60,589 nt of DNA from contig SIAA01000009.1 in NCBI GenBank assembly GCA_009692045.1, forward strand, positions 1 to 60,589, read 5' to 3'. A program made the translations under genes and the position numbers. The notes under the pieces are model-generated. The model was not told the origin of the DNA, searched no databases, and saw nothing but the letters and a program-made list of their open reading frames with translations. Of this stretch, positions 1 through 60,589 are shown piece after piece (within the stretch, counting starts at the first letter, position 1; each line of letters begins with the position of its first letter). The stretch is from Phycisphaerales bacterium (GTDB lineage: Bacteria; Planctomycetota; Phycisphaerae; Phycisphaerales; SM1A02).

Positions 1-243
1 GGGGATCCGATGGCACTTGCGCCAACATCGGTAGAGGGGGCTGCCGACTTGCTGCTAGGCACTCTCACTGGTCGCGTGCGCGGCTTGGCACGATCGATGT
101 TGATTCTCAACAGCGCGATGGCGTTAGTTGCTGCGGGGGCTGCGGGGTCAATGCGTGAGGGCGCAGACCTTGCCGCGCGATCGCTGGATTCTGGCGCTGC
201 TGCCAATACTCTGAATGACCTAGTGACCACATCGCGCGGCTGA
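1..243 (+). CDS. trpD: anthranilate phosphoribosyltransferase, C-terminal end (partial)
   Basis: The reading frame is open from the first base of the window and stops with TGA at 241-243, so only about 80 C-terminal residues are present. They match the end of TrpD: an ILNSAMALV helix where the family has ILNAAAAL, then a G-A-A-G-S-M-REG segment, then the A-x-x-LDSGAA-x-x-x-L closing helix typical of the nucleoside phosphoribosyltransferase III fold. TrpD transfers phosphoribose to anthranilate in tryptophan synthesis. The ATG at 10 is internal, not the start. The catalytic N-terminal part lies outside the window. Identification rests on the C-terminal signature only. Confidence 0.8.
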   Translation, partial: GDPMALAPTSVEGAADLLLGTLTGRVRGLARSMLILNSAMALVAAGAAGSMREGADLAARSLDSGAAANTLNDLVTTSRG

Positions 244-318
244 GTTGCTCGACTGGGTGAGGCCCGACCTTCCGACCTGATTCTGAGAGTGTTCGGTGAA
301 CCTTGCTAGAGTCCGCGA

Positions 319-2883
319 GTGAGTCGAAGAGGTCGCCCACCGGACACTGTTGGACGCGTCGGTGTCCTTCCGATTCTGTGTTTGGCATTCCTGCTGGGTT
401 GTGTACTGGGAGTTTGTCTTGTTGGTCACCGGGTTGGGATTGGTGTCGCTGCGGCTTTACTTTCTGGTGGCCTAGTCGCCGCCACCGCTGCCGCTGCGAG
501 GCGGTCCTCCCGGACCGAGGCGAGTTGTTACTTGTTTGTCGGTGCTCTTCTAGTTGGCGGGGGCTGGTCGCTCTGGCAGCTGGAGAGGGCGCAGGCCTCA
601 CGGATTGCTCTGGGTAGTCCTGATCGAAGACTCGCCTTTGTCACCGGGGTCGTTCGCTCGGCCTGTGTGCAAGGAGGACAGGACGGCGACCTCCTCGCGC
701 GCTACCTCCGAGAGTTTCCCTCCAAGCACTTCGATCTACTGGTAGATGAGAACCGCGACGGCGGTGGTGCAGTACTTTCTGGATTCGTACGAGTTCGACT
801 CTCGCTCGATGCTCCAGAACCAATCCCGGGCACAACTATTGGCGTCAAGGGATGGTTCCGTGCTCCGAGCGGCCCAAGAAACCCTGGCGGGTTTGATCAA
901 CTTCGCTGGTCGCTCGACTCGGCATACCTCGGTTCCTTGGACGCTGTAGACGGGGGAGTGGTCAACGAGTCGGTGCACAACAGCGATGGCGGTGGTTTAT
1001 CCTTTTTCATCAGATCGTCTCTGATTCGGTGGCGCGCCTCTGTCGCAAGATCCCTTGAGTCGGCTTTGCCGGACTGGGTAACTGGAAGAGCAAGGTCTCT
1101 TTGTTTAGGAATGGTTGTGGGACTTCGGTCGGAGTTTCTGCCTGTCGTTGCCGCCGATATGTCGGCCACCGGCTTGTCGCACCTTCTCGCCATTTCTGGA
1201 TTCAATCTCGCGGTTCTTGCTGCGAGTGTCTCGGGTTTGTGTCGACTTTGCCGCGTGGGGAGGGTGACCACTATGCTCTCGGTGGCCGCCACCAGCCTTC
1301 TGTTCTGGATCTCTGTTGATGCGGGTGTGAGCGCGGTTCGGGCTGCTGCCTGTGCCTTTGTAGGATCGATCGCGGTCGGGGCGGGAAGGCGCTGGAGCGC
1401 CGACTCCATTCTCGCACTTGCTGCACTTGCACTGTTGATCGAAGCCCCGTGGGTAGCAATCAACGCTGGCTTTCAACTCTCGTTTGTGGCGGTGCTCGCG
1501 CTCAGATACCTAGCCTCACCGATGGCACTGGCATTCAGTTCTTGGTTCGATCGAGTTGGTGCTGGGTGTGCCAAGGCGACGGTACGAGGATTCTCCGCGT
1601 GCGGAAGTTTCCTTAGCCCGTGGCTCGCGGCTGCTCTCTGCGCTTGGGCTGTGTCCACCCCTATCGTGCTCGCTCACTTCGGCACGATCTCACCAGCGGG
1701 CGCCCCACTCAGTGTTCTTCTTTCGCCACTGGCGGCGGTGATCGTGGCGGCTGGGAGTGCTTCCGCGGTGCTGGGCGCGATTTGGGGACCCCTCGCGGCA
1801 ATGACCGCATCTACGGCCGCGCTCGCATCAGTGCTTACCGACTGGGTTCTCGTGCAATCGCTATCGATGCCCTGGACAAGCATTCGGGTTGGTTGTGTTG
1901 GGGGCTGGTGGGGGACCGTTCTGCTTCTCTTGATGTGGGTCACGCTACGGAGTGCGCCTCGACATTGGAGGCGTGCCGCGGCGATGATGGTGCTATGGGT
2001 AGCTGCACTCACTCTCGTGATATGGAGCAACTCGCGAGGCGACTCCCCTCGGCTTCGAGTCACGGTTCTTGATGTTGGTAACGGCTCCTGCCTGATAGTT
2101 CAGGATGGTGGTTCGTGTGTCGTATTCGATGTGGGTAGTTCATCGTGCCGCTCATTGAGTTCATCTACCCTCCTTCCGGCTCTAATGCAGATGGGGATCG
2201 GCCACATTGATGCCTGTGTGGTGAGTCATCCCGATCTTGACCACTTCTTGGGACTCCCCGAGTTGCTTGATTCTGTGACTGTCTGTGAGCTGGTCACTAC
2301 CGAGAGGTTTTTGGCTGAAGCTGTGGCACTTCCAACCGGACCAGAGGCCGCCGCTATGACGCGGATTCGCGCTCGTGGCCTCCTTGTCTCTACCGTGTCT
2401 CGATCCTGTACTAGACGCTGGGGAAACTCGACCTGGACATTTCTGCACCCTACGGAGACCGCGCACAAACGCGCCAACGACGACAGCATCATGGTTCGCA
2501 TAGATCCAGAGGGTGGGGCTGGCGGCATTCTGTTATGTGGTGACTGTGCTCACGAAGCCATCCCTGAAGTGTTGGCGCTTCCTGCAGATTCACTCGGGGG
2601 GATCGCTGTCCTCGAGTTGCCACACCACGGCAGTTTCATTGAACAGTCTGTGGCTCTGCTCAACAGGGTGCGGCCGCGTTTCATACTTCAGTCAACGGGC
2701 GAATCAAGGCTGAGTCCAGACAGGTGGCTGGCACTCGGTGGCGAATCGGTTCGGCTGTGCACGGCTCGGCTTGGCGCTGTTCGTGTGGAACTGTCACCAG
2801 ATGGAGACTGGACCGCCTATCACTGGGATGGCGCTGTCTGGGTGGCTACTACTGCTTCAACATCAGAGCACGCTCAAGGATGA
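319..2883 (+). CDS. comEC: ComEC/Rec2-type DNA uptake channel
   Basis: This 854-residue integral membrane protein has the full ComEC layout: two N-terminal hydrophobic segments, a soluble DUF4131-like region (about residues 90-210), a central Competence domain with many membrane helices (about 240-560, including SATGLSHLLAISGFN), and a C-terminal metallo-beta-lactamase-like domain from about residue 580. That last domain keeps DVGNG, SHPDLDH and the late HHGS motif. ComEC carries single-stranded DNA through the inner membrane during natural transformation. The start is a GTG 75 bp after trpD. The 3' end overlaps the convergent gene downstream by 35 bp. No other competence gene is seen nearby. 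Confidence 0.93.
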   Translation: MSRRGRPPDTVGRVGVLPILCLAFLLGCVLGVCLVGHRVGIGVAAALLSGGLVAATAAAARRSSRTEASCYLFVGALLVGGGWSLWQLERAQASRIALGSPDRRLAFVTGVVRSACVQGGQDGDLLARYLREFPSKHFDLLVDENRDGGGAVLSGFVRVRLSLDAPEPIPGTTIGVKGWFRAPSGPRNPGGFDQLRWSLDSAYLGSLDAVDGGVVNESVHNSDGGGLSFFIRSSLIRWRASVARSLESALPDWVTGRARSLCLGMVVGLRSEFLPVVAADMSATGLSHLLAISGFNLAVLAASVSGLCRLCRVGRVTTMLSVAATSLLFWISVDAGVSAVRAAACAFVGSIAVGAGRRWSADSILALAALALLIEAPWVAINAGFQLSFVAVLALRYLASPMALAFSSWFDRVGAGCAKATVRGFSACGSFLSPWLAAALCAWAVSTPIVLAHFGTISPAGAPLSVLLSPLAAVIVAAGSASAVLGAIWGPLAAMTASTAALASVLTDWVLVQSLSMPWTSIRVGCVGGWWGTVLLLLMWVTLRSAPRHWRRAAAMMVLWVAALTLVIWSNSRGDSPRLRVTVLDVGNGSCLIVQDGGSCVVFDVGSSSCRSLSSSTLLPALMQMGIGHIDACVVSHPDLDHFLGLPELLDSVTVCELVTTERFLAEAVALPTGPEAAAMTRIRARGLLVSTVSRSCTRRWGNSTWTFLHPTETAHKRANDDSIMVRIDPEGGAGGILLCGDCAHEAIPEVLALPADSLGGIAVLELPHHGSFIEQSVALLNRVRPRFILQSTGESRLSPDRWLALGGESVRLCTARLGAVRVELSPDGDWTAYHWDGAVWVATTASTSEHAQG

Positions 2884-4027
2884 CCGTGTCACCGATGGGG
2901 CCATCCGATTCTTCTGTCAACTCCAGGCTCCATGGTCCACCATCGAGCACTACAAAGAGATCCGCCACCGAGTTGCCTGCATTGAGGAGGGCGCGAAACT
3001 TCACCCCGTGTGAGTCACGCACGACCAACTGTGTGTTGGTGTACTGGCTCAGATGATGGGGAATGGAGGCGCGGGCAATCAGCGCGACCGGGGTTTGTTT
3101 CTCTTGCTCGGACTGCGTTGGTTGATCTGGTTGACCCGAATAGGTGAAAGTGCCAGGCCCCAGAAACCTCACAGCTCTTGCATCAAGCGACGCGCCCGCG
3201 CTGTCGACCATGGGGGCCTGCAAACCCAGCCGTGGTGCTGTCGCGTCAGATGCATCGGTCACGATTGGATGGAGCGATGCCAACGGTGTGATTCGCCCGC
3301 CAGCCATACTCATGCCGACCACATCTTCGAAGTGGAATGTTCGCGATGGTGTCTGAGGACTCAAGCGAATCCCCGACACAAGAAATCCGTCCTGAACCGA
3401 CTCGGCACTTGCGGCATCAACGATGGTTCCGTCACCAAGCCACAGGCGGATAGCACCCTGAGGCCGCCTCTGACAAACGAACGAAATGGACTTCACGCGG
3501 TCGATGGGAATTGATAGTTCGCTGCCATCGGTGCGCTCGACCAAGAGTGGGTCGTCCAGCTTCGCCACCAGTCCCGCTACACGATCGCCGTTGGCCAACA
3601 CCACGATGTCGCTGGTATTGGTGGCTTCGACTCGGGCATCGCTGTGCAAGAGAAGCGCCGCCACCTCTCCCTCTAGAACCGGGATCATCCCTAGGTTCGG
3701 ATGCCGCCACACCGTGCGCCTCTCACTAGAGCGAATGCTGCCAGGAAGAACTTCGCCCGTTGTCAGCACCAGCGCGGCGGGAAAGGGATCGCTCATCGTG
3801 ACACCAACGGCGGTGATGGCCAGCGCCTTGGATAGTTCGCGGTTCCCTCCTTGAAGTAGTGGTCTGACTACTCCGCCGGGCTCGATTGTCGCCTCCACCC
3901 ATCCTTGCTCTTGATATAGGAGAGCGAACACCCTTTGTGTCTCCGCCCGCTGTGACACGGCACGTGGGGCGGTGAGCGCGAGTGCCAACGAACACACTGT
4001 CGCTGCTGTGGTGAAATGAAAGTTCAT
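2849..4027 (-). CDS. exported protein of unknown function, last gene of MoxR operon
   Basis: I do not recognise a named family over the full 392 residues. A signal peptide is visible at about residues 1-25 (short positive start, hydrophobic core, A-V-S-Q cleavage area). The middle is rich in beta-type sequence, with repeated short blocks such as NGDRVAGLV and LWLGDGTIVDA. The last 80 residues (PGTFTYSG, then GNSVADLFVVLDG) resemble a carbohydrate-binding NPCBM/NEW2-like beta-sandwich, but only weakly. The ATG overlaps the stop of the upstream toroid gene as ATGA, so it is the last cistron of the operon. Its 3' end overlaps comEC tail to tail by 35 bp. Confidence 0.75.
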   Translation of the reverse strand: MNFHFTTAATVCSLALALTAPRAVSQRAETQRVFALLYQEQGWVEATIEPGGVVRPLLQGGNRELSKALAITAVGVTMSDPFPAALVLTTGEVLPGSIRSSERRTVWRHPNLGMIPVLEGEVAALLLHSDARVEATNTSDIVVLANGDRVAGLVAKLDDPLLVERTDGSELSIPIDRVKSISFVCQRRPQGAIRLWLGDGTIVDAASAESVQDGFLVSGIRLSPQTPSRTFHFEDVVGMSMAGGRITPLASLHPIVTDASDATAPRLGLQAPMVDSAGASLDARAVRFLGPGTFTYSGQPDQPTQSEQEKQTPVALIARASIPHHLSQYTNTQLVVRDSHGVKFRALLNAGNSVADLFVVLDGGPWSLELTEESDGPIGDTVILERALMLKQ

Positions 4028-5166
4028 CGCTGAAAAATGGGCAGGTATCGCTTGGGCATTTGCAGAACGATCAGCGCCATTGCTGTGGCGTAGGCATCAC
4101 CTGCCTGATGATCTTTCCACGCACCAGCAGCATCCTGAATCGAGATCAGTTCGTCCCGCACGCGTGGCCACCAACTCTTCCAGTAGTTGCCGCCGGCCAG
4201 ATACATGGCCTGAACCGAGTAATAGTGGCCATAAAAATAGTGTGCCTGCGTGCCTGGTCCGCTGGTACCAGATGGGGCTGATCGCTGCAGATACTCAAGC
4301 CCTCTGACGATTCCGTCGTCGTGGTAGATACCGGCGTAAAACAAGGTTGCCACACCGGCGGCGGCGCGCGGCCATGCACTTGACCCGGGTAGTGACATAT
4401 AGCGAAAGCCGCCATCGTCATTCTGGCACAGACGCACATACCTGACCGCGGCATCGATGGTCTCCTTGGGAACCTTGATCCCCGCATTTCTCGCGCTGCG
4501 CAGGGCCATTACCTGGCAGATTGTTACGGAAACATCGGCCTCATAGGGAACCGGGTTGTAGCGCCAGCCACCCTCCTCGTTCTGACTGTTGGCAATGAGG
4601 TTGATGGCGCGCACAAGAGCATCGCGAACACGCGAGTCTTCGCTATTCATCCCATAGACCTCGCCAAGAAACAGTGTGGCGAAGCCGTGTCCGTACATGG
4701 GCGCGTGTGTTGCCTCTGCCGCGAGTAGACCGCTCTCTGTTGCACCCGAGAGAACAAACCCCAGTGCCTTCTCTACCTGTTCCCCATATATACCTCGCCC
4801 CGGTGTGTTGCCGTCAGCCATGAATGCCAGAGCGGCGAGGGCGGCGATTCCCACATGTCTTCCGTATCGGCCCCGACCGAATGACCCATCTTCGTTCTGA
4901 ATGGACTTCAGGTACTCAAGTCCGCGGCTCACAGAGGACACTAGTTGTGGGGTTGACTCAGCTTCCTCGGGCGCATTCTCCGCCCCTGCTGCCACTGCTG
5001 CCACTGCTGCCTCTGGTGCCTCTGGTGGCGCAGTCGTTGTGACTGGTACTGGTGGACCCGCCACCTCTGGGATTCCTTGAACACCAATAGCAGCCGGGGA
5101 CGCGAGAGCCAGTGTTGCCGCGATGGCACACAGTTCGACCTGAAGCAATCGGTTGGTGTCTCTCAT
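4024..5166 (-). CDS. exported alpha/alpha-toroid protein (prenyltransferase / squalene-oxidase repeat)
   Basis: The 380-residue product has a signal peptide (about 1-30), a Pro/Ala/Glu-rich spacer, then tandem alpha-helical repeats with the QN-x-x-G-G-W/F signature: QNEDGSFGRG, QNEEGGWRYNP, QNDDGGFRYM and a C-terminal IQDAAGAWKD. This is the toroid fold shared by squalene-hopene cyclases, prenyltransferase beta subunits and thioester proteins. I see no DXDD cyclase motif and no thioester GCGEQ, so a cyclase role is not supported. A protein-binding or glycan-binding envelope role is inferred. An upstream in-frame extension to 5289 exists, but ATG 5166 forms an ATGA overlap with the preceding gene and begins the signal peptide, so I use it. 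Confidence 0.85.
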   Translation of the reverse strand: MRDTNRLLQVELCAIAATLALASPAAIGVQGIPEVAGPPVPVTTTAPPEAPEAAVAAVAAGAENAPEEAESTPQLVSSVSRGLEYLKSIQNEDGSFGRGRYGRHVGIAALAALAFMADGNTPGRGIYGEQVEKALGFVLSGATESGLLAAEATHAPMYGHGFATLFLGEVYGMNSEDSRVRDALVRAINLIANSQNEEGGWRYNPVPYEADVSVTICQVMALRSARNAGIKVPKETIDAAVRYVRLCQNDDGGFRYMSLPGSSAWPRAAAGVATLFYAGIYHDDGIVRGLEYLQRSAPSGTSGPGTQAHYFYGHYYSVQAMYLAGGNYWKSWWPRVRDELISIQDAAGAWKDHQAGDAYATAMALIVLQMPKRYLPIFQR

Positions 5167-8100
5167 GGCGTGTGTCCCTTGGCCATGTTTCGATAGTAAG
5201 CCTCGGTGGCGCGACGATACATCGTTGACATTCTCTCTCTGAGCCCTTGTCGAACCAGATCGCGGTCGCGCGTGGGTAGGTTGCCCCACTCTACTTGTGA
5301 CTCGTCGATGGGGCCTGATGAAACTGGGTCTGTGGGTGGTGGACCATCGCTGGGATCGTCCCCTGTTCCATCATTTTGCTCGCCCTTGGCTGAATCAGCG
5401 GCCTGTTGCTTGCTCTGTTGTTTGAGCCGCTTCGACTCTTCGCTGGAATCACCAGAGTCTTCGCCCTTCTGCGAGTTAGACCCGGATGACCCGGACCCGC
5501 CACCCTGTTGTCGCCGCCTCTGTGCCGAGTCGATCAATGCATCCAGCCGCCGGAGTGTGTCCTCCTGTACTCGCTGCACACCAAGCCCACGATCTCCGTC
5601 TGAAAGCAGAACTGCACTTCGTTTCATGAGATCGGTGAGTTGCACCAGTTGACTGGCGTCGGTCATCTCCGCGAGCTCCCGCTCCAGAGTGGCGCGAGCC
5701 GCCGCTGTGGCTTCACTCTGCCCGCTCTCATCGGATCCTGTTCCCAACACATCGTCGAGGCTGGGGAGCCCCGCCTGTGGCTCATTGTCTGAAGAGGGGT
5801 TGGTATTTGCGTCAGGAGCCAACTGCCAGAAGTACTGCGGGGCGGGAGCCACACCAGCTCTGGAACCATCGTTACTCGTTGGTGGGCGAGGCTCGCTGCC
5901 GCCTCGACTCTCTGCTGGTTGCTCGATGCGCTCCCTAAGCTCGTTGGCCATTTCTTGAATGAATACTTGCTCGAGTGCGAGGTTGTTGCTGATCTCTCTG
6001 GCGACCGTCCGGTCATAAATGTCCTGCTGCAGCGCGCGCAACACCTTCAGTTCGGCGACCGGAGGAATCTCTGGTCTTTCACCCCCCGAACCTCCGCCGC
6101 CTCCGCCTCCACTGTCACCCTCCGGTCTTGCCGCCTCAAATGGGTCTTGCCCTGTTGAACCGCTCATGGCTGTCGCCAGTCCTCTTAGTAACCCTAGTGA
6201 GCGGGTGGCGGCGGTGGCGGCTGATTGCATCACACCTTCTCGAAGAGCGCTCGATGCTTCTGACATGTACCCATCGGCGCCGCTGTGGGCTTTCATCATC
6301 ACCTTTGACTTGCTGACCTCCTCGTGATTGGTAGCGACCTGAGAAAGTGCGGTTCGCACCTCCTCTTGTGCCGCACCCAGCCGGCGCGACTCCAGCAACT
6401 TCTTGCGAGCTTGTTCGTCGTTTGATCGAACCATTGCGTCGATACCAGCAACGATTCCCTCCTGCTTGGTCGCGATCTGTCGGTAGATCTCCGCCAACTG
6501 GCGAGCTTGTCTCTCCTCTTCGCGCTTGTTGACCTCATCTTCGCGCTTCTGGGCCAGAACAATGGCGCTGTTGAGAGCCCGCCTGGTTTCGATGAGAGCC
6601 GATACCGCGGTCTCTTTGGGAGTGGCGTCCGTGCTGCTGATCGACGAGATTGCCTGGGCAGCCGTAGTGCTGGCAACAACCGCCTGCGCGAGGGCACCGG
6701 CGATTTGGGCTCCATCTCTTCCGAGTGTCAGTGCCTCTTGATGAACCGACTCGATGTTCTGGCATAGCCGAGAACCAAGAGCCAAACTAGCGTCGCGTGG
6801 TTCCTCTGCGCGAACATCTGACTCCAGTGATTCGCAGGCAAGCACCAGCGATTTCAACGCCTCCAACATGCTTGCTAGGCGTCGCTTCAGTGTCAAAGCG
6901 CGCGACCGCTCCTCATCCTTCAGCTCATCAAGCATCTCTTGGAGGACATCCTCTGCGCTCTTGGATGATGCTTGTGCCTCCTCCATCCTGTTTTCCCGTG
7001 TCAGTTGAGCGGCTTCGTTGGCGCTGGTGGCTAGACCCTTGGTAGAGGCCTTGTCTGCTGCACGCTTCAGACTCTCGGATCGCACTGGATCATCCTTGCG
7101 CGAGCGTTCGGCGCTCGAGAGGAGTTCGGTTGGTAGTTCCTCGGCTTCGGTTGCGGCTTGCTCGGCCCGCTGAGCCACTCGCTCCAAGTCGGCGGCCTGA
7201 TCAGCTGGTAGTTGAGAGGTGTCGGCGCCAGCTGTTTTGTTGGCGAGCGCACTCCGATCCCGAGCGATTGATTCAAGTGTCTCCGCGAGCTTCTCAATGC
7301 GCCTAGTCGATACCCATGTGTCCTCGTCGCGGTCCAAGAGTGAAGCCAGTGCCTCCAACTCGTCACGAACCACCTCCTGTGTTGCAACCACCTCCGCCAG
7401 CGCGCGCTCTCTCTCTGCACCCTCTTGCAAAGGCAACGCCTCTGACAGCTCTCTGGCGCTGTTTGAGGCTGCGCCAGCCTGCTCAAGAATGTCTGACGCT
7501 TGTCTCAATACTGATGCCAGCGATTCTTCGGTCAGGTGGTTCATCTGGCGACGCTCGTCCAGCGCGGTCAGTGTGCCCCTCATTCCACTAATCCGCTCGC
7601 TCACCTCGCCCTGTTTGTGTTGGGTGGGATCGGTAGCAGCGCTCTGTTGAATCGTGCGCTGCCTCTCGTCCAGCCTGATGGCGCCCTGACGCAGCGCCGT
7701 GAGGATGCCGCGAAACTCGTCTACGAGAGCCTGTTCGCTCACGATTCGGAGTCGTCGAACCACACTTTGGGCGGCTGGGTGTTTCTTCTCGCCAAGTTGA
7801 TAGTGATCGGTCGAACGCGCTGTTACCTCTAGCACATCACCAACGGTAACTGGTGTCGAGAAACATGAGCCACTCAAGGTGCTGATTTCCAGTTCTGTTT
7901 GCAGTTCGGTGCCGCCACCACTCTCGGTAACCGTCATCCACGCATCATCGGTTGAGGATGATCTGCGCACCTCAATCCAGATGCGGTCAATGCCCATGTC
8001 GTCATGAGCGCGAACTAGTAACGGCACAACCGCGCTCCCAAGCACCGACTCGTCGGCCGATGGTTCAATCAGTACAACTTCTGGCGCACCGTCCTGGGTG

Positions 8101-9332
8101 ACGGTAAACACAAAGCTGATATCAGTGGTGTTTCTTACCCCTTGATCATCTAAGAGGTTTACCGCCATCACTCCCGAAGCTTGGGCGCGCCATGACAGGG
8201 TAATGTTGTCGGAGTTGCCTGAGAGTGTGAATGCTGGGGGGGGGTCGTTTGGTTGCCAAGCAAAAGTGCTCTCTATCCACTGATCATTGGTGGTTGTGTT
8301 TGCGGGTGGGATTGGTATTGGCTTGTTCAGTTGCAGCTTCAGTTCAACTATGGACCCTGCCACCATTCGGGGGGTGTTGCTGTCGCGTCCATCGGCTCCG
8401 GTTCCAAGTTCCTGAACTTCAGCAGTGAGTATGCCCTTGGAATACTCGGGCGGTGTCACTGATACGGTTGCCGACACAACTGCCGGTGCGGATACAAACC
8501 GAACGGTTTGTGGGTCTGTTTCTGCATCCGAAGAGTGAAAGAAGAACTCCAGCGACTCACCTGCTTCTGGAGCCGCGATCAGTCTCTCAAACAACTTCCC
8601 ACCCTGGTGTGACATGGGGAATTCCTGCCAAGCGTGTGGTCCATCTGGGGTTCTGACTCGAGCCGAGACAATCACTCTCTCTGCGCTTGTGTCGCCGCGG
8701 TCCAAGTTGGCCACCAGTGAGAACTGGGCGCCGCTGGCGGCAGCGTGCTCTGTCACCAGACTCGATAGGGCTGTCCGCGCTGGCCATTGTGTGTCCCCCA
8801 GTGGCAAGAGTGTGCGGCGCAGCCCGATTGTTGCAAATCCGGGCCAGACCAGGGCCAAGGAAAGAAACATGGCGGCGCTGCCGACGAGTCCGATCAACCT
8901 TCGTGACACATGGGAGTAATCCAGCCGAGCTTCTATGTTGTGACGGCTGACAAGAGCGTTTGCCTCCTTGATGACCGCTTGCGCCAACTGGTTGTTGGGG
9001 TTGTGCTTCTCCTCAACAAACTCTACCGCGCTCGCCAGAGTGCCTCTGAGTTGTGGACGAATCTCCTCAACGCGAAGCGCCAGATCAACGCCAGACATTT
9101 GCACTCCCAGCACCATGCGCGCTGCTGTTGAGAGAGCCCACACCAAGGCTGCTAGACCACCCACCAACTCAAACAGCCTGAACACTGGTGGTAGGCGAAA
9201 CAGACCGTCGAGCACCACCAGAGCAGATAGCCCCAAGATCGCCAGAGCAATGGGTTTGCAAACAGCCTCGGTGGCAACAAGCCGCCGCGCCCTAGTCCCC
9301 AAGACTGTTAGTTCCTCAACGACTGTTCTCAT
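5163..9332 (-). CDS. giant membrane-anchored coiled-coil protein, DUF4175-like
   Basis: A 1389-residue protein and the largest gene in the window. Two N-terminal membrane segments (about residues 27-70 and 148-180) bracket a short loop. A predicted extracytoplasmic beta-rich region follows (about 180-560), then about 600 residues of Ala/Glu/Arg/Gln-rich helical coiled coil. The tail is low-complexity Gly/Ser/Asp/Gln and ends in a basic amphipathic stretch (RERMSTMYRRATEAYYRN). This layout resembles the DUF4175-type proteins that accompany MoxR/DUF58/VWA operons, but the family placement is my judgement. It overlaps the next gene by 4 bp and follows its upstream neighbour after 34 bp. It is probably a structural or scaffold component of the complex encoded here. 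Confidence 0.85.
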   Translation of the reverse strand: MRTVVEELTVLGTRARRLVATEAVCKPIALAILGLSALVVLDGLFRLPPVFRLFELVGGLAALVWALSTAARMVLGVQMSGVDLALRVEEIRPQLRGTLASAVEFVEEKHNPNNQLAQAVIKEANALVSRHNIEARLDYSHVSRRLIGLVGSAAMFLSLALVWPGFATIGLRRTLLPLGDTQWPARTALSSLVTEHAAASGAQFSLVANLDRGDTSAERVIVSARVRTPDGPHAWQEFPMSHQGGKLFERLIAAPEAGESLEFFFHSSDAETDPQTVRFVSAPAVVSATVSVTPPEYSKGILTAEVQELGTGADGRDSNTPRMVAGSIVELKLQLNKPIPIPPANTTTNDQWIESTFAWQPNDPPPAFTLSGNSDNITLSWRAQASGVMAVNLLDDQGVRNTTDISFVFTVTQDGAPEVVLIEPSADESVLGSAVVPLLVRAHDDMGIDRIWIEVRRSSSTDDAWMTVTESGGGTELQTELEISTLSGSCFSTPVTVGDVLEVTARSTDHYQLGEKKHPAAQSVVRRLRIVSEQALVDEFRGILTALRQGAIRLDERQRTIQQSAATDPTQHKQGEVSERISGMRGTLTALDERRQMNHLTEESLASVLRQASDILEQAGAASNSARELSEALPLQEGAERERALAEVVATQEVVRDELEALASLLDRDEDTWVSTRRIEKLAETLESIARDRSALANKTAGADTSQLPADQAADLERVAQRAEQAATEAEELPTELLSSAERSRKDDPVRSESLKRAADKASTKGLATSANEAAQLTRENRMEEAQASSKSAEDVLQEMLDELKDEERSRALTLKRRLASMLEALKSLVLACESLESDVRAEEPRDASLALGSRLCQNIESVHQEALTLGRDGAQIAGALAQAVVASTTAAQAISSISSTDATPKETAVSALIETRRALNSAIVLAQKREDEVNKREEERQARQLAEIYRQIATKQEGIVAGIDAMVRSNDEQARKKLLESRRLGAAQEEVRTALSQVATNHEEVSKSKVMMKAHSGADGYMSEASSALREGVMQSAATAATRSLGLLRGLATAMSGSTGQDPFEAARPEGDSGGGGGGGSGGERPEIPPVAELKVLRALQQDIYDRTVAREISNNLALEQVFIQEMANELRERIEQPAESRGGSEPRPPTSNDGSRAGVAPAPQYFWQLAPDANTNPSSDNEPQAGLPSLDDVLGTGSDESGQSEATAAARATLERELAEMTDASQLVQLTDLMKRSAVLLSDGDRGLGVQRVQEDTLRRLDALIDSAQRRRQQGGGSGSSGSNSQKGEDSGDSSEESKRLKQQSKQQAADSAKGEQNDGTGDDPSDGPPPTDPVSSGPIDESQVEWGNLPTRDRDLVRQGLRERMSTMYRRATEAYYRNMAKGHTP

Positions 9333-9366
9333 GTTTCCACTACTTCACGGTATACCGCACTGGTCA

Positions 9367-11682
9367 TCAATCCAACCGCGCCCATCGTCTTCCTGTCCAT
9401 TCGATGCCCAACAAGCCAAGGAGCAGGATTAGGGCCAGTGGGCTGCTCCAAATCCGATCGTGTTTCATTCGCTCGATCACTACCGATCTGTTGGGAAGCA
9501 TGTCTGCAAGTTGGGCCAGAGTGTCGGGAGTAAGCGCCGCTCCGTTGGTCTCTTGGGCGATCATTCTCAACAACGCATGGTCTGACTCGGGGTGTGCCAT
9601 TTCCTCATCCATCCGCAACACCTCGACTCGCACCGTTGTCTTTACTCCCTCGCTTGGGGCTTCGAACGTCACCTGGCGCTTGCCTTCGATTGTGGGGGTC
9701 CACGAGCCCACAAACGCGTTCGCTCCAACTCCCTCCAAGTCGAGAGTAACCCTCTCCTGTGCTGCGACTCCGCTGGGATCAACCACATCAACCTCGACAC
9801 TTGCCAGACCTGACAGCGAACTCTTTGAGTCAAGTACCTCAAGCCGAAGCAATGTGGCTGATCCGACGCTCACGCGCGACGGCGACGCCTCTAGCCTGAC
9901 TGGCGCCGATCCACCTTCCACGGTTGGTCTGGCCAACAATCGAATCAGGCTTATCCAAAACCTCTCTTGAAGCGATTCGCCGATCCCGTTACGCCACCGC
10001 CATGTCTCGTCGGTAGCAACATAGATCGAGTGGCCCGCGCCATAGCGCATGGTGGTCACAACCGGAGACGATTGAGCGGATCCAATCTCTGAATCAACCA
10101 ACACCTCCACCGTCGGCTTGAGATTGCCTGAATCGATCTGTTGCACCCATGAGAGTTGGGCCCATGGCGCCCCGCCCGGCAACAAGGTGGTTGGCCAGTA
10201 GGGATCATGGGTGTCAGAAAGGCGCAGCGCCCCCAGCCGCTTCGCCAGCTCTGTGGGGTGAGCCCACACCGCTTCTTGCAATCGATCAAGTTCGTATGGT
10301 GGGGTCATGGGCAGCAGGTCCTCGAGTGCGCTGCCACGCCATGTGGAGGGAGTACTCCTGCTGCCTGCTATCCACAATAATCCGATTCCACGCTTGGATA
10401 CAGCCTCTCTGATCGCCTCGGCTTGTGTTGCCGAGAGGTAACTCGCGGGGAGATCGCCGATGATTATCACATCAAAAGGCGTGAGTTCTTCTGCCCCTTG
10501 TGGAAGGCGCTGTAGTGGGGTGTCTCCCTCTTGGGCAAACTCGCGGTCTGCGGAGAGCAACATGATGGAACTATCTATGGATGGTTCGCGCACCAGCAGA
10601 TTCTTGAGGTAGCGATACTCCCAGCGCGGATAACCGTCTAGGTATAGCACGCGAATGGGGCGATCGATCATCTCCACCACCACTTCCCGCGTGTTGTTAC
10701 TGGGTGCCACATCTTCAGCACTTGATGAGACCCTGACTTTCCAGTGGGCATCGCCATCAATTTGTGTTCGTGCGATCAGGGGTGCATTGGCAACATCGTC
10801 AGAGAACTCCTCTGGACCAATGTTGGTGCGATCGACAACGACTCCGGTGGATTCATCAACCAACTCCACTGTGACCCCGGTGCCTGCCGCCAATCCGCGC
10901 TTGGTGATACGCGCGTTCATGGGGATGTCGTCTCGTACAAAGGCCCGCTCTGGTGCGGTTACCCACTCCACCGAGATGTCGCTTGGTGGCTGCTCGCCTC
11001 CCAGTGCCACAGTGAACACAGGAACCGCTCGCTGCTCCAACCCTTGTAACAGTGACCTGTCGACAGTGGTGGCGCTTCTACCATCGCTCACCAGAACGAT
11101 GCCGCTGGTGGGCCTAGAACCTGATCGGCGCATTGACTCGGTGAGAGCTTTGGCAATGTTGGTGCTCCACCCGGTGGGGTTGTTGAGGATTGGCTCGGCC
11201 TCTGCTCCTGTTTCAATTTCTTCCATGGCACCATGAAACCCCATCCACTCAATGTGGCGGCCCGAAGTTGCAACCTGATTCCACACCTGATGTCCGATCA
11301 CACCTCTGAGCTGTGACTCCCTGGTCTGTGTGGTAGCGGCGCCATCCCCCGCAGCCACATCAGCAACCAACATGCTCCTACTGCGGTCAAGCAACACAAA
11401 CACGGTGTCGTTCTCTCGCTCCTCAACAACTTCTACCAAGATTGGGCGGGCGAACAGCACCACTAGTAGAAGCACAAGCAGACCGCGACATGTGGCGAGT
11501 ATCCGTTTGCCGCGGCGAGGAATCCTCGAGTATGCCATCGCGGCTAGTCCTACCGCGGACGCGATCACCAACAACCACACCCATCCGGCAAGTGGGTGTT
11601 CCCAGTCAAGTCGAATTGTGTTGGCCGATTCCTCAACCTGGTTGAGACCCAACAACCAACGAAACCATGGCCAGGAGATCAT
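9367..11682 (-). CDS. VWA / glutamine-amidotransferase-like membrane protein
   Basis: The 771-residue product has two N-terminal membrane helices (about 30-50 and 60-85). A von Willebrand A-like domain follows, with a MIDAS motif of form DxSxS (LLDRSRSM, near residue 100), a TNIAKAL segment and a VLVSDGRS strand. Downstream lies a region like a class-I glutamine amidotransferase fold (RVLYLDGYPRWEYRYLKN, about 345-560) without an evident catalytic Cys. Then come a beta-sandwich and a C-terminal membrane helix followed by a short basic tail. Such proteins sit beside BatA-like partners in MoxR operons. It starts with ATG overlapping the stop of the upstream gene (ATGA). Confidence 0.85.
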   Translation of the reverse strand: MISWPWFRWLLGLNQVEESANTIRLDWEHPLAGWVWLLVIASAVGLAAMAYSRIPRRGKRILATCRGLLVLLLVVLFARPILVEVVEERENDTVFVLLDRSRSMLVADVAAGDGAATTQTRESQLRGVIGHQVWNQVATSGRHIEWMGFHGAMEEIETGAEAEPILNNPTGWSTNIAKALTESMRRSGSRPTSGIVLVSDGRSATTVDRSLLQGLEQRAVPVFTVALGGEQPPSDISVEWVTAPERAFVRDDIPMNARITKRGLAAGTGVTVELVDESTGVVVDRTNIGPEEFSDDVANAPLIARTQIDGDAHWKVRVSSSAEDVAPSNNTREVVVEMIDRPIRVLYLDGYPRWEYRYLKNLLVREPSIDSSIMLLSADREFAQEGDTPLQRLPQGAEELTPFDVIIIGDLPASYLSATQAEAIREAVSKRGIGLLWIAGSRSTPSTWRGSALEDLLPMTPPYELDRLQEAVWAHPTELAKRLGALRLSDTHDPYWPTTLLPGGAPWAQLSWVQQIDSGNLKPTVEVLVDSEIGSAQSSPVVTTMRYGAGHSIYVATDETWRWRNGIGESLQERFWISLIRLLARPTVEGGSAPVRLEASPSRVSVGSATLLRLEVLDSKSSLSGLASVEVDVVDPSGVAAQERVTLDLEGVGANAFVGSWTPTIEGKRQVTFEAPSEGVKTTVRVEVLRMDEEMAHPESDHALLRMIAQETNGAALTPDTLAQLADMLPNRSVVIERMKHDRIWSSPLALILLLGLLGIEWTGRRWARLD

Positions 11683-13817
11683 GATGCCATCTCTCTGCGC
11701 GCGTACTTGCGAGACAGAAGTGTTTCTATTCCCATGGCGGCGATGGCCAGAATGAAACAGGCACCAGCAAGCTGCTTTCCAGGGTGATTGTCTGTTGTTG
11801 GGTCTGTCACAATGGGGGTGTTAGTGACCCTTGTTGTATTGGGGGTCGCGGTTGTCTGAAGTGGGGCTAGCCACTTGCTGAGTTGTGTTTCGTCGACAGG
11901 CTCAATCGCAGCTGCGTTTCGATCAACCGCCACTGGTATGGTGGCGATGAGGCGGCCAGATGTGTCAAGCGCCTCGTACAGACCTGCGGTCTCCAGTGGT
12001 GGGCATGCGCCTGTTGCTGGATCAATGGGTGTGGCGATACCACTCTTGTTTTGATGGGTGGTTCTCCCCTCTATCAGTGTTGTGGCCCCTGTGGTGTGGG
12101 TGTCGATGCTGCCAACGCTCAGTGTTGGGGAACCAGACACCATGTCCTTTGCTGCGCGAACCAGTTCTTGCAACAGAGGAACCATCAGTGGCTTCGCGGG
12201 AAGATTGGTCCAGTCGAGCTCTGGTGTGATCGACATCAACACCAGCATTCCACTACCTACGGGGGTGGCTGTGATAAACGGGGTGCCATCGCTGGTTCGC
12301 AGCACAACATCGGACACCACTGACCCCACATCAATACTCAACTGTTGTGTGCAGATCACCGTTGGCGCCATTTCTTCCAATTCGGGCCAAATCAAGCGGA
12401 GTATCGGGTGTTGTGGTTGAGCTTGGGAGAGTGTGGTGGCTGGATTGTGTTGTTTGGGTTGGTCTCCTAGTTTCCAATCCAACCCCATCGACTCGACCAT
12501 GTGTTTGGTCCACTGCGACGAATTCACTGTCGGTGGTGGGGTGATGATCAACACACCCCTGTTCGAGACAAAGTGTTGCAGGGCTTCCCAACCACCTTTG
12601 TCACAGAGGTCGGGGCGAAGCAAGATTGCTGCGGAAAACGGCCGAAGTTTCTTGGCCGAGAGTGTGCTTGGCTCCATCGACTCCACCTCAATAGCCCCAG
12701 ATTCGCCTGGGGTGAGCGCTCTCTCTATCCATACCGAGGCTGGCGAGTCTCCAAGTGAAACATTATCGAATCGTGGCCGGTCGATCAGGGCGACCCGAAT
12801 CTCGTTTGTTGTGCGAATCACGGTGTGCAGGGTGTTGTCGGCAGGCTGGTCGTCGGTGGTGATGCTCGCCTCTATTCCTATCTCTGCTGGCGCGATTGCC
12901 TGCTCTTGCCTGAGCAGTATTGATGCCGACGCGTTTGTTTGGCCAGGGTTGAAGTGTGCTGGCCCGCTTGCCTCGTTCCCGTTTGTGTCGGTGATCTGAA
13001 CGACGATGGTCGCTGCCTCGGTGGCACTTGCATCGGATCTGCTCACTTGTGCCAAGAGTTGAATTTCCCTCTCTCGCAATGAGGCTGCGGACCGTTTGGT
13101 CGCTACCGAACGCAGCTGAAAGTTGATTGGTTGACTCGTAAGTGGTTTTGAAATCTCCATTGTTGGGGCGTTGTTTGCTCCAACCACTTGGAGTGACTGC
13201 CCAAAATCTGTGCTACCTGTTCGCCATGCCGAGAGAATTTTCCATTGCGCCCGAGCCAAAGAAAAGGCTCCTTTGGCTCGCAGCGCTCTGATGGCGCCCG
13301 GCAGGTTGGTGGGGGACTCGCTCTGGGTGATGGCGGTAATCCCTGACCGAACCGTCTCGATGTCCAATGATGGTGGGTAGGTGCCTTGTTGTGGATCGGC
13401 GATAGGGACGAATCCCACCCTGTCCCCTGGCCCTAGGGTGTCCAGTTCTGCTCTGGCCTGTGCCTTTAGTTCCTCGAGGATTGTTGATGATCCAGATCTC
13501 TCGCTGGATGCAACACCGTTGTCGATGAGCAGCATCAGTGTTCGTTGTTGATGCTCGGTAGAACCTGGTGGGGTGCCCCAGAATGGAGCCGCGATTCCCA
13601 GTCCAGCCATGGTGACGAGCAAGCACCGTGTTAGAAGGAGCAGAAGTCGCTCAAGTCGGCGTCGCCTCTCTACCCTCCTTACGGCGCGGCGCAGCAGCTC
13701 CATCGATGGCCAGTCGATTGGTTGCTTGCGCCGCCTAAACAGCAGATGAATCAGAATTGGAATGCTGACTGCTGTGGCTGCCACCACAGCTAGAGATGCC
13801 GATCCAATACCAATCAT
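11679..13817 (-). CDS. BatA-type membrane protein (aerotolerance regulator N-terminal domain)
   Basis: The 712-residue product opens with the typical BatA N-terminal two-helix module: a first helix ending HLLFRRRKQPIDWPSMELL, a charged RRVERRRRLERLLLL segment and a second helix. A VWA-like region starts LLIDNG, where the MIDAS DxSxS is degenerate. A long beta-rich extracytoplasmic part follows, and one C-terminal membrane helix with the tail SRKYARREMAS. It is linked by 4-bp overlaps to both neighbours. The family is thought to form periplasm-facing complexes activated by MoxR ATPases. The degenerate MIDAS makes metal binding by this subunit doubtful. Confidence 0.85.
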   Translation of the reverse strand: MIGIGSASLAVVAATAVSIPILIHLLFRRRKQPIDWPSMELLRRAVRRVERRRRLERLLLLLTRCLLVTMAGLGIAAPFWGTPPGSTEHQQRTLMLLIDNGVASSERSGSSTILEELKAQARAELDTLGPGDRVGFVPIADPQQGTYPPSLDIETVRSGITAITQSESPTNLPGAIRALRAKGAFSLARAQWKILSAWRTGSTDFGQSLQVVGANNAPTMEISKPLTSQPINFQLRSVATKRSAASLREREIQLLAQVSRSDASATEAATIVVQITDTNGNEASGPAHFNPGQTNASASILLRQEQAIAPAEIGIEASITTDDQPADNTLHTVIRTTNEIRVALIDRPRFDNVSLGDSPASVWIERALTPGESGAIEVESMEPSTLSAKKLRPFSAAILLRPDLCDKGGWEALQHFVSNRGVLIITPPPTVNSSQWTKHMVESMGLDWKLGDQPKQHNPATTLSQAQPQHPILRLIWPELEEMAPTVICTQQLSIDVGSVVSDVVLRTSDGTPFITATPVGSGMLVLMSITPELDWTNLPAKPLMVPLLQELVRAAKDMVSGSPTLSVGSIDTHTTGATTLIEGRTTHQNKSGIATPIDPATGACPPLETAGLYEALDTSGRLIATIPVAVDRNAAAIEPVDETQLSKWLAPLQTTATPNTTRVTNTPIVTDPTTDNHPGKQLAGACFILAIAAMGIETLLSRKYARREMAS

Positions 13818-14806
13818 GGCGATCGTCGCCTATCAAACGCCTCCCGCTTGGCCAGTAGAGCCGATAGGGCTGGCCCCACCGACTCGTGGGTGTCCAGCGT
13901 GATCTGGTCAAATCCTGCTCCTCTTGCTGCTCGTCCGATACCGCTCAGGTGAGTCTGTAGCTCCTCTAGGTAGGCGTGCCTAGCTGCCTGAACATCTACC
14001 TCCAACTGTTCAGAGTCCTCCAGCCCTCGGAATGGGGCTGACTCGTGGAAGTCAAACCGAAGTTCCTGTCGATCCAGGGTTGTCAGCAGAATGGCATCGC
14101 TGCCGGCGTGCTTCAGCCGCGCCAGACCAGCTCGCAGTGAGTCAATGGGGAACATGAAGTCTGACAACAGACAGAACAGGGCCCTATTTTGGGTCTGCAC
14201 CAGAACCTGCTCTATCGATCTCTCAAAGTCGGTTGGGCCGTCGATGGGAGCACAACCAAGGCAGTGAACGATTTGTCGCCACTGATCTCTGGCGCTGGAT
14301 CGTTTGACGAGTGCGTGCAGCCGGTCTGAGAAAATGCCTACCCCGACTCGGTCGCGCTGTGTCAAACACAGATAGGCAATCGCGGCCGCGCAGGCGGTGG
14401 CGTGGTCAAACTTGGTCCAACTGTTGGTTGCTTTGGTTGCTGCGGTACCGCCCCAACCTTGCTTTACGCCCAGAGTCCCGAATCGCATGGAGGCGGACGC
14501 GTCAACCATGATCACCACATCAAGATTCGTCTCCTGCCGAAACTGCTTCACATACAACTTGTCACTTCGTCCGAATACTTTCCAATCGAGATGGCGAACA
14601 CTGTCACCGGCGGCGTATTGGCGGTGAGAGGAGAACTCCACAGCAGATCCCTGTCGCGGTGACTTGTGCATCCCATTCATAGCGCCCTCTGCCACAGCCT
14701 TCGCTCGCAACTCAAAAGGAGCAAGTTGCATCAGGGTTTCTGGTGCGAGATACTGCTCGGCCCTCAGGGGGGCAGAACCACCATTAATGCCGCCATCCTG
14801 CGGCAT
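13814..14806 (-). CDS. DUF58 domain protein
   Basis: This 330-residue cytoplasmic protein has the DUF58 hallmarks: a GSAVEFSSHRQYAAGDSVR stretch, then HLDWKVFGRSDKLYVKQF, then a VWA-like domain whose MIDAS is VDASASMRFG. DUF58 proteins follow MoxR genes almost universally and are thought to be clients or adaptors of the MoxR ATPase. The gene sits 3 bp downstream of the moxR stop and overlaps the BatA-like gene by 4 bp, consistent with co-translation. The exact ATG is supported by its position directly after moxR. Confidence 0.92.
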   Translation of the reverse strand: MPQDGGINGGSAPLRAEQYLAPETLMQLAPFELRAKAVAEGAMNGMHKSPRQGSAVEFSSHRQYAAGDSVRHLDWKVFGRSDKLYVKQFRQETNLDVVIMVDASASMRFGTLGVKQGWGGTAATKATNSWTKFDHATACAAAIAYLCLTQRDRVGVGIFSDRLHALVKRSSARDQWRQIVHCLGCAPIDGPTDFERSIEQVLVQTQNRALFCLLSDFMFPIDSLRAGLARLKHAGSDAILLTTLDRQELRFDFHESAPFRGLEDSEQLEVDVQAARHAYLEELQTHLSGIGRAARGAGFDQITLDTHESVGPALSALLAKREAFDRRRSP

Positions 14807-14809
14807 TTC

Positions 14810-15874
14810 CTAGCTCACTAGCCTGCTCAAGGCTTCGCTGTTGGAACCTCCTGGTTCCTGGGTGGAGATTTCCGCGAGCAGCGCGGCGACGATATCGCTG
14901 CTGCTTACTCCGTCAGCCTGAGCGTTGAAATTCGTAAGTATGCGGTGGCGCATCACCGATGGTGCCAGCCGCCTCATGTGTTCAAGTTTGACATGGTGCG
15001 ATCCATCCAACAGTGCCGCGGCCTTGGCGGCGAGCACGAGGCACTGACTTGCCCTGGGCCCGGCGCCCCACGAGATGTAGTCGCGCACAACTTTGGGAGA
15101 TTCGGATGAAACTCTGGTGGATCGCACTAATCGCAGCGCGTATTGAATGAGGTGATCTGCTATCGGCACCATCCGTACCAACTCTTGGACGCGCAAACAG
15201 TCCTCTGCTCCCAGCACTGCCAGGGGATGCGCTGTTGCTCCCGAGGTTGTGCGTCTGACAATCTCCGCCTCCTGTGATTGGCTTGGATACTCGATACGAA
15301 CATGGAGCATGAATCGGTCGAGTTGTGCCTCTGGTAGGGGATAGGTCCCCTCCTGCTCGATTGGGTTCTGAGTGGCCAGTACAAAGAATGGCTGGGGCAG
15401 TTGGTGTGCTTCGCCGCCGCTGGTCACTTGGCCCTCCTGCATCGCCTCCAGCAGGGCGGACTGGGTCTTGGGTGGGGTGCGGTTTATCTCGTCGGCGAGC
15501 ACAACATTGGCAAAGATGGGTCCGCGTAGAAACCGGAGTTCGCGCGTGTGGTTTGTCTTGTCCTCCTGAATCACCTCGGTGCCAGTCACGTCGGATGGCA
15601 TCAAGTCGGGGGTGAACTGAATGCGGGCAAACTTCAGGCTGAGTGTCTTGGCCAGTGAAGAAATAATGAGCGTCTTGGCTAGTCCAGGAACGCCCTCTAC
15701 CAGAGCATGCGCACCACAGAACACGCTCACAAGAAGTTGATCGATCACCTCGTCCTGCCCTACCACAACCTTGGCGATTTCATCACGAATTGCTCGGTGG
15801 GCACCCCGAACCGCGGCGGCGGCCACTGTTAAATCCGATGAGTGAAGATTCGTGTGCGGGCCAGGTGAATCCAT
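14810..15874 (-). CDS. moxR: MoxR-family AAA+ ATPase
   Basis: A 354-residue AAA+ ATPase of the MoxR/RavA group. Visible motifs are VVGQDEVIDQLLV, a Walker A-like EGVPGLAKT, a Walker B region ADEINRTPPKTQSALLEAMQ, sensor-type LATQNPIEQEGTYPLPEAQ and a C-terminal lid. MoxR ATPases act as chaperones for assembly of metal-dependent or VWA-containing complexes. Here it is the first gene of the seven-gene operon reading leftward and therefore probably energises maturation of the downstream VWA proteins. Only 47 bp separate its ATG from the divergent mutM start, so both promoters must lie in or near that gap. Confidence 0.95.
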   Translation of the reverse strand: MDSPGPHTNLHSSDLTVAAAAVRGAHRAIRDEIAKVVVGQDEVIDQLLVSVFCGAHALVEGVPGLAKTLIISSLAKTLSLKFARIQFTPDLMPSDVTGTEVIQEDKTNHTRELRFLRGPIFANVVLADEINRTPPKTQSALLEAMQEGQVTSGGEAHQLPQPFFVLATQNPIEQEGTYPLPEAQLDRFMLHVRIEYPSQSQEAEIVRRTTSGATAHPLAVLGAEDCLRVQELVRMVPIADHLIQYALRLVRSTRVSSESPKVVRDYISWGAGPRASQCLVLAAKAAALLDGSHHVKLEHMRRLAPSVMRHRILTNFNAQADGVSSSDIVAALLAEISTQEPGGSNSEALSRLVS

Positions 15875-15921
15875 CTCTACCTCCGCGCTCTTGTGGCGTT
15901 GCTTGAGTATACGCTTGGTCT

Positions 15922-16722
15922 GTGCCAGAACTCCCTGAGGTTGAGTGCATTAGACGCTCGATATCAAGACAGCTGGTGGGTCACCGTATCAACGCTGTTG
16001 CAGTTCACCGCCTTGATGTCATTGAAGGTTCTGCCTCGCCCCGAGCGATGCTGTGTGGATCTCGTATCAAGGCTGTACTTCGTCATGGCAAGCGACTCGC
16101 CATTGTTGCTGCCAGCGGACGCGCGTTGGAAGTTCAGCTGGGTATGACGGGGGCTCTCTTGATCGGCACTAAACGAACGAAGCATCAGCATGTGACTTGG
16201 AGTGTTTCTGGGGGTATGTCTCTGGCCTTTGTAGACCCGAGGCGCTTTGGTGGCGTCCGTCCCTGGAAATCAGAGCGGGAGCTGCGCGACTCCTGGGCCG
16301 GCCTCGGACCAGATGCCCTACTGGCCACGGTCACCAGTCTGACTAGGGCGATCGGTGCTGCTCGGCGTCCCATCAAGGCGCTGCTGCTTGATCAATCCTG
16401 TATTGCCGGCATCGGCAACATCTACGCCGACGAGATTCTTCACGCGTCCGGGATCGATCCCAGACGATCCGCGCTGTTGCTGACGGATAGAGAGCGGAAG
16501 CTCATTGCCTCGCGCACCGTTCCCATCATGCGCCTCGCCGTACGGCATGGCGGTTCCACCATCCGCGACTACCAGCACACTGATGGCTCTAAGGGTGGGG
16601 CGCAGTTGCTGCACCGTGTCTATGGTCGCGCTGGCCTTGCCTGCCTCGGTTGTTCCAGGTCTCTGATGCTTACCAAGGTCGCCGGAAGAACTACGGTTCT
16701 GTGCAGCCACTGCCAGAAGTGA
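15922..16722 (+). CDS. mutM: formamidopyrimidine-DNA glycosylase
   Basis: The 266-residue protein starts (GTG) with PELPEVE, where the N-terminal Pro is the Schiff-base nucleophile and Glu the catalytic partner. It keeps the Lys in the beta-hairpin (HGKRL), a helix-two-turn-helix segment GIGNIYADEILH, and a C-terminal zinc finger with four Cys (CLGC near residue 243 and CSHC near the end). MutM removes 8-oxoguanine and FaPy lesions and cleaves the strand. Length is normal for the family. It is divergent from moxR and convergent with dnaA. Confidence 0.95.
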   Translation: MPELPEVECIRRSISRQLVGHRINAVAVHRLDVIEGSASPRAMLCGSRIKAVLRHGKRLAIVAASGRALEVQLGMTGALLIGTKRTKHQHVTWSVSGGMSLAFVDPRRFGGVRPWKSERELRDSWAGLGPDALLATVTSLTRAIGAARRPIKALLLDQSCIAGIGNIYADEILHASGIDPRRSALLLTDRERKLIASRTVPIMRLAVRHGGSTIRDYQHTDGSKGGAQLLHRVYGRAGLACLGCSRSLMLTKVAGRTTVLCSHCQK

Positions 16723-16763
16723 TGAACAGCATGATTGAGCCTGCTCGCTCCGATTCTTGCCTG

Positions 16764-16799
16764 TAGTAGTAGTTATTTAATACTCAGTAGTAGTAATGA
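16764..16799 (+). promoter_or_regulatory. DnaA-trio-like TAG/TAA repeats
   Basis: Three TAG steps occur at 16764-16772, followed by TTATTTAAT. A second run reads TAG TAG TAA TGA at 16788-16799. Repeated 3'-(G/A)AT-5' trinucleotides next to a DnaA box are the published DnaA-trio element, on which DnaA loads to open the origin. The reverse-strand box at 16811-16819 lies 11 bp away across a short spacer. Function is inferred from the pattern alone. Confidence 0.5.
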
Positions 16800-16810
16800 C
16801 AGCGTCGTTT

Positions 16811-16819
16811 TGTTGACAA
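16811..16819 (-). promoter_or_regulatory. DnaA box, one mismatch
   Basis: Read on the minus strand the site is TTGTCAACA, which differs from the TTATCNACA consensus only at the third base. It sits next to the TAG-step region, where the origin-unwinding model expects a box. Confidence 0.45.
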
Positions 16820-17009
16820 CTGTCAGGTTGTCGGCGTAAGCCTCAACAGCGACACTAGTTACCCACCAATCAACAAACCGAATAGCTGTCGGCACCCCGT
16901 CTATTGCAGTCGGCCACTTCCTTGAAACAACCACCAACAGCGCCACAAGCGACACAATCACCAGGTTATCGGCGAGGAGCACCAGACAAGAGCTACGCCG
17001 TTTGACAAG

Positions 17010-17018
17010 TTATCCACA
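17010..17018 (+). promoter_or_regulatory. DnaA box, perfect TTATCCACA
   Basis: An exact match to the classical high-affinity DnaA box, 62 bp from the end of dnaA. It is the only perfect copy I found in the intergenic gap. Confidence 0.7.
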
Positions 17019-17079
17019 ACCAAGTCACACCAATACCACCAACAAAAAACACCGGCAAACGGCTCGGTTGGTTTGGTTA

Positions 17080-18432
17080 TTAGACCCGTGCACCAATCAG
17101 TTCTTGAATGCGTGTCACAGCATCAAGAACCCTGGTGTCTAGTTCAATCTTGTTTGTGACACTTTTGACTGCGTGGAGCACTGTGGTGTGATCCCGACCG
17201 CCGATATATCCGCCTATTTCTTCCAGGCTGTACCTCGTGTGGCGTCTTGCCAGCCACATGCAAACCTGGCGGGGCAAGGTCACCGACTTATGGCGCTTCT
17301 TGCTGAGCAGGTCAACCATCTTCAGGTCGTAGTACTTCGTGACCGCTTCAAGGATCGACTGGATAGAAGGCTGTCCCGAAGCTCTCGCGACAGACGCACC
17401 CTCGTCACTCATGGCCGCACGAGCCAGCTCCAAGGAAATCGGTTGATTGTTAGCAAGAGAATACAGGCGCACTTTGGCCAACGCACCCTCGAGCTCGCGG
17501 ATGTTGGAATCGAATCTCGCCGCTAGATACGCCGGCACATCATCGGGAACAAAAAGCCCAAGAAGTTTCGCCTTGGACTTGAGAATGGACACCTTTGTTT
17601 CAAAGCAGGGGCGATCCATTCTCACCACAAGTCCACAGTTGAAACGGCTCACCAAGCGCTCTTCAAGGGCGGGTATGTCTGAGGGAGAGGCGTCTGAACT
17701 GAGCACGATCTGGTGACCGGCCTGATAGAGACTGTTGAAGGTGTGGAAAAACTCCTCTTGTGACTGATCACGCTTACTGAGGAAGTGGACATCATCAATG
17801 ACGAGCATCTCGGCATTGCGGAATCGGTGCCGGAAATCCCGCATCTTTCCCGCACGAACACACTCATGGAACAGGTCAATGAAGGAGTTGCAAGAGAGAT
17901 ACACAATCAGAGTCGAAGGTGATCTGCGGAGCACCTCCTGACATATCGCCTGCACCAAGTGGGTCTTTCCCAACCCCACCCCACCATGGATGAAAAACGG
18001 GTTGTAGGAGCGACCCAAATTTTCAGTTATTGCTTGAGCCGCAGCATGAGCCAGGCGATTGCTGGGACCAACCACGAACGAATCGAAGGAATAATCGGGA
18101 ACCAGCAGCCCTTGCTCCTCAACATCCAAACCATCCGTGCAAGTCTGTTCCGAGTTCGCTCCTGGTGTTTCACTCTCGACAAAACGCACCGCCAACAACC
18201 GTCCAGTTGCGCTCTGGACCGCTTCAGTGAACGCCTGAGCGCAAGACCTTTGTAGATATCGGAGCCGTACAGGCTGGGTAACCAAGAATCGAAGCACCCC
18301 AGACTCAATAGAGATTGGATTGATTTCATCGAACCAGTGACGGCACACATCCGGGTGCTGGGTGCGAAGGTGCAGAAGAATGGCATCCTTCAGATCCTGC
18401 CCAACATGATCAGTTGCGTTGCGTTTAGCCAT
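17080..18432 (-). CDS. dnaA: chromosomal replication initiator DnaA
   Basis: A 450-residue DnaA with all four domains: an N-terminal domain I, a short linker, an AAA+ domain with Walker A HGGVGLGKTH (near residue 150) and Walker B VIDDVHF, and a C-terminal helix-turn-helix domain carrying the DnaA signature GGRDHTTVLHAV. It binds DnaA boxes, melts oriC and recruits the replicative helicase. Length is normal. The ATG lies downstream of a good sigma70-type promoter (18465-18493). dnaN and gyrB are not adjacent, so the neighbourhood is not the classical dnaA-dnaN arrangement. Confidence 0.97.
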   Translation of the reverse strand: MAKRNATDHVGQDLKDAILLHLRTQHPDVCRHWFDEINPISIESGVLRFLVTQPVRLRYLQRSCAQAFTEAVQSATGRLLAVRFVESETPGANSEQTCTDGLDVEEQGLLVPDYSFDSFVVGPSNRLAHAAAQAITENLGRSYNPFFIHGGVGLGKTHLVQAICQEVLRRSPSTLIVYLSCNSFIDLFHECVRAGKMRDFRHRFRNAEMLVIDDVHFLSKRDQSQEEFFHTFNSLYQAGHQIVLSSDASPSDIPALEERLVSRFNCGLVVRMDRPCFETKVSILKSKAKLLGLFVPDDVPAYLAARFDSNIRELEGALAKVRLYSLANNQPISLELARAAMSDEGASVARASGQPSIQSILEAVTKYYDLKMVDLLSKKRHKSVTLPRQVCMWLARRHTRYSLEEIGGYIGGRDHTTVLHAVKSVTNKIELDTRVLDAVTRIQELIGARV

Positions 18433-18464
18433 TATTGTTCTGATCCCACAAGAAGCGGGGGCGA

Positions 18465-18493
18465 AATGTAGACCAGCGTTCCACAGGTGTCAA
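18465..18493 (-). promoter_or_regulatory. sigma70-type promoter of dnaA
   Basis: On the minus strand a perfect -35 TTGACA (18488-18493) is followed after 17 bp by a -10 TACATT (18465-18470), about 30 bp upstream of the dnaA ATG. It lies in the 105-bp gap after the MBL-fold gene, so dnaA can be transcribed independently of it. Confidence 0.6.
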
Positions 18494-18537
18494 TCTGAAC
18501 GAGTAATCGTGGATCACCGCCAAAAAACAGAAACAAA

Positions 18538-19626
18538 TCACTCAGGTTTTTGCCCCAGAGGCTGTACTGGTGGAGGATCTTCATGATTGTCGGAAGTAAG
18601 CCCTTGACCTTCCGACAAAAATCGCTCCAGCCTGGCCCGATTGCCCCGGTGATCCATGAGTATGTGTAGGCGATCGCGATGAGCGCCACCATCCAGAGAA
18701 TCAAGACACTGGCGCGCGTAGGGGATCATGGTGCGCCTTGAAATATGAGTAACAACCACATGCTCTGCAGTCCACACCCGAAGCAATGAACAGAGATCAT
18801 CAACATGTATGTGTTTACCGGTGCGGGCTCGATCTCGGTGCTCCGGCTCAAAGAAGGTGCACTCGGTGATGACAACACGCGCGTTGGCAAATTCTGGTCG
18901 GAAGAGAAACGGTCCTGGCTCAGTATCACCGGTGTAGGCCACCAAAGGGACATCCAGTTGGCGCGAAATCTCCTGTCCAGAGAGTTTCAACTCCCGCAAC
19001 TTCTCCTGGGGGAAACCAACAAACTCATCACAGAGTTTGGCGCGGCGTTCAAAGAGCACATACCCCAAGGCGGGGACACCATGACTAACCTCGATAGCCT
19101 TGATATAAATATTGTTTCGCACTCGGTAATCAGAGTCTGGGCTCACCCCCACAATCTCATGAGGTGTGCGCTGCCGCTCCAGGTCAACCCACGAACGCAT
19201 CATCGCGCGCAGCGGCTCAACAAGCTCGGGGTGGCACAAACAAACACTTGGCTGCATGTTCTGAAAGAACCGCTGGCTGAACCAATAAGGCAGCGCCGCC
19301 ACATGATCCATGTGGGCATGGGTTAGAGCCACCAAATTTGCTGAAATCGCCGACCGAGGGCACAGACCTATGTCGAATGACACATCAAACTCAGGAACAA
19401 TCACCACAGACTGTTCCCCAGCCACACTGATGCCCTGAACCCGCAGCGGAGGGAAGCTCAAGAAACCCAACTGGCCGTCTCTCGGAGGCATTCTGGTGGT
19501 AGATGGGTGGGCTTCTGTCACAGGTAGGTGGGGCATCCTAGAGACGCTGGAAGCTATACGCTTGCGGATTGAAGTTGGAAACAGATACTTGGGGCTGAGT
19601 ACCCTTTCGATAGAACTAAGCATCAT
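18538..19626 (-). CDS. MBL-fold hydrolase, tRNase Z (RNase Z)-like
   Basis: About 363 residues. The metallo-beta-lactamase zinc motif is THAHMDHVAALP, followed by further ligand positions at EVSHGVPALGY, YTGDTEPGPF and the late VVTHISRR. The order and the downstream AR-x-VITECTFF strand fit the RNase Z / ElaC branch, which trims tRNA 3' ends, more than a generic lactamase. The frame extends to a GTG at 19656, but that would leave 3 bp to the divergent regulator gene, so I prefer the ATG at 19626 (a second ATG is at 19623). The substrate is not proven by sequence. Confidence 0.85.
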   Translation of the reverse strand: MMLSSIERVLSPKYLFPTSIRKRIASSVSRMPHLPVTEAHPSTTRMPPRDGQLGFLSFPPLRVQGISVAGEQSVVIVPEFDVSFDIGLCPRSAISANLVALTHAHMDHVAALPYWFSQRFFQNMQPSVCLCHPELVEPLRAMMRSWVDLERQRTPHEIVGVSPDSDYRVRNNIYIKAIEVSHGVPALGYVLFERRAKLCDEFVGFPQEKLRELKLSGQEISRQLDVPLVAYTGDTEPGPFLFRPEFANARVVITECTFFEPEHRDRARTGKHIHVDDLCSLLRVWTAEHVVVTHISRRTMIPYARQCLDSLDGGAHRDRLHILMDHRGNRARLERFLSEGQGLTSDNHEDPPPVQPLGQKPE

Positions 19627-19659
19627 CGATTCTGTGTACCCACGCCCGGCGACCACAAG

Positions 19660-20583
19660 ATGACCTCAGACCCAACTTTCCCCAAACTGCTGGTAATCGA
19701 CGACTCAGAGTTGATTCACCGATTGCTACGGGTGCGCCTGCAGGGTGAGCGCATTGAGATTCACGGAGCATCTAATCCGCGGGATGGTCTGAAGATGGCC
19801 AAGCACCTGAAACCAGATGTGATTCTGCTCGATATCGACATGGACGAAATGGATGGATTCGAGGTGATTCAACACCTGAAGGCAGACATAGACACCCAAG
19901 GCATCGCCGTGATCTTCATTAGCGCCAGCGGCGAGCAAGCACACAAGATCCGTGGACTCGACTTGGGCGCGGTCGATTTCATCAGCAAGCCATTCGATGT
20001 ACCAGAACTGAAAGCGCGCGTGCGAAGTGCCATTAGGGTTCAGCAGTTGATTCGCATGTTGGAGGAGAAAGCTCAAATCGACGGCATGACCGGCCTGTGG
20101 AACCACAAGTACTTTGATAGACGCATAGCCGACGAAGTAGCAGAATCAGTACGTCACAACAAGAAGCTCTCGTTGGTGATGACAGATCTCGACCGGTTCA
20201 AGGGCCTCAACGATTTCTATGGCCACCCATTCGGTGACAAGGTCATCGAGAGGTTCTCCAACATTCTCACCAGCGGCCGCACCAGCGACATTGCCTGCCG
20301 ATACGGTGGGGAAGAGTTTGCGGTGATTCTCACCAACACAAATTCTGATGAAGCCGCCGAAGTAGCGGAACGCTATAGGGTTGCTTTTGAGGCAAGCGTG
20401 TGGGCCGACCATCCAGACATGGTTGTGACCGCCAGCTTTGGCGTATGCGACATTTCGCGTCTCACAGGAGCCCCAACAGCAGAGACCCTGATTCATGCGG
20501 CCGACGCCGCCTTGTACCGGGCCAAACAGGGCGGGCGTAATCGGGTTGAGGTCACGCCGACCCCCAAGGCAGTAGCTCACTGA
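19660..20583 (+). CDS. response regulator with GGDEF diguanylate cyclase domain
   Basis: The 307-residue protein combines an N-terminal receiver domain (acidic pair VIDDSE, phospho-acceptor Asp in LLDIDMDEMDG, conserved Lys in FISKPFD) with a C-terminal GGDEF domain whose active-site loop is RYGGEEF. It should make c-di-GMP when the receiver is phosphorylated, as PleD and WspR do. No I-site RxxD is evident five residues before GGEEF. No sensor kinase is adjacent. A PilZ-like gene 2 kb downstream could be a c-di-GMP receptor. Confidence 0.93.
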   Translation: MTSDPTFPKLLVIDDSELIHRLLRVRLQGERIEIHGASNPRDGLKMAKHLKPDVILLDIDMDEMDGFEVIQHLKADIDTQGIAVIFISASGEQAHKIRGLDLGAVDFISKPFDVPELKARVRSAIRVQQLIRMLEEKAQIDGMTGLWNHKYFDRRIADEVAESVRHNKKLSLVMTDLDRFKGLNDFYGHPFGDKVIERFSNILTSGRTSDIACRYGGEEFAVILTNTNSDEAAEVAERYRVAFEASVWADHPDMVVTASFGVCDISRLTGAPTAETLIHAADAALYRAKQGGRNRVEVTPTPKAVAH

Positions 20584-20598
20584 CACCAACCACGCAGC

Positions 20599-21354
20599 AT
20601 GGCAAGCATCAAAGATGACTGCATCTGTGTCCGCCACTGGGACTTCTCAGAGACCAGCCAAACCGTAGGTGTGTTTGGGCGAGAGACCGGCCTATTCCGA
20701 GCGATAGCGAAAGGATCAAGGCGACCAAAGGCGGCATTCTCCGGAGGCATTGATCTCCTGTCTCGCGCCGACAGCACCCACATTCTGAAACACGGCGCCG
20801 ATTTGGGCACGCTATGTTCATGGGAACTTTCCCAGTCGTACCCACGAATTCGCCAAGACATCAAGGCAAACAGAGCAGCGTTTTACGCAGCTGATTTGGT
20901 GGGACTACTGCTTCAACCAGGCGATCCACACCCCAACACATTTGACGCTCTGGTCGCCTTCTTGGAGGGGCTTTCGCGGGGAGACTGTGTCGATCGGCGC
21001 GTGTTGATCTTTCAGCTGGCGGCCTTGTGGGATGCCGGCCTGTATCCAAGGTTGAACCCAGCCGAGGCATGCCAGTTTGAAGGTGTGTATCTATTCAGTT
21101 CCTCTGACGGCGGTCTTCTGAGAACACCATCAGCAGATCCACAGGCGTGGCGAGTGAGCCCATCCACAATAAATGTCATCAACGAGGCGGCGAAGAAACA
21201 GCAGCCCCACACCATCTCCGACCACGGCGCCACGGTGAGAGCCAACAGGCTGATGGCAGCACACCTTCGCTGCGTCTTGCACCAGGAGCCATACACCATG
21301 CGGGCCTACTTCGGAGAGATCGCCACAACGAGTCAGTCGAAGCCCAACGACTAG
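20599..21354 (+). CDS. recO: DNA repair protein RecO
   Basis: A 251-residue RecO: an N-terminal OB fold (VRHWDFSETSQTVGVFGRETG, then IAKGSRRPKAAFSGGIDLL) followed by an all-helical C-terminal domain (AADLVGLLLQPGDPHPNTFDALVAFLEGL). RecO helps RecA displace SSB in RecFOR recombination. The usual four-Cys zinc site of the helical domain is not kept. Only one Cys remains at NPAEACQFEGV, where the family often has C-x2-C. It lies 15 bp after the GGDEF gene and 9 bp before the M16 gene, so the three probably share a transcript. Confidence 0.88.
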   Translation: MASIKDDCICVRHWDFSETSQTVGVFGRETGLFRAIAKGSRRPKAAFSGGIDLLSRADSTHILKHGADLGTLCSWELSQSYPRIRQDIKANRAAFYAADLVGLLLQPGDPHPNTFDALVAFLEGLSRGDCVDRRVLIFQLAALWDAGLYPRLNPAEACQFEGVYLFSSSDGGLLRTPSADPQAWRVSPSTINVINEAAKKQQPHTISDHGATVRANRLMAAHLRCVLHQEPYTMRAYFGEIATTSQSKPND

Positions 21355-21363
21355 GATCATCTG

Positions 21364-22593
21364 GTGGCCATCACCTATCGAGAGACAACCCTCCCATCTG
21401 GTCTGCGTGTTGCGGCCGAGATAGACCCCTTGGCGCAAACAGCAGCCATGGGGTTCTTTGTGCGCACCGGTGCCCGCGACGAGCCGGTTGAACTCATGGG
21501 AATCAGCCACCTGCTCGAGCACATGATGTTCAAAGGCTCAACCAACCGGCATGCAGCCGAGGTCAACGAGGCCTTTGACGAAATCGGGGCGCGAAACAAC
21601 GCTTTTACCTCCTCTGAAGTAACGGCCTATCACGCCCACACACTGCCCGAGTTCTTTTCAGCTTCCGTTGGATTACTGGCAGATCTGCTGCGCCCCGCCC
21701 TACGCCAAGAGGACTTGGACGACGAACGCAAGGTGGTGCTGGAAGAAATCGCCATGTACCAAGACCGCCCACCATCGCGCCTTGCCGATGAGGTGATGGA
21801 GCATTGGTTTGGAACTCACCCGCTTTCCCACAGAGTTCTAGGAACAACAGAGACCGTGGGCGCGATGAGCAGGGATCAACTGGAGACTTACTTTCGCGCG
21901 CGTTACAGCCCCGACAACTCCTTCGCAGTAGCGGCGGGAAACCTAGATTTCAACAAGTTTGTAGATCAAGTGGCGGCCGAAACCAAGAACTGGAATCCCA
22001 CCTCACCCAAGCGTCAGTATCAGAGCCCAAAGAACGGGTCCGGCCGCCTCGAGAGGGAAGACCCTAAAGCTAACCGTTGCTACCAGATGATGTTGTGCCA
22101 GGGCCCATCCAGCCAAGACGAGCGTCGCTACGCAGCCTCAATACTGGCGAACATTGTGGGAGACAGCGATGGGTCGCGTTTCTATTGGGCGCTGATTGAA
22201 ACAGGTTTGGCCGAGGGAGCGGAGCTGGAGTTTGTGCCTCGCGACGGGACCGGCGCCTTCGCCGCCTTCTTTGCCTGCGAGAAAGAGAACGCCACCAGAG
22301 TCGAAGCGGTGATGCGATCGGAGTTGGCGCGACTGCCGGGATCAATCACCAGAGAAGATTTGGCCAGAGCGCGCGCTCTCGTGGCGTCAGGAGTAACAAT
22401 CGGTGCCGAGCAACCGGCCGGAAGAATGTTCAGACTCGGCTCCCAGTTGTGTACCCATGGCTCGTGGGTCGCGCTCGAGGATGAACTCTCTCGGATTGAG
22501 CGATTGACGACAGAGGAGCTTGAGTCACTAATGCACGATTTCCCGTTGGAGCCGACGCTTGTTGGGCGCATCAGTCCAATACGGGAATCGTGA
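21364..22593 (+). CDS. M16 family zinc metallopeptidase (active form)
   Basis: The 409-residue protein has the inverted zinc motif HLLEH (H49, E52, H53) and the distal Glu about 75 residues on (VVLEEIAMYQDRPPSR), so all metal ligands are present. The N-terminal half ends in the SPDNSFAVAAGN strand and the C-terminal half is the usual degenerate repeat. Such proteins degrade peptides or process exported proteins. No signal peptide is visible, so it is probably cytoplasmic. The start is a GTG at 21364. Confidence 0.92.
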   Translation: MAITYRETTLPSGLRVAAEIDPLAQTAAMGFFVRTGARDEPVELMGISHLLEHMMFKGSTNRHAAEVNEAFDEIGARNNAFTSSEVTAYHAHTLPEFFSASVGLLADLLRPALRQEDLDDERKVVLEEIAMYQDRPPSRLADEVMEHWFGTHPLSHRVLGTTETVGAMSRDQLETYFRARYSPDNSFAVAAGNLDFNKFVDQVAAETKNWNPTSPKRQYQSPKNGSGRLEREDPKANRCYQMMLCQGPSSQDERRYAASILANIVGDSDGSRFYWALIETGLAEGAELEFVPRDGTGAFAAFFACEKENATRVEAVMRSELARLPGSITREDLARARALVASGVTIGAEQPAGRMFRLGSQLCTHGSWVALEDELSRIERLTTEELESLMHDFPLEPTLVGRISPIRES

Positions 22594-22633
22594 GATACAC
22601 AGCGCGTGTATCAGATCAGGGCGCCGATCAAAC

Positions 22634-23062
22634 CTAGCCAGACGAGTTCGACTCTCTCAGGTTGAACAACCGAACTCCGGCCTCATAGTGGGTGATGTTG
22701 TCATCCTCGTCTCGCACAGGACGACACCAAGCAATCATCGCCGGCCGAGCGTTCTCCGGGCCGCCATCGGCCGCAAAATAGGCGCGTCCAGTCATTCCTT
22801 CGGGGAGGATCGTGGTGGCGCGGACACGCAGACCAACCTCGCTGACATCAATGGCCTCATAACAAGACGCCACGCCCGCTTGGTGGTGCCACTCAATGAC
22901 AACATCGAATGGACCAGCACCGCGAGCCTGATCGCGTCGTTCTTCGGCCAGAGATGCCGCGACTTTGCGGCGTGTTTCAAGGCGGTTTGAATTATCGGTT
23001 TCCACACCCAAACACTCCAATTCAGAAGTGTCCGCGTCAAAGAGATATTTTGAGACAACCAA
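22634..23062 (-). CDS. PilZ-like domain protein, putative c-di-GMP receptor
   Basis: About 142 residues. An Arg-rich RLETRRK segment is followed by a beta strand with DVSEVGLRVRA, which fits the D/NxSxxG motif of PilZ domains, and further strands end in YEAGVRLFNL. In PilZ proteins these two motifs bind c-di-GMP. The assignment is plausible but the first motif is not the textbook RxxxR. The TTG at 23062 nearly abuts lipA. A downstream in-frame GTG is an alternative start. It is encoded 2 kb from a diguanylate cyclase gene. Confidence 0.65.
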   Translation of the reverse strand: MVVSKYLFDADTSELECLGVETDNSNRLETRRKVAASLAEERRDQARGAGPFDVVIEWHHQAGVASCYEAIDVSEVGLRVRATTILPEGMTGRAYFAADGGPENARPAMIAWCRPVRDEDDNITHYEAGVRLFNLRESNSSG

Positions 23063-23065
23063 GCT

Positions 23066-24097
23066 CTATTTGCGCGGCATACACCGCGCCAACGCCTCAG
23101 CCTGAGCATCAGCTCGATAACTGGAGCGCACCAGCGGCCCACTCTCGCACACAACAAAACCTCGAGCTAGCGCCTCCGTCTTGAATCCAGCAAAAATCGC
23201 GGGGTCCACCCAGCGGTTGATGGGCAGGTGATTGCGGGTCGGCTGCAGGTACTGGCCAATAGTAAGAATGTGGGCACGCGACTCACGCTGGACATCATCC
23301 ATCAAATCAAGCACCTCGTGGTCATGCTCGCCTATGCCAACCATAATGCCCGTCTTGGTCACCAACCCCGCAGCCCGTATCTGAGCCAGAACACCAAGGC
23401 TCCGCTGGTAACGCGCCTGAGGTCGAACAGCAGGGTGCATACGACGAACCGTCTCCATGTTGTGGGCGAGGATTTCTGGCTTGGCATCAATCACACACTT
23501 CAGCGCCGCCTCGTCTCCACAGAAATCACCAACGAGAACCTCCACCGACATACCGGGGCAAGCCTCGTGAGTTCTCTCGATGGTTTCAGCCCAGATAGAA
23601 GCACCACCATCGGGCAGCTCGTCTCGGTTCACGCTGGTGATAACAACATGTTTGAGCCCCATCAGCCGCAGACTTTCCGCCACCCGCCTGGGCTCGTCGA
23701 TATCAACAGCCTTGGGCTTTCCCGTCTTCACATTGCAAAACCCACAGGACCTTGTGCAAGTATCGCCAAGAATCATGATTGTGGCACTGCCGCGGTTCCA
23801 ACACTCTCCCATGTTGGGGCACGACGCTTCTTGACAAACAGTGTGGAGACGATTGGTGTCCACGATCTTGCGCAGGCGGTCGTAACCCTCTCCAGCAGGC
23901 ATGCGCGCCCTGAGCCAATCGGGCTTACGCCCCAGTGTCAGTTGCTGCGGCGAATCACTTCGGTTGTTGAGAACCATCGACGACAGATCGGCCAGCGAAG
24001 GCCCCACCGACCTGGCTGTGTCACCCCCAAGGGCTCGGGGATGCCGCTTCAATGTCTGGCTGTTTGCCTCAGTAGGTAGCAGTGTTGGTCGCGGCAT
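23066..24097 (-). CDS. lipA: lipoyl synthase
   Basis: A 343-residue radical-SAM enzyme. Both iron-sulphur motifs are present: the auxiliary cluster Cys set CQEASCPNMGEC and the radical-SAM triad CTRSCGFCNV. The closing RSSYRA serine-containing motif is also there. LipA inserts two sulphurs into octanoyl groups on lipoyl domains of E2 subunits and GcvH. I start at ATG 24097, one codon inside a GTG at 24100. LipB is not in the window. The E2 subunit at the right end of the window is a likely substrate. Confidence 0.96.
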   Translation of the reverse strand: MPRPTLLPTEANSQTLKRHPRALGGDTARSVGPSLADLSSMVLNNRSDSPQQLTLGRKPDWLRARMPAGEGYDRLRKIVDTNRLHTVCQEASCPNMGECWNRGSATIMILGDTCTRSCGFCNVKTGKPKAVDIDEPRRVAESLRLMGLKHVVITSVNRDELPDGGASIWAETIERTHEACPGMSVEVLVGDFCGDEAALKCVIDAKPEILAHNMETVRRMHPAVRPQARYQRSLGVLAQIRAAGLVTKTGIMVGIGEHDHEVLDLMDDVQRESRAHILTIGQYLQPTRNHLPINRWVDPAIFAGFKTEALARGFVVCESGPLVRSSYRADAQAEALARCMPRK

Positions 24098-24120
24098 CAC
24101 AAACCCATCCTAGGTGCCAC

Positions 24121-24618
24121 CTAATCCCTGATCTCGGGAATCTGCGGTTGACCCATGGTTGAGGTCACTGGTGATGGCACCAAGATTTTTTGGGCTCGAA
24201 GCACAACCATGGTCTTGGGGGAACTCGACAGTGCCAATACACCGCCATCAACAACAAACGCATACACCACAGTGGACTTTCCCAGTCCCGAGAGCCGCAT
24301 GGAGCCATCATCCTCGATCCTCCACGCGCCCCGATCTATCTCGCTGCCTGTTTCAATACAAGCGCGTCCATATGGTGACAGCACCAGAGCATCCGCATTC
24401 AACAACAATTCGGTGCTGGCATCACGGTCCACAATCCACCTGCCCAACAGGCCGCACTCGGAGGCTGTTTCCCAAGCCACCGTTGATGCCGGTAGTAGCA
24501 GGGTCGGTAGGGTGAGTTTGTCGCGAGTGGCGGTTGTGGGCGGTGCTGTCACGGATTCATTGGTGGCGCATCCAGCGAGTCCGAGCAAGGCCAACAACAA
24601 CCACAAACAGGACTTCAT
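24121..24618 (-). CDS. lipoprotein with META-like (HslJ) domain
   Basis: A 165-residue exported protein with a clear lipobox (LLGLAGC, Cys near residue 17). The remaining part is a small beta-rich domain with LLGRWIVDRDAS, LVLSPYGRACIE and GAWRIEDDGSMRLSG, reminiscent of META/HslJ or lipocalin-like lipoproteins. The match is by pattern only. The longer ORF begins at 24627, but ATG 24618 overlaps the stop of the upstream protease gene as ATGA and directly begins the signal peptide, so it is preferred. Confidence 0.75.
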   Translation of the reverse strand: MKSCLWLLLALLGLAGCATNESVTAPPTTATRDKLTLPTLLLPASTVAWETASECGLLGRWIVDRDASTELLLNADALVLSPYGRACIETGSEIDRGAWRIEDDGSMRLSGLGKSTVVYAFVVDGGVLALSSSPKTMVVLRAQKILVPSPVTSTMGQPQIPEIRD

Positions 24619-26657
24619 GGCGAGCAATCTAGTAGAGGAACACCAATGGAGTCACAAACAGCCCGAAGGATCAGGGCCTCACTCACAGAGCAGACATCAT
24701 CAGGCGATACCGCATCAATACAAGCAGCGACAAATGTCCGTTTCTTGGCTCCAGAGATGCACCGGAGTTTTGATAGTGCGGCATCAAGATCTTTGGTCGT
24801 CACCACGGAGGTCGAGAGGTGCTTCAGGTCTCCCAGCCCCAGCCGCCGCGAGGCAGCAGCCAAGCCAGCCGCGGCGAGTTGGCCTCCTTGAGAGGCGCCA
24901 GCTAGCGATCCGAGCACAAGAGTCGCCTCGGGAATCAGCGAGGACAACTCCAGCCCCCGTTCCCGTGGTGGTGTCTCAAAGCGCGCCAACACATGGGTGC
25001 GCACAAAGGTGCGAACAGTCCACTCGCCCAACGAGATTCGACCATCACTACCTATCAATCCATTCACCGCCGCCACAAAGGTTTTCGCCTTATCGTTCGT
25101 AAGCGTGGAGAGGGTGGGCGCACATAAATCCAGAACTACCAGCTTGGTTTCAACCTTGCATGCGGAAAGAAGATCGCACAATCGATCAAACTCATCTCCT
25201 ACACCATCACCAAGCTTGGCAGCAACACTCTTTCCTTCGTGCGATCCCGGCGCTCCTTGTGACTGGGCCACAATCAAGACAGCGGCCATGGCCCCAGCTC
25301 GTGACCGAACCGCCTTGGCGATAGTGTTGTCCACAGAATCAAGTTTCCTTCGCGCGCTGGCGATGGCATCCATTGACGGTGAGCCAACCCGTGCCGCCGC
25401 TTCTGTTAGTCGTTGCTTTGCCACCACCACACCACCCAGCGTGGATGTTGCTGGTGCCCCAGCAACCCCTGCAACCCCAGCAACCACCCCTGCAACAACT
25501 CCAGCCGCCAAGGGAGTCATCCCCATCACCGCACCCATCGCCACACCCGGCGAAAGAGACGCGGTAGCCGCTCCAATCGGCGCCGCCACCCCACTCACGG
25601 GCACCTGGACGCCGGCAGGCAGGGCTTCGATGCGGCGAATGCGCTCCTCCAACGGCGGGTGGGTTGCGAACATAGTGCTCAATGCCGGCGCAAAGTAGAA
25701 GTGGGCGCACTCGTTCGCGCTTTGAGAAGTAACAGCGCTTCCACAACCACCAATCTTGCGCAGCGCCGAGGCGAGTCCGTCGGGGTTCCTGGTGTATTGC
25801 ACCGAACTGGCATCCGCCAAAAACTCGCGCTCTCGCGAGACCGCCGCCTGAATGAGACGGCCAAAGAAAGTTCCTACGCTTCCGATGGCCCAAATCAAGA
25901 GCCCGACCGCGATGATCACCAGTGCGATGGCTGGGGCAGGATTCTTCTTGCCTCCAGAGGCAACACGCAGAATGGTTGGACCAACGAAGCGGAAAAGAAT
26001 ATAGCCACACACACCAACCACCATCATGCCGAAAATGGCAGCGGTAGTTCGGGCGTTGATCTTCATGTCTCCATGGAAAATGTGGCTGAACTCATGTCCC
26101 ATCACGCCCTGAAGTTCGTCTCGTGTGAGTTTGGTGCAAGCGCCACGCGTCACCCCAATTGCCGCGTCGCTTGGCGAGAGGCCCGCGGCGAAGGCATTGA
26201 TAGAGTCATCGGCGAGTATGTAGACCGGTGGGACAGGCAGTCCGCTGGCAATCGCCATTTCCTCCACCACATTGCGCACCTGTTGCGCTTCGGGAATGTC
26301 GGCACTATCCAGTGCTACACCACCAAACGACTCTGCCACCGCACAGCCGTTGCGCCCCATCTGCTCGAGTTTCACCAAACTGGCAACGGCGATTATCGTC
26401 AGCGTGCTAGCGGCAGTTATGAGGCCGATAGTCATCCCGTTGATGGCACCAGTCCCAGGGCTAGTTGTGGAGCTCGCCCGACGCCCCGACGACCCCGAGC
26501 TGTCTGAGTCGATTTGCAAATCAAAGACAGCACCCGCAAGGTAGCCAACAGACGCGGTACCTACCGTGGTGGCGATGAGACCAAACACAAACAGGAAAAC
26601 CAACATCCCCGTACGCCGCCGCGCGTTGTCCTGAGATTGAAAGAAGTCCATCGCCAT
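24615..26657 (-). CDS. htpX: HtpX-like M48 metalloprotease with C-terminal TerB-like extension
   Basis: 680 residues, about twice the usual HtpX. Two membrane helices lie near the N-terminus. Then comes the zinc motif HEFSH in VMGHEFSHIFHGDMK and a third ligand in REREFLADASSVQYTRNP. Two further membrane helices sit between these motifs. After an Ala/Gly/Val-rich linker (about 365-410) a helical region of about 270 residues contains FVAAVNGLIGSDGRISLGEW, similar to TerB-type helical repeats. HtpX cleaves misfolded membrane proteins. It lies directly downstream of lemA, the usual partner in this family. Confidence 0.92.
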   Translation of the reverse strand: MAMDFFQSQDNARRRTGMLVFLFVFGLIATTVGTASVGYLAGAVFDLQIDSDSSGSSGRRASSTTSPGTGAINGMTIGLITAASTLTIIAVASLVKLEQMGRNGCAVAESFGGVALDSADIPEAQQVRNVVEEMAIASGLPVPPVYILADDSINAFAAGLSPSDAAIGVTRGACTKLTRDELQGVMGHEFSHIFHGDMKINARTTAAIFGMMVVGVCGYILFRFVGPTILRVASGGKKNPAPAIALVIIAVGLLIWAIGSVGTFFGRLIQAAVSREREFLADASSVQYTRNPDGLASALRKIGGCGSAVTSQSANECAHFYFAPALSTMFATHPPLEERIRRIEALPAGVQVPVSGVAAPIGAATASLSPGVAMGAVMGMTPLAAGVVAGVVAGVAGVAGAPATSTLGGVVVAKQRLTEAAARVGSPSMDAIASARRKLDSVDNTIAKAVRSRAGAMAAVLIVAQSQGAPGSHEGKSVAAKLGDGVGDEFDRLCDLLSACKVETKLVVLDLCAPTLSTLTNDKAKTFVAAVNGLIGSDGRISLGEWTVRTFVRTHVLARFETPPRERGLELSSLIPEATLVLGSLAGASQGGQLAAAGLAAASRRLGLGDLKHLSTSVVTTKDLDAALSKLRCISGAKKRTFVAACIDAVSPDDVCSVSEALILRAVCDSIGVPLLDCSP

Positions 26658-26669
26658 AAAGCAGACCGC

Positions 26670-27281
26670 CTAAAGCTTTACCAGAGGCAGGGCGCGTTCG
26701 CTCGCGGAGGCGCCGAACAGGGCCCCCTCAGTAAAGGCAAACGCTCCGGCGATAAGACTCTGAGGGAACACAACCCGCATCGTGTTGTAGCGCATCACCG
26801 AGTCGTTGTAGGACTGGCGCGCGAACGCGACCCGGTTCTCTGTTGATGTCAACTCCTCTTGTAGTTGCATGACATTGGTGCTGGCTTTTAGATCGGGGTA
26901 CGCCTCCACCAAACCACACAATCGGCGAAGGGCGCCATCAAACACTCCAACCGAGTTGGAGAGAGCATCCACCCTTGAAGCGGCCACCACGGTAGAGAGA
27001 GGGCCGATCGCCGCCAAACCATCCATAGCCGCCTTGCGCGCCTGTGTCACTGCCTCAAGAGTTTGACGCTCGTGCGCCATGTACCCCTTCACAGCCTCTA
27101 CGAGGTTGGGGATCAGATCGAAGCGCCGCTTCAGTTGCACATCAATCTGGCTGAAGGAGTTCTGCATGCGCACACGGGCCTTCGCGAGCGAGTTGTAAAC
27201 AAGCACAACGAAGACAGGGACAATTACAGCTACCACGACAGCAACCGAAAGCAACCACCCCGTCGTACTTGCTAGGAGCAT
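26670..27281 (-). CDS. lemA: LemA family protein
   Basis: The 203-residue protein has one N-terminal membrane helix followed by the family signature YNSLAKARVRMQNSFSQIDV, RRFDLIPNLVEAVKGYMAHE and a helical C-terminal domain with the ENRVAFARQSYNDSV motif. LemA proteins form periplasm-facing or cytoplasm-facing helical bundles and are commonly encoded with HtpX-like proteases, as here (12 bp gap). The ATG is 46 bp from the divergent helicase start. Confidence 0.95.
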   Translation of the reverse strand: MLLASTTGWLLSVAVVVAVIVPVFVVLVYNSLAKARVRMQNSFSQIDVQLKRRFDLIPNLVEAVKGYMAHERQTLEAVTQARKAAMDGLAAIGPLSTVVAASRVDALSNSVGVFDGALRRLCGLVEAYPDLKASTNVMQLQEELTSTENRVAFARQSYNDSVMRYNTMRVVFPQSLIAGAFAFTEGALFGASASERALPLVKL

Positions 27282-27327
27282 GTCCCATTTTTACCAGAGA
27301 GAGGTCAGAACGCGCTACTCTTGAGCC

Positions 27328-28857
27328 TTGCCCCTCGATAAAGCCATTATCCCCGAACTTCTGCTGCAGTCCCTGACCCGGCTGGGCTTTCACGAACCCA
27401 CGCCCGTCCAGGCGGCATCGCTGGCTGCGGTTGAGTCGGGAAAGGATGTAGTCGCGCTGGCACCAACCGGTTCAGGCAAGACGCTTGCTTTTGGAACCGG
27501 ACTCATCGCCCGTCTGCTTCGTGATCGTCCCAAAGCTAGGAGGGTGGAAAACGACGGCCGAGGTCGGCACGGGAAGTCGGGCACTCACAACAAGCGCCGC
27601 GTTGAGACGCGTATTCACGCCGAAGACCGTCTCCGAGCCATAGTCCTCTGTCCCACGCGGGAGTTGGCACAGCAGGTGGCCGCCGACTTGGCACAGGCGG
27701 CACGCGGCAGCGTGATCAAGTGTGGAGCGGTCTATGGCAAGAGCGCTATCGAGCCCCAGCGCCAACTAGTTGCCAGCGGCTTGGACATTGTTGTCGGAAC
27801 ACCAGGCCGACTCCTTGAACTCATGAACGAGGGAAGTTTGCCCACACAAGCGGTGTTGTCGGTCGTGGTTGACGAAGCTGATCGGATGGTGGACATGGGG
27901 TTCTTCCCCCAAGTAACCAAGGTGCTGGAGCGGATACCGGCGACCCGCCAGACTCTCTGTTTCAGCGCGACACTGCCCGCGCATGTCGAGGCCTCTATTG
28001 CGTCAATCGTGCGTGAGCCAGTTCGGGTTGAGGTGGGAAAGCGCAACTCGGCGGTGGCCGGCGATCACAAGTGCTACCTGATCGAAGACGAGAGAAAAGT
28101 AGCGCTCCTGCTGCACTTGGTGAAGCGCCGCTCTCTGAGTGGTGTGGTTGTTTATGTCCGCACCCGCCGCCGCGTGGGGTGGGTGGCGCAAGCGCTTAGG
28201 CGCAACGGAATCTCCATGGAAGTAATGCACGGTGACCGCTCGCAGGCGCGGCGCAACGAGGCGATTTCCCGCTTTGCCACCGGCGAGAGCAACATCCTCG
28301 TCGCAACGGATGTGGTGGCGAGGGGACTGCATGTTCCCGCCATAAAAATAGTGGTGAACTACGACGCCCCCATGATGCCAGAGGACTTTGTCCACCGAGT
28401 CGGACGCTCTGGTCATGGCGAGGGCCGATCGAGCAGCATCAGTTTCATCGGTGCCGCAGACAGCAAGAGGATGCGGGCTGCCGAGGAGCTTGCGGGGGTG
28501 AAGATTGAAGTCACCGAAGTTCCCGACTGCAGTGAGTTTGAGCGCCAGACCTCGACCCCAATACCAGACCAAGACACCCAGCGGCGCCACCCAAAGAACA
28601 AAGGTGGGCGCCGCAGTCAACTGGATCGGGCCAAAGTTGTGCCCCGAGCAACTTCGCGTGCCACGGGACACCACAACCGATCTGAGGCGGCTCAGGCCGA
28701 GCCACCGCAGCGGAAATCCAAGCGCCGGAGCCGCGTCGACCGCTCGTCACCGGTCGGAAGTAAGGATGGTCTGGGCCAGCAGCGCGGTAAGCAGCGCAAC
28801 AAACCGCTGTCAGGTCAACGACCCGGTGGCGGAGTTCGCCCCAAACCAACATCCTGA
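27328..28857 (+). CDS. DEAD-box RNA helicase
   Basis: 509 residues with the ordered DEAD-box motifs: Q motif (GFHEPTPVQAAS), motif I APTGSGKT, Ia PTRELAQQ, II DEAD, III SAT (FSATLP), and VI HRVGRSGHG. A basic Lys/Arg/Gln-rich tail follows from about residue 420 and probably binds RNA, as in RhlE and CshA-type helicases. A stop codon (TGA) lies six bases upstream in frame, so translation must begin at the TTG at 27328 or later, and TTG fits the domain boundary. An insert of about 25 basic residues lies between motifs I and Ia. Confidence 0.95.
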   Translation: MPLDKAIIPELLLQSLTRLGFHEPTPVQAASLAAVESGKDVVALAPTGSGKTLAFGTGLIARLLRDRPKARRVENDGRGRHGKSGTHNKRRVETRIHAEDRLRAIVLCPTRELAQQVAADLAQAARGSVIKCGAVYGKSAIEPQRQLVASGLDIVVGTPGRLLELMNEGSLPTQAVLSVVVDEADRMVDMGFFPQVTKVLERIPATRQTLCFSATLPAHVEASIASIVREPVRVEVGKRNSAVAGDHKCYLIEDERKVALLLHLVKRRSLSGVVVYVRTRRRVGWVAQALRRNGISMEVMHGDRSQARRNEAISRFATGESNILVATDVVARGLHVPAIKIVVNYDAPMMPEDFVHRVGRSGHGEGRSSSISFIGAADSKRMRAAEELAGVKIEVTEVPDCSEFERQTSTPIPDQDTQRRHPKNKGGRRSQLDRAKVVPRATSRATGHHNRSEAAQAEPPQRKSKRRSRVDRSSPVGSKDGLGQQRGKQRNKPLSGQRPGGGVRPKPTS

Positions 28858-28863
28858 CTGGTC

Positions 28864-29472
28864 GTGGCAGAGCCCAACCAACCCGTTGCTTGGAAGTACC
28901 AACTGTGTGTCACCATGATTTTTCTGGTGCTGGGTGCAGCGGTCGAGTTAGGCGTGGTTTCCTGGCATTTGTCCCAGATGCAGCCGACAGACACCTCGGT
29001 TCTGACTCAAGAGACGGATCTCAGTCGCACACATGTCTGGATGGTCAACCGTTGGAGTGACAGAATCGTTGACTGGTCCTGTTTTTGGCGGGAGCCAACC
29101 GCTCTCTCCAACCCCATGCCCGCGTCGGTGTTGGTGTCAGAGTCAGATCCTCCGCCGAGAATCGACTCCGGCAGGCAGGGAGGAGTACGAGCCGCCAGGT
29201 TCAGCGTGGGATGGCCATGCCGCTTTGAGGGAACCCTCTGGATCGCCACACGGACCGAAGACCCCTTTCCCGCCTGGGCTCCAGACGAAGTCTTGATTGA
29301 GTCAGTGCACGCATCCCGCACCCGCTTTCTCGATCGAGAGCGAGGCGGTGAGCGTTGGTTTTCTGCCCCAGCATTCGCCGCCGACTCCGCCATTCTGGGT
29401 CTGATGCTGGCTACCTGTTTCTGGTTGATCCGCCGAATCTCAAAGCAGCGGCACCACAAATCTGACAAGTAG
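28864..29472 (+). CDS. membrane protein of unknown function
   Basis: Not recognised. The 202-residue protein has an N-terminal membrane helix (about 12-35), an extracytoplasmic stretch rich in Ser, Arg and Trp, and a second helix close to the C-terminus (AILGLMLATCFWLI) with a basic tail. The GTG start lies 6 bp after the helicase stop, suggesting co-transcription with it. The 3' end overlaps the convergent gene by 33 bp. Confidence 0.7.
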   Translation: MAEPNQPVAWKYQLCVTMIFLVLGAAVELGVVSWHLSQMQPTDTSVLTQETDLSRTHVWMVNRWSDRIVDWSCFWREPTALSNPMPASVLVSESDPPPRIDSGRQGGVRAARFSVGWPCRFEGTLWIATRTEDPFPAWAPDEVLIESVHASRTRFLDRERGGERWFSAPAFAADSAILGLMLATCFWLIRRISKQRHHKSDK

Positions 29473-29676
29473 CTGTAGGGCGAGCCACAGTCCTGCCATT
29501 ACCAGAAGGACATGCATGGCCATACCAGCGCTCTGCTTGCAAAAGCCACTCATACTTTCGCAGCGCACCGCCTTATATGTCACACAGATTCCATAAACAA
29601 GCGGCACAATCAGCAGCCACCAAACGCCACCATGAAGCGGTATCGGCTCAAGGAAGGGGACCCACGCGACGATCAC
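29440..29676 (-). CDS. small membrane protein of unknown function
   Basis: A 78-residue hydrophobic protein with two likely membrane helices (WWLLIVPLVYGICVTYKAV and MHVLLVMAGLWLALQLL) joined by a short loop with two Cys. GTG start; its start overlaps the stop of the DUF6677-like gene by 4 bp (GTGA), which supports its being a real second cistron. Its tail overlaps the convergent gene by 33 bp. Confidence 0.65.
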   Translation of the reverse strand: MIVAWVPFLEPIPLHGGVWWLLIVPLVYGICVTYKAVRCESMSGFCKQSAGMAMHVLLVMAGLWLALQLLVRFVVPLL

Positions 29677-30146
29677 GGCGCAGCCCGCTCAGCTTCGTCC
29701 TGAAGACGGCATCGCCCGAGGGCATCCAGCACCACCACAACATTCATGAGGCCAGCGAGGGCGCAGTAGAGGGTTCCGATTTCATTGGGAATCCCAAACC
29801 CCTTGAAACTGCTCACCCGAGCATCAGCTTCGCGTCTAACCGAGCTCGGCGGAGTAGCGACCATCTCCCCCAACTCTCCAGAGCGCACGAATCGCCCATT
29901 GGTCCAGTCAACGATGAAGGCGATCGGTCCAGCGCCGGCTTGGGCCACAAACCACAATCGGTCTTCGGTGCGATCAACGCAATCAACACCACCCAGAAGT
30001 ACGCCTCCCAGAAAGAGGCTGAGTACCCCGCCCATAATGGCAACGCCCCGTTTCTTGTGTCCGAGCCATATCTGACCGAGGCCAGGCAGTAGCCACCCAA
30101 GGGCGCCAGCCATCCAGTTGAAGGGTTCGTCCTCGTGAATGTTCAT
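29673..30146 (-). CDS. DUF6677-like multi-helix membrane protein
   Basis: A 157-residue protein. The N-terminal part WMAGALGWLLPGLGQIWLGHKKRG is a TM2-like helix-turn of the kind in DUF6677 proteins, which are common in planctomycetes. It is followed by a second helix, a loop with DCVDRTEDRLWFVAQAGAG and a final helix near the C-terminus. The function of the family is unknown. The family name is my recollection of this pattern, not a search result. It starts 87 bp from the divergent conserved gene at 30234. Confidence 0.75.
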   Translation of the reverse strand: MNIHEDEPFNWMAGALGWLLPGLGQIWLGHKKRGVAIMGGVLSLFLGGVLLGGVDCVDRTEDRLWFVAQAGAGPIAFIVDWTNGRFVRSGELGEMVATPPSSVRREADARVSSFKGFGIPNEIGTLYCALAGLMNVVVVLDALGRCRLQDEAERAAP

Positions 30147-30233
30147 GCGTACGCCTCAGCCGGCGCTGATAGAGTGTATTGATCAGAGGCAGTCGCCGCC
30201 GTCTATGACCAGAGCGAATATTGGAGGACCCAC

Positions 30234-30644
30234 ATGCAGTCCAGCAAACACACTCCCAAGGGCACAGGATTCGACCACTCAGACGGAGTAGTAGACCGTC
30301 GTGGCGGGCTCGATAGGCGCGACATCGCGCCAGCCGATCCGACAAACCTGGAGCGCCGTCGCGGCCCTGGTCGTCGACTCACTGACTTCATAAAGACAGC
30401 CGAAGAGGGGGAGATGAGCAAGGAGCAGTACCTGTTCCTGCTGGCGATCGACGCCTTCAAGCGCGTGAACCACAAGACCTTCCCAGCTTGGACAGATGTT
30501 TTGGAAATAGTCCGCAAGTTGGGCTATCGCAAGACGATGCCAACCGAACTGAACTTGGGAAGCCGCGCCGAGGATTGGCTGGAGAAGGCAGACGCTCCCA
30601 GCGGGGTCAACAAGGAAGCCGAAGCAGACGAAGAGGGGGAGTGA
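30234..30644 (+). CDS. conserved cytoplasmic protein of unknown function
   Basis: 136 residues, very rich in Arg, Asp, Glu and Lys. The N-terminal third is disordered-looking (DRRGGLDRRD, LERRRGPGRRLTDF). The core (KEQYLFLLAIDAFKRVNHKTFPAWTDVLEIVRKLGYRK) is a helical segment resembling a winged-helix or DNA-binding unit, and the tail is acidic. No domain is recognised with confidence. Normal codon use and an isolated position support a real gene. Confidence 0.75.
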   Translation: MQSSKHTPKGTGFDHSDGVVDRRGGLDRRDIAPADPTNLERRRGPGRRLTDFIKTAEEGEMSKEQYLFLLAIDAFKRVNHKTFPAWTDVLEIVRKLGYRKTMPTELNLGSRAEDWLEKADAPSGVNKEAEADEEGE

Positions 30645-30662
30645 GTCCCGGGGCGCGACTGC

Positions 30663-30929
30663 TCAGGCCTTGTTCTTGAAGTAGTCGGCATTGATCTGGA
30701 TGTACTTAGACCATTCCTCGGGTAGTTCGTCCTGAGGAAATATTGCCTTGACGGGGCACTCGTCTACACAAAGACCACAATCGATGCAGGTGTCCGGATC
30801 AATATATAACTGCTGAGCTGTCGTGCCGTCGCTGGCATTCTTGGTTGGATGAATGCAGTCGACAGGACAGACATCAACACAAGACAAGTCCTTTGTGCCA
30901 ATGCATGGTTCAGCAATTATGTGTGTCAT
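30663..30929 (-). CDS. 2[4Fe-4S] / 7Fe-type ferredoxin
   Basis: An 88-residue ferredoxin. The first cluster motif has a long Cys spacing (CIGTKDLSC, then VDVCPVDC), as in 7Fe or Alvin-type ferredoxins. The second is canonical (CIDCGLCVDECP). A short helical tail follows (EEWSKYIQINADYFK). It would carry electrons between soluble enzymes. Its redox partner is not in the window. A promoter-like sequence lies at 30945-30972, giving a leader of only about 10 nt without a clear ribosome-binding site. Confidence 0.92.
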   Translation of the reverse strand: MTHIIAEPCIGTKDLSCVDVCPVDCIHPTKNASDGTTAQQLYIDPDTCIDCGLCVDECPVKAIFPQDELPEEWSKYIQINADYFKNKA

Positions 30930-30944
30930 GGTGAGATGGAGGGA

Positions 30945-30972
30945 ATCATATATCGGTGAAAACGCAGCACAA
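30945..30972 (-). promoter_or_regulatory. putative sigma70 promoter of the ferredoxin gene
   Basis: On the minus strand TTGTGC (30967-30972) is followed after 16 bp by TATGAT (30945-30950), which has five of six bases of the -10 consensus. It sits just downstream of the terminator of the preceding transcription unit, as expected for a new unit. Confidence 0.45.
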
Positions 30973-30985
30973 ATCCCCTAAAAAC

Positions 30986-31018
30986 AACCAGAGCCGACGC
31001 CTTGCGTCGGCTCTGGTT
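30986..31018 (-). terminator. intrinsic terminator of the lysine-rich peptide gene
   Basis: A perfect 15-bp stem (30986-31000 with 31004-31018) with a 3-nt loop. In the leftward direction it is followed by GTTTTTA, so it best terminates the minus-strand peptide gene, 20 bp after its stop codon. Rightward it is followed only by CTTT. Confidence 0.85.
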
Positions 31019-31037
31019 CTTTGCTCATCGAAGAGTC

Positions 31038-31094
31038 TTAGCGCTTTGACTTCTTAGCGCTCTTCTTCGCGGCCTTCTTCTTCTTCTTTGCCAT
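31038..31094 (-). CDS. 18-residue lysine-rich peptide
   Basis: An ORF of 19 codons encodes ATG, then alternating blocks of Lys with Ala and Ser, ending KSKR: 11 of 18 residues are Lys or Arg. A strong AAGGAG ribosome-binding site lies 8-13 bases upstream of ATG, and an intrinsic terminator (30986-31018) begins 20 bp past the stop, so it is a stand-alone short transcription unit. The composition is like the tails of bacterial H1-like or HU-like proteins, which bind nucleic acids. That role is inferred. No homologue was searched. An alternative is a small RNA with a chance ORF, but the ribosome-binding site argues against it. Confidence 0.6.
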   Translation of the reverse strand: MAKKKKKAAKKSAKKSKR

Positions 31095-31110
31095 AGTGTG
31101 GCTCCTTTGT

Positions 31111-31152
31111 AGTTACGCTTGGTGTCGGAGAGGAGCAATCGCCAGCGTAACT
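31111..31152. repeat. 9-bp perfect inverted repeat in the leader of the peptide gene
   Basis: AGTTACGCT at 31111-31119 and its exact reverse complement AGCGTAACT at 31144-31152 are separated by 24 bp, in the gap between the lysine-rich peptide gene (minus) and dapB (plus). It could be an operator for a dimeric regulator or a leader hairpin. Nothing else supports either. Confidence 0.35.
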
Positions 31153-31282
31153 AAGCGACCGCCCACCCGTGTTGTATCGTTATCGTCCTCACAAGGAAAG
31201 AGACTTGACTAGAAATTTCCAAGATTCTTTCTGGGTGATGCCAGATCACTCCCCTCACTATCACGGACGACAGCTACCAATC

Positions 31283-31987
31283 GTGACTATATCGATACTC
31301 CTAAGCGGCGCTGACGGACGAATGGGAACGCGAGTTGCCGCGGCGTGCCTCGCTTCTGGCGGCGAGTTCTCCATCGGACAATCATGTGATCGAGCTCGGG
31401 CAGCCAGTGAATCCGGCCCCCGCTGCGATGTGATCATTGACTTCTCCAGCGACGAGGGCACCAGAAGCGCGATCGACACAGCCAACCGACTGGGTATTGG
31501 GCTGCTGGTGTGTACAACCAACCTATCGGCGATCACGCTTTCCCACATCGAGGCGCTCGCCGCCAGCGCGCCCGTGATGATCGCCCCCAACACATCGCTC
31601 GGTGTATCGGTATTGCGCCGCCTCGTTCGCGACGCGGCCCGGATGCTGAGCAAGGAGGCTGACATTGACATCATCGAGCAACACCACACGAAGAAGTTGG
31701 ACTCTCCCAGCGGCACCGCCAAGTCACTAGCCGAGGCCATCGGAACGGGCAGGGGAAAACCCTTGGAAACCAGCAGGATTCATGCAATTCGGGCCGGGGA
31801 AATAGTGGGTGAACATCAAGTGCAGTTCACGCTTCAGGGAGAGTCGGTGACGCTGATTCACCGCGCCCAGACACGAGACCTATTCGCGCGCGGCGCGCTG
31901 CAACTGGCTCGTTGGCTGGCCACCCGAAGGCCCGGCATGTGGACGGTAGATGATTGGCTGGACGAGAGACTTGCGCTGGTTCAATAG
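31283..31987 (+). CDS. dapB: 4-hydroxy-tetrahydrodipicolinate reductase
   Basis: About 234 residues. The N-terminal Rossmann fold reads LLSGADGRMGTRVAAA, the NAD(P)H site. The substrate loop DIDIIEQHHTKKLDSPSGTAKSLA holds the catalytic His-His and Lys, and the SPSGTA signature follows. DapB makes tetrahydrodipicolinate for lysine and diaminopimelate. The frame is open to a GTG at 31169 and an ATG at 31238, but DapB normally begins within a few residues of the Rossmann strand, so I choose GTG 31283. The start is not certain. Confidence 0.9.
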   Translation: MTISILLSGADGRMGTRVAAACLASGGEFSIGQSCDRARAASESGPRCDVIIDFSSDEGTRSAIDTANRLGIGLLVCTTNLSAITLSHIEALAASAPVMIAPNTSLGVSVLRRLVRDAARMLSKEADIDIIEQHHTKKLDSPSGTAKSLAEAIGTGRGKPLETSRIHAIRAGEIVGEHQVQFTLQGESVTLIHRAQTRDLFARGALQLARWLATRRPGMWTVDDWLDERLALVQ

Positions 31988-32107
31988 ACCCCTGGGGGCA
32001 GCAGCCTCGGGGTCGCCGCCAGAGGCCAGAGGCTAGGTTGGCCGCAAGGATAGCCAGCGCAGCCCGCCGAGCGGGTCCCAAGCCCAAGCTAATCTGCACC
32101 CCTCACA

Positions 32108-33421
32108 GTGAAGCCGACGACTCACAACATGCAGGAATCCACCGGGGTTGGCTTGGCGTCCGGCATCGAGCGCGCCGAGCTTTCGTGTGGCATGCAAGTC
32201 CTTGTCGAGCACATCGATTCGGTACGCAGCGTGGGTCTTACCTGGCTGTTGCCGGTAGGCCTCAGCGGTGATCCCGAGGGGGCACTCGGTGAAGGCGAAT
32301 CGGTCATGCTCAGCGAACTCATTCTGCGGGGAAGCGCTGGCAGAAGCAGTCGTGACTTCGGCGAATCTCTCGATCAATTGGGTGTGAGTCGGCGTTGCAC
32401 GGCCGCCAACTACCACACCGTCGTGTCGGCGACAATGTTGGGGAGCAATGTTGAGGGGGCGCTACCCATTCTGGCCGGGATGATTCGTGATCCAACCATC
32501 GCCGCCGATGCGATTGAACCCGTGCGTGCCCTTGCCATCGCTTCCATCGAGGGGCTGGACGACTCTCCGGGATTTGTCGCGGCAATGAAGATGCAGGAGC
32601 GCGCCCTCCCCTGGCCCTACAACCGCAGTGGCATGGGCACCATGGATGGCCTGCGCGCGCTCACCAGAGAAGGACTGCACGCGGCCTGGCATAGGCGGTG
32701 CTGCCCCGGTAGGCATGGCGATCACCACAGTGTTGGCGGCTCAATCATCTCGCTGGCTGGTGATGTGAAGATCGAGCAGGTTGTCAAGATCTTGGAGCCG
32801 CTGCTGTCGGGGTGGGTTGGAGTGGGTTCGGAGCCAGCAATAAGCGGGCCGCGGCAGCGCGGCTCGGTGTTCAAGAAACTTCCCACAGAGCAAACACAAA
32901 TCTGCCTAGGATTCGAAGCACCGCCGAGTGCTGCGCCGGACTTTATGGCATTCCGACTTGCGACGGAAATCCTCGGGGGAGGAATGTCATCCCGCCTTTT
33001 CACCGAGGTTCGCGAGAAGCGATCCCTCTGTTACTCCGTGGGCGCTTCTCAGTCATCCGGTCGGGACTTCGGGCTCATCACCGTGCACGCTGGCAGCACT
33101 GCGGAGAGAGCCAACGAGACTCTGGAGTGCATCGACACCGAACTGCGCCGCATCGGCCAGGGGGTAACCAGGTCCGAGTTTGAACGAGCAAAGATAAAGT
33201 TGAAGAGCGCCATGGTCATGTCGGGCGAGAGCACCTCGGCCCGTGCACTTTCAATGGCAAGAGATGCCCACATTTTTGGCCGACCAAGATCGCTTGCCGA
33301 GCGATCCGGGGATCTTGATCGTGTCAACTTTGAGGAGTTCAACCTCTATCTACCAATACGAATGAGCGAGGCGTGGCTCTCCACCAGAACACTCTCGGTC
33401 GTGGGCCAAAATCCTCTATAA
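32108..33421 (+). CDS. M16 family protein lacking zinc ligands (inactive subunit type)
   Basis: A 437-residue protein with the two-lobe M16 organisation: an N-terminal lobe (TWLLPVGLSGDPEG) and a C-terminal lobe (LATEILGGGMSSRLFTEVREKRSLCYSVGA, the M16 R/Y pair). The HxxEH site is replaced by MLSEL in the aligned position, so zinc cannot be bound. A CCPGRHGDHH insert sits before the SIISLAGDV strand. Many bacterial M16B enzymes pair an active with an inactive subunit. The M16 gene at 21364 is active and could be the partner, though it is 10 kb away. No signal peptide. Confidence 0.85.
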   Translation: MKPTTHNMQESTGVGLASGIERAELSCGMQVLVEHIDSVRSVGLTWLLPVGLSGDPEGALGEGESVMLSELILRGSAGRSSRDFGESLDQLGVSRRCTAANYHTVVSATMLGSNVEGALPILAGMIRDPTIAADAIEPVRALAIASIEGLDDSPGFVAAMKMQERALPWPYNRSGMGTMDGLRALTREGLHAAWHRRCCPGRHGDHHSVGGSIISLAGDVKIEQVVKILEPLLSGWVGVGSEPAISGPRQRGSVFKKLPTEQTQICLGFEAPPSAAPDFMAFRLATEILGGGMSSRLFTEVREKRSLCYSVGASQSSGRDFGLITVHAGSTAERANETLECIDTELRRIGQGVTRSEFERAKIKLKSAMVMSGESTSARALSMARDAHIFGRPRSLAERSGDLDRVNFEEFNLYLPIRMSEAWLSTRTLSVVGQNPL

Positions 33422-33436
33422 AATCCCCATCCAGCT

Positions 33437-33694
33437 TCACCCGGCGATGGGCTCAATGCGCGAGTAGTGATCCAGATTTAGGACCACAATCTCACCGTCA
33501 TCTAGGCGTATCTCAAGCCGATCCAGCCATACTCTGTCATTCTTGGAGTGAGCAAACCAAGACCCTGTCTCAGCCTGACGAAACCGTTGCACCACACCCT
33601 CGATCGAAGTGGTCCACACCTGATCGACTTGCGGTAGTTGTTGGGTGACGCGGACACGGGATCCGATGGCGATGGATGCACTGTCCGTTGACAT
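33437..33694 (-). CDS. small conserved protein of unknown function
   Basis: 85 residues, mostly beta: GSRVRVTQQLPQ, then WTTSIEGVVQRFRQAETGSWF, AHSKNDRVWLDRLEIR and GEIVVLNLDHYSRIE. It looks like a single SH3- or Sm-like barrel with a conserved WxxRLxxRxxDGE core. I have seen very similar small proteins in planctomycetes but know no function for them. No membrane or export signal. It lies 33 bp upstream of, and opposite to, nothing regulatory that I can see. Confidence 0.75.
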   Translation of the reverse strand: MSTDSASIAIGSRVRVTQQLPQVDQVWTTSIEGVVQRFRQAETGSWFAHSKNDRVWLDRLEIRLDDGEIVVLNLDHYSRIEPIAG

Positions 33695-33727
33695 GGGCTA
33701 GCGAGTATAGGGTGACTCGAGCGAGAG

Positions 33728-34477
33728 TCAGTCGGATGTCGGCCCAGCGGGTGCGGGCTCAGGTGCGGGCTCAGGTGCGGGCTCAGGTGCGGGCTCGGGT
33801 GCGGGCTCAGGTGCGGGCTCGGGTGCGGGCTCAGGTGCGGGCTCGGGTGCGGGCTCAGGTGCGGGCTCAGGTGCGGGCGTGTTGTCGCGCGGAATCGCCT
33901 TGAAGGCATAGGCTGTAAGAATGATGTCGGCGGTGCCGCCGACCCCCTGGCGCTGCGTCCTCAGTTTGAGAGTGTCTCCAGGTTTCATCAGACTCAACTG
34001 CCGCCTAATACTTGCCGGATCAGCAGAGAGCAATCCCTCAACCGCCAGCACAACATCAAACCGGTGGACACCAGCTAGCGCAGCCGGCCCACCATCCATC
34101 AGAGCAGACACGATGGAGGTTGTTGTCGCATCAATGGAGAGATGGTGCGCCAACTCGGCACTTGGAGTATCGAGTCGCAAGCCAGCCATGACCAGTGGAT
34201 TCACCCGGCCGTGAAGTTGGGGCGGAAGTTGAAGGGTGCGCACCACCCGCCCGTCTTTGGCGAGAATCTCGATGGTCTTATCCTTTCGAACCACCTGCGC
34301 AGCAGGAATCAGCCTGTTGTCGAGTCGAACCTCCACCTTGTCATCCTGGACATGGATATCGAATCGCGGCACATATGGGGCGCCTCCGCTACTTGGCTGC
34401 GGTGTGGGATCGTGTGACTGGGCTGCCAACGGAGCAGCGATCATGCAGGCCAAGACAACTCCTATGGGGAAGCGCAT
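33728..34477 (-). CDS. exported PDZ-domain protein with Pro-Ala-Pro-Glu tail
   Basis: 249 residues. An N-terminal signal peptide (about 1-20, ending PLAAQS) is followed by a region that looks extracytoplasmic, then a PDZ-like domain near residues 100-185 (GLRLDTPSAELAHHLSID, ALMDGGPAALAGVHRFDVVLAVEG, RQLSLMKPGDTLKLRTQR). The end is a run of about ten PAPE repeats encoded by a 12-bp tandem array (33751-33878), likely a rigid spacer. It may bind peptide tails in the periplasm. No protease domain is present, so it is not a DegP. Confidence 0.85.
   Translation of the reverse strand: MRFPIGVVLACMIAAPLAAQSHDPTPQPSSGGAPYVPRFDIHVQDDKVEVRLDNRLIPAAQVVRKDKTIEILAKDGRVVRTLQLPPQLHGRVNPLVMAGLRLDTPSAELAHHLSIDATTTSIVSALMDGGPAALAGVHRFDVVLAVEGLLSADPASIRRQLSLMKPGDTLKLRTQRQGVGGTADIILTAYAFKAIPRDNTPAPEPAPEPAPEPAPEPAPEPAPEPAPEPAPEPAPEPAPEPAPAGPTSD
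33751..33878. repeat. 12-bp tandem repeat inside the PDZ gene
   Basis: Ten full copies of a 12-bp unit, GTGCGGGCTCAG alternating with GTGCGGGCTCGG, plus a partial copy. It stays in frame and codes for the PAPE spacer. The unit size and near identity make it prone to slippage and copy-number change without frameshift. Confidence 0.9.
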
Positions 34478-34512
34478 GCCAACATCCTAATGGCAATCTG
34501 AGCCGCGCCCCT

Positions 34513-35004
34513 ATGATTGGAGCGATCTTGAGCATGCTGCGCTCACTTCCCAAGAGGTCGATCTGGACCGCCCTGTCCACCTGCACAATCTCCTGCCTGT
34601 TGTCTTGTACGCCGCCGGCTCGGATGGGCCCACAGGGACCATGGCCCTACACGGAGGCGCACCTGAGGATGCACTCTCTCTGCTACGCGCGCGATGTGGG
34701 TGAGGTCACCGAAGTCGTTGTTCACATTGAGTTCACAGACTCGGACGGCGATCTGTGCAAGGCGACTGGGCAACTTAGGGTTCTAGTCTCGGGTCCGGGG
34801 ACGCCAGGCGTGGAGCGGCTTCTGGATCTCTCTGACAAAACCGCAAACCACGATGCATTTCAGAGAGCCACATCCACCTACCGGATGACGGTCAGTATTC
34901 CGCGCGTGAGTACCGACGCGGTTGTCACCATCGAGGCGAAGCTCGTAGATGGCGAACGATCACTTAGCGATCAGCGCCGAATATCAGTGCGCACACAAAC
35001 CTGA
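34513..35004 (+). CDS. lipoprotein of unknown function
   Basis: About 163 residues. Signal peptide with lipobox TISCLLSC, then TPP, at about residues 20-33. The mature part has few landmarks: a beta-type domain with VTEVVVHIEFTDSDGDLCKATGQLRV and YRMTVSIPRVSTDAVVTIEAKL, suggesting a small beta-sandwich. The ORF runs on upstream to 34195 across the antisense of the PDZ gene, but ATG 34513 (or 34534) begins the signal peptide. Not recognised further. Confidence 0.65.
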   Translation: MIGAILSMLRSLPKRSIWTALSTCTISCLLSCTPPARMGPQGPWPYTEAHLRMHSLCYARDVGEVTEVVVHIEFTDSDGDLCKATGQLRVLVSGPGTPGVERLLDLSDKTANHDAFQRATSTYRMTVSIPRVSTDAVVTIEAKLVDGERSLSDQRRISVRTQT

Positions 35005-35011
35005 GGTTGCA

Positions 35012-36355
35012 TCACGGCTTGGCTTGGCCCAGCCGCCGCTGCTTCTCGCGGTACTTGGACTCGAGTTCAGACTGGTGTGATGCCAGTTCAACACGCCTAC
35101 CATCTATGAACGCCTGCTCAGCGCGCGATCTGATCTCAAGCGGCTCACCGCTGGCCACCACTAGAGTGGCGCGCTTTCCGACCGCAAGCGTTCCCAGCTG
35201 ATCACCCACTCCGGCAATTCGCGCAGCATCGCGGGTGATGGCCGCCAGCGCGTCTTCACTAGGGAGCCCAAAGGCGACAGCCATGGCGGCGTGCTCAGGA
35301 AGCTTTCTCTCGTGCGCGGGTTCCTCTCCTGAGGCAATGCAAAACCTGACACCAGCCTGTTTGAGCCTTGCGGGAAGGGTGTACGCGGAGTCATAGGCAT
35401 CGTGGGCGTTCCGCGGAACGCGCAGCACCCCGCCAATTATCACGGGTATGTCGTGTTTCACCAGAAGTGAAGCACAAGCTTCGGCGCCGCCACCGCCAAA
35501 AATGACTGGTTTGAGACCGCGCCTGAGCGCCCACAGCACCGCCGACTCTATCTGTCCAGTGCTCGACGCTTCGATGAATACTGGGCGCGTGCCCTCAAGT
35601 TCTTCGATCATGCGCTCGTATCTCAGGTCACCCTGAGACTTATCGTGGGAGGCTGCGGTGCGCCACGCTTGCGCCGCCACAAAGAACTGATCGATCTTCA
35701 GCAGATCTTCCGCCGATTTACGTCGTTGCTCTTCGACGCTGGTTGTGGTCCAACTCTCTTGCGCCGCTTCGGTCGCGGGCCAGTGGATCACCAGGCCGGC
35801 ATTCCTCGAGATGCACAGGTCTTCGGTGGTCCACCCATCCATCCGCAGGACACTTGCATGACCACCCACAAGACCGGCGAGCGGGAAGGGCACACAGGTG
35901 AGTACCCCGGCAGCGCGAGCAACGGGTATGAGGTCACTGTCGGGGTTGACGGCAATCGAGGCAAACACCTCGGGGTGAAACTCACCGAACTCGGATCTGT
36001 CGTCGGTCGCCTCAACCATGAGGGTCTCTACAAGACCCACGCCCGCTCCCATTCCTATGAAACCAGGAAAGACATGCTTTCCCGTGGCATCGATTCGTTC
36101 GCATCCCTCGGGTACTACTGGCGTACCTGTTCCCACAGCGGTGATCAGGCCGCCGTCGAAGAGCACATAACCATCGGGCAGAACCGTGGCACCATCTTCC
36201 AGCGTGTGCACCCACGCGTGTTCGATGAGAATGGGACGAGTCTGGGCTACCGCCGGAACTAGAGTTGATTGAGAGAGCGCCGCCACCGTAGCGAAGAGTG
36301 GCGCGAGAGCAGCAGCAGTGATCGAAGTGGTACGTACATTCGTCAAGAGTCTCAT
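35012..36355 (-). CDS. exported amidohydrolase-family protein without metal ligands
   Basis: 447 residues. Signal peptide (about 1-35). The N-terminal small beta domain (ILIEHAWVHTLEDGATVLPDGYVLFDGGLITAVG) and C-terminal AVGKRATLVVASGEPLEIRSRAE are the amidohydrolase frame. At the metal site the usual HxH is replaced by FIGMGAGVGL, and no later His pair appears, so it is probably catalytically dead. It is the second gene of a pair: its ATG overlaps the stop of the 1078-residue double amidohydrolase as ATGA, which fixes the start. Likely a structural partner of that protein, or a glycan or peptide binding relic. Confidence 0.88.
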   Translation of the reverse strand: MRLLTNVRTTSITAAALAPLFATVAALSQSTLVPAVAQTRPILIEHAWVHTLEDGATVLPDGYVLFDGGLITAVGTGTPVVPEGCERIDATGKHVFPGFIGMGAGVGLVETLMVEATDDRSEFGEFHPEVFASIAVNPDSDLIPVARAAGVLTCVPFPLAGLVGGHASVLRMDGWTTEDLCISRNAGLVIHWPATEAAQESWTTTSVEEQRRKSAEDLLKIDQFFVAAQAWRTAASHDKSQGDLRYERMIEELEGTRPVFIEASSTGQIESAVLWALRRGLKPVIFGGGGAEACASLLVKHDIPVIIGGVLRVPRNAHDAYDSAYTLPARLKQAGVRFCIASGEEPAHERKLPEHAAMAVAFGLPSEDALAAITRDAARIAGVGDQLGTLAVGKRATLVVASGEPLEIRSRAEQAFIDGRRVELASHQSELESKYREKQRRLGQAKP

Positions 36356-39300
36356 CGGCTCACCTCTGAACATCCGCAATCACCCTGTCTGGAACTTGTT
36401 GGATCGATCCCTCGGCGCCACAAATCCAACATCGCCGCCTCCCGCTCGCCCAGCATTCGTTGCATCAGGCCGAGCCGGTCGCGACGACCTAACTCCGGAT
36501 TGCCTAGCCCTGAATCGGCAACAGCCAGAGCTGGTGTGACCGTCGCTGCCGCCGCATCCTTACGAAGTTTGTTCGCATCTGCCTCAATCTTTTCCTGCGC
36601 CACTGTCTGCACCGCGAAGGCGATCAACTGTTGGCGCAGTGCTGTGTCGCGCAGCCGCATCTTTGCATCCTCGAGGCGGTCGAAGTACTTGGTTCCATCG
36701 ATCCAGGTTTGTTCGCACACCGTGAATGACGAGAGTGGATCGCCAGACCAGATCACGAAATCTGCATCCTTGGATTGCTCGAGGCTGCCGGTGCGATGTC
36801 CTATTCCCATCTGGCGGGCAGGATTGATCGTTACAAACTCCAAAGCTGCCGCCGGGGAGATGCCACCATAACGCACCGCCTTCGCCGCCTCGGTATTCAT
36901 GTGCCGTGCCAGTTCGTCAGAGTCGCTGTTGAAGCTCACCAGAACCCCCGAGTCCGCCATAAGAGAACCGTTGTCGGGAATCGCATCCATGACCTCAGCC
37001 TTGTAGGCCCACCAATCGGAGAAGCTGGAGGCACCAGCGCCGTGGGCCGCGATCAGCTCCGCGACTTTGTAGCCCTCGAGAACATGTTGAAATGTGCCGA
37101 TCTTGAAACCGAGCTCCTCGGCGAGGCGGATCAACATGAGGATTTCATCCTGCCGGTACGAATGGCAGTGGACAATCCTCTCGCCGTTGAGGATCTGGGC
37201 AAGGGCCTCCAACTCCAAGTCTCGTTTGGGGGGAACAGTGCGCTCCCTCTCACCAAGTGGCAGCGCTTGGTAGGCCGCAAAATCGTGAGCTCGCTCCGCA
37301 GCCTCGCGAAACTGATCTCTCATGAATGACTCAACACCCATACGAGTATTGGGGTATCGCTTCTTGTTTCGCACCACATTTTCGCCAAGCGCGAACTTGA
37401 TTCCCGGCTTTGCGTCGGCGACGGGGAAGGCGTCGGCACCTGTTCCCCAGCGCAGTTTCACCACGCTGTTCTGACCACCCATCGGATTAGCGGATCCATG
37501 CAGTTGATTGGCCGCAGTGAGCCCACCAGCCAGTTCGCGGTACCAGGCGATGTCACCGGGATCGATCGCATCAGACATGCGAACCTCGGCGGTACAGGCC
37601 TGGGTACCCTCATTGACTCCGCCCTCGAGTCCGGTGTGGCTATGGCAATCGATGAGGCCGGGTGTGACATGTTTGCCAGATGCTTCGATGACAAACGCGT
37701 CCTTGGGAGCATCAAGAGTTGCGCCGATCGCCTGAATGCGCCCGTCCCGAACAATCATGCTGCAGTGTTCGAGGATGCCCGCCTTGCCGCTGGTCCAGAC
37801 GGTTGCATCATGGATGAAGACCGTCTGCTGAGCCGGTGGTACGAGAGCGCCAAAGTCACCAAAGGGATTAGTCAGCGGTATCGATGCGACATCGAACACA
37901 GCGATGGCTGGCGGAGGCGGAGGCGCGGGCACTGGTGCCGGTGCGGCATCGGCTGCTGCTGCTGGGGCCGGAGCTGGCGGCGGAACTGTTCCCGAAGCAA
38001 CCTCAATTGTCGAGAGTGATCCATCGTCCTTGTGACAGGTGACTGTAATGACAGCTCCGTCGCGCACCGCCGAGCAACGAAGGGTTCCGGTGCCGCCGAG
38101 CAGCGTTGCATCCAAAATGAAACTGGCGCGATCATCACCTATCGAGATGGATCGGGCGGCCGCCTCTGCCGCTTCGGGAGACTTGGGAAACACCAGCCTC
38201 GGAGTTTCAGGGTCGAACTCGACAGCCCGCTGTGACCCATCGGGCATCTTGGCAACGAGAGGTCCAGTGATCCCCAGGGGACTGCAGCGAATCACATCGC
38301 TGCGCCGACCGGCAACCCACACTTCGCGGATGCGGCATTCGCGCCCAAACAGCGGTCCGTCCACCACTACTAGGTTTGCCAGTTTCCCTGGTTCAACCGT
38401 GCCGAGAATGTCCTGCACACCGAGTAGACGAGCTGGAGCAACAGTGAGGGCAGTGAGCAGTGCGTCCTCATTGAGGCCGGCGGCGAGGGCTTTGCGTACG
38501 CGCTCGGGGAACTCGCTGCGCGATGTAAGCCGCGAAGATGTGATGCAGTAGTCGACGCCAGCTTGGGAGAGCAGCGCGCAGTTGCGGGAAGCGAGCGCCC
38601 AGGTGGCGAGCGCGCGAAGGGAGAGTCGATCCCCGTCGCGCGGGTCCGCCAGTTGTGGAACCTTGGGGAAGTTGAGGGGAACGATGAGGGGAATCTTGGC
38701 CGCCGCAATCTCGCGCAGCCTGCGGAACTCAGTCCCGCCTCCAAGAATGCAAGCGGGGATTTCAAACTCGCGGGCCACGGCGGCAGACCGCAGCGCCTCC
38801 AGTTCTGTTGGCGCATCGAAGAGCATCACATGAGCGGTCTGCAAGTCCTCGGCTAGCGCCTCCACAGCGAGGTTCATTACCGGCGCGTCATCATCAGTTG
38901 GATGCAGCTTCCATGCAGCGCGCGCTTCGGTCAGCCACTTGGAGTCGATGACGGTTTGCCTGACAAGCGCGACGGCGCCAGCCAGCGATCCTGGGTAAGT
39001 GGATGTGTCCCAATCGGTGTCGTGATTGAGGCTCACGGCCGAGGCGGCCGAGCGGCCGAGCGCCCGGACCTGTGAATCTGCGCTTCCGAGCAGCACAACT
39101 TCTCCCTTGCCGCGCAGGACTCCCCAGTCGGGGTACACCGCCGCCGCCGTGAATCCGATTGACCGCAACTCAGTTCTGGTGGCCCCGCTCAGAACAGGCA
39201 GTTCGCTCACATTCAGCTGGGGGATCACCTTGCGATTCCAGTGAGCGCCAGACTCCGCGGCAATGGTGCGCGCTGCCGATTCGCTGGAGATTCCTACATA

Positions 39301-39588
39301 GGCATCGATCAGACCCGGGTAGACCGTCTTACCGACGGCGTCGTGGCGGACCGCACCTTCAGGGGGAACGAGTCCAGCCCCAACGGCAATGATCCACCCA
39401 TCCTTCATGACGATGGTGGCGTTCTCGATAGTCTTGCCCGGGCGAACTATCAGTCGGGCGTGTTCGATGGCATCAAAGCGAACATCGGAGGGGCGCATCC
39501 CCACAGCGGGGGACTGAGCACTGGCGGTGGAGGCGGTCGCGGCGATCAGCGCTGTGGCGCATCCGGCAAGAACTCTGGGCGCTGGCAT
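36352..39588 (-). CDS. exported tandem amidohydrolase with one active-type domain
   Basis: 1078 residues. A signal peptide (about 1-24) is followed by two amidohydrolase (imidazolonepropionase-like) domains. Domain one (about 45-435) lacks metal ligands: LIDAYVGI at 93-100 takes the place of D-x-H-x-H. After a Pro/Ala spacer (about 535-560), domain two (about 590-1050) has H649-S-H651, His807, His809, His835 and Asp889 or Asp891, as an active zinc enzyme would. A GGAGG ribosome-binding site precedes ATG 39588; the frame extends to 39711, but only this start gives a signal peptide. It is followed by a further dead amidohydrolase gene. Substrate unknown, probably a cyclic amide or peptide derivative in the periplasm. 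Confidence 0.88.
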   Translation of the reverse strand: MPAPRVLAGCATALIAATASTASAQSPAVGMRPSDVRFDAIEHARLIVRPGKTIENATIVMKDGWIIAVGAGLVPPEGAVRHDAVGKTVYPGLIDAYVGISSESAARTIAAESGAHWNRKVIPQLNVSELPVLSGATRTELRSIGFTAAAVYPDWGVLRGKGEVVLLGSADSQVRALGRSAASAVSLNHDTDWDTSTYPGSLAGAVALVRQTVIDSKWLTEARAAWKLHPTDDDAPVMNLAVEALAEDLQTAHVMLFDAPTELEALRSAAVAREFEIPACILGGGTEFRRLREIAAAKIPLIVPLNFPKVPQLADPRDGDRLSLRALATWALASRNCALLSQAGVDYCITSSRLTSRSEFPERVRKALAAGLNEDALLTALTVAPARLLGVQDILGTVEPGKLANLVVVDGPLFGRECRIREVWVAGRRSDVIRCSPLGITGPLVAKMPDGSQRAVEFDPETPRLVFPKSPEAAEAAARSISIGDDRASFILDATLLGGTGTLRCSAVRDGAVITVTCHKDDGSLSTIEVASGTVPPPAPAPAAAADAAPAPVPAPPPPPAIAVFDVASIPLTNPFGDFGALVPPAQQTVFIHDATVWTSGKAGILEHCSMIVRDGRIQAIGATLDAPKDAFVIEASGKHVTPGLIDCHSHTGLEGGVNEGTQACTAEVRMSDAIDPGDIAWYRELAGGLTAANQLHGSANPMGGQNSVVKLRWGTGADAFPVADAKPGIKFALGENVVRNKKRYPNTRMGVESFMRDQFREAAERAHDFAAYQALPLGERERTVPPKRDLELEALAQILNGERIVHCHSYRQDEILMLIRLAEELGFKIGTFQHVLEGYKVAELIAAHGAGASSFSDWWAYKAEVMDAIPDNGSLMADSGVLVSFNSDSDELARHMNTEAAKAVRYGGISPAAALEFVTINPARQMGIGHRTGSLEQSKDADFVIWSGDPLSSFTVCEQTWIDGTKYFDRLEDAKMRLRDTALRQQLIAFAVQTVAQEKIEADANKLRKDAAAATVTPALAVADSGLGNPELGRRDRLGLMQRMLGEREAAMLDLWRRGIDPTSSRQGDCGCSEVSR

Positions 39589-39732
39589 GGTGGACCTCCA
39601 AGAAACACCAGCATAGCCAATATCAAGCAAAACCAGAGGGTTATTAGTCTGATAGAGGCCACTCATGGTTAACAGCCCACGGTTCCCCCTTACCCACGCC
39701 CCACAGCACAACAGCGTCCAGTGCGCCGGGCA

Positions 39733-40038
39733 CTATTCGGAGCGCAACTCTTCGATCATGCGGCTAACAGCCCGATCTAGTCGGTCGGTGTCATTGAACT
39801 CGCCGCTGGCGATGGCGCGGCGCGCGGCCTCGACTTTGCTCACGCGGACTTCTGGCAGCGCTCGCAGCGCATCCAGATGACGGGAGTGATCGTTACAGTC
39901 GCTGTGGGCAGAACGCGCGTCACTCTCAGTGCTTCGCAGAGAGTTAGACTCCCCGTCGGATGCGATGGGTCTTGTTGATGCCGATTCAGCGCCGGATTCG
40001 TTTTGGGCTGTCGACGGGATTTGGGTCGTTGGGGACAT
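39733..40038 (-). CDS. flgM: FlgM-like anti-sigma factor (C-terminal match)
   Basis: 101 residues: a Ser/Asn/Glu-rich, disordered-looking N-terminal half and a C-terminal segment (VRVSKVEAARRAIASGEFNDTDRLDRAVSRMIEELRSE) that resembles the helical sigma28-binding region of FlgM (V-x-x-I/V-x-x-A-x-x-x-I-x-x-G-x-Y/F). FlgM inhibits the flagellar sigma factor until the hook is built. The name is tentative, as no other flagellar gene lies here. A good AAGGAG site precedes the ATG. The 293-bp upstream gap to 40332 holds no gene I can support. Confidence 0.6.
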   Translation of the reverse strand: MSPTTQIPSTAQNESGAESASTRPIASDGESNSLRSTESDARSAHSDCNDHSRHLDALRALPEVRVSKVEAARRAIASGEFNDTDRLDRAVSRMIEELRSE

Positions 40039-40331
40039 AGAGCGCTCCTTGAGTAGTGCTCTGAATCCTTTCTAAGCACTGCCCGTTACGATGTCGGATT
40101 ACCTTCAATAATGCGTGCGGTCTCGCTCGTCCATCGAACTCGATCGCAGCCACAATATCGTCAGAAATGCCTTTGGTTCTTGAGTGTTTGCACGACAGAC
40201 GGCGACATATTCAACGCTCGTTGCCGTAGGTAGTTATGATGATTCACCCGCGTCAGGAAGGTCGAGACTTGAGAAAATGCACCGCATCCATATCGGACCC
40301 GCAATTAGTGTCTGGTAATAGGGGCTTTTCC

Positions 40332-41306
40332 ATGCGAGCACTAGCTGGAGCAGTTCTTGTACTGCTGATCTGGATCAGCATGCCGCTAGCCGGCTGCGCC
40401 GGAGGTTCTGGTGAGGAAGTCAGTAAGAGCCCTAATACTCACGCTGATTCTGAGGCGCTCCAATATGACGAACCCCTCGCCGATGATGAGGCACAGGTGA
40501 GATCTAACGGATCGAGGGTGCCTAGCCCGGTGGTGGCAAACGCTGCGCTCGTGAAACCGGTGCCCTCCAGCCGTGCCAAGTCGGGTTCAGGCGGGGGAGG
40601 CGCGAATGCCAACGCCACTCGAAACGATGGCTCATGGGGAATCGTGCTACTCACCTATGCGCAGGATGGTCATCGCAAGACAGCTGAGTCCGCGCGTGCC
40701 GATATTGTCTTTCGATTCCCCACTCTCAGTGATGCATATTTAGTCTCCAAGAACACCGGTTCAGCGATATTCGTGGGCCACTACACAAGCCCGAATGATC
40801 CCGCCGCACGGACCCGAATGGACGCGGTGAAGGCCATTCAGGATGGGGCCAACAAGCCATTCATTCGCGCCATGCTCACGCGCTGTGAGACCTCCTCGAC
40901 ACCACCGGGCAAGTTTGATCTGCGGCAGGTGCGCCTCCGCAATCCTGATGAACATCCGCTCTACTCGCTGCAGGTTGCGGTGTGGAGTGATCTCCAAAGT
41001 GGTGAGATGTCTCTGGCAGAAATCAGAGGCAAAGCAGAGGCGTGTGCCGAGCAACTTCGCCTTGGGGGACTGATGGCCTTTTATCACCACGACGATCATC
41101 GCAAGATGAGTACCGTGACTGTGGGAGTGTTCAACTCCAAGGCCTACAACCCCAGATCAACACTCTTCGCCCCTGAAGTTGAGGCGCTGATGCGCCAATT
41201 CCCCAAGCATTTGGTGAACGGCGAGCCTCTACTGGTTCAGGTCGATCCTGCAGACTCGACGAACATGCAACCCCAGCGGTGCCGACTGGTGGAGATTCCC
41301 CGATGA
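40332..41306 (+). CDS. lipoprotein with SPOR-like or related repeat, unknown role
   Basis: 324 residues. Signal peptide with lipobox PLAGC at about residues 19-23. After a Ser/Gly-rich linker two similar halves appear, WGIVLLTYAQDGHRKTAESA and LYSLQVAVWSDLQSGEMSLA, each followed by strands and a helix, the last ending FYHHDDHRKMSTVTVGVFNSKAYNP. The pattern recalls SPOR-type peptidoglycan-binding repeats, without certainty. The stop overlaps the holB start as ATGA, so expression is tied to replication and nucleotide genes downstream. An upstream in-frame ATG (40236) adds no signal sequence. Confidence 0.7.
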   Translation: MRALAGAVLVLLIWISMPLAGCAGGSGEEVSKSPNTHADSEALQYDEPLADDEAQVRSNGSRVPSPVVANAALVKPVPSSRAKSGSGGGGANANATRNDGSWGIVLLTYAQDGHRKTAESARADIVFRFPTLSDAYLVSKNTGSAIFVGHYTSPNDPAARTRMDAVKAIQDGANKPFIRAMLTRCETSSTPPGKFDLRQVRLRNPDEHPLYSLQVAVWSDLQSGEMSLAEIRGKAEACAEQLRLGGLMAFYHHDDHRKMSTVTVGVFNSKAYNPRSTLFAPEVEALMRQFPKHLVNGEPLLVQVDPADSTNMQPQRCRLVEIPR

Positions 41307-42541
41307 GCGCCGCCCGCTCCAAGCCCCACGGCGAGCCCTCGGCAGTTGGCGGTGATCCGGTGTTGATGCAACTGGCACACGTTGCGCTCGATGGCCACCT
41401 CCTCGGTCAGGGAGCGGCACTGGCTACTCTTTCTAGCCCACTGTTGCGAGGCACCATGCCCCACGCATGGATCTTTCATGGGCCCCACGGAGTGGGGAAG
41501 TGCACACTGGCAGTTCGTGTGGCAGCACTTCTCGTTGATCCGGAGACAAGCGATGGGCACCGATCCGAGATGAGGCCGAACACCGACTCAAGGAGTGCTC
41601 AACTGTTGCGGGATGGAGTGCACCCAGATGTTCGGGTGATTCGCAAGGAACTCGCGGCTGATAGCGGAGACCGCGAGCTGCGCGACCGCAAGCAACTCAA
41701 TATCCCGCTCGGCCTCCTGCGCGAGCATCTGATTGGCGGAGTTGATAGTGACGGGCGCCGCCTGGACGCCCCTATGAGGCGATCGAGTTTTCTTGGGCAG
41801 GCCAAAGTGTTCATCATCGATGGGGCAGAGGCGATGGAGGCCGAGTCGCAGAACGCGCTACTGAAGGCGCTGGAAGAACCGCCCGCGAGAACTTTTGTGT
41901 TTCTCTGCACTACTGCGGCCGAGCGGTTGCTTCCCACCATTCGCAGCCGCTGTCAGCGGGTTGGGGTTGTTCCCCTGAGCGATGGCGAGTTCGGAACATG
42001 GGCAGCAACCAGTTTGGCTGGAGCCGCACCCGCGGAGCTGGCTTGGATTCACCGATTCTCCGAGGGCAGTCCCGGTCGGGCTCTGCTCGCCCACAAGCAT
42101 GGGCTGATGGACTGGCACATCCAGTTCGAACATGGCATCGAGCAGATGTGCGCGGGGCGATACCCCACGACACTCGCTGACTCTCTGCACGACCGCGCGC
42201 AGCAGTATGCGGAAACAATCGTGAAGGAGAATGACCGTGCCAGCAAGGAGGCCGCCAACCGGGCGGGGGTCTCGATCGCGCTATCGATTCTTGGAGAGAG
42301 TTTGCGAAACCGCATGCACCGCGCCGCTGGCGCCGCCGCGAAGCCAGAGACACTCGAGCAGTGGATCTCCGCCATTGAGTCGATCGAGGAGGCCCAGCGC
42401 AATGTGCGCTCCAATGTCAATCTGAAGTTTGTGTTCGCTGACCTTGTGGGGCAGGCGAAGCACTGTCTCGCTCACGCGGAGCACACCTCGGATGCCAGCC
42501 CGATCAAGAGCTCGGGTGTGCGGGCCAATCATGCCCCTTGA
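41303..42541 (+). CDS. holB: DNA polymerase III delta-prime subunit (clamp loader)
   Basis: 412 residues. AAA+ clamp-loader core: Walker A in HGPHGVGKCTLA, a Walker B-like VFIIDGAEAMEAESQ, the NALLKALEEPPART box, and sensor 1 FLCTTAAERLLPTIRSRCQRV with the SRC motif. HolB sits in the gamma complex that loads the beta clamp. The start is the ATG overlapping the previous stop as ATGA, which trims eight residues from the longer ORF. The N-terminal 50 residues are variable. Fused or adjacent tmk, common in other bacteria, is absent. Confidence 0.9.
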   Translation: MSAARSKPHGEPSAVGGDPVLMQLAHVALDGHLLGQGAALATLSSPLLRGTMPHAWIFHGPHGVGKCTLAVRVAALLVDPETSDGHRSEMRPNTDSRSAQLLRDGVHPDVRVIRKELAADSGDRELRDRKQLNIPLGLLREHLIGGVDSDGRRLDAPMRRSSFLGQAKVFIIDGAEAMEAESQNALLKALEEPPARTFVFLCTTAAERLLPTIRSRCQRVGVVPLSDGEFGTWAATSLAGAAPAELAWIHRFSEGSPGRALLAHKHGLMDWHIQFEHGIEQMCAGRYPTTLADSLHDRAQQYAETIVKENDRASKEAANRAGVSIALSILGESLRNRMHRAAGAAAKPETLEQWISAIESIEEAQRNVRSNVNLKFVFADLVGQAKHCLAHAEHTSDASPIKSSGVRANHAP

Positions 42542-42995
42542 AATTGAACGGGTCTGGCTGCTGAGCGCTCCCCCGTCGATTCCCACGGGCGCACAGAAGT
42601 GGACAATCTTGCAGGGGTATCTGCGCGACGGGCGCCTTCGCCGCGTGGAGTACAGCGATGGACCAACGCGTTTCTTTCACACCATCAAGCGCGGAGCCGG
42701 CGTGGTTCGCGAAGAGTTCGAGCGAGAACTCGATGCCGAGGAGTGGTCTGCGGCGTGGCCAGGAACAGAAAGATTTCGAATCACCAAGATCCGCTGGAGG
42801 GTCAAAGATGGGGAGTTTGTCTGGGAGATAGACCTGTTTCAATCCCTGCCTCTCGCGTTGGCCGAGGTCGAGCTCGAGTCTCCGCTTGACGACCCTCCCG
42901 TCCCCGCGTGGTTGGCGCCGTGGATTGTGCGCGAGGTCACAGATGATCCGCGCTTTCGCAACTCGGCACTGGCGCGTCACGGTGTGCCGCAGTAG
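42531..42995 (+). CDS. CYTH-domain protein
   Basis: 154 residues. The N-terminal EIERVWLL matches the ExExK/R start of CYTH (CyaB, thiamine triphosphatase) domains. Further acidic and basic strands follow: RRVEYSDGPTRFFHTIKRG, REEFERELDAEEW, and VWEIDLFQSLPLALAEVELE. This fold hydrolyses inorganic or organic polyphosphates in a metal-lined tunnel. The substrate is unknown. The ATG overlaps the end of holB by 11 bp, implying coupled translation. Confidence 0.8.
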   Translation: MPLEIERVWLLSAPPSIPTGAQKWTILQGYLRDGRLRRVEYSDGPTRFFHTIKRGAGVVREEFERELDAEEWSAAWPGTERFRITKIRWRVKDGEFVWEIDLFQSLPLALAEVELESPLDDPPVPAWLAPWIVREVTDDPRFRNSALARHGVPQ

Positions 42996-43021
42996 CGTCG
43001 TTCGCGTAGTATTCCCCGCCT

Positions 43022-43441
43022 ATGTCCGACTTCCGCTGCACGATTGTGACGCCATCCGAAAGCGTTCTGGATGAACAGGCGACCTATGTCACCTTTGAGG
43101 CCTGGGATGGCCAAAAGGGTGTGGCAACTGGTTGCTCACCATTTCTGGTTCGATTGGGGTCAGGGGAAGTTCGCATTGACACAGTTGGCGGTGCCAAGCA
43201 CAGCTATGTTCTTGACGGTGGTTTCGCCCAGATGCAGAAGAGCGAGCTGGTGCTGCTGGCAGACAGCGCCGCGGCAGTGGCCTCGATCGATGCCGCCGCG
43301 GCCGCGCGCGATCTGAAGGCTGCCAACGAGCGAGCGACCGCTACCAATCCCAAGCCCCTCAGCTTGGATGAACGCGAGAGCATCGAGCGAGCGCAGCGCT
43401 CGGCGCAAAGCCGCGTCGTGCTGGCAAGAACTCGTGCCTGA
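43022..43441 (+). CDS. atpC: F1 ATP synthase epsilon subunit, isolated copy
   Basis: 139 residues. The N-terminal ten-strand beta-sandwich matches epsilon: CTIVTPSESVLDEQATYVTFEAWDGQKGV and VDGGFAQ equivalents at YVLDGGFAQMQKSELVLLAD. The C-terminal helical pair is present (AAAAARDLKAANERA). The subunit couples the rotor to F1 and inhibits ATPase activity. No other ATP synthase gene is nearby, which is unusual, since atpC normally ends the atp operon. The helix pair is somewhat shorter than usual. Confidence 0.88.
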   Translation: MSDFRCTIVTPSESVLDEQATYVTFEAWDGQKGVATGCSPFLVRLGSGEVRIDTVGGAKHSYVLDGGFAQMQKSELVLLADSAAAVASIDAAAAARDLKAANERATATNPKPLSLDERESIERAQRSAQSRVVLARTRA

Positions 43442-43450
43442 TCGAACCAC

Positions 43451-44041
43451 GTGACCGAGTCGAATCCAACCCTGAAATATCCAGAAGACGCGCCGCCGGT
43501 CTGCGCCGATCAACCACTTGCAGCGCGCGTGGAAGCAGTGTTGTTCGCCAGCGATCGACCCATCTCCGATGGTCGAATAGTCGACTTGCTGGGGATTGGG
43601 GCCGAGGGGGGCGTCTCGCCCAATGCCCAGATCCGCGCGGCAGTAAACGACTTGAATGCCCAGTACGAATCAGGTGGGCGGGCCTACCGCATCGAGAGCG
43701 TGGCAGGTGGACGGCAGGTGCTGACCCTCAGCATGTTTGCGCCACTGGTGGAGCGACTGCGGGGCGCTCGCGCCCAACAAAGACTCTCTCAGGCAGCATT
43801 GGAAACCCTGGCAATCATCGCCTACCGCCAGCCCATACTGCGAGCCGATGCCGAGTCGATTCGCGGCGTCGCCTGCGGCGAAGTTATGCGAAGTTTGATG
43901 GAGCGCCGACTAGTTCGGATTGTTGGTCGGGCCGAAGTTCTCGGTCGACCCATGCTGTATGGCACCACCAGCGAGTTCCTCAAGGTATTCGGCATGGGTT
44001 CGATCGCCGATCTTCCGGCCTCGGGAATCTCCAAGTCGTAA
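43451..44041 (+). CDS. scpB: segregation and condensation protein B
   Basis: 196 residues made of two winged-helix domains, with ARVEAVLFASDRPIS at the start and the LSQAALETLAIIAYRQPILRADAESIRGV motif that is diagnostic of ScpB. It forms the kleisin complex with SMC and ScpA, neither of which is in this window. It lies 10 bp downstream of atpC, and a strong hairpin 18 bp beyond the stop ends the transcript. Confidence 0.93.
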   Translation: MTESNPTLKYPEDAPPVCADQPLAARVEAVLFASDRPISDGRIVDLLGIGAEGGVSPNAQIRAAVNDLNAQYESGGRAYRIESVAGGRQVLTLSMFAPLVERLRGARAQQRLSQAALETLAIIAYRQPILRADAESIRGVACGEVMRSLMERRLVRIVGRAEVLGRPMLYGTTSEFLKVFGMGSIADLPASGISKS

Positions 44042-44059
44042 GTTTGTGTGCCGAAAAAA

Positions 44060-44092
44060 ACTCAATGGCCGCAACTTGTGCGGCCATCGAGT
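44060..44092. terminator. bidirectional intrinsic terminator
   Basis: A hairpin with a 13-pair stem (one mismatch, perfect 8-bp core ATGGCCGC/GCGGCCAT) and a 7-nt loop. Leftward it is followed by seven Ts (complement of AAAAAAA at 44054-44060), a strong terminator for the minus-strand PEP-CTERM gene. Rightward it has CTTTG and also serves scpB. Confidence 0.8.
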
Positions 44093-44156
44093 CTTTGTGG
44101 GGGGTATTGTTTAGGCCGGAGCGCTAAGGAAAAGCAACAAGCGCCCATAGCCTGAG

Positions 44157-45437
44157 TCAGAGTCGACGTCGACGAAGTCCAACGACACCGCAGAAAAGAA
44201 GCGCCAATCCTCCAGGGGCGGGGATGGGCTGAGCTACAAACGAAGTGCTGAAACTCACGGTGTCACCGGCAGAAATACGGAATGAGAGGTTCAATCGACT
44301 CTCGGCACCAATCGCGGGGCCAGGAGCGGAAGGACCAGGTAACCCGAACGACATCGGGGTTATGGACGCACTGCCGAACGGTCCGGCCTGTAGTCCGGGC
44401 CAGTTCGTGCCAAGATTCCAGGTGTTGGCACCAATCGCGGCCGACCAGAGGCTGGTATTCGCAGCATCCCCGATCAGCGCCATTTGTCCACCATCACCAT
44501 TCGCAGAGAAAGTTCCGGCAACCGAGCCGCCAACCACTGTCTGCATGGAGCCAGAAAGGGTGGGAAGCCGAAGTATCAGGGAAATCAACTGTGTCTCAGT
44601 TGAGGAGTTGGTGTAGATGAGACTGCCGCCCATGAGCGCGCGCCCCGCCTGTGCCACATCGGTGCCGATGAGGCTGAAGATCAGCGAGTGGTCCGCCGAA
44701 AGACTGGAGTTGCCGTTGTACTGGAAAATACCTAGCGCCTGAGTGGCGGTCCCAGTGGGAGCAATGGCGGTTGCGACCCCGTTGACATCCAAGTTGATGG
44801 TCAGTGCGGGGCCATCAGCAGTAGCCGTGCCACCCAGTGCGAGTGCCCCAACTACCGACGCGGCAACCGCACCGGTTCGCCGTCGCCGACGACCAGTAAA
44901 CAGGCCTGAGGCCGCAGCCACAGCCAGCGCACCAGGAGCAGGAACAGGCTGCATCACGAGATTGCTGTTGAAACTTGCGGAATCACCGGACGAAAGAAGG
45001 AAACGAAGCACGATTTGGAAGTTGTTGTTCACGGGGCCCACCGAAAGTGAGGGGACAGGTGCGCCGAAACTCACAGGGCCAAACGACCCAGCCATAAACG
45101 GATCTGTCGAGAGTGAGAAGGGCGCGGTCAGTAAAGAAGCAACGCTTTGGCCGTCGACAAGTGCGGTGTAAATCGCCGCCCCGGGTACAGCTGTTAGAAA
45201 CGATCCGGTTCCATCCAGATCCACGAGACTCCCCGAGATGGTTCCGCCAGCGAGACAGTCCCCCATGGGCGAAGTTAGGTCACGGGTAAAGGTGACCGAG
45301 TACTCCTGTGTGGAGGCTGAGTCGTTGTAAACGGTGTACTTCCCGGTAAGGATGTCAGCCGAGGCGTATGAGCCGGCCACTGTGGCGGCTAGTACAGCCA
45401 GCAGTCCTTTTCCTCTATTGGCAATAACAAAAGCCAC
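44157..45437 (-). CDS. fused double PEP-CTERM exported protein
   Basis: 426 residues made of two related units. Unit one has a signal peptide (about 1-27), a beta-rich domain ending SSGDSASFNSNL, then a complete sorting tail: P-V-P-A-P-G at about 165-169, a hydrophobic stretch and RRRRR at about 183-187. Immediately after it a second signal-peptide-like stretch (TGAVAASVVGALALGGTATA) starts unit two, which ends with S-A-G-D-T-V-S-F-S-T-S-F, PIPAPG, a hydrophobic stretch and RRRRL at the end. GTG start with an AAGGAG site. This looks like a fusion of tandem genes whose end and start have merged. The exosortase that would process it is not in the window. Confidence 0.8.
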   Translation of the reverse strand: MAFVIANRGKGLLAVLAATVAGSYASADILTGKYTVYNDSASTQEYSVTFTRDLTSPMGDCLAGGTISGSLVDLDGTGSFLTAVPGAAIYTALVDGQSVASLLTAPFSLSTDPFMAGSFGPVSFGAPVPSLSVGPVNNNFQIVLRFLLSSGDSASFNSNLVMQPVPAPGALAVAAASGLFTGRRRRRTGAVAASVVGALALGGTATADGPALTINLDVNGVATAIAPTGTATQALGIFQYNGNSSLSADHSLIFSLIGTDVAQAGRALMGGSLIYTNSSTETQLISLILRLPTLSGSMQTVVGGSVAGTFSANGDGGQMALIGDAANTSLWSAAIGANTWNLGTNWPGLQAGPFGSASITPMSFGLPGPSAPGPAIGAESRLNLSFRISAGDTVSFSTSFVAQPIPAPGGLALLFCGVVGLRRRRL

Positions 45438-45500
45438 AAGACTCTCCTTAGCAAAGGTCTGGCTTCGCCCTTTTCCCTAAGGCGTTGCCCAAAACAAGTT
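45438..45500 (-). promoter_or_regulatory. structured leader of the PEP-CTERM gene
   Basis: Read on the minus strand, a hairpin with a CGCC/GGCG core (about 45461-45484) is followed by CCTT-TGCT-AAGG (about 45448-45460), which pairs half of the AAGGAG ribosome-binding site. This could gate translation. It does not match a c-di-GMP riboswitch closely enough for me to name it. Confidence 0.3.
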
Positions 45501-45643
45501 GTCAGTAGCCAGCGCGGCTATCGATGTAGTGACTCTAGCTCATGTTTTCTATAAGCCAAGGTTTTTCAGCGGTATTCAGCGACATTTTGCGGGGCACAGC
45601 GCTAGCGGCGCAAGTTGGCTCCAGCGCCACTGATTATTGACGC

Positions 45644-46657
45644 TCATCTATCGATCAAATCGACACCCGAGGCCTCAGCTTCGACTCGTTCCAGCAGCGC
45701 CGCCCTCATGGCATTCGTATCGGTGGCTAGTCGAATGCTTTCTTTCAGGGACTTCACATGAAGCATCGACTTGCCATACCAACTGATTCGCTTGCGCATG
45801 GTGTCTACGGCGTGATGCTCGTCGCTGTAGCGATTCAGCAGATCGAGGTGGCGCAGAATCACTCGCAACTTCTCCAACAGAGTTGGCTCGGCACCCGCGT
45901 CGCCGGATCGGATCACGCGGAGTGCTCTGCGAAACAACCATGGTTCGCGCAGAGCGGCGCGGCCGATCATCACCCCAGAGCATCCTGTTGAACTCATCAA
46001 CTCGGCCGCGTGCTCCGGCAGTGTCACATCACCGTTTCCAATTACGGGGATCTTGTCGACAGCCGCCACCACCTCGCCGATTGCGTTCCAATCTGCCTTG
46101 CCAGAGAACAGTTGCACGGTGTATCTGCCATGAACCGTGACCGCCGCAATCCCCACCCTCTCCAGCGCTCGAGCCAGAGCCGGTGCGACCCGATGCTCCG
46201 CATCCCAGCCGATGCGCAGTTTCGCGGTCACCGGCACTCGATTGCCGCTGTGACGACTCACGGCATCAACGATGCCCGCCGCAAGTCGAACGGTTGAGTC
46301 GATGTCACAGAGAAGCAGCGAGCCGCCGTGTTTCTTGGCCACCTTGTCAACGGGGCAACCCATGTTGATGTCGATGAGCGATGCGCCGTGGTCGATGGCC
46401 CATACAGCGGCCTCAGGGAGCGGGTCGTTGGCATTGCCATACAGTTGCATGCCACAGGGCTGGTCCAGACCGTTGGTAGCGGCTAGCTCGAGGGTGCGCC
46501 TCGACTGACGCAGCACTGCGTGGCAGTTGAGCAGATCTGTGCAAGCGAGACCGACTCCACCCTGCTCACGGCAGAGGATGCGAAATGCCAGATCGCAGTG
46601 GCCCGCGATGGGAGCGAGCAGGAGGGGCGAGGCAAGTTCAAGAGGTCCGATTCGCAC
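45644..46657 (-). CDS. dus: tRNA-dihydrouridine synthase
   Basis: About 337 residues: FMN-dependent TIM barrel with [13 protein letters not shown], the catalytic-loop [20 protein letters not shown] whose Cys is the proton donor, HGR in [16 protein letters not shown], and the phosphate-binding IGNGDV and GVMIGRAAL. The C-terminal helical domain follows. Dus reduces specific uridines of tRNA. The ORF continues upstream through the overlapping exonuclease, but the natural start is the GTG at 46657 (V-R-I-G-P), a 20-bp overlap with the previous gene. It is the last gene of the long minus-strand run. Confidence 0.93.
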
Positions 46658-47243
46658 TCGACCTCGCGTCTTCCAGCAACAGATGCCACATATACGGTTT
46701 TCCCGACTTTGGATGGGTGCGCTGAAGCAGTTCGGCCAAAGCTTCAACATCTCCGGTGGCACGGTGTGCGGCACCAGGATCTATGGTGTGAGCCTTCAGA
46801 AGCGTTTGCATCTGGGCGTTGGGGAACCCCAGTGACTTCCAGGGGATGCGCTTGCAGGAGCACCGCCATTTGAGCGCCTTGATCCAATGAAAGTGACGCG
46901 AGAGCATGCCGCGGTCGAAGTCACAGTTGTGGGCAACGACAAATGCGGCACTCTCAAGAAGAGTGCGCACTCGGCGCTCGTCGAACTTCTTTCCTCGAAC
47001 ATCGTCGAAGGAGATGCCGTGAACGTACTGCGCGCCCGGATCGATCGTGCCCTTCGGCTCCTGCAATCCGTGATAGGTGGCCCTGATGCGCCTGACGCGC
47101 GCCGTCAGTTCATCACACTCCAGCAGAACAATGGCCAGTTCAATAACCTCGGCACTAGCCGACATGCCGGTGGTTTCGGTGTCGAGAATCGCAACAAGCA
47201 GCGATGGCCCCTCATCGTCGGTCTGCTCGAACAACCCACTCAT
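46638..47243 (-). CDS. DnaQ-like 3'-5' exonuclease
   Basis: 201 residues of the DEDDh fold: ExoI LDTETTG, ExoII region [12 protein letters not shown] and Exo[17 protein letters not shown], so all acidic metal ligands and the catalytic His are visible. It resembles the epsilon proofreading or RNase T families, but no polymerase partner is adjacent. ATG 47243 overlaps the stop of the esterase gene as ATGA, giving this start rather than 47315. Confidence 0.88.
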
Positions 47244-49963
47244 GGCCCCTGGGGTTCCGCGGGATCTGTGATCCACTGAGAGGAAAGCGCGGAGAGAGAG
47301 TTCTTCAAGGTCCAATCGTTGGCGAAGAACCCAGCGGCGCGGAATCCGCTGGCACCGGATCGAAGCATGTCGGCGTCGATCACCAGGAAGTCGGGGTAGC
47401 CAGTACCGGAGAGGAAGTAAGGCATTCGTTCTGTAAGCCTAAGCCCAGCGTTGCCTGTGCCCGAAACTATTCCGACAAGAGAGTTTGGATCGTCATGCCG
47501 CCGACTGGGGCGGACCGCCACGCAGGCAATCGAATCACCTGTCAGCACTCGGTCATCAAGACGAACCTCGCCGCGGCGAACCGCCAGCGGGGCGTCGCCA
47601 ATAAGGGCGCCCCAAACGGGATTCATGTCCCCGTGCCCGTAAAGCACGACATTGCGGTCACGAAAGGGATCGGTTGCCGGGGCGCTAATAGCGTCCGCAT
47701 TATTACCGAGCGCAGGTTGGGCGCCGCGTTGGCGCAGATACTCGTCGTCAGTAACGATCTCCAGTGCTCCGTTGCCGCGGATCCAAAACTGCTCGGCGTC
47801 GAATCGGGCTTTGTTGGCCGCCCACAGATTTTCTACCGTAGTCCCATGAGTTCCGACTACCAGTACGACATCGCGGTCGAACGCCGCCTTGAAGCCACCG
47901 CAGAGCTGTGGGGATTTCTCACCACGACTCGGAGCCGAACAGATAGTCCACGCGCCGTTCTCTCGGCACAGCCACAAGAGATCGCCGCCATCGGGCTCGG
48001 GCGCACTAATGGTTTGTCCATCGATCTCGAGTTTGACTATCGCCGCGTCGCCATCGATGTCAGCATCGAGACCGAGCATGGCAACATTCATAGTCGTGCC
48101 TTTGATGGATGAGCCCTCGGTGCTACGCGACAGTTTCACACTGCTCGGTTCCAGGGGGATCTGCTGCTGCGCCACTGTGACCCAGTGACTTACGGCGTTG
48201 ATGCCGGGCGAGATAGTTGTGAAATCTATCGAGTCAACACCCTCCGGCTCAGGCAGGGTACGAGTGGTCAAGAAGTCGATCATGGGAGGCCAGTCGACAC
48301 ACTGATCTCCCCACCAGTGCCCAGCCCCTCGCTGCTCGTGGTAAGCAAAGTCGCTGTGGAACTCGCTCAACTCGTGGCGCATCATCCGAGACTGTTCAAC
48401 AGGAACATTGTCATCTGCGTCCCCGTGCAGGATGAAGACACCCTCCTGAGCAAAGTTTTGTTTCAGCAGCAATGTTCGGCTGGGGTTGGCAGCACTTCGC
48501 AGCACAGCCTGGATCGGATCACTCGAGTCCTGCTCGGGTGTTCCGCTGTAACTGGAAAAACTAATCCAGCCCGCGCTGGGACCGATCGCGGCGAATCGGC
48601 CGGGATAGTGCGCCCCCAACTGCCATGTTCCGTGTCCGCCCATCGAGTGTCCCGAGAGCCACTGCCGACGCGGGTCGGTGTGATGGCGCACTGATGCTGC
48701 GTTCATCGCCTCCAACGCGTCGAGGCGTCCCCAGTCCTCCCAGTCGAATCCGAATGGTCTTCGATTGGTGGGAGCAACAACGATCCAGTCTGGTTGGGGC
48801 GCGTAACAGCGCGCCTGACTCGTGGCTTCAACCGAGGCGCCGTGCAGCGATAGAAGCAGCCCCGGGCGCTTGGCAAGATCGGGTGTGGCGAGGTGCGGGG
48901 ATGGTGCTGGCGTAGCGGCACCAACCTCAGTTGCCTTGGCCGCGCTCAAGGGAGGAACGAGGGCGTAGTACTGAACACTGCCATCAACAGCACTGACGAA
49001 AGTTTCCTTGCGGCATTCATGCGCTTCCTTCGCGGTGAGCGTCACAGTGACTTCGTCCAGATACGGATCGTCACTGCGTGATCGCTCACTTGCTTCAGCC
49101 GCCTGACGAGCCCGTTCGCCGGAGAGAAGCCGAAGAGTCCAATCACAAGGGCCAGCCACGGCGGGGGCTCCCGAGAGAATGGGCACGGGAATCTTGAGAA
49201 CCGAAAGTGCCGGAACAGTCATGATCGCTGAGCGCGTTGCCTCAGCGGGCATCTCTGCTGCTGCTGCTGCTGCGGAGTTCACCGCTGCCGTCTCAGGCTT
49301 TGCCGCCGCCTCTGCTTCTATGGCAACTTCAATGGGGGAGTTGGACGGGTTGCATACGGGGATGCCGATGAACTCATCGACGCGACTGCCAACCACCAGG
49401 TCGGGAACCGTGGAGTCTGCCAGAGCGATCCACGGGTCCTGCGATGGCAAGGGCAAGAGTTGCGCTCTCAACTGGCCGCGGGCGCACACGAACATGAAAC
49501 TGTTGCTGCCCTTGCGAAGATGCACCGGCAGCTTCACAAACCCGTGTCCATAAGGATCGCCACCGCGCGGCTCGCCGTTGACATAAACGACAGAGTGGCC
49601 GCGCGCGTCCAGCACCGCCTCGGTGGCAGTGGCGCTATCAAAGTTGAACCACATGTATGAACCAGCGAGATCATCGCCTTCGAACTGATGATCCTTGGCG
49701 CGCAGAAGCCGCCACGCCGGGCCGCCGGCAAATGCCGCTGCGCCCGCCTGTGGCTCAAGAAGTGAGTTGGTGATTATGGCGAACTCCAGCGGATCAATCT
49801 TCAGCACGCTGCGCCCGCTCTTTTGGAACCCGCCCACCACTAGGGCCGAATCAAAAGTGTGGAGAGGTTCGGCAGCGAGGTCTTCGATCGATACTGCGCC
49901 AACGGTCGCCCCTGCTATCGGCAGGGTCAGGAACAGGCAGATGATCAGCAACCCAGATGACAT
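47240..49963 (-). CDS. large exported alpha/beta-hydrolase (esterase / peptidase family)
   Basis: 907 residues. Signal peptide at the chosen ATG 49963 (about 1-22). An N-terminal beta region, including a jelly-roll-like part (ARGHSVVYVNGEPRGGDPYGHGFVKL), is followed by an alpha/beta-hydrolase core (about 355-600): LLSLHGASVEATSQARCY, the nucleophile GHSMGGHGTWQ, Asp in FILHGDADDNVPVEQS and His in RGAGHWWGDQCVDWP. This is the prolyl-oligopeptidase or PHB-depolymerase branch. A further beta domain of about 200 residues ends the protein. Likely cleaves an ester or peptide outside the cell. Substrate not evident. Confidence 0.85.
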   Translation of the reverse strand: MSSGLLIICLFLTLPIAGATVGAVSIEDLAAEPLHTFDSALVVGGFQKSGRSVLKIDPLEFAIITNSLLEPQAGAAAFAGGPAWRLLRAKDHQFEGDDLAGSYMWFNFDSATATEAVLDARGHSVVYVNGEPRGGDPYGHGFVKLPVHLRKGSNSFMFVCARGQLRAQLLPLPSQDPWIALADSTVPDLVVGSRVDEFIGIPVCNPSNSPIEVAIEAEAAAKPETAAVNSAAAAAAEMPAEATRSAIMTVPALSVLKIPVPILSGAPAVAGPCDWTLRLLSGERARQAAEASERSRSDDPYLDEVTVTLTAKEAHECRKETFVSAVDGSVQYYALVPPLSAAKATEVGAATPAPSPHLATPDLAKRPGLLLSLHGASVEATSQARCYAPQPDWIVVAPTNRRPFGFDWEDWGRLDALEAMNAASVRHHTDPRRQWLSGHSMGGHGTWQLGAHYPGRFAAIGPSAGWISFSSYSGTPEQDSSDPIQAVLRSAANPSRTLLLKQNFAQEGVFILHGDADDNVPVEQSRMMRHELSEFHSDFAYHEQRGAGHWWGDQCVDWPPMIDFLTTRTLPEPEGVDSIDFTTISPGINAVSHWVTVAQQQIPLEPSSVKLSRSTEGSSIKGTTMNVAMLGLDADIDGDAAIVKLEIDGQTISAPEPDGGDLLWLCRENGAWTICSAPSRGEKSPQLCGGFKAAFDRDVVLVVGTHGTTVENLWAANKARFDAEQFWIRGNGALEIVTDDEYLRQRGAQPALGNNADAISAPATDPFRDRNVVLYGHGDMNPVWGALIGDAPLAVRRGEVRLDDRVLTGDSIACVAVRPSRRHDDPNSLVGIVSGTGNAGLRLTERMPYFLSGTGYPDFLVIDADMLRSGASGFRAAGFFANDWTLKNSLSALSSQWITDPAEPQGP

Positions 49964-49973
49964 GCGCGCCAGC

Positions 49974-50648
49974 CTACTGATGTCCTTCCACGGAAGTTTC
50001 CTCGAGTCGGTAAAGACCCATGAGAAGCCCTCCAGCAACGAAGGGATCAACTTCAAGGCGCCCCCGCACGGTCCCAAACCGAATCAGGTGCTGCCCACGC
50101 CAGGCGATCGGCGTTGGAAGCGATGCCTCAATGGAGTCGAAGGGTGTGGGCGGCAATCCGATGCAGCACCCATCCCAGCGATCGAGCATCACAAGTAGCT
50201 CCGAGGTGCTCTCGGCCACCAGGGGCGCCGCAAGGAATCCATCAATCTGAATCCAGTTGCCGGCAAGAAGGTCGATGCGTGCCGGTAAAGTTTGCTCGGG
50301 GAACCGAGGATCGAATCCCTCGGCGCCAGAAGTGAGCAGTGACCAACCGATGCGGTAGGGATCCTCCTTGGAGCCGCTGCCATGAACATCAAATCGTCCG
50401 TCAAGACGAAGCGTGCGAGAGTCAAGTCGCACTATCGCAGCCGGAGCTTTCTTGGCGGTGCCCGGCGCGGCATCTGAAACGGGCGCGCTTGCCGGAGTCG
50501 CTGCCGAACCAACTGACGAACTTGCTGCCGGGCTCGCTGGCGGACTTGGGGCGGGCGCGGGCGCAGCCGCGTCATCACACGCGGCGCAAACTGCTGTGGC
50601 AAAGAGCAGGCCTAGAGCGGCGCGGGTGTTGGCATCGAAGTAGCTCAA
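49974..50648 (-). CDS. lipoprotein-like protein with DUF3299-like domain
   Basis: 224 residues. Hydrophobic start followed by C-A-A-C-D-D (lipobox-like near residue 24) and a Pro/Ala/Ser-rich spacer to about residue 70. The core contains WIQIDGFLAAPLVAESTSELLVMLDRWDGCCIGLPPTPFDSIEA and IRFGTVRGRLEVDPFV, a pattern of DUF3299 proteins. TTG start overlapping the preceding stop by 4 bases. Role unknown; its place after the ebo genes is consistent with an envelope function. Confidence 0.7.
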   Translation of the reverse strand: MSYFDANTRAALGLLFATAVCAACDDAAAPAPAPSPPASPAASSSVGSAATPASAPVSDAAPGTAKKAPAAIVRLDSRTLRLDGRFDVHGSGSKEDPYRIGWSLLTSGAEGFDPRFPEQTLPARIDLLAGNWIQIDGFLAAPLVAESTSELLVMLDRWDGCCIGLPPTPFDSIEASLPTPIAWRGQHLIRFGTVRGRLEVDPFVAGGLLMGLYRLEETSVEGHQ

Positions 50649-52024
50649 CAGTCAAACATCTGGGCCAGCAGCGCAGCCTTCACCTGATGGGCGGGGACGG
50701 ATTCACCATCTGCTCGCGGATCATCAGCGATGTAGACAGGATCAAGTCCTGCCCCGCTATGCACTCGCCCATGCGAGCCGCGCACCAGAGTTGGATCAAG
50801 AGGAATCACATCGAGCAGAGTTCTCATGCCGAGTCGGCGGAGGAGCAGTTTTCTGGCCACGCGCAGGCGGGGGAACATCAAACGAGGATCAAAGAACAAC
50901 TCACATGGGTCGTATCCCGGCTTGCGGTGGATGTCCACGGTTCGCGCGAAATCGGGGGCCCGATGATCATCCATCCAGAAGGGATAGGCGAACCACTTGT
51001 CGGGCTTGGAGACCGCAACCAACTCGCCGGCCCGTTCATGGGCTAGACCGACAGCGGCCTGTTCGGTTCGGTCTAGTACCTGATCCACTCCAGCAACAGA
51101 CTCGAGAAGGCGTTTCACCTCGGCAATCTTGCCGGGCTGGCGAACACGCACATGGGCGACCTGGTGATCGCACACAGCAAACGCTTCGCACGCACCCACA
51201 TCGATCATGTCATGGCCCAGTTCATCACGCAGTGCCAGCAGGCCGGCCTCGCGCAATGTGCGATTGAGAAGTACCGCCCCCGTCACAGGAGCAATGCCAT
51301 ACTCGCTTACCACAGCGACCCGCACACCGACCCGGTCATAAAAGTCCAGCAGCGCTCCAAACACCCGGTCGACCTCCCGTAATTCAGATTGGATGGAGCG
51401 ATGGCCAGGGCCAAACTTTTGCAGGCAGTAGTCAAGATGGGGCAGGTACACCAACTGAATGGTGGGTTTGTGCAAGCGCCATACTTCCATGGAGGCGAGC
51501 GCAATCCAATCGGTGCACTCGATGCCAGCACTTGGCCCCCAGAACTTGAAAAGGGGGAAAGCACCCAGATCGGATTGAAGTCGCGCTCGAAGGGTGAAGG
51601 GCTTGGTAGCGATATCGGGGATCTTGCGCCCATCGGCGGTGTAGCAGGGACGCGGAGTCACCTCGATGTCCGCGGTCGAATGCATGTTGAACCACCAGAA
51701 GCAGTTGGCGGCAGTAACCGTGGGATCTCTCGTCTTCGCCGCATCCCAGAGTTTCTCGCCGCTCACCAGTCCGTTGGATTGCTTCCAAAAGTGAACCTCC
51801 CCCGATCCTCGATCGAACCAACCATTGCCAACAATGCCGTGTTCGCTGGGAGTGGTGCCCGTGAGAATCGTCGCCTGTGCCGAGCAGGTGACGGCGGGGA
51901 GCGGTGGAATGATGGTGCGAATGCCGCCGCAGCGGCGCGCGAATGATCGCAGTCTCGGGGTGGCATCACCAAAGAGACTGGGTGACAGTCCGGCAATGTT
52001 GATGATGGCGAGGGGGCGGGTCAT
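50645..52024 (-). CDS. alkaline-phosphatase / phosphodiesterase-family protein of the ebo cluster
   Basis: 459 residues with a nucleotide pyrophosphatase-like fold. The nucleophile Thr lies in LPAVTCSAQATILTG. Later landmarks are LPHLDYCLQKFGPGH and VSEYGI. The usual first Asp (DG) is replaced by IAGLSP, and the DH pair (SDHG) is SEYG, so normal zinc binding looks compromised. The same substitutions recur in my memory of this ebo-associated branch, which suggests an altered activity rather than decay. No signal peptide. It overlaps the next gene (TTGA) and follows eboC after 3 bp. Confidence 0.82.
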   Translation of the reverse strand: MTRPLAIINIAGLSPSLFGDATPRLRSFARRCGGIRTIIPPLPAVTCSAQATILTGTTPSEHGIVGNGWFDRGSGEVHFWKQSNGLVSGEKLWDAAKTRDPTVTAANCFWWFNMHSTADIEVTPRPCYTADGRKIPDIATKPFTLRARLQSDLGAFPLFKFWGPSAGIECTDWIALASMEVWRLHKPTIQLVYLPHLDYCLQKFGPGHRSIQSELREVDRVFGALLDFYDRVGVRVAVVSEYGIAPVTGAVLLNRTLREAGLLALRDELGHDMIDVGACEAFAVCDHQVAHVRVRQPGKIAEVKRLLESVAGVDQVLDRTEQAAVGLAHERAGELVAVSKPDKWFAYPFWMDDHRAPDFARTVDIHRKPGYDPCELFFDPRLMFPRLRVARKLLLRRLGMRTLLDVIPLDPTLVRGSHGRVHSGAGLDPVYIADDPRADGESVPAHQVKAALLAQMFDC

Positions 52025-52027
52025 CGG

Positions 52028-53239
52028 CTACGACCCGGAGATTCTGCGCTGTCCCCAGCGCGTGAGTAGCCAAGCTCCCGAGCAGACGAGGCCATAGCCG
52101 AGCGCTCCTGAAGCGACGCAGATAACCGCGTCATAGAGAGAGAACGCGGCGATGAGCATGCCTATGCCCGCCGTTGTTCTGGCGGGATGAGATCGCACCA
52201 GTTTCGCGGCGCGCCCCACGCTGACAACAAGAAGCGCCGTGAGCGCTACTGCCATCCCCAGAGCCACTGATATCCAAAGTATGCGCGACTCCACCGTTGA
52301 CTCGGCAACGCGCGAGGGCAGCCCGAGCCAGAGGAAGCTGAGCAGGGCTGCGACCAGCATCAAAGCGATCAGCCAGCGATGCAGACCCGGACTCGCACTT
52401 GGCGTTACGCGCCGCACCTCATCACGAGCGCTCGTTGAGAGAGCGATCGTGTAGGCGAATATCGCTGCGGCAGGTAGCGCCACTATCAGAATGAACTCGC
52501 CGGGGAAGGAGGCGCTGCGGCCGCCAGTATCTCCACAGAGTGCCACAGCTCCCATTATGAAAGCGCAGGCGCGGCAGGCGCCCAGCAATCCCACGGTCCA
52601 CGATGCTTCGATGTGCAACCAGTTGTAGAGGAGCAACATGATGAAGATCGCAGTCGAGCAAATCTGCCCCCAGCGCTCGCCGAAACCCTGAACCGCGGAA
52701 TCCGCGGGGGCCTCGATCAGGGTCCAGGCGATTGCCGCCACTCCAACGATCGTCCAGCCGCGCGCCAGCCCAACAAACAGAGGCGCCGTTCGCACGAGCC
52801 GGGCGTTCAACAAAACGATCCCCACGATTACTGCCACTAGGCCAGGAATCGGGACCTGCCCGCCAGTTGGAATCCACAGCCCCAGCGTTGCTAAGACCAC
52901 GAATGTGATCCAACCTCCGCGGCGAGAAATGCGCCCTGAGGGAAGTGGTCGCAGCGGTCGCTCTTGAGTGTCAGTAGATTCATCGAGCAGTCCATTGAGC
53001 GCCATCCCTGCCAGATACAAGCAGCAGACGCTCATCAGCGCGCCAAGAAATGGCCAGTGCTGCATGGTCCCGACGGCGCCCGCCATCCGCGCCCCAGCTT
53101 CGGTGTCGATCAGGGCAGAAGAATCCGGAGGCAGCTGCGCCAATGCCAGCGCGATCGCGTACCCAGCCAACACATTGGTAGCCACTGAGAGCAGATTGGA
53201 GATTCGGAGAAACTCCAGGTAGGCGAGAGTCGTGCGCAT
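52028..53239 (-). CDS. eboC: UbiA-family prenyltransferase-like protein EboC
   Basis: 403 residues with about eight or nine membrane helices. The Asp-rich substrate motif is NGLLDESTDTQERPLRPLPSGRIS, where the classical NDxxDxxxD is partly kept. A second Asp motif is not clear, as in other EboC proteins. Ebo clusters are reported to take part in moving precursors to the periplasm, for example in scytonemin synthesis in cyanobacteria. EboC is thought to be the membrane step. It is 12 bp after eboE and 3 bp before the phosphodiesterase-like gene. Confidence 0.85.
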   Translation of the reverse strand: MRTTLAYLEFLRISNLLSVATNVLAGYAIALALAQLPPDSSALIDTEAGARMAGAVGTMQHWPFLGALMSVCCLYLAGMALNGLLDESTDTQERPLRPLPSGRISRRGGWITFVVLATLGLWIPTGGQVPIPGLVAVIVGIVLLNARLVRTAPLFVGLARGWTIVGVAAIAWTLIEAPADSAVQGFGERWGQICSTAIFIMLLLYNWLHIEASWTVGLLGACRACAFIMGAVALCGDTGGRSASFPGEFILIVALPAAAIFAYTIALSTSARDEVRRVTPSASPGLHRWLIALMLVAALLSFLWLGLPSRVAESTVESRILWISVALGMAVALTALLVVSVGRAAKLVRSHPARTTAGIGMLIAAFSLYDAVICVASGALGYGLVCSGAWLLTRWGQRRISGS

Positions 53240-53251
53240 TGAACTTGCAGG

Positions 53252-54397
53252 CTACTCCGCCCTCATCGCACTTCTAGTGAACAATAGTTCGTCGGTAATC
53301 CCGTGAGCCAGTGACTGGGGCCGGTGATTCATGGGCATCGCACCCCAGGCATAGGTCTCAACTTCAACATGGCTCACACCGTCTTGGGGAGAGAGAGCCC
53401 CGAAGCATTCATGAATTTGCTGCTGCGTGGTGCCAAGAAGTCCCACAGACTCAAGGTGCACGGGCACATGAAAGTGAGTTCGCCACACCCCATCAGGCGC
53501 ATGATCGAAGGCGCGGTCGAGGTCCTCATAGAAGTGAACCGCACCCTGGCCATCCAGAACGCAAGTCTGATGCAACCATTTGGGTTCGTCGAAGTCTCGC
53601 AGTGCTCGAAGCGCGCGCGGCGCCCCGGTGCAGGTGAGAGCACTCGACACCTGCACCTTGCCCACCCGCACTCCACAATCTCGGTAAGCCGCCAGCGCAT
53701 CAGCCTGCTCTTCAAACATGACAGCAGCGTGGCAGACATCATGGCACACCCTCAGGTAGCGGCGCACCTCAGGTTCGCCACGCTCCTGGCTCAGACAACT
53801 GTTGAAGAATTGAGAGACATCAGCAGACCGTTGCAGCACGCAGCCGGGCTCGGGCTCTAGGTCAACATGGAGGCACTTGCCCGTGCGCTGCTCAATGTTG
53901 GCAAGATGTCGAACCAGTTGCCTCAGGTGCATCGCGGCGCGCCCGAGGCTGGAGCCACTGCCGTCCAGTTCAAAGCGGGATTTCCAGCCGATAGGAAGGG
54001 TCGAGATTGATCCTTCGGTGGCATCGCTGGGCAGCAAATCGACCAGCACATCAGCGAGTTGCGTAGTGAAAAGCAGCCGCCCCGCCTGCGCCCAGTGTGG
54101 TTCGTAAACAGCATGTTTGACTACGGCTTGATGAAAATCGCCGTAGGGAAACCCGTTGAGCGTGAACACCGACAAGCCCCGTGAATGCAGCCAGTCACGC
54201 AAGTCACAGGCTCCGTGATCTATCTCCCCCAGAGCGTGCAGCGCGCGCGAGCTGAGCCACAGTCCGATGGGCAGGATTTCCGAGGGGGAGTACAGATTCC
54301 GAACTGCTACTGCGTGCTTCTCCAGATTGCACTTCATTTCGTCCAGCGTTGCACCGCCGTGAACATTGGTGCAGTAGCCGAGCGTTACGGGGCTCAT
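53252..54397 (-). CDS. eboE: EboE-like TIM-barrel metabolite traffic protein
   Basis: 381 residues resembling the sugar-phosphate isomerase / AP endonuclease TIM barrel. Opening LGYCTNVHGGATLDEM, FTLNGFPYGDFHQAVVKHAVYEPHW, HVDLEPEPGC, CHDVCHAAVMFE, VGKVQVSSAL and HFHVPVHLE carry several His and acidic residues fitting a metal site. It matches the protein called metabolite traffic protein EboE. Exact substrate unknown. It is 4 bp downstream of the C26 amidotransferase gene, consistent with one operon. Confidence 0.9.
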   Translation of the reverse strand: MSPVTLGYCTNVHGGATLDEMKCNLEKHAVAVRNLYSPSEILPIGLWLSSRALHALGEIDHGACDLRDWLHSRGLSVFTLNGFPYGDFHQAVVKHAVYEPHWAQAGRLLFTTQLADVLVDLLPSDATEGSISTLPIGWKSRFELDGSGSSLGRAAMHLRQLVRHLANIEQRTGKCLHVDLEPEPGCVLQRSADVSQFFNSCLSQERGEPEVRRYLRVCHDVCHAAVMFEEQADALAAYRDCGVRVGKVQVSSALTCTGAPRALRALRDFDEPKWLHQTCVLDGQGAVHFYEDLDRAFDHAPDGVWRTHFHVPVHLESVGLLGTTQQQIHECFGALSPQDGVSHVEVETYAWGAMPMNHRPQSLAHGITDELLFTRSAMRAE

Positions 54398-54401
54398 GTG
54401 T

Positions 54402-55091
54402 TCACTTGCACCGCGAAGCGCAGGTGTGGCGGGCGTGGCATGCAGCGATCAACTGGCGCACTATGCCGATGCCGGTAGTTTCATCTTTGGTTCGCTCGGG
54501 ATGCCACTGCACACCAACATAGAAGGGGCGTTCCCGGTGACAGAGCGCTTCAATGATCCCATCGTCGCTGTGTCCGGCGACACCGAGGGATCCGGCATCG
54601 GCAAGCGCCTGATGGTGCGAGCTGGCAACTTCCCCGGAGCCGAACTCACTGGTCACAGAATGAGTGCGATCATCGAGGTGTCTTTCGCTGTCAGCAATCT
54701 CATCGGCGAGATGTTGGATCAGCGTGCCCCCGGCGTGGAATCCCATCTCTTGCATTCCTAGACAAATCCCCAGCACCGGAATCTCCGGGCGAGAGTCCAG
54801 CGCGCGCAGAAGTTCGAAGTCGGCCTCCTGTCGCTGGGAATCCATTACCTGCGCCGCATGGTGCAGGGGAATGTTGAAGGGACGAGTATCAATGTCAGGG
54901 CCGCCCGTGAGGAGCACACCATCCACGGCATCGAGCATCTGCGCTCGCATTGCGGCGATGGCGGGGAGAATGAGCGGGATCCCTCCTGCCTCCAATACCG
55001 AGTGGAGATAGGTAGCGGCGACTTCATGCCGCGATCCATCTCGAGTCAGGCTGGCGGTGATGCCGATCCTTGGCCTTTGCTTGCTGCTCAT
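54402..55091 (-). CDS. class-I glutamine amidotransferase-like hydrolase (peptidase C26)
   Basis: 229 residues. The triad is Cys in GICLGMQEMGFH, His in VGVQWHPE and a following acidic residue, with the entry strand GVLLTGGPDID. This is the gamma-glutamyl-GABA hydrolase (PuuD) branch, which hydrolyses gamma-glutamyl amides. It is not part of classical ebo sets that I know. Here it is wedged between the MFS gene and eboE, 4 bp from eboE, so it may act on a glutamyl-linked intermediate (inference). Confidence 0.9.
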   Translation of the reverse strand: MSSKQRPRIGITASLTRDGSRHEVAATYLHSVLEAGGIPLILPAIAAMRAQMLDAVDGVLLTGGPDIDTRPFNIPLHHAAQVMDSQRQEADFELLRALDSRPEIPVLGICLGMQEMGFHAGGTLIQHLADEIADSERHLDDRTHSVTSEFGSGEVASSHHQALADAGSLGVAGHSDDGIIEALCHRERPFYVGVQWHPERTKDETTGIGIVRQLIAACHARHTCASRCK

Positions 55092-55157
55092 GACATCATC
55101 GTAATCAGGAACTCTCTATACACTCTGACATTGATCTCACGATGGAGAAACCTCGGT

Positions 55158-55355
55158 GTGGGTACGTACCTGATCATCAGCGGTTGCGTTCTGTTCGCGC
55201 TGGGGAGCGGCCCCCTCTTGGTATGGATGGCCCTTGATCCGACCGCCAATCCAGTGGGACCGGGCATCCTCGCGTTTCTTACCTTTTGGCCCTCGGTGCT
55301 CCTAGTTGTCGCGGGAATTGTGACGGTCATCGTTGGGCGCGTTCTCTCGCGCTGA
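55158..55355 (+). CDS. small two-helix membrane protein
   Basis: 65 residues from a GTG with a GGAG site 10 bases upstream. Two hydrophobic helices (TYLIISGCVLFALGSGPLLV and FWPSVLLVVAGIVTVIVG) are joined by DPTANPVGPG. The frame runs further upstream without a better start (TTG at 55131 is an alternative). It is on the plus strand in the 210-bp gap of the ebo run and overlaps the end of the MFS gene by 54 bp, so it might be an artefact, but the membrane pattern is coherent. Confidence 0.45.
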   Translation: MGTYLIISGCVLFALGSGPLLVWMALDPTANPVGPGILAFLTFWPSVLLVVAGIVTVIVGRVLSR

Positions 55356-56753
55356 TGGCATGAACCACCACGCCACACCTACCGCAACCGCCCCAGTAAG
55401 GGTCGCCATCCAGTACCCATGACTGATGGCCTGCGCCAACTCCGTTGGAGTTTGCTGGGCTGATCCAAGCGGCAGAGAGATACTGACCACCGCCGAGACG
55501 GCAGAGATTCCCAGCGTCCCACCTACCTGCCGAAAGGTGAGCAGCAGTCCGCTGGCTTGAGCGCGGTCAGACTCCGGGACCCGACTGAGCGCATCGGTGG
55601 TTGACGGCCCACCCACGAAGGCGATGCCGCAACCGAGAAGCGTCAGGCCAAGGGCGAACAGTTGATACGACTCCATGGCAATCGCCAGTGCCTGAATGGA
55701 GAAGCCCAGTGCTGCCAGGAGAGTCCCCAGTCGAACAGGCGTTCGAACACCCACCTTGTCGTAGATGCGACCAGAGACATGCACCAATACGAGTACCGGT
55801 ATGAACAGAGGCAGCATCGCCACGCCAGAGCGAGCGGGTGAGAAGCCGATCACTTTCTGCAGGAAAGCCGGTCCGAATACCGAGCAGCCCGTCATGCCAG
55901 CCTGCATGAGCAGGATGAGGAGTGCGTCCGCAAGCAGCGTTCGGTCCGCGAACAATCGCAGCCGCAGAAGTGGATGAGGATGACGCAACTGTCTCCTAAC
56001 GAAAGCGAGTAGCAGAGCGAGTCCTAGAGACGCGCCCAGCGCGATCAGCGGGTCACGCCAGCCTCGGTGGGGCACCTCCTGAATCGCAAACACGAACGCC
56101 GGTAGTCCCAGCAGCAAGAGCGCGGCTCCACCCCAGTCGATGGGAGTTCTTGGAGCGCGGGGAGCATGCGGCTTAGCGATCGCAACCAGCAACAATGTGA
56201 GGACGGCGATGGGCACATTTACCCAAAACACCCAGCGCCAAGAGAGATACTGCACAATCACACCGCCAACTGCGGGGCCGGCCGCCAGAAAGAGCATGGG
56301 GATGCCTATGTAAACCCCCATCGCCTTGCCTCTCTCCCCGGGCGGGAAAGAACTGACAACCAGAGCGCTCGAGGTGGATTGCATCACGGCCGCGGCAAGT
56401 CCTTGGATCACGCGACCAAATATGAGTAGTTCGGCTGATGCAGCAGCTCCGCAGAACACACTACTGAGAGCGAAGAGCAATACACCAACCACGAAGGCAC
56501 TGCGCTTGCCCACCAAATCACCAACGCGACCTCCCAGTGCGGCGAAGGAGGCCATGGCGAGGATGTAGCCATTCACGACCCACTCGGCGCCGAGGGGTCC
56601 AACTCCCGTGTCTTGGCCGATCGTTGGAAGAGCAACACCAACAACGGTCACATCGATCAGGATCATCGAGAGTGATCCTGTCATGGCGACGAGAGTGATC
56701 CACTTGCGCGCCCCCTCGGCGCCTCCGCCCGCATCGCTCCTAGCGTGTGACAT
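55302..56753 (-). CDS. MFS drug/metabolite exporter, DHA2 (14-helix) type
   Basis: 483 residues with about 14 membrane helices. The start MTGSLSMILIDVTVVGVALPTIG, motif A GGRVGDLVGKR and motif C-type PAVGGVIVQYLSWRWVFWVNVP are those of EmrB/QacA proton-driven exporters. It lies between eboB (14-bp overlap) and the amidotransferase, within the ebo run, and could export the cluster product. Such transporters are not standard members of ebo sets, so this is a possible local addition. Confidence 0.93.
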   Translation of the reverse strand: MSHARSDAGGGAEGARKWITLVAMTGSLSMILIDVTVVGVALPTIGQDTGVGPLGAEWVVNGYILAMASFAALGGRVGDLVGKRSAFVVGVLLFALSSVFCGAAASAELLIFGRVIQGLAAAVMQSTSSALVVSSFPPGERGKAMGVYIGIPMLFLAAGPAVGGVIVQYLSWRWVFWVNVPIAVLTLLLVAIAKPHAPRAPRTPIDWGGAALLLLGLPAFVFAIQEVPHRGWRDPLIALGASLGLALLLAFVRRQLRHPHPLLRLRLFADRTLLADALLILLMQAGMTGCSVFGPAFLQKVIGFSPARSGVAMLPLFIPVLVLVHVSGRIYDKVGVRTPVRLGTLLAALGFSIQALAIAMESYQLFALGLTLLGCGIAFVGGPSTTDALSRVPESDRAQASGLLLTFRQVGGTLGISAVSAVVSISLPLGSAQQTPTELAQAISHGYWMATLTGAVAVGVAWWFMPSARENAPNDDRHNSRDN

Positions 56754-57573
56754 CGGCGGCGGTGGGAGTCAGCGGTTGGGCGCTGAACTTGGCACTCTGG
56801 GAGAGGAAACTCCGAGGATTCTCAAAGGTGATCTTGTGAACGAGCGACTCAAAGTGTCCTCGCCGCCGCATTTCCATTTGCGCCTTGGGAACTGCAAGTG
56901 GATCACTGTGTCCCCAATCCCCGGCGCTGTTCATCCAGATCCGTTCATTGCCATACATCTCGATGATGTCCACGGCGCGCTGGGGCGTGCACTTGGTGTC
57001 TGGATAAAGCGTCATGCCACACCAATAGCCGCGGTCGAGAACGGGCTTGACGGTGTGTTCCTCCACATGATCAATGAGGACCCGACCGGCACTGATGCCG
57101 CCGTGAGCCTTGATGGCATCCATGATGAGAATGGTGCCCTTCAGTTTGTCCTCAAGATGGGGCGTATGAATCAGAATCATCTGCTGATACTTCGCGGCTA
57201 GGGCTATGTGCTCCTCCAGAATGAGCAGCTCGTTGCGAGAGTTCTTGTTGAGTCCGATTTCTCCGATGCCGAGCACGTTGGGCGCATCGAGGAACTGAGG
57301 GATGATCCCCAGCACTTCCCGCGAGAGTCCAACATCCTCTGACTCTTTGGAGTTGATACAAAGCCATGTGTGGTGACGGATCCCGAACTGCGCGGCTCGG
57401 CGTGGCTCGAAGTCGGTAAGGAGGCGGAAGTAGTCAAAAAATCCCCCGACCGACGAGCGATCGTAGCCCGCCCAGAAAGCGGGTTCGGTAATGGCAACAC
57501 AGCCCGCGCGAGCCATGCGCACATAATCGTCGGTGGTTCGCGAGACCATGTGCACATGGGGATCGATGTACAT
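56740..57573 (-). CDS. eboB: TatD-family metal hydrolase EboB
   Basis: 277 residues, amidohydrolase-type TIM barrel. Metal motif D-P-H-V-H at the N-terminus, then GIGEIGLNKNSRNE, HTPHLEDK, LIDHVEEHTV and NSAGDWGHSDPLAVP, giving a complete set of His, Glu and Asp ligands. This is the TatD-like EboB of ebo clusters. No signal peptide, so cytoplasmic. The gene lies 12 bp after the small protein at 57586 and overlaps the MFS start by 14 bp. Confidence 0.9.
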   Translation of the reverse strand: MYIDPHVHMVSRTTDDYVRMARAGCVAITEPAFWAGYDRSSVGGFFDYFRLLTDFEPRRAAQFGIRHHTWLCINSKESEDVGLSREVLGIIPQFLDAPNVLGIGEIGLNKNSRNELLILEEHIALAAKYQQMILIHTPHLEDKLKGTILIMDAIKAHGGISAGRVLIDHVEEHTVKPVLDRGYWCGMTLYPDTKCTPQRAVDIIEMYGNERIWMNSAGDWGHSDPLAVPKAQMEMRRRGHFESLVHKITFENPRSFLSQSAKFSAQPLTPTAADVTR

Positions 57574-57585
57574 GATTGGCGGTGT

Positions 57586-57903
57586 TCAGGTGGAACGGTC
57601 TGTGCTGGAGCTGAGGTCTACGCAACCGACAGCGCCCTTCATGTGAGCCTTCCCGATCGGCACGGTTGTCTGGTCACTCCAAAGCTCGAGGATGCGCCGC
57701 GCCCGTTCGGGTTTGCCATCTAGGAGCAAAGAGATTGCTACCCGCAGTGCCGCCACGCGGTAATCATCCTCGCCGCCGGCACGGTCTACTCGATCCAGAA
57801 ACGCGGCGATGTCCAGCACCTTGGCCCGGTGTTCTATGAAGTAAGCATCCGCCGTTGCCTTCTTGGTGCGGATCGGTGCAGTGTTGTCGGGTGACTCGGG
57901 CAC
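57586..57903 (-). CDS. small ebo-cluster-associated protein
   Basis: 105 residues. A helical core reads ADAYFIEHRAKVLDIAAFLDRVDRA, EDDYRVAALRVAISLLLDGKPERARRILELWSD, which resembles a TPR-like pair of helices. I recall similar small proteins between eboD and eboB in planctomycetes, but this is not the about 200-residue EboA domain, and I do not assign it as EboA. GTG start. 23 bp after eboD, 12 bp before eboB. Confidence 0.7.
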   Translation of the reverse strand: MPESPDNTAPIRTKKATADAYFIEHRAKVLDIAAFLDRVDRAGGEDDYRVAALRVAISLLLDGKPERARRILELWSDQTTVPIGKAHMKGAVGCVDLSSSTDRST

Positions 57904-57926
57904 GGCGTACCCATCTTACGGCGTGA

Positions 57927-59102
57927 TTATCGCAGTCGCCGCACTGCTTCCCGCACCACCGAAGGATCGAGCGAGTGCACCTCCTCGGGTTGCCCGATGC
58001 CCCGAAGCAAGGTGATGCACAACTCTCCTCCGAGGTGTTCACGAAACTCATCAAGACCCGCGAGGAGCTCATCGGTTCGCGCCAGCAGGGGATGGCACAC
58101 CGGCAGCATCAGCCGACGCAACACAAAGATGATGCGGTCCAAGTCGCCCGCACTCAGCCATCCCATGAGGTGAGAGATGGTGCAATCGAGACCGAGCCCG
58201 ATGGCGACCGCATCACCGTGCGAGACCTCGTTGCCACTCATCTCCTCGAGGCGATGAGCAGCCCAGTGCCCAAAGTCGAGCGGCCGCGACTGGCGCACCT
58301 CGAAGGCATCGCCGCACGAGACAATGTGATGGAGGTGAAGTTCACCGCTGCGCGCGATGACAGGCAGGGCGAGATCCATGTCGCGCGCGGCAATGGCAGC
58401 AGAATCGCGTTCGATTTGCTGGAAGAGGTCGACATCACGGAGCAAAGCAATTTTCACCGCCTCGCTGAATCCGCAGCGAAAGTGAGGCGCCGACTGGGTG
58501 GTCAAGAACTCGCTGTCACAGAGGACTGCCCAGGGCGGCGCGAACGACCCAAGAAAGTTTTTCTTGCCGAATCGGTTGATGCCGCACTTCACGCCCATGG
58601 CGGCATCGTCCTGGGATAAAACCGTGGTGGGCACGCGAACAAGCCGCACGCCACGGTGCGCGGTGGCAGCACCGAATCCAACAGCGTCCAGCATGGCGCC
58701 ACCGCCTATGGCAATCACGAAACTCTTGCGATCGATGTGATGTTGGTTGACAGCCTCGATGACGCGATCGAGCACAACTGTGTTGTTCTTGCACTGTTCG
58801 CCCCCGGCAACGGTTTCCATCAGTTCCAGCGTGGGCATGCCGGGACCGGCAAAACAGCTGGTAATCGATTCCCTGAGTTGTGGCCACGATGCTGCCACCC
58901 CAGAGTCAATGAACACCACGGCACGCTTGGGCGCATCACCTATCTCGGCGTCTACGAGGGCTTCTGAGAAGCATGGATTGTCGGCAGCAAACAGTTGTCG
59001 CGTAAATCGCACGCGGTGCAGGAACTCAACGGTGAGTGGCCGATCGACCAGAGTTGAGTTGGTGAGGGGGAGGCTCAGTGATTGGCGGCTCGACGCGGAC
59101 AA
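57927..59102 (-). CDS. eboD: 3-dehydroquinate synthase-like enzyme EboD
   Basis: 391 residues of the sugar-phosphate cyclase fold: GGAMLD in VIAIGGGAMLDAVGFGAATA (NAD site), VPTTVLSQDDAAMGVKCGIN, FAPPWAVLCD, GFSEAVKIAL, DFGHWAAHRLEEM and SHGDAVAIG, so the Lys, His and metal residues of dehydroquinate synthase-type enzymes are kept. It is EboD rather than AroB by its context. The start is a TTG at 59102 with a GAAGGA site six bases upstream. It is the first gene of the ebo run, downstream of a hairpin array. Confidence 0.9.
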   Translation of the reverse strand: MSASSRQSLSLPLTNSTLVDRPLTVEFLHRVRFTRQLFAADNPCFSEALVDAEIGDAPKRAVVFIDSGVAASWPQLRESITSCFAGPGMPTLELMETVAGGEQCKNNTVVLDRVIEAVNQHHIDRKSFVIAIGGGAMLDAVGFGAATAHRGVRLVRVPTTVLSQDDAAMGVKCGINRFGKKNFLGSFAPPWAVLCDSEFLTTQSAPHFRCGFSEAVKIALLRDVDLFQQIERDSAAIAARDMDLALPVIARSGELHLHHIVSCGDAFEVRQSRPLDFGHWAAHRLEEMSGNEVSHGDAVAIGLGLDCTISHLMGWLSAGDLDRIIFVLRRLMLPVCHPLLARTDELLAGLDEFREHLGGELCITLLRGIGQPEEVHSLDPSVVREAVRRLR

Positions 59103-59127
59103 GGTCCTTCAGCATAGAACGAAGAAA

Positions 59128-59154
59128 CCACGGCGAAGGGGCGATTCGCCGTGG
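59128..59154 (-). terminator. hairpin, likely terminator of the E2 transcript
   Basis: A perfect 10-bp stem (59128-59137 with 59145-59154) around a 7-nt loop. Leftward it is followed by TTTCTTCGTTC, moderately U-rich, which fits an intrinsic terminator ahead of the ebo run. It lies 26 bp upstream of the eboD start. Confidence 0.55.
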
Positions 59155-59157
59155 TCG

Positions 59158-59202
59158 CCCGCGAAACCACTCCGCGGGTGCACCCCTGCCACACAGGGGT
59201 GC
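59158..59202. repeat. two further perfect hairpins upstream of eboD
   Basis: CCCGCG (59158-59163) pairs with CGCGGG (59173-59178). GCACCCCTG (59180-59188) pairs with CAGGGGTGC (59194-59202) over a 5-nt loop. With the neighbouring hairpin at 59128 they form three stems in 75 bp. Confidence 0.8.
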
Positions 59203-59372
59203 GATTGCAACTGTGATTGACCTGTCCCTTGCCCTTTCCGCTACCTCCATGTGTATCTACGCTCGAGTGGGCCTAGTGTTCGAAGATCCCTTCGAACTGT
59301 TGGGAATCACCAATAACCGCGAGTTCCGCCCAGAAATGGCGCGTACCGCTTGGCAGCAATAGCGAGTTCCGC
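59203..59372. other. non-coding gap between the E2 gene and the ebo run
   Basis: I see no gene. It contains a fourth perfect hairpin, an 8-bp stem GTTCGAAG/CTTCGAAC at 59278-59285 and 59290-59297, and an 11-bp direct repeat GCGAGTTCCGC at 59319-59329 and 59362-59372. Promoter elements for the ebo genes may lie here but are not clear. Confidence 0.6.
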
Positions 59373-60589
59373 TTATGGCGACTCTAGCAATTGCACAAGG
59401 GTGTGCAAGAACCTTGCCGCTTCAGCGCCATCCACCACTCGGTGATCGCAGCTGATGGAGAGAGGCAGGGACCACCCCGCGAAGAAGCGGCCATCTTTCA
59501 CCAAGACTTTTTCCTTGGCGCGGCCCACGGCGAGAATGGCAACTTCTGGGTAGTTGATGATGGGTGTGGCGAACATCGCACCGTAAGAGCCCACATTCGA
59601 AATGGTGAATGTTCCACCAAGCGATTCCTCGCGCGAGATGGTTCGGTCGCGGCAGCGCTGGGCGAGCGACTTCACCCCATCAGCAAGTTCCAAAGGCGAC
59701 TTGCGATCCGCGTCCCGAATCACCGGAACCATCAGGCCCGCGTCAGTATCCACGGCGAATCCTAGGTTGATCACGCCCTTTATCAGTATCTCGCCCGCAT
59801 CATCATCAACGATTGCATTCAGAGAGGGGTGCCGCCTGAGCGCCTGACAAACCGCGGCGGAAACAAAAGGAAGCAGAGTGACTCGGCGTCCGGCAGTCTC
59901 ACTAAACTCCCCACGCCTGGACTCGAGCGCCGTTACATCCGCCTCGTCAGTCGCGGTGAAGTGCACGCAAGTTCGTACGGAACGAGAAAGGGCCTCGGCA
60001 ATCTTGCGCCTGACACCACGGAAAGGGATGCGTGCAGAAACGCCTTGAGCATCAACGACCGGTAATGGGACAGCATCCGCGGACGCGGCGGGGGAGGTCA
60101 AGCCTGACGAGCTCGACGCACTTTCAACATCGCCAGCCGTAACCCGACCGCCGCGGCCGGTTCCCTGCACCCGATCGATGTCCACCTGCAACTCGCGGGC
60201 GATACGGCGAACCGCCGGAGTTGCGGAGGCCTTCCCCATCGACACGCCGCTTCCATCGGGTTCGGGGCGACGCGCGAATCGATCGCTGACGGAGAGCGTG
60301 CCGGACATGTTGCCGACAACCGTCCCCTGATCAGCCTCGCTGGTGGCAAGCTTCGCCGGAGCTGCTTTCTGAACTGGCGCGGACTTCACGCCGGCTGTGG
60401 CGCCATACCGAACCAACACAGCTCCAACCTTGATGATGTCTCCTGACTTGCCTACTAGCTCGGTGATCGTGCCGGCCCAAGGACTGGGAACCTCTACTAA
60501 TGCCTTGTCGGTTTGCATCTCGGCAATGGACTGAGACTCTTTCACCGCGTCACCGGCATCCACCAGCCACTTGATGAGCTCGGCCTCAG
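59373..60589 (-). CDS. 2-oxoacid dehydrogenase E2 (dihydrolipoyl acyltransferase), partial
   Basis: At least 405 residues; the 5' end lies beyond the window because the frame is open to the last base. Order: lipoyl domain (Lys in MQTDKALVEVP), Ala/Pro linker, peripheral-subunit-binding domain (ATPAVRRIARELQVDIDRVQ, RGGRVTAGDVE), linker, and catalytic domain with the SCDHRVVDGAEAARFL motif holding the catalytic His and Asp. Complexes with this E2 convert pyruvate or branched 2-oxoacids to acyl-CoA. LipA encoded in this window could lipoylate it. E1 and E3 genes would lie to the right. Confidence 0.93.
   Translation of the reverse strand, partial: EAELIKWLVDAGDAVKESQSIAEMQTDKALVEVPSPWAGTITELVGKSGDIIKVGAVLVRYGATAGVKSAPVQKAAPAKLATSEADQGTVVGNMSGTLSVSDRFARRPEPDGSGVSMGKASATPAVRRIARELQVDIDRVQGTGRGGRVTAGDVESASSSSGLTSPAASADAVPLPVVDAQGVSARIPFRGVRRKIAEALSRSVRTCVHFTATDEADVTALESRRGEFSETAGRRVTLLPFVSAAVCQALRRHPSLNAIVDDDAGEILIKGVINLGFAVDTDAGLMVPVIRDADRKSPLELADGVKSLAQRCRDRTISREESLGGTFTISNVGSYGAMFATPIINYPEVAILAVGRAKEKVLVKDGRFFAGWSLPLSISCDHRVVDGAEAARFLHTLVQLLESP

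Follow-up and report, generated by a model that had tools for sequence, protein, structure and literature searches.

An in-frame fusion of two PEP-CTERM-type genes with an internal sorting tail followed by a signal-peptide-like stretch in a Phycisphaerales bacterium

The fused gene and its parts

The window, by which is meant the whole 60,589-nucleotide stretch of Phycisphaerales DNA that was analysed (contig SIAA01000009.1), carries on its reverse strand an open reading frame of 426 aa with a GTG start at 45437 and a stop at 44157. A check of this frame found no internal stop, in keeping with the original prediction that two units are fused here and that the first of them ends in a P-V-P-A-P-G tail and RRRRR, with a signal-peptide-like stretch immediately after. 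The features of the locus are listed below, a slash marking a predicted cleavage site.

45644-46774, reverse strand: dus (tRNA-dihydrouridine synthase), conserved upstream neighbour (PF01207, 8e-73; synteny)
44157-45437, reverse strand: fused two-unit PEP-CTERM-type gene, GTG start preceded by a good ribosome-binding site with GGAG (Shine-Dalgarno energy -8.2 at the start)
45357-45437, reverse strand: signal peptide 1, residues 1-27, ending AGSYASA/D, called by rules from its n, h and AxA regions
44955-45356, reverse strand: unit 1, predicted exported beta-rich domain, residues 28-161, 61% identical to its counterpart in a second fused genome (G001) and clustering with the first genes of unfused pairs
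44877-44954, reverse strand: internal sorting tail, residues 162-187, made up of VPAPGALA, a hydrophobic core and RRRRR, 239 residues before the protein end
44817-44876, reverse strand: internal signal-peptide-like stretch, residues 188-207, predicted cut ATA/DG, with the A/DGP site at which second genes of unfused pairs end their N-terminal signal peptides
44232-44816, reverse strand: unit 2, predicted exported beta-rich domain, residues 208-402 (homology to unit 1, tree, all-beta AlphaFold2 model)
44160-44231, reverse strand: terminal sorting tail, residues 403-426, made up of IPAPG, a hydrophobic core and RRRRL, sequence QPIPAPGGLALLFCGVVGLRRRRL, recognised from the sequence
43451-44041, forward strand: scpB, conserved convergent neighbour (PF04079, 1e-47; synteny)

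The internal tail reads VPAPGALAVAAASGLFTG-RRRRR over residues 165-187 (QPVPAPGALAVAAASGLFTGRRRRR with its flank, residues 163-187) and is followed directly after RRRRR by TGAVAASVVGALALGGTATA/DGP (residues 188-210), unit 2 beginning at D208 as DGPALTINLDVNG. The arginine cluster of the internal tail is thus also the n-region of the internal signal-peptide-like stretch. The relatedness that had been noticed between the two ends extends to the units themselves, as unit 1 can be aligned to unit 2 and the two are homologous, and 29 columns are invariant when all four units, two from each fused protein, are compared. A Pfam search with the fused protein yielded no domain and a sequence search of the PDB no match, and the NCBIfam matches were weak, involved chiefly the tails and fell on the C-terminal ends of PEP-CTERM family models. 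AlphaFold2 gave a poor model of the full protein (pLDDT 41) and a low-confidence all-beta model of unit 2 alone (pLDDT 59), the fold matches of which reached TM-scores of about 0.4 at most and were disregarded.

Unfused relatives and the reality of the junction

Homologues were found in 102 of the 181 family genomes searched, and in most of the loci examined the gene order is dus - unit 1 - unit 2 - scpB, with scpB convergent. These separate tandem pairs share with the fused gene orthologous units, order and neighbours, but in them each unit is a gene of its own, complete with start, signal peptide and stop. In all 24 pairs that were read in detail the first gene stops a few residues at most past its arginine cluster; the start and signal peptide of the second lie mostly tens to a few hundred bases downstream. 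The suggestion that a tandem pair had fused is therefore borne out by unfused pairs in relatives of the family. The stop and start at the junction that had been held up as a possible objection do occur in every other genus examined, where they are read as the ancestral state, but the two genomes compared within the genus itself both have the fused gene.

The fused unit 1 groups with the first genes in a tree of 61 units (SH-aLRT 89 for the branch that unites them), the fused unit 2 lies near the second genes and outside the first-gene group, and the gene-order labels require 5 changes compared with 22 in shuffles. This placement, unit 1 with first genes and unit 2 with second genes, shows a single fusion of old neighbours: the unit duplication is old, and the long-standing neighbours were fused once, in or before the ancestor of the genus. 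The junction itself resembles what is found in the unfused relatives, as the second genes of G092, G093, G193 and G195 have 27-residue signal peptides ending A/DGP; that of G093 reads MLRNRLRGFIATAACALAAGATMTATA/DGPTV, and at the corresponding place the fused proteins have RRRRRTGAVAASVVGALALGGTATA/DGPAL and RRRRRRTSLTAAGLTTLGLAAAAPA/DGPPV. The second signal peptide has retained its hydrophobic part and cut site at the junction and has lost its start codon and n-region, with the arginines of the tail standing in the place of the latter. Additional fusions that seemed to be present in G092, G186, G190 and G182 (open frames 462-572) proved to be adjacent genes in the same frame that had been read through by the search, each with a stop.

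The order dus - unit 1 - unit 2 - scpB (window 43451-46774 and loci L070-L098) has been kept across many genera despite fast divergence of the units, and this conserved pairing beside dus and scpB suggests that units 1 and 2 work together. At one locus, L086 (G057:C66, positions 1-3194), there are four tandem units, forming two first/second pairs, ahead of scpB, and the pair itself has therefore been duplicated in G057.

The fusion is known from two genomes of the genus, both of them drafts, and in the second, G001, which is 55% complete, the locus occupies a 3.1-kb contig (SYPI01000083.1, labelled Planctomycetia). This contig carries a stop-free fused ORF of 436 residues with 54-55% protein identity to that of the window and with dus adjoining. 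At four-fold degenerate sites the two genes are different at 64% of positions, compared with approximately 71% at saturation, and the F81 distance is approximately 1.6 changes per site. As both genomes are drafts, the open junction could in principle be an artefact of sequencing or assembly, or reflect a stop codon lost only lately in a gene that is decaying, but the same junction is present in two genomes that are near synonymous saturation, and the intergenic stretch is absent from both, so that the probability of this explanation is negligible. An error common to both assemblies is thereby excluded in practice, as is a stop codon lost recently, and the assembly error at the junction against which the original prediction had warned is contradicted by the identical arrangement in so divergent a genome.

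Profile searches for other such junctions in two overlapping sets, one of 400 order genomes and one of 392 phylum genomes, with the 18 top candidates of each genome scored and G001 absent among the genomes listed, revealed no second complete stop-free junction. Many of the matches were ordinary tails with a stop right past the arginines, and two that were considered as further junctions, in G083 and in a protein on contig C60 of the source genome, have 11-13 extra residues but are without a second unit. The C60 protein (L132, G000:C60), which contains VPAPGVLALAVAGAMAAGRRR, has an unusual extension of 13 residues past its arginine cluster (PYTTRLAGSFSST). A search of the literature found no paper on internal PEP-CTERM tails.

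The internal signals and their conservation

The fused protein has much in common with substrates of the PEP-CTERM/exosortase (EpsH) system, namely a signal peptide, an exported domain of low homology, V-P-x-P-G, a short hydrophobic helix, an arginine cluster and an exosortase in the genome, but it differs in that one tail is internal, with another signal peptide and another cargo after it, and in that the motif is PAP and not PEP, as it is in the other tails of the source genome. An N-terminal signal peptide is present (residues 1-27) and both tails have the tripartite structure of P-x-P motif, hydrophobic helix and basic cluster. On the TIGR02595 model, for which the cut-off is 16 bits, the internal tail falls below at 12.6 bits and the terminal tail is not among the listed matches; other proteins of the source genome score 16.2-19.3 bits. 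The terminal tail lies at the extreme C-terminus, whereas the internal tail has 239 residues after it. It has been reported that 87% of PEP-CTERM tails have fewer than 10 further residues to the C-terminus and it was proposed in the same founding paper that internal tails are probably non-functional (PMC1569441); the tail described here is internal and yet conserved. Because it departs from the standard in two features, position and TIGR02595 score, the internal tail is PEP-CTERM-like in its working and not a standard member. The source genome encodes signal peptidase I and a single exosortase, on contig C31 (PF09721, 160.9 bits; TIGR02602, 125.9 bits against a cut-off of 105.55), which is flanked by EpsI-like and polysaccharide-export-like genes, and a search-based census found at least eight other proteins in this genome with VPAPG...RRR(R) tails that end 0-13 residues past the arginines.

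Comparison of the window with G001 gives an indication of which parts of the junction have been maintained. VPAPGALA of the internal tail is identical at 8 of 8 positions and the hydrophobic core after it at 2 of 10, all five arginines of the internal cluster have been kept and so has the A-x-A/DGP site of the second signal, the internal h-region and signal peptidase site (residues 183-207, A205 and A207 at -3 and -1, R5 ahead) being present in both genomes. Overall identity is 58% for the internal tail against 54% for the terminal tail and 37% for each of the two signal peptides. A neutral simulation of the junction over the same distance, which is a rough yardstick as it was started from the window sequence rather than from a reconstructed ancestor, retained PAPG, R5, both stretches free of polar and charged residues, acceptable -3/-1 residues and an open frame in 0 of 200,000 runs, and the stretches, frame and -3/-1 residues alone in 0.02%. 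The internal elements are close to the real tails and signal peptides of relatives in hydropathy, core length (12-13) and -3/-1 residues, with the internal tail at the low end of the hydropathy range of the relatives' tails and its core somewhat less hydrophobic than that of the terminal tail of the same protein. The arrangement is confirmed as real, conserved and unusual, and the fact that two distant species have kept both signals undamaged suggests a single bacterial polyprotein, which would be cut into two surface proteins.

These data also bear on other ways in which the junction could be read. The main rival is a single two-domain surface protein whose internal helices would remain in the inner membrane as an uncleaved hairpin, with the domains still joined. 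Such a protein would likewise preserve hydrophobicity and arginines, but VPAPGALA, invariant next to a helix that has kept 2 of 10 residues, would serve no purpose in a plain hairpin, nor would an A-x-A/DGP site derived from real signal peptides, and we consider this reading unlikely. Processing might also be half complete: signal peptidase acting alone would set unit 2 free and keep unit 1 anchored by two helices, whereas exosortase acting alone would set unit 1 free and keep unit 2 on the second helix. Exosortases are known to act on C-terminal tails (PMC1569441), which is in favour of partial cutting, but both motifs are well conserved and this reading is less probable still. It is very improbable that translation begins anew within the first tail to give unit 2 by itself, at GTG173 in the window and GTG191 in G001: either codon would yield a signal peptide preceded by arginines, but the two are at non-matching positions, their Shine-Dalgarno energies (-5.1 and -5.6) do not stand out in this sequence, the true starts having -8.2 and -10.8, and read-through of the frame would happen in any case.

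A possible route to two surface proteins

The reading that is supported by the foregoing, and which on the strength of sequence comparison seems somewhat more probable than its rivals taken together, is that of a genuine gene fusion encoding a two-protein precursor, from which signal peptidase and exosortase would produce two surface proteins. The common ancestor of the genus lost the stop codon that closed the first gene, the sequence between the genes, and the start codon and n-region with which the second gene began, so that the arginine cluster at the end of the first tail now doubles as the positively charged n-region of the second signal. By the positive-inside rule this cluster would be cytoplasmic; the tail helix would then run inward and the second signal helix outward, with unit 1 outside, RRRRR inside, unit 2 outside, the last tail running inward again and the junction forming a hairpin. 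Such a topology would place each proteolytic signal on the outer face, where its enzyme expects it. Signal peptidase I would cut after A207 and exosortase at both PAPG sites, a hairpin of approximately 40 residues would be discarded, and these cuts would give two surface proteins in a 1:1 ratio from one message, the equal ratio being the presumed benefit; we infer both the topology and the cutting at internal sites. The original prediction envisaged two anchored proteins, which is not quite right: with the tail removed by exosortase, these helices would no longer hold the products, which would instead be set free or reach the surface by sorting. Whether the whole scheme applies, that is a conserved polyprotein in which one arginine cluster does two jobs, exosortase acts on a non-terminal substrate and each chain yields two surface proteins, is in our judgement evenly balanced.

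There are partial parallels in other systems. FbcH of Bradyrhizobium is a precursor of cytochrome b and cytochrome c1 that is thought to be split by signal peptidase at an internal signal sequence. It resembles the fused protein in being a bacterial precursor in which an internal signal peptide leads to two proteins, but it is without a C-terminal sorting tail, an exosortase or a shared arginine cluster and its products are subunits of an enzyme complex. Viral membrane polyproteins such as the envelope precursors of flaviviruses and bunyaviruses also have alternating stop-transfer and internal signal sequences and are cut by signal peptidase, but they are viral, belong to the eukaryotic ER and are without sortase-type tail processing.

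PEP-CTERM tails have so far been regarded as tags of the C-terminus, and those found internally as likely relics, and an internal tail that is intact across very divergent species offers a test of whether exosortase needs a free C-terminus. A natural export polyprotein in a bacterium would be useful for studying how a signal peptide that re-starts export is read straight after a stop-transfer helix, and the fused gene for asking how gene pairs turn into single genes.

Two minor features of the window were noted by eye. A long inverted repeat (ACTCAATGGCCGCAACTTGTGCGGCCATCGAGT) at 44060-44115, between the convergent scpB and the fused gene and absent from the terminator scan, is probably a shared terminator of the two genes. 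An ORF of 1119 residues at 36352-39711 on the reverse strand appears to have two amidohydrolase domains and a proline/alanine-rich linker, and is possibly another fusion.
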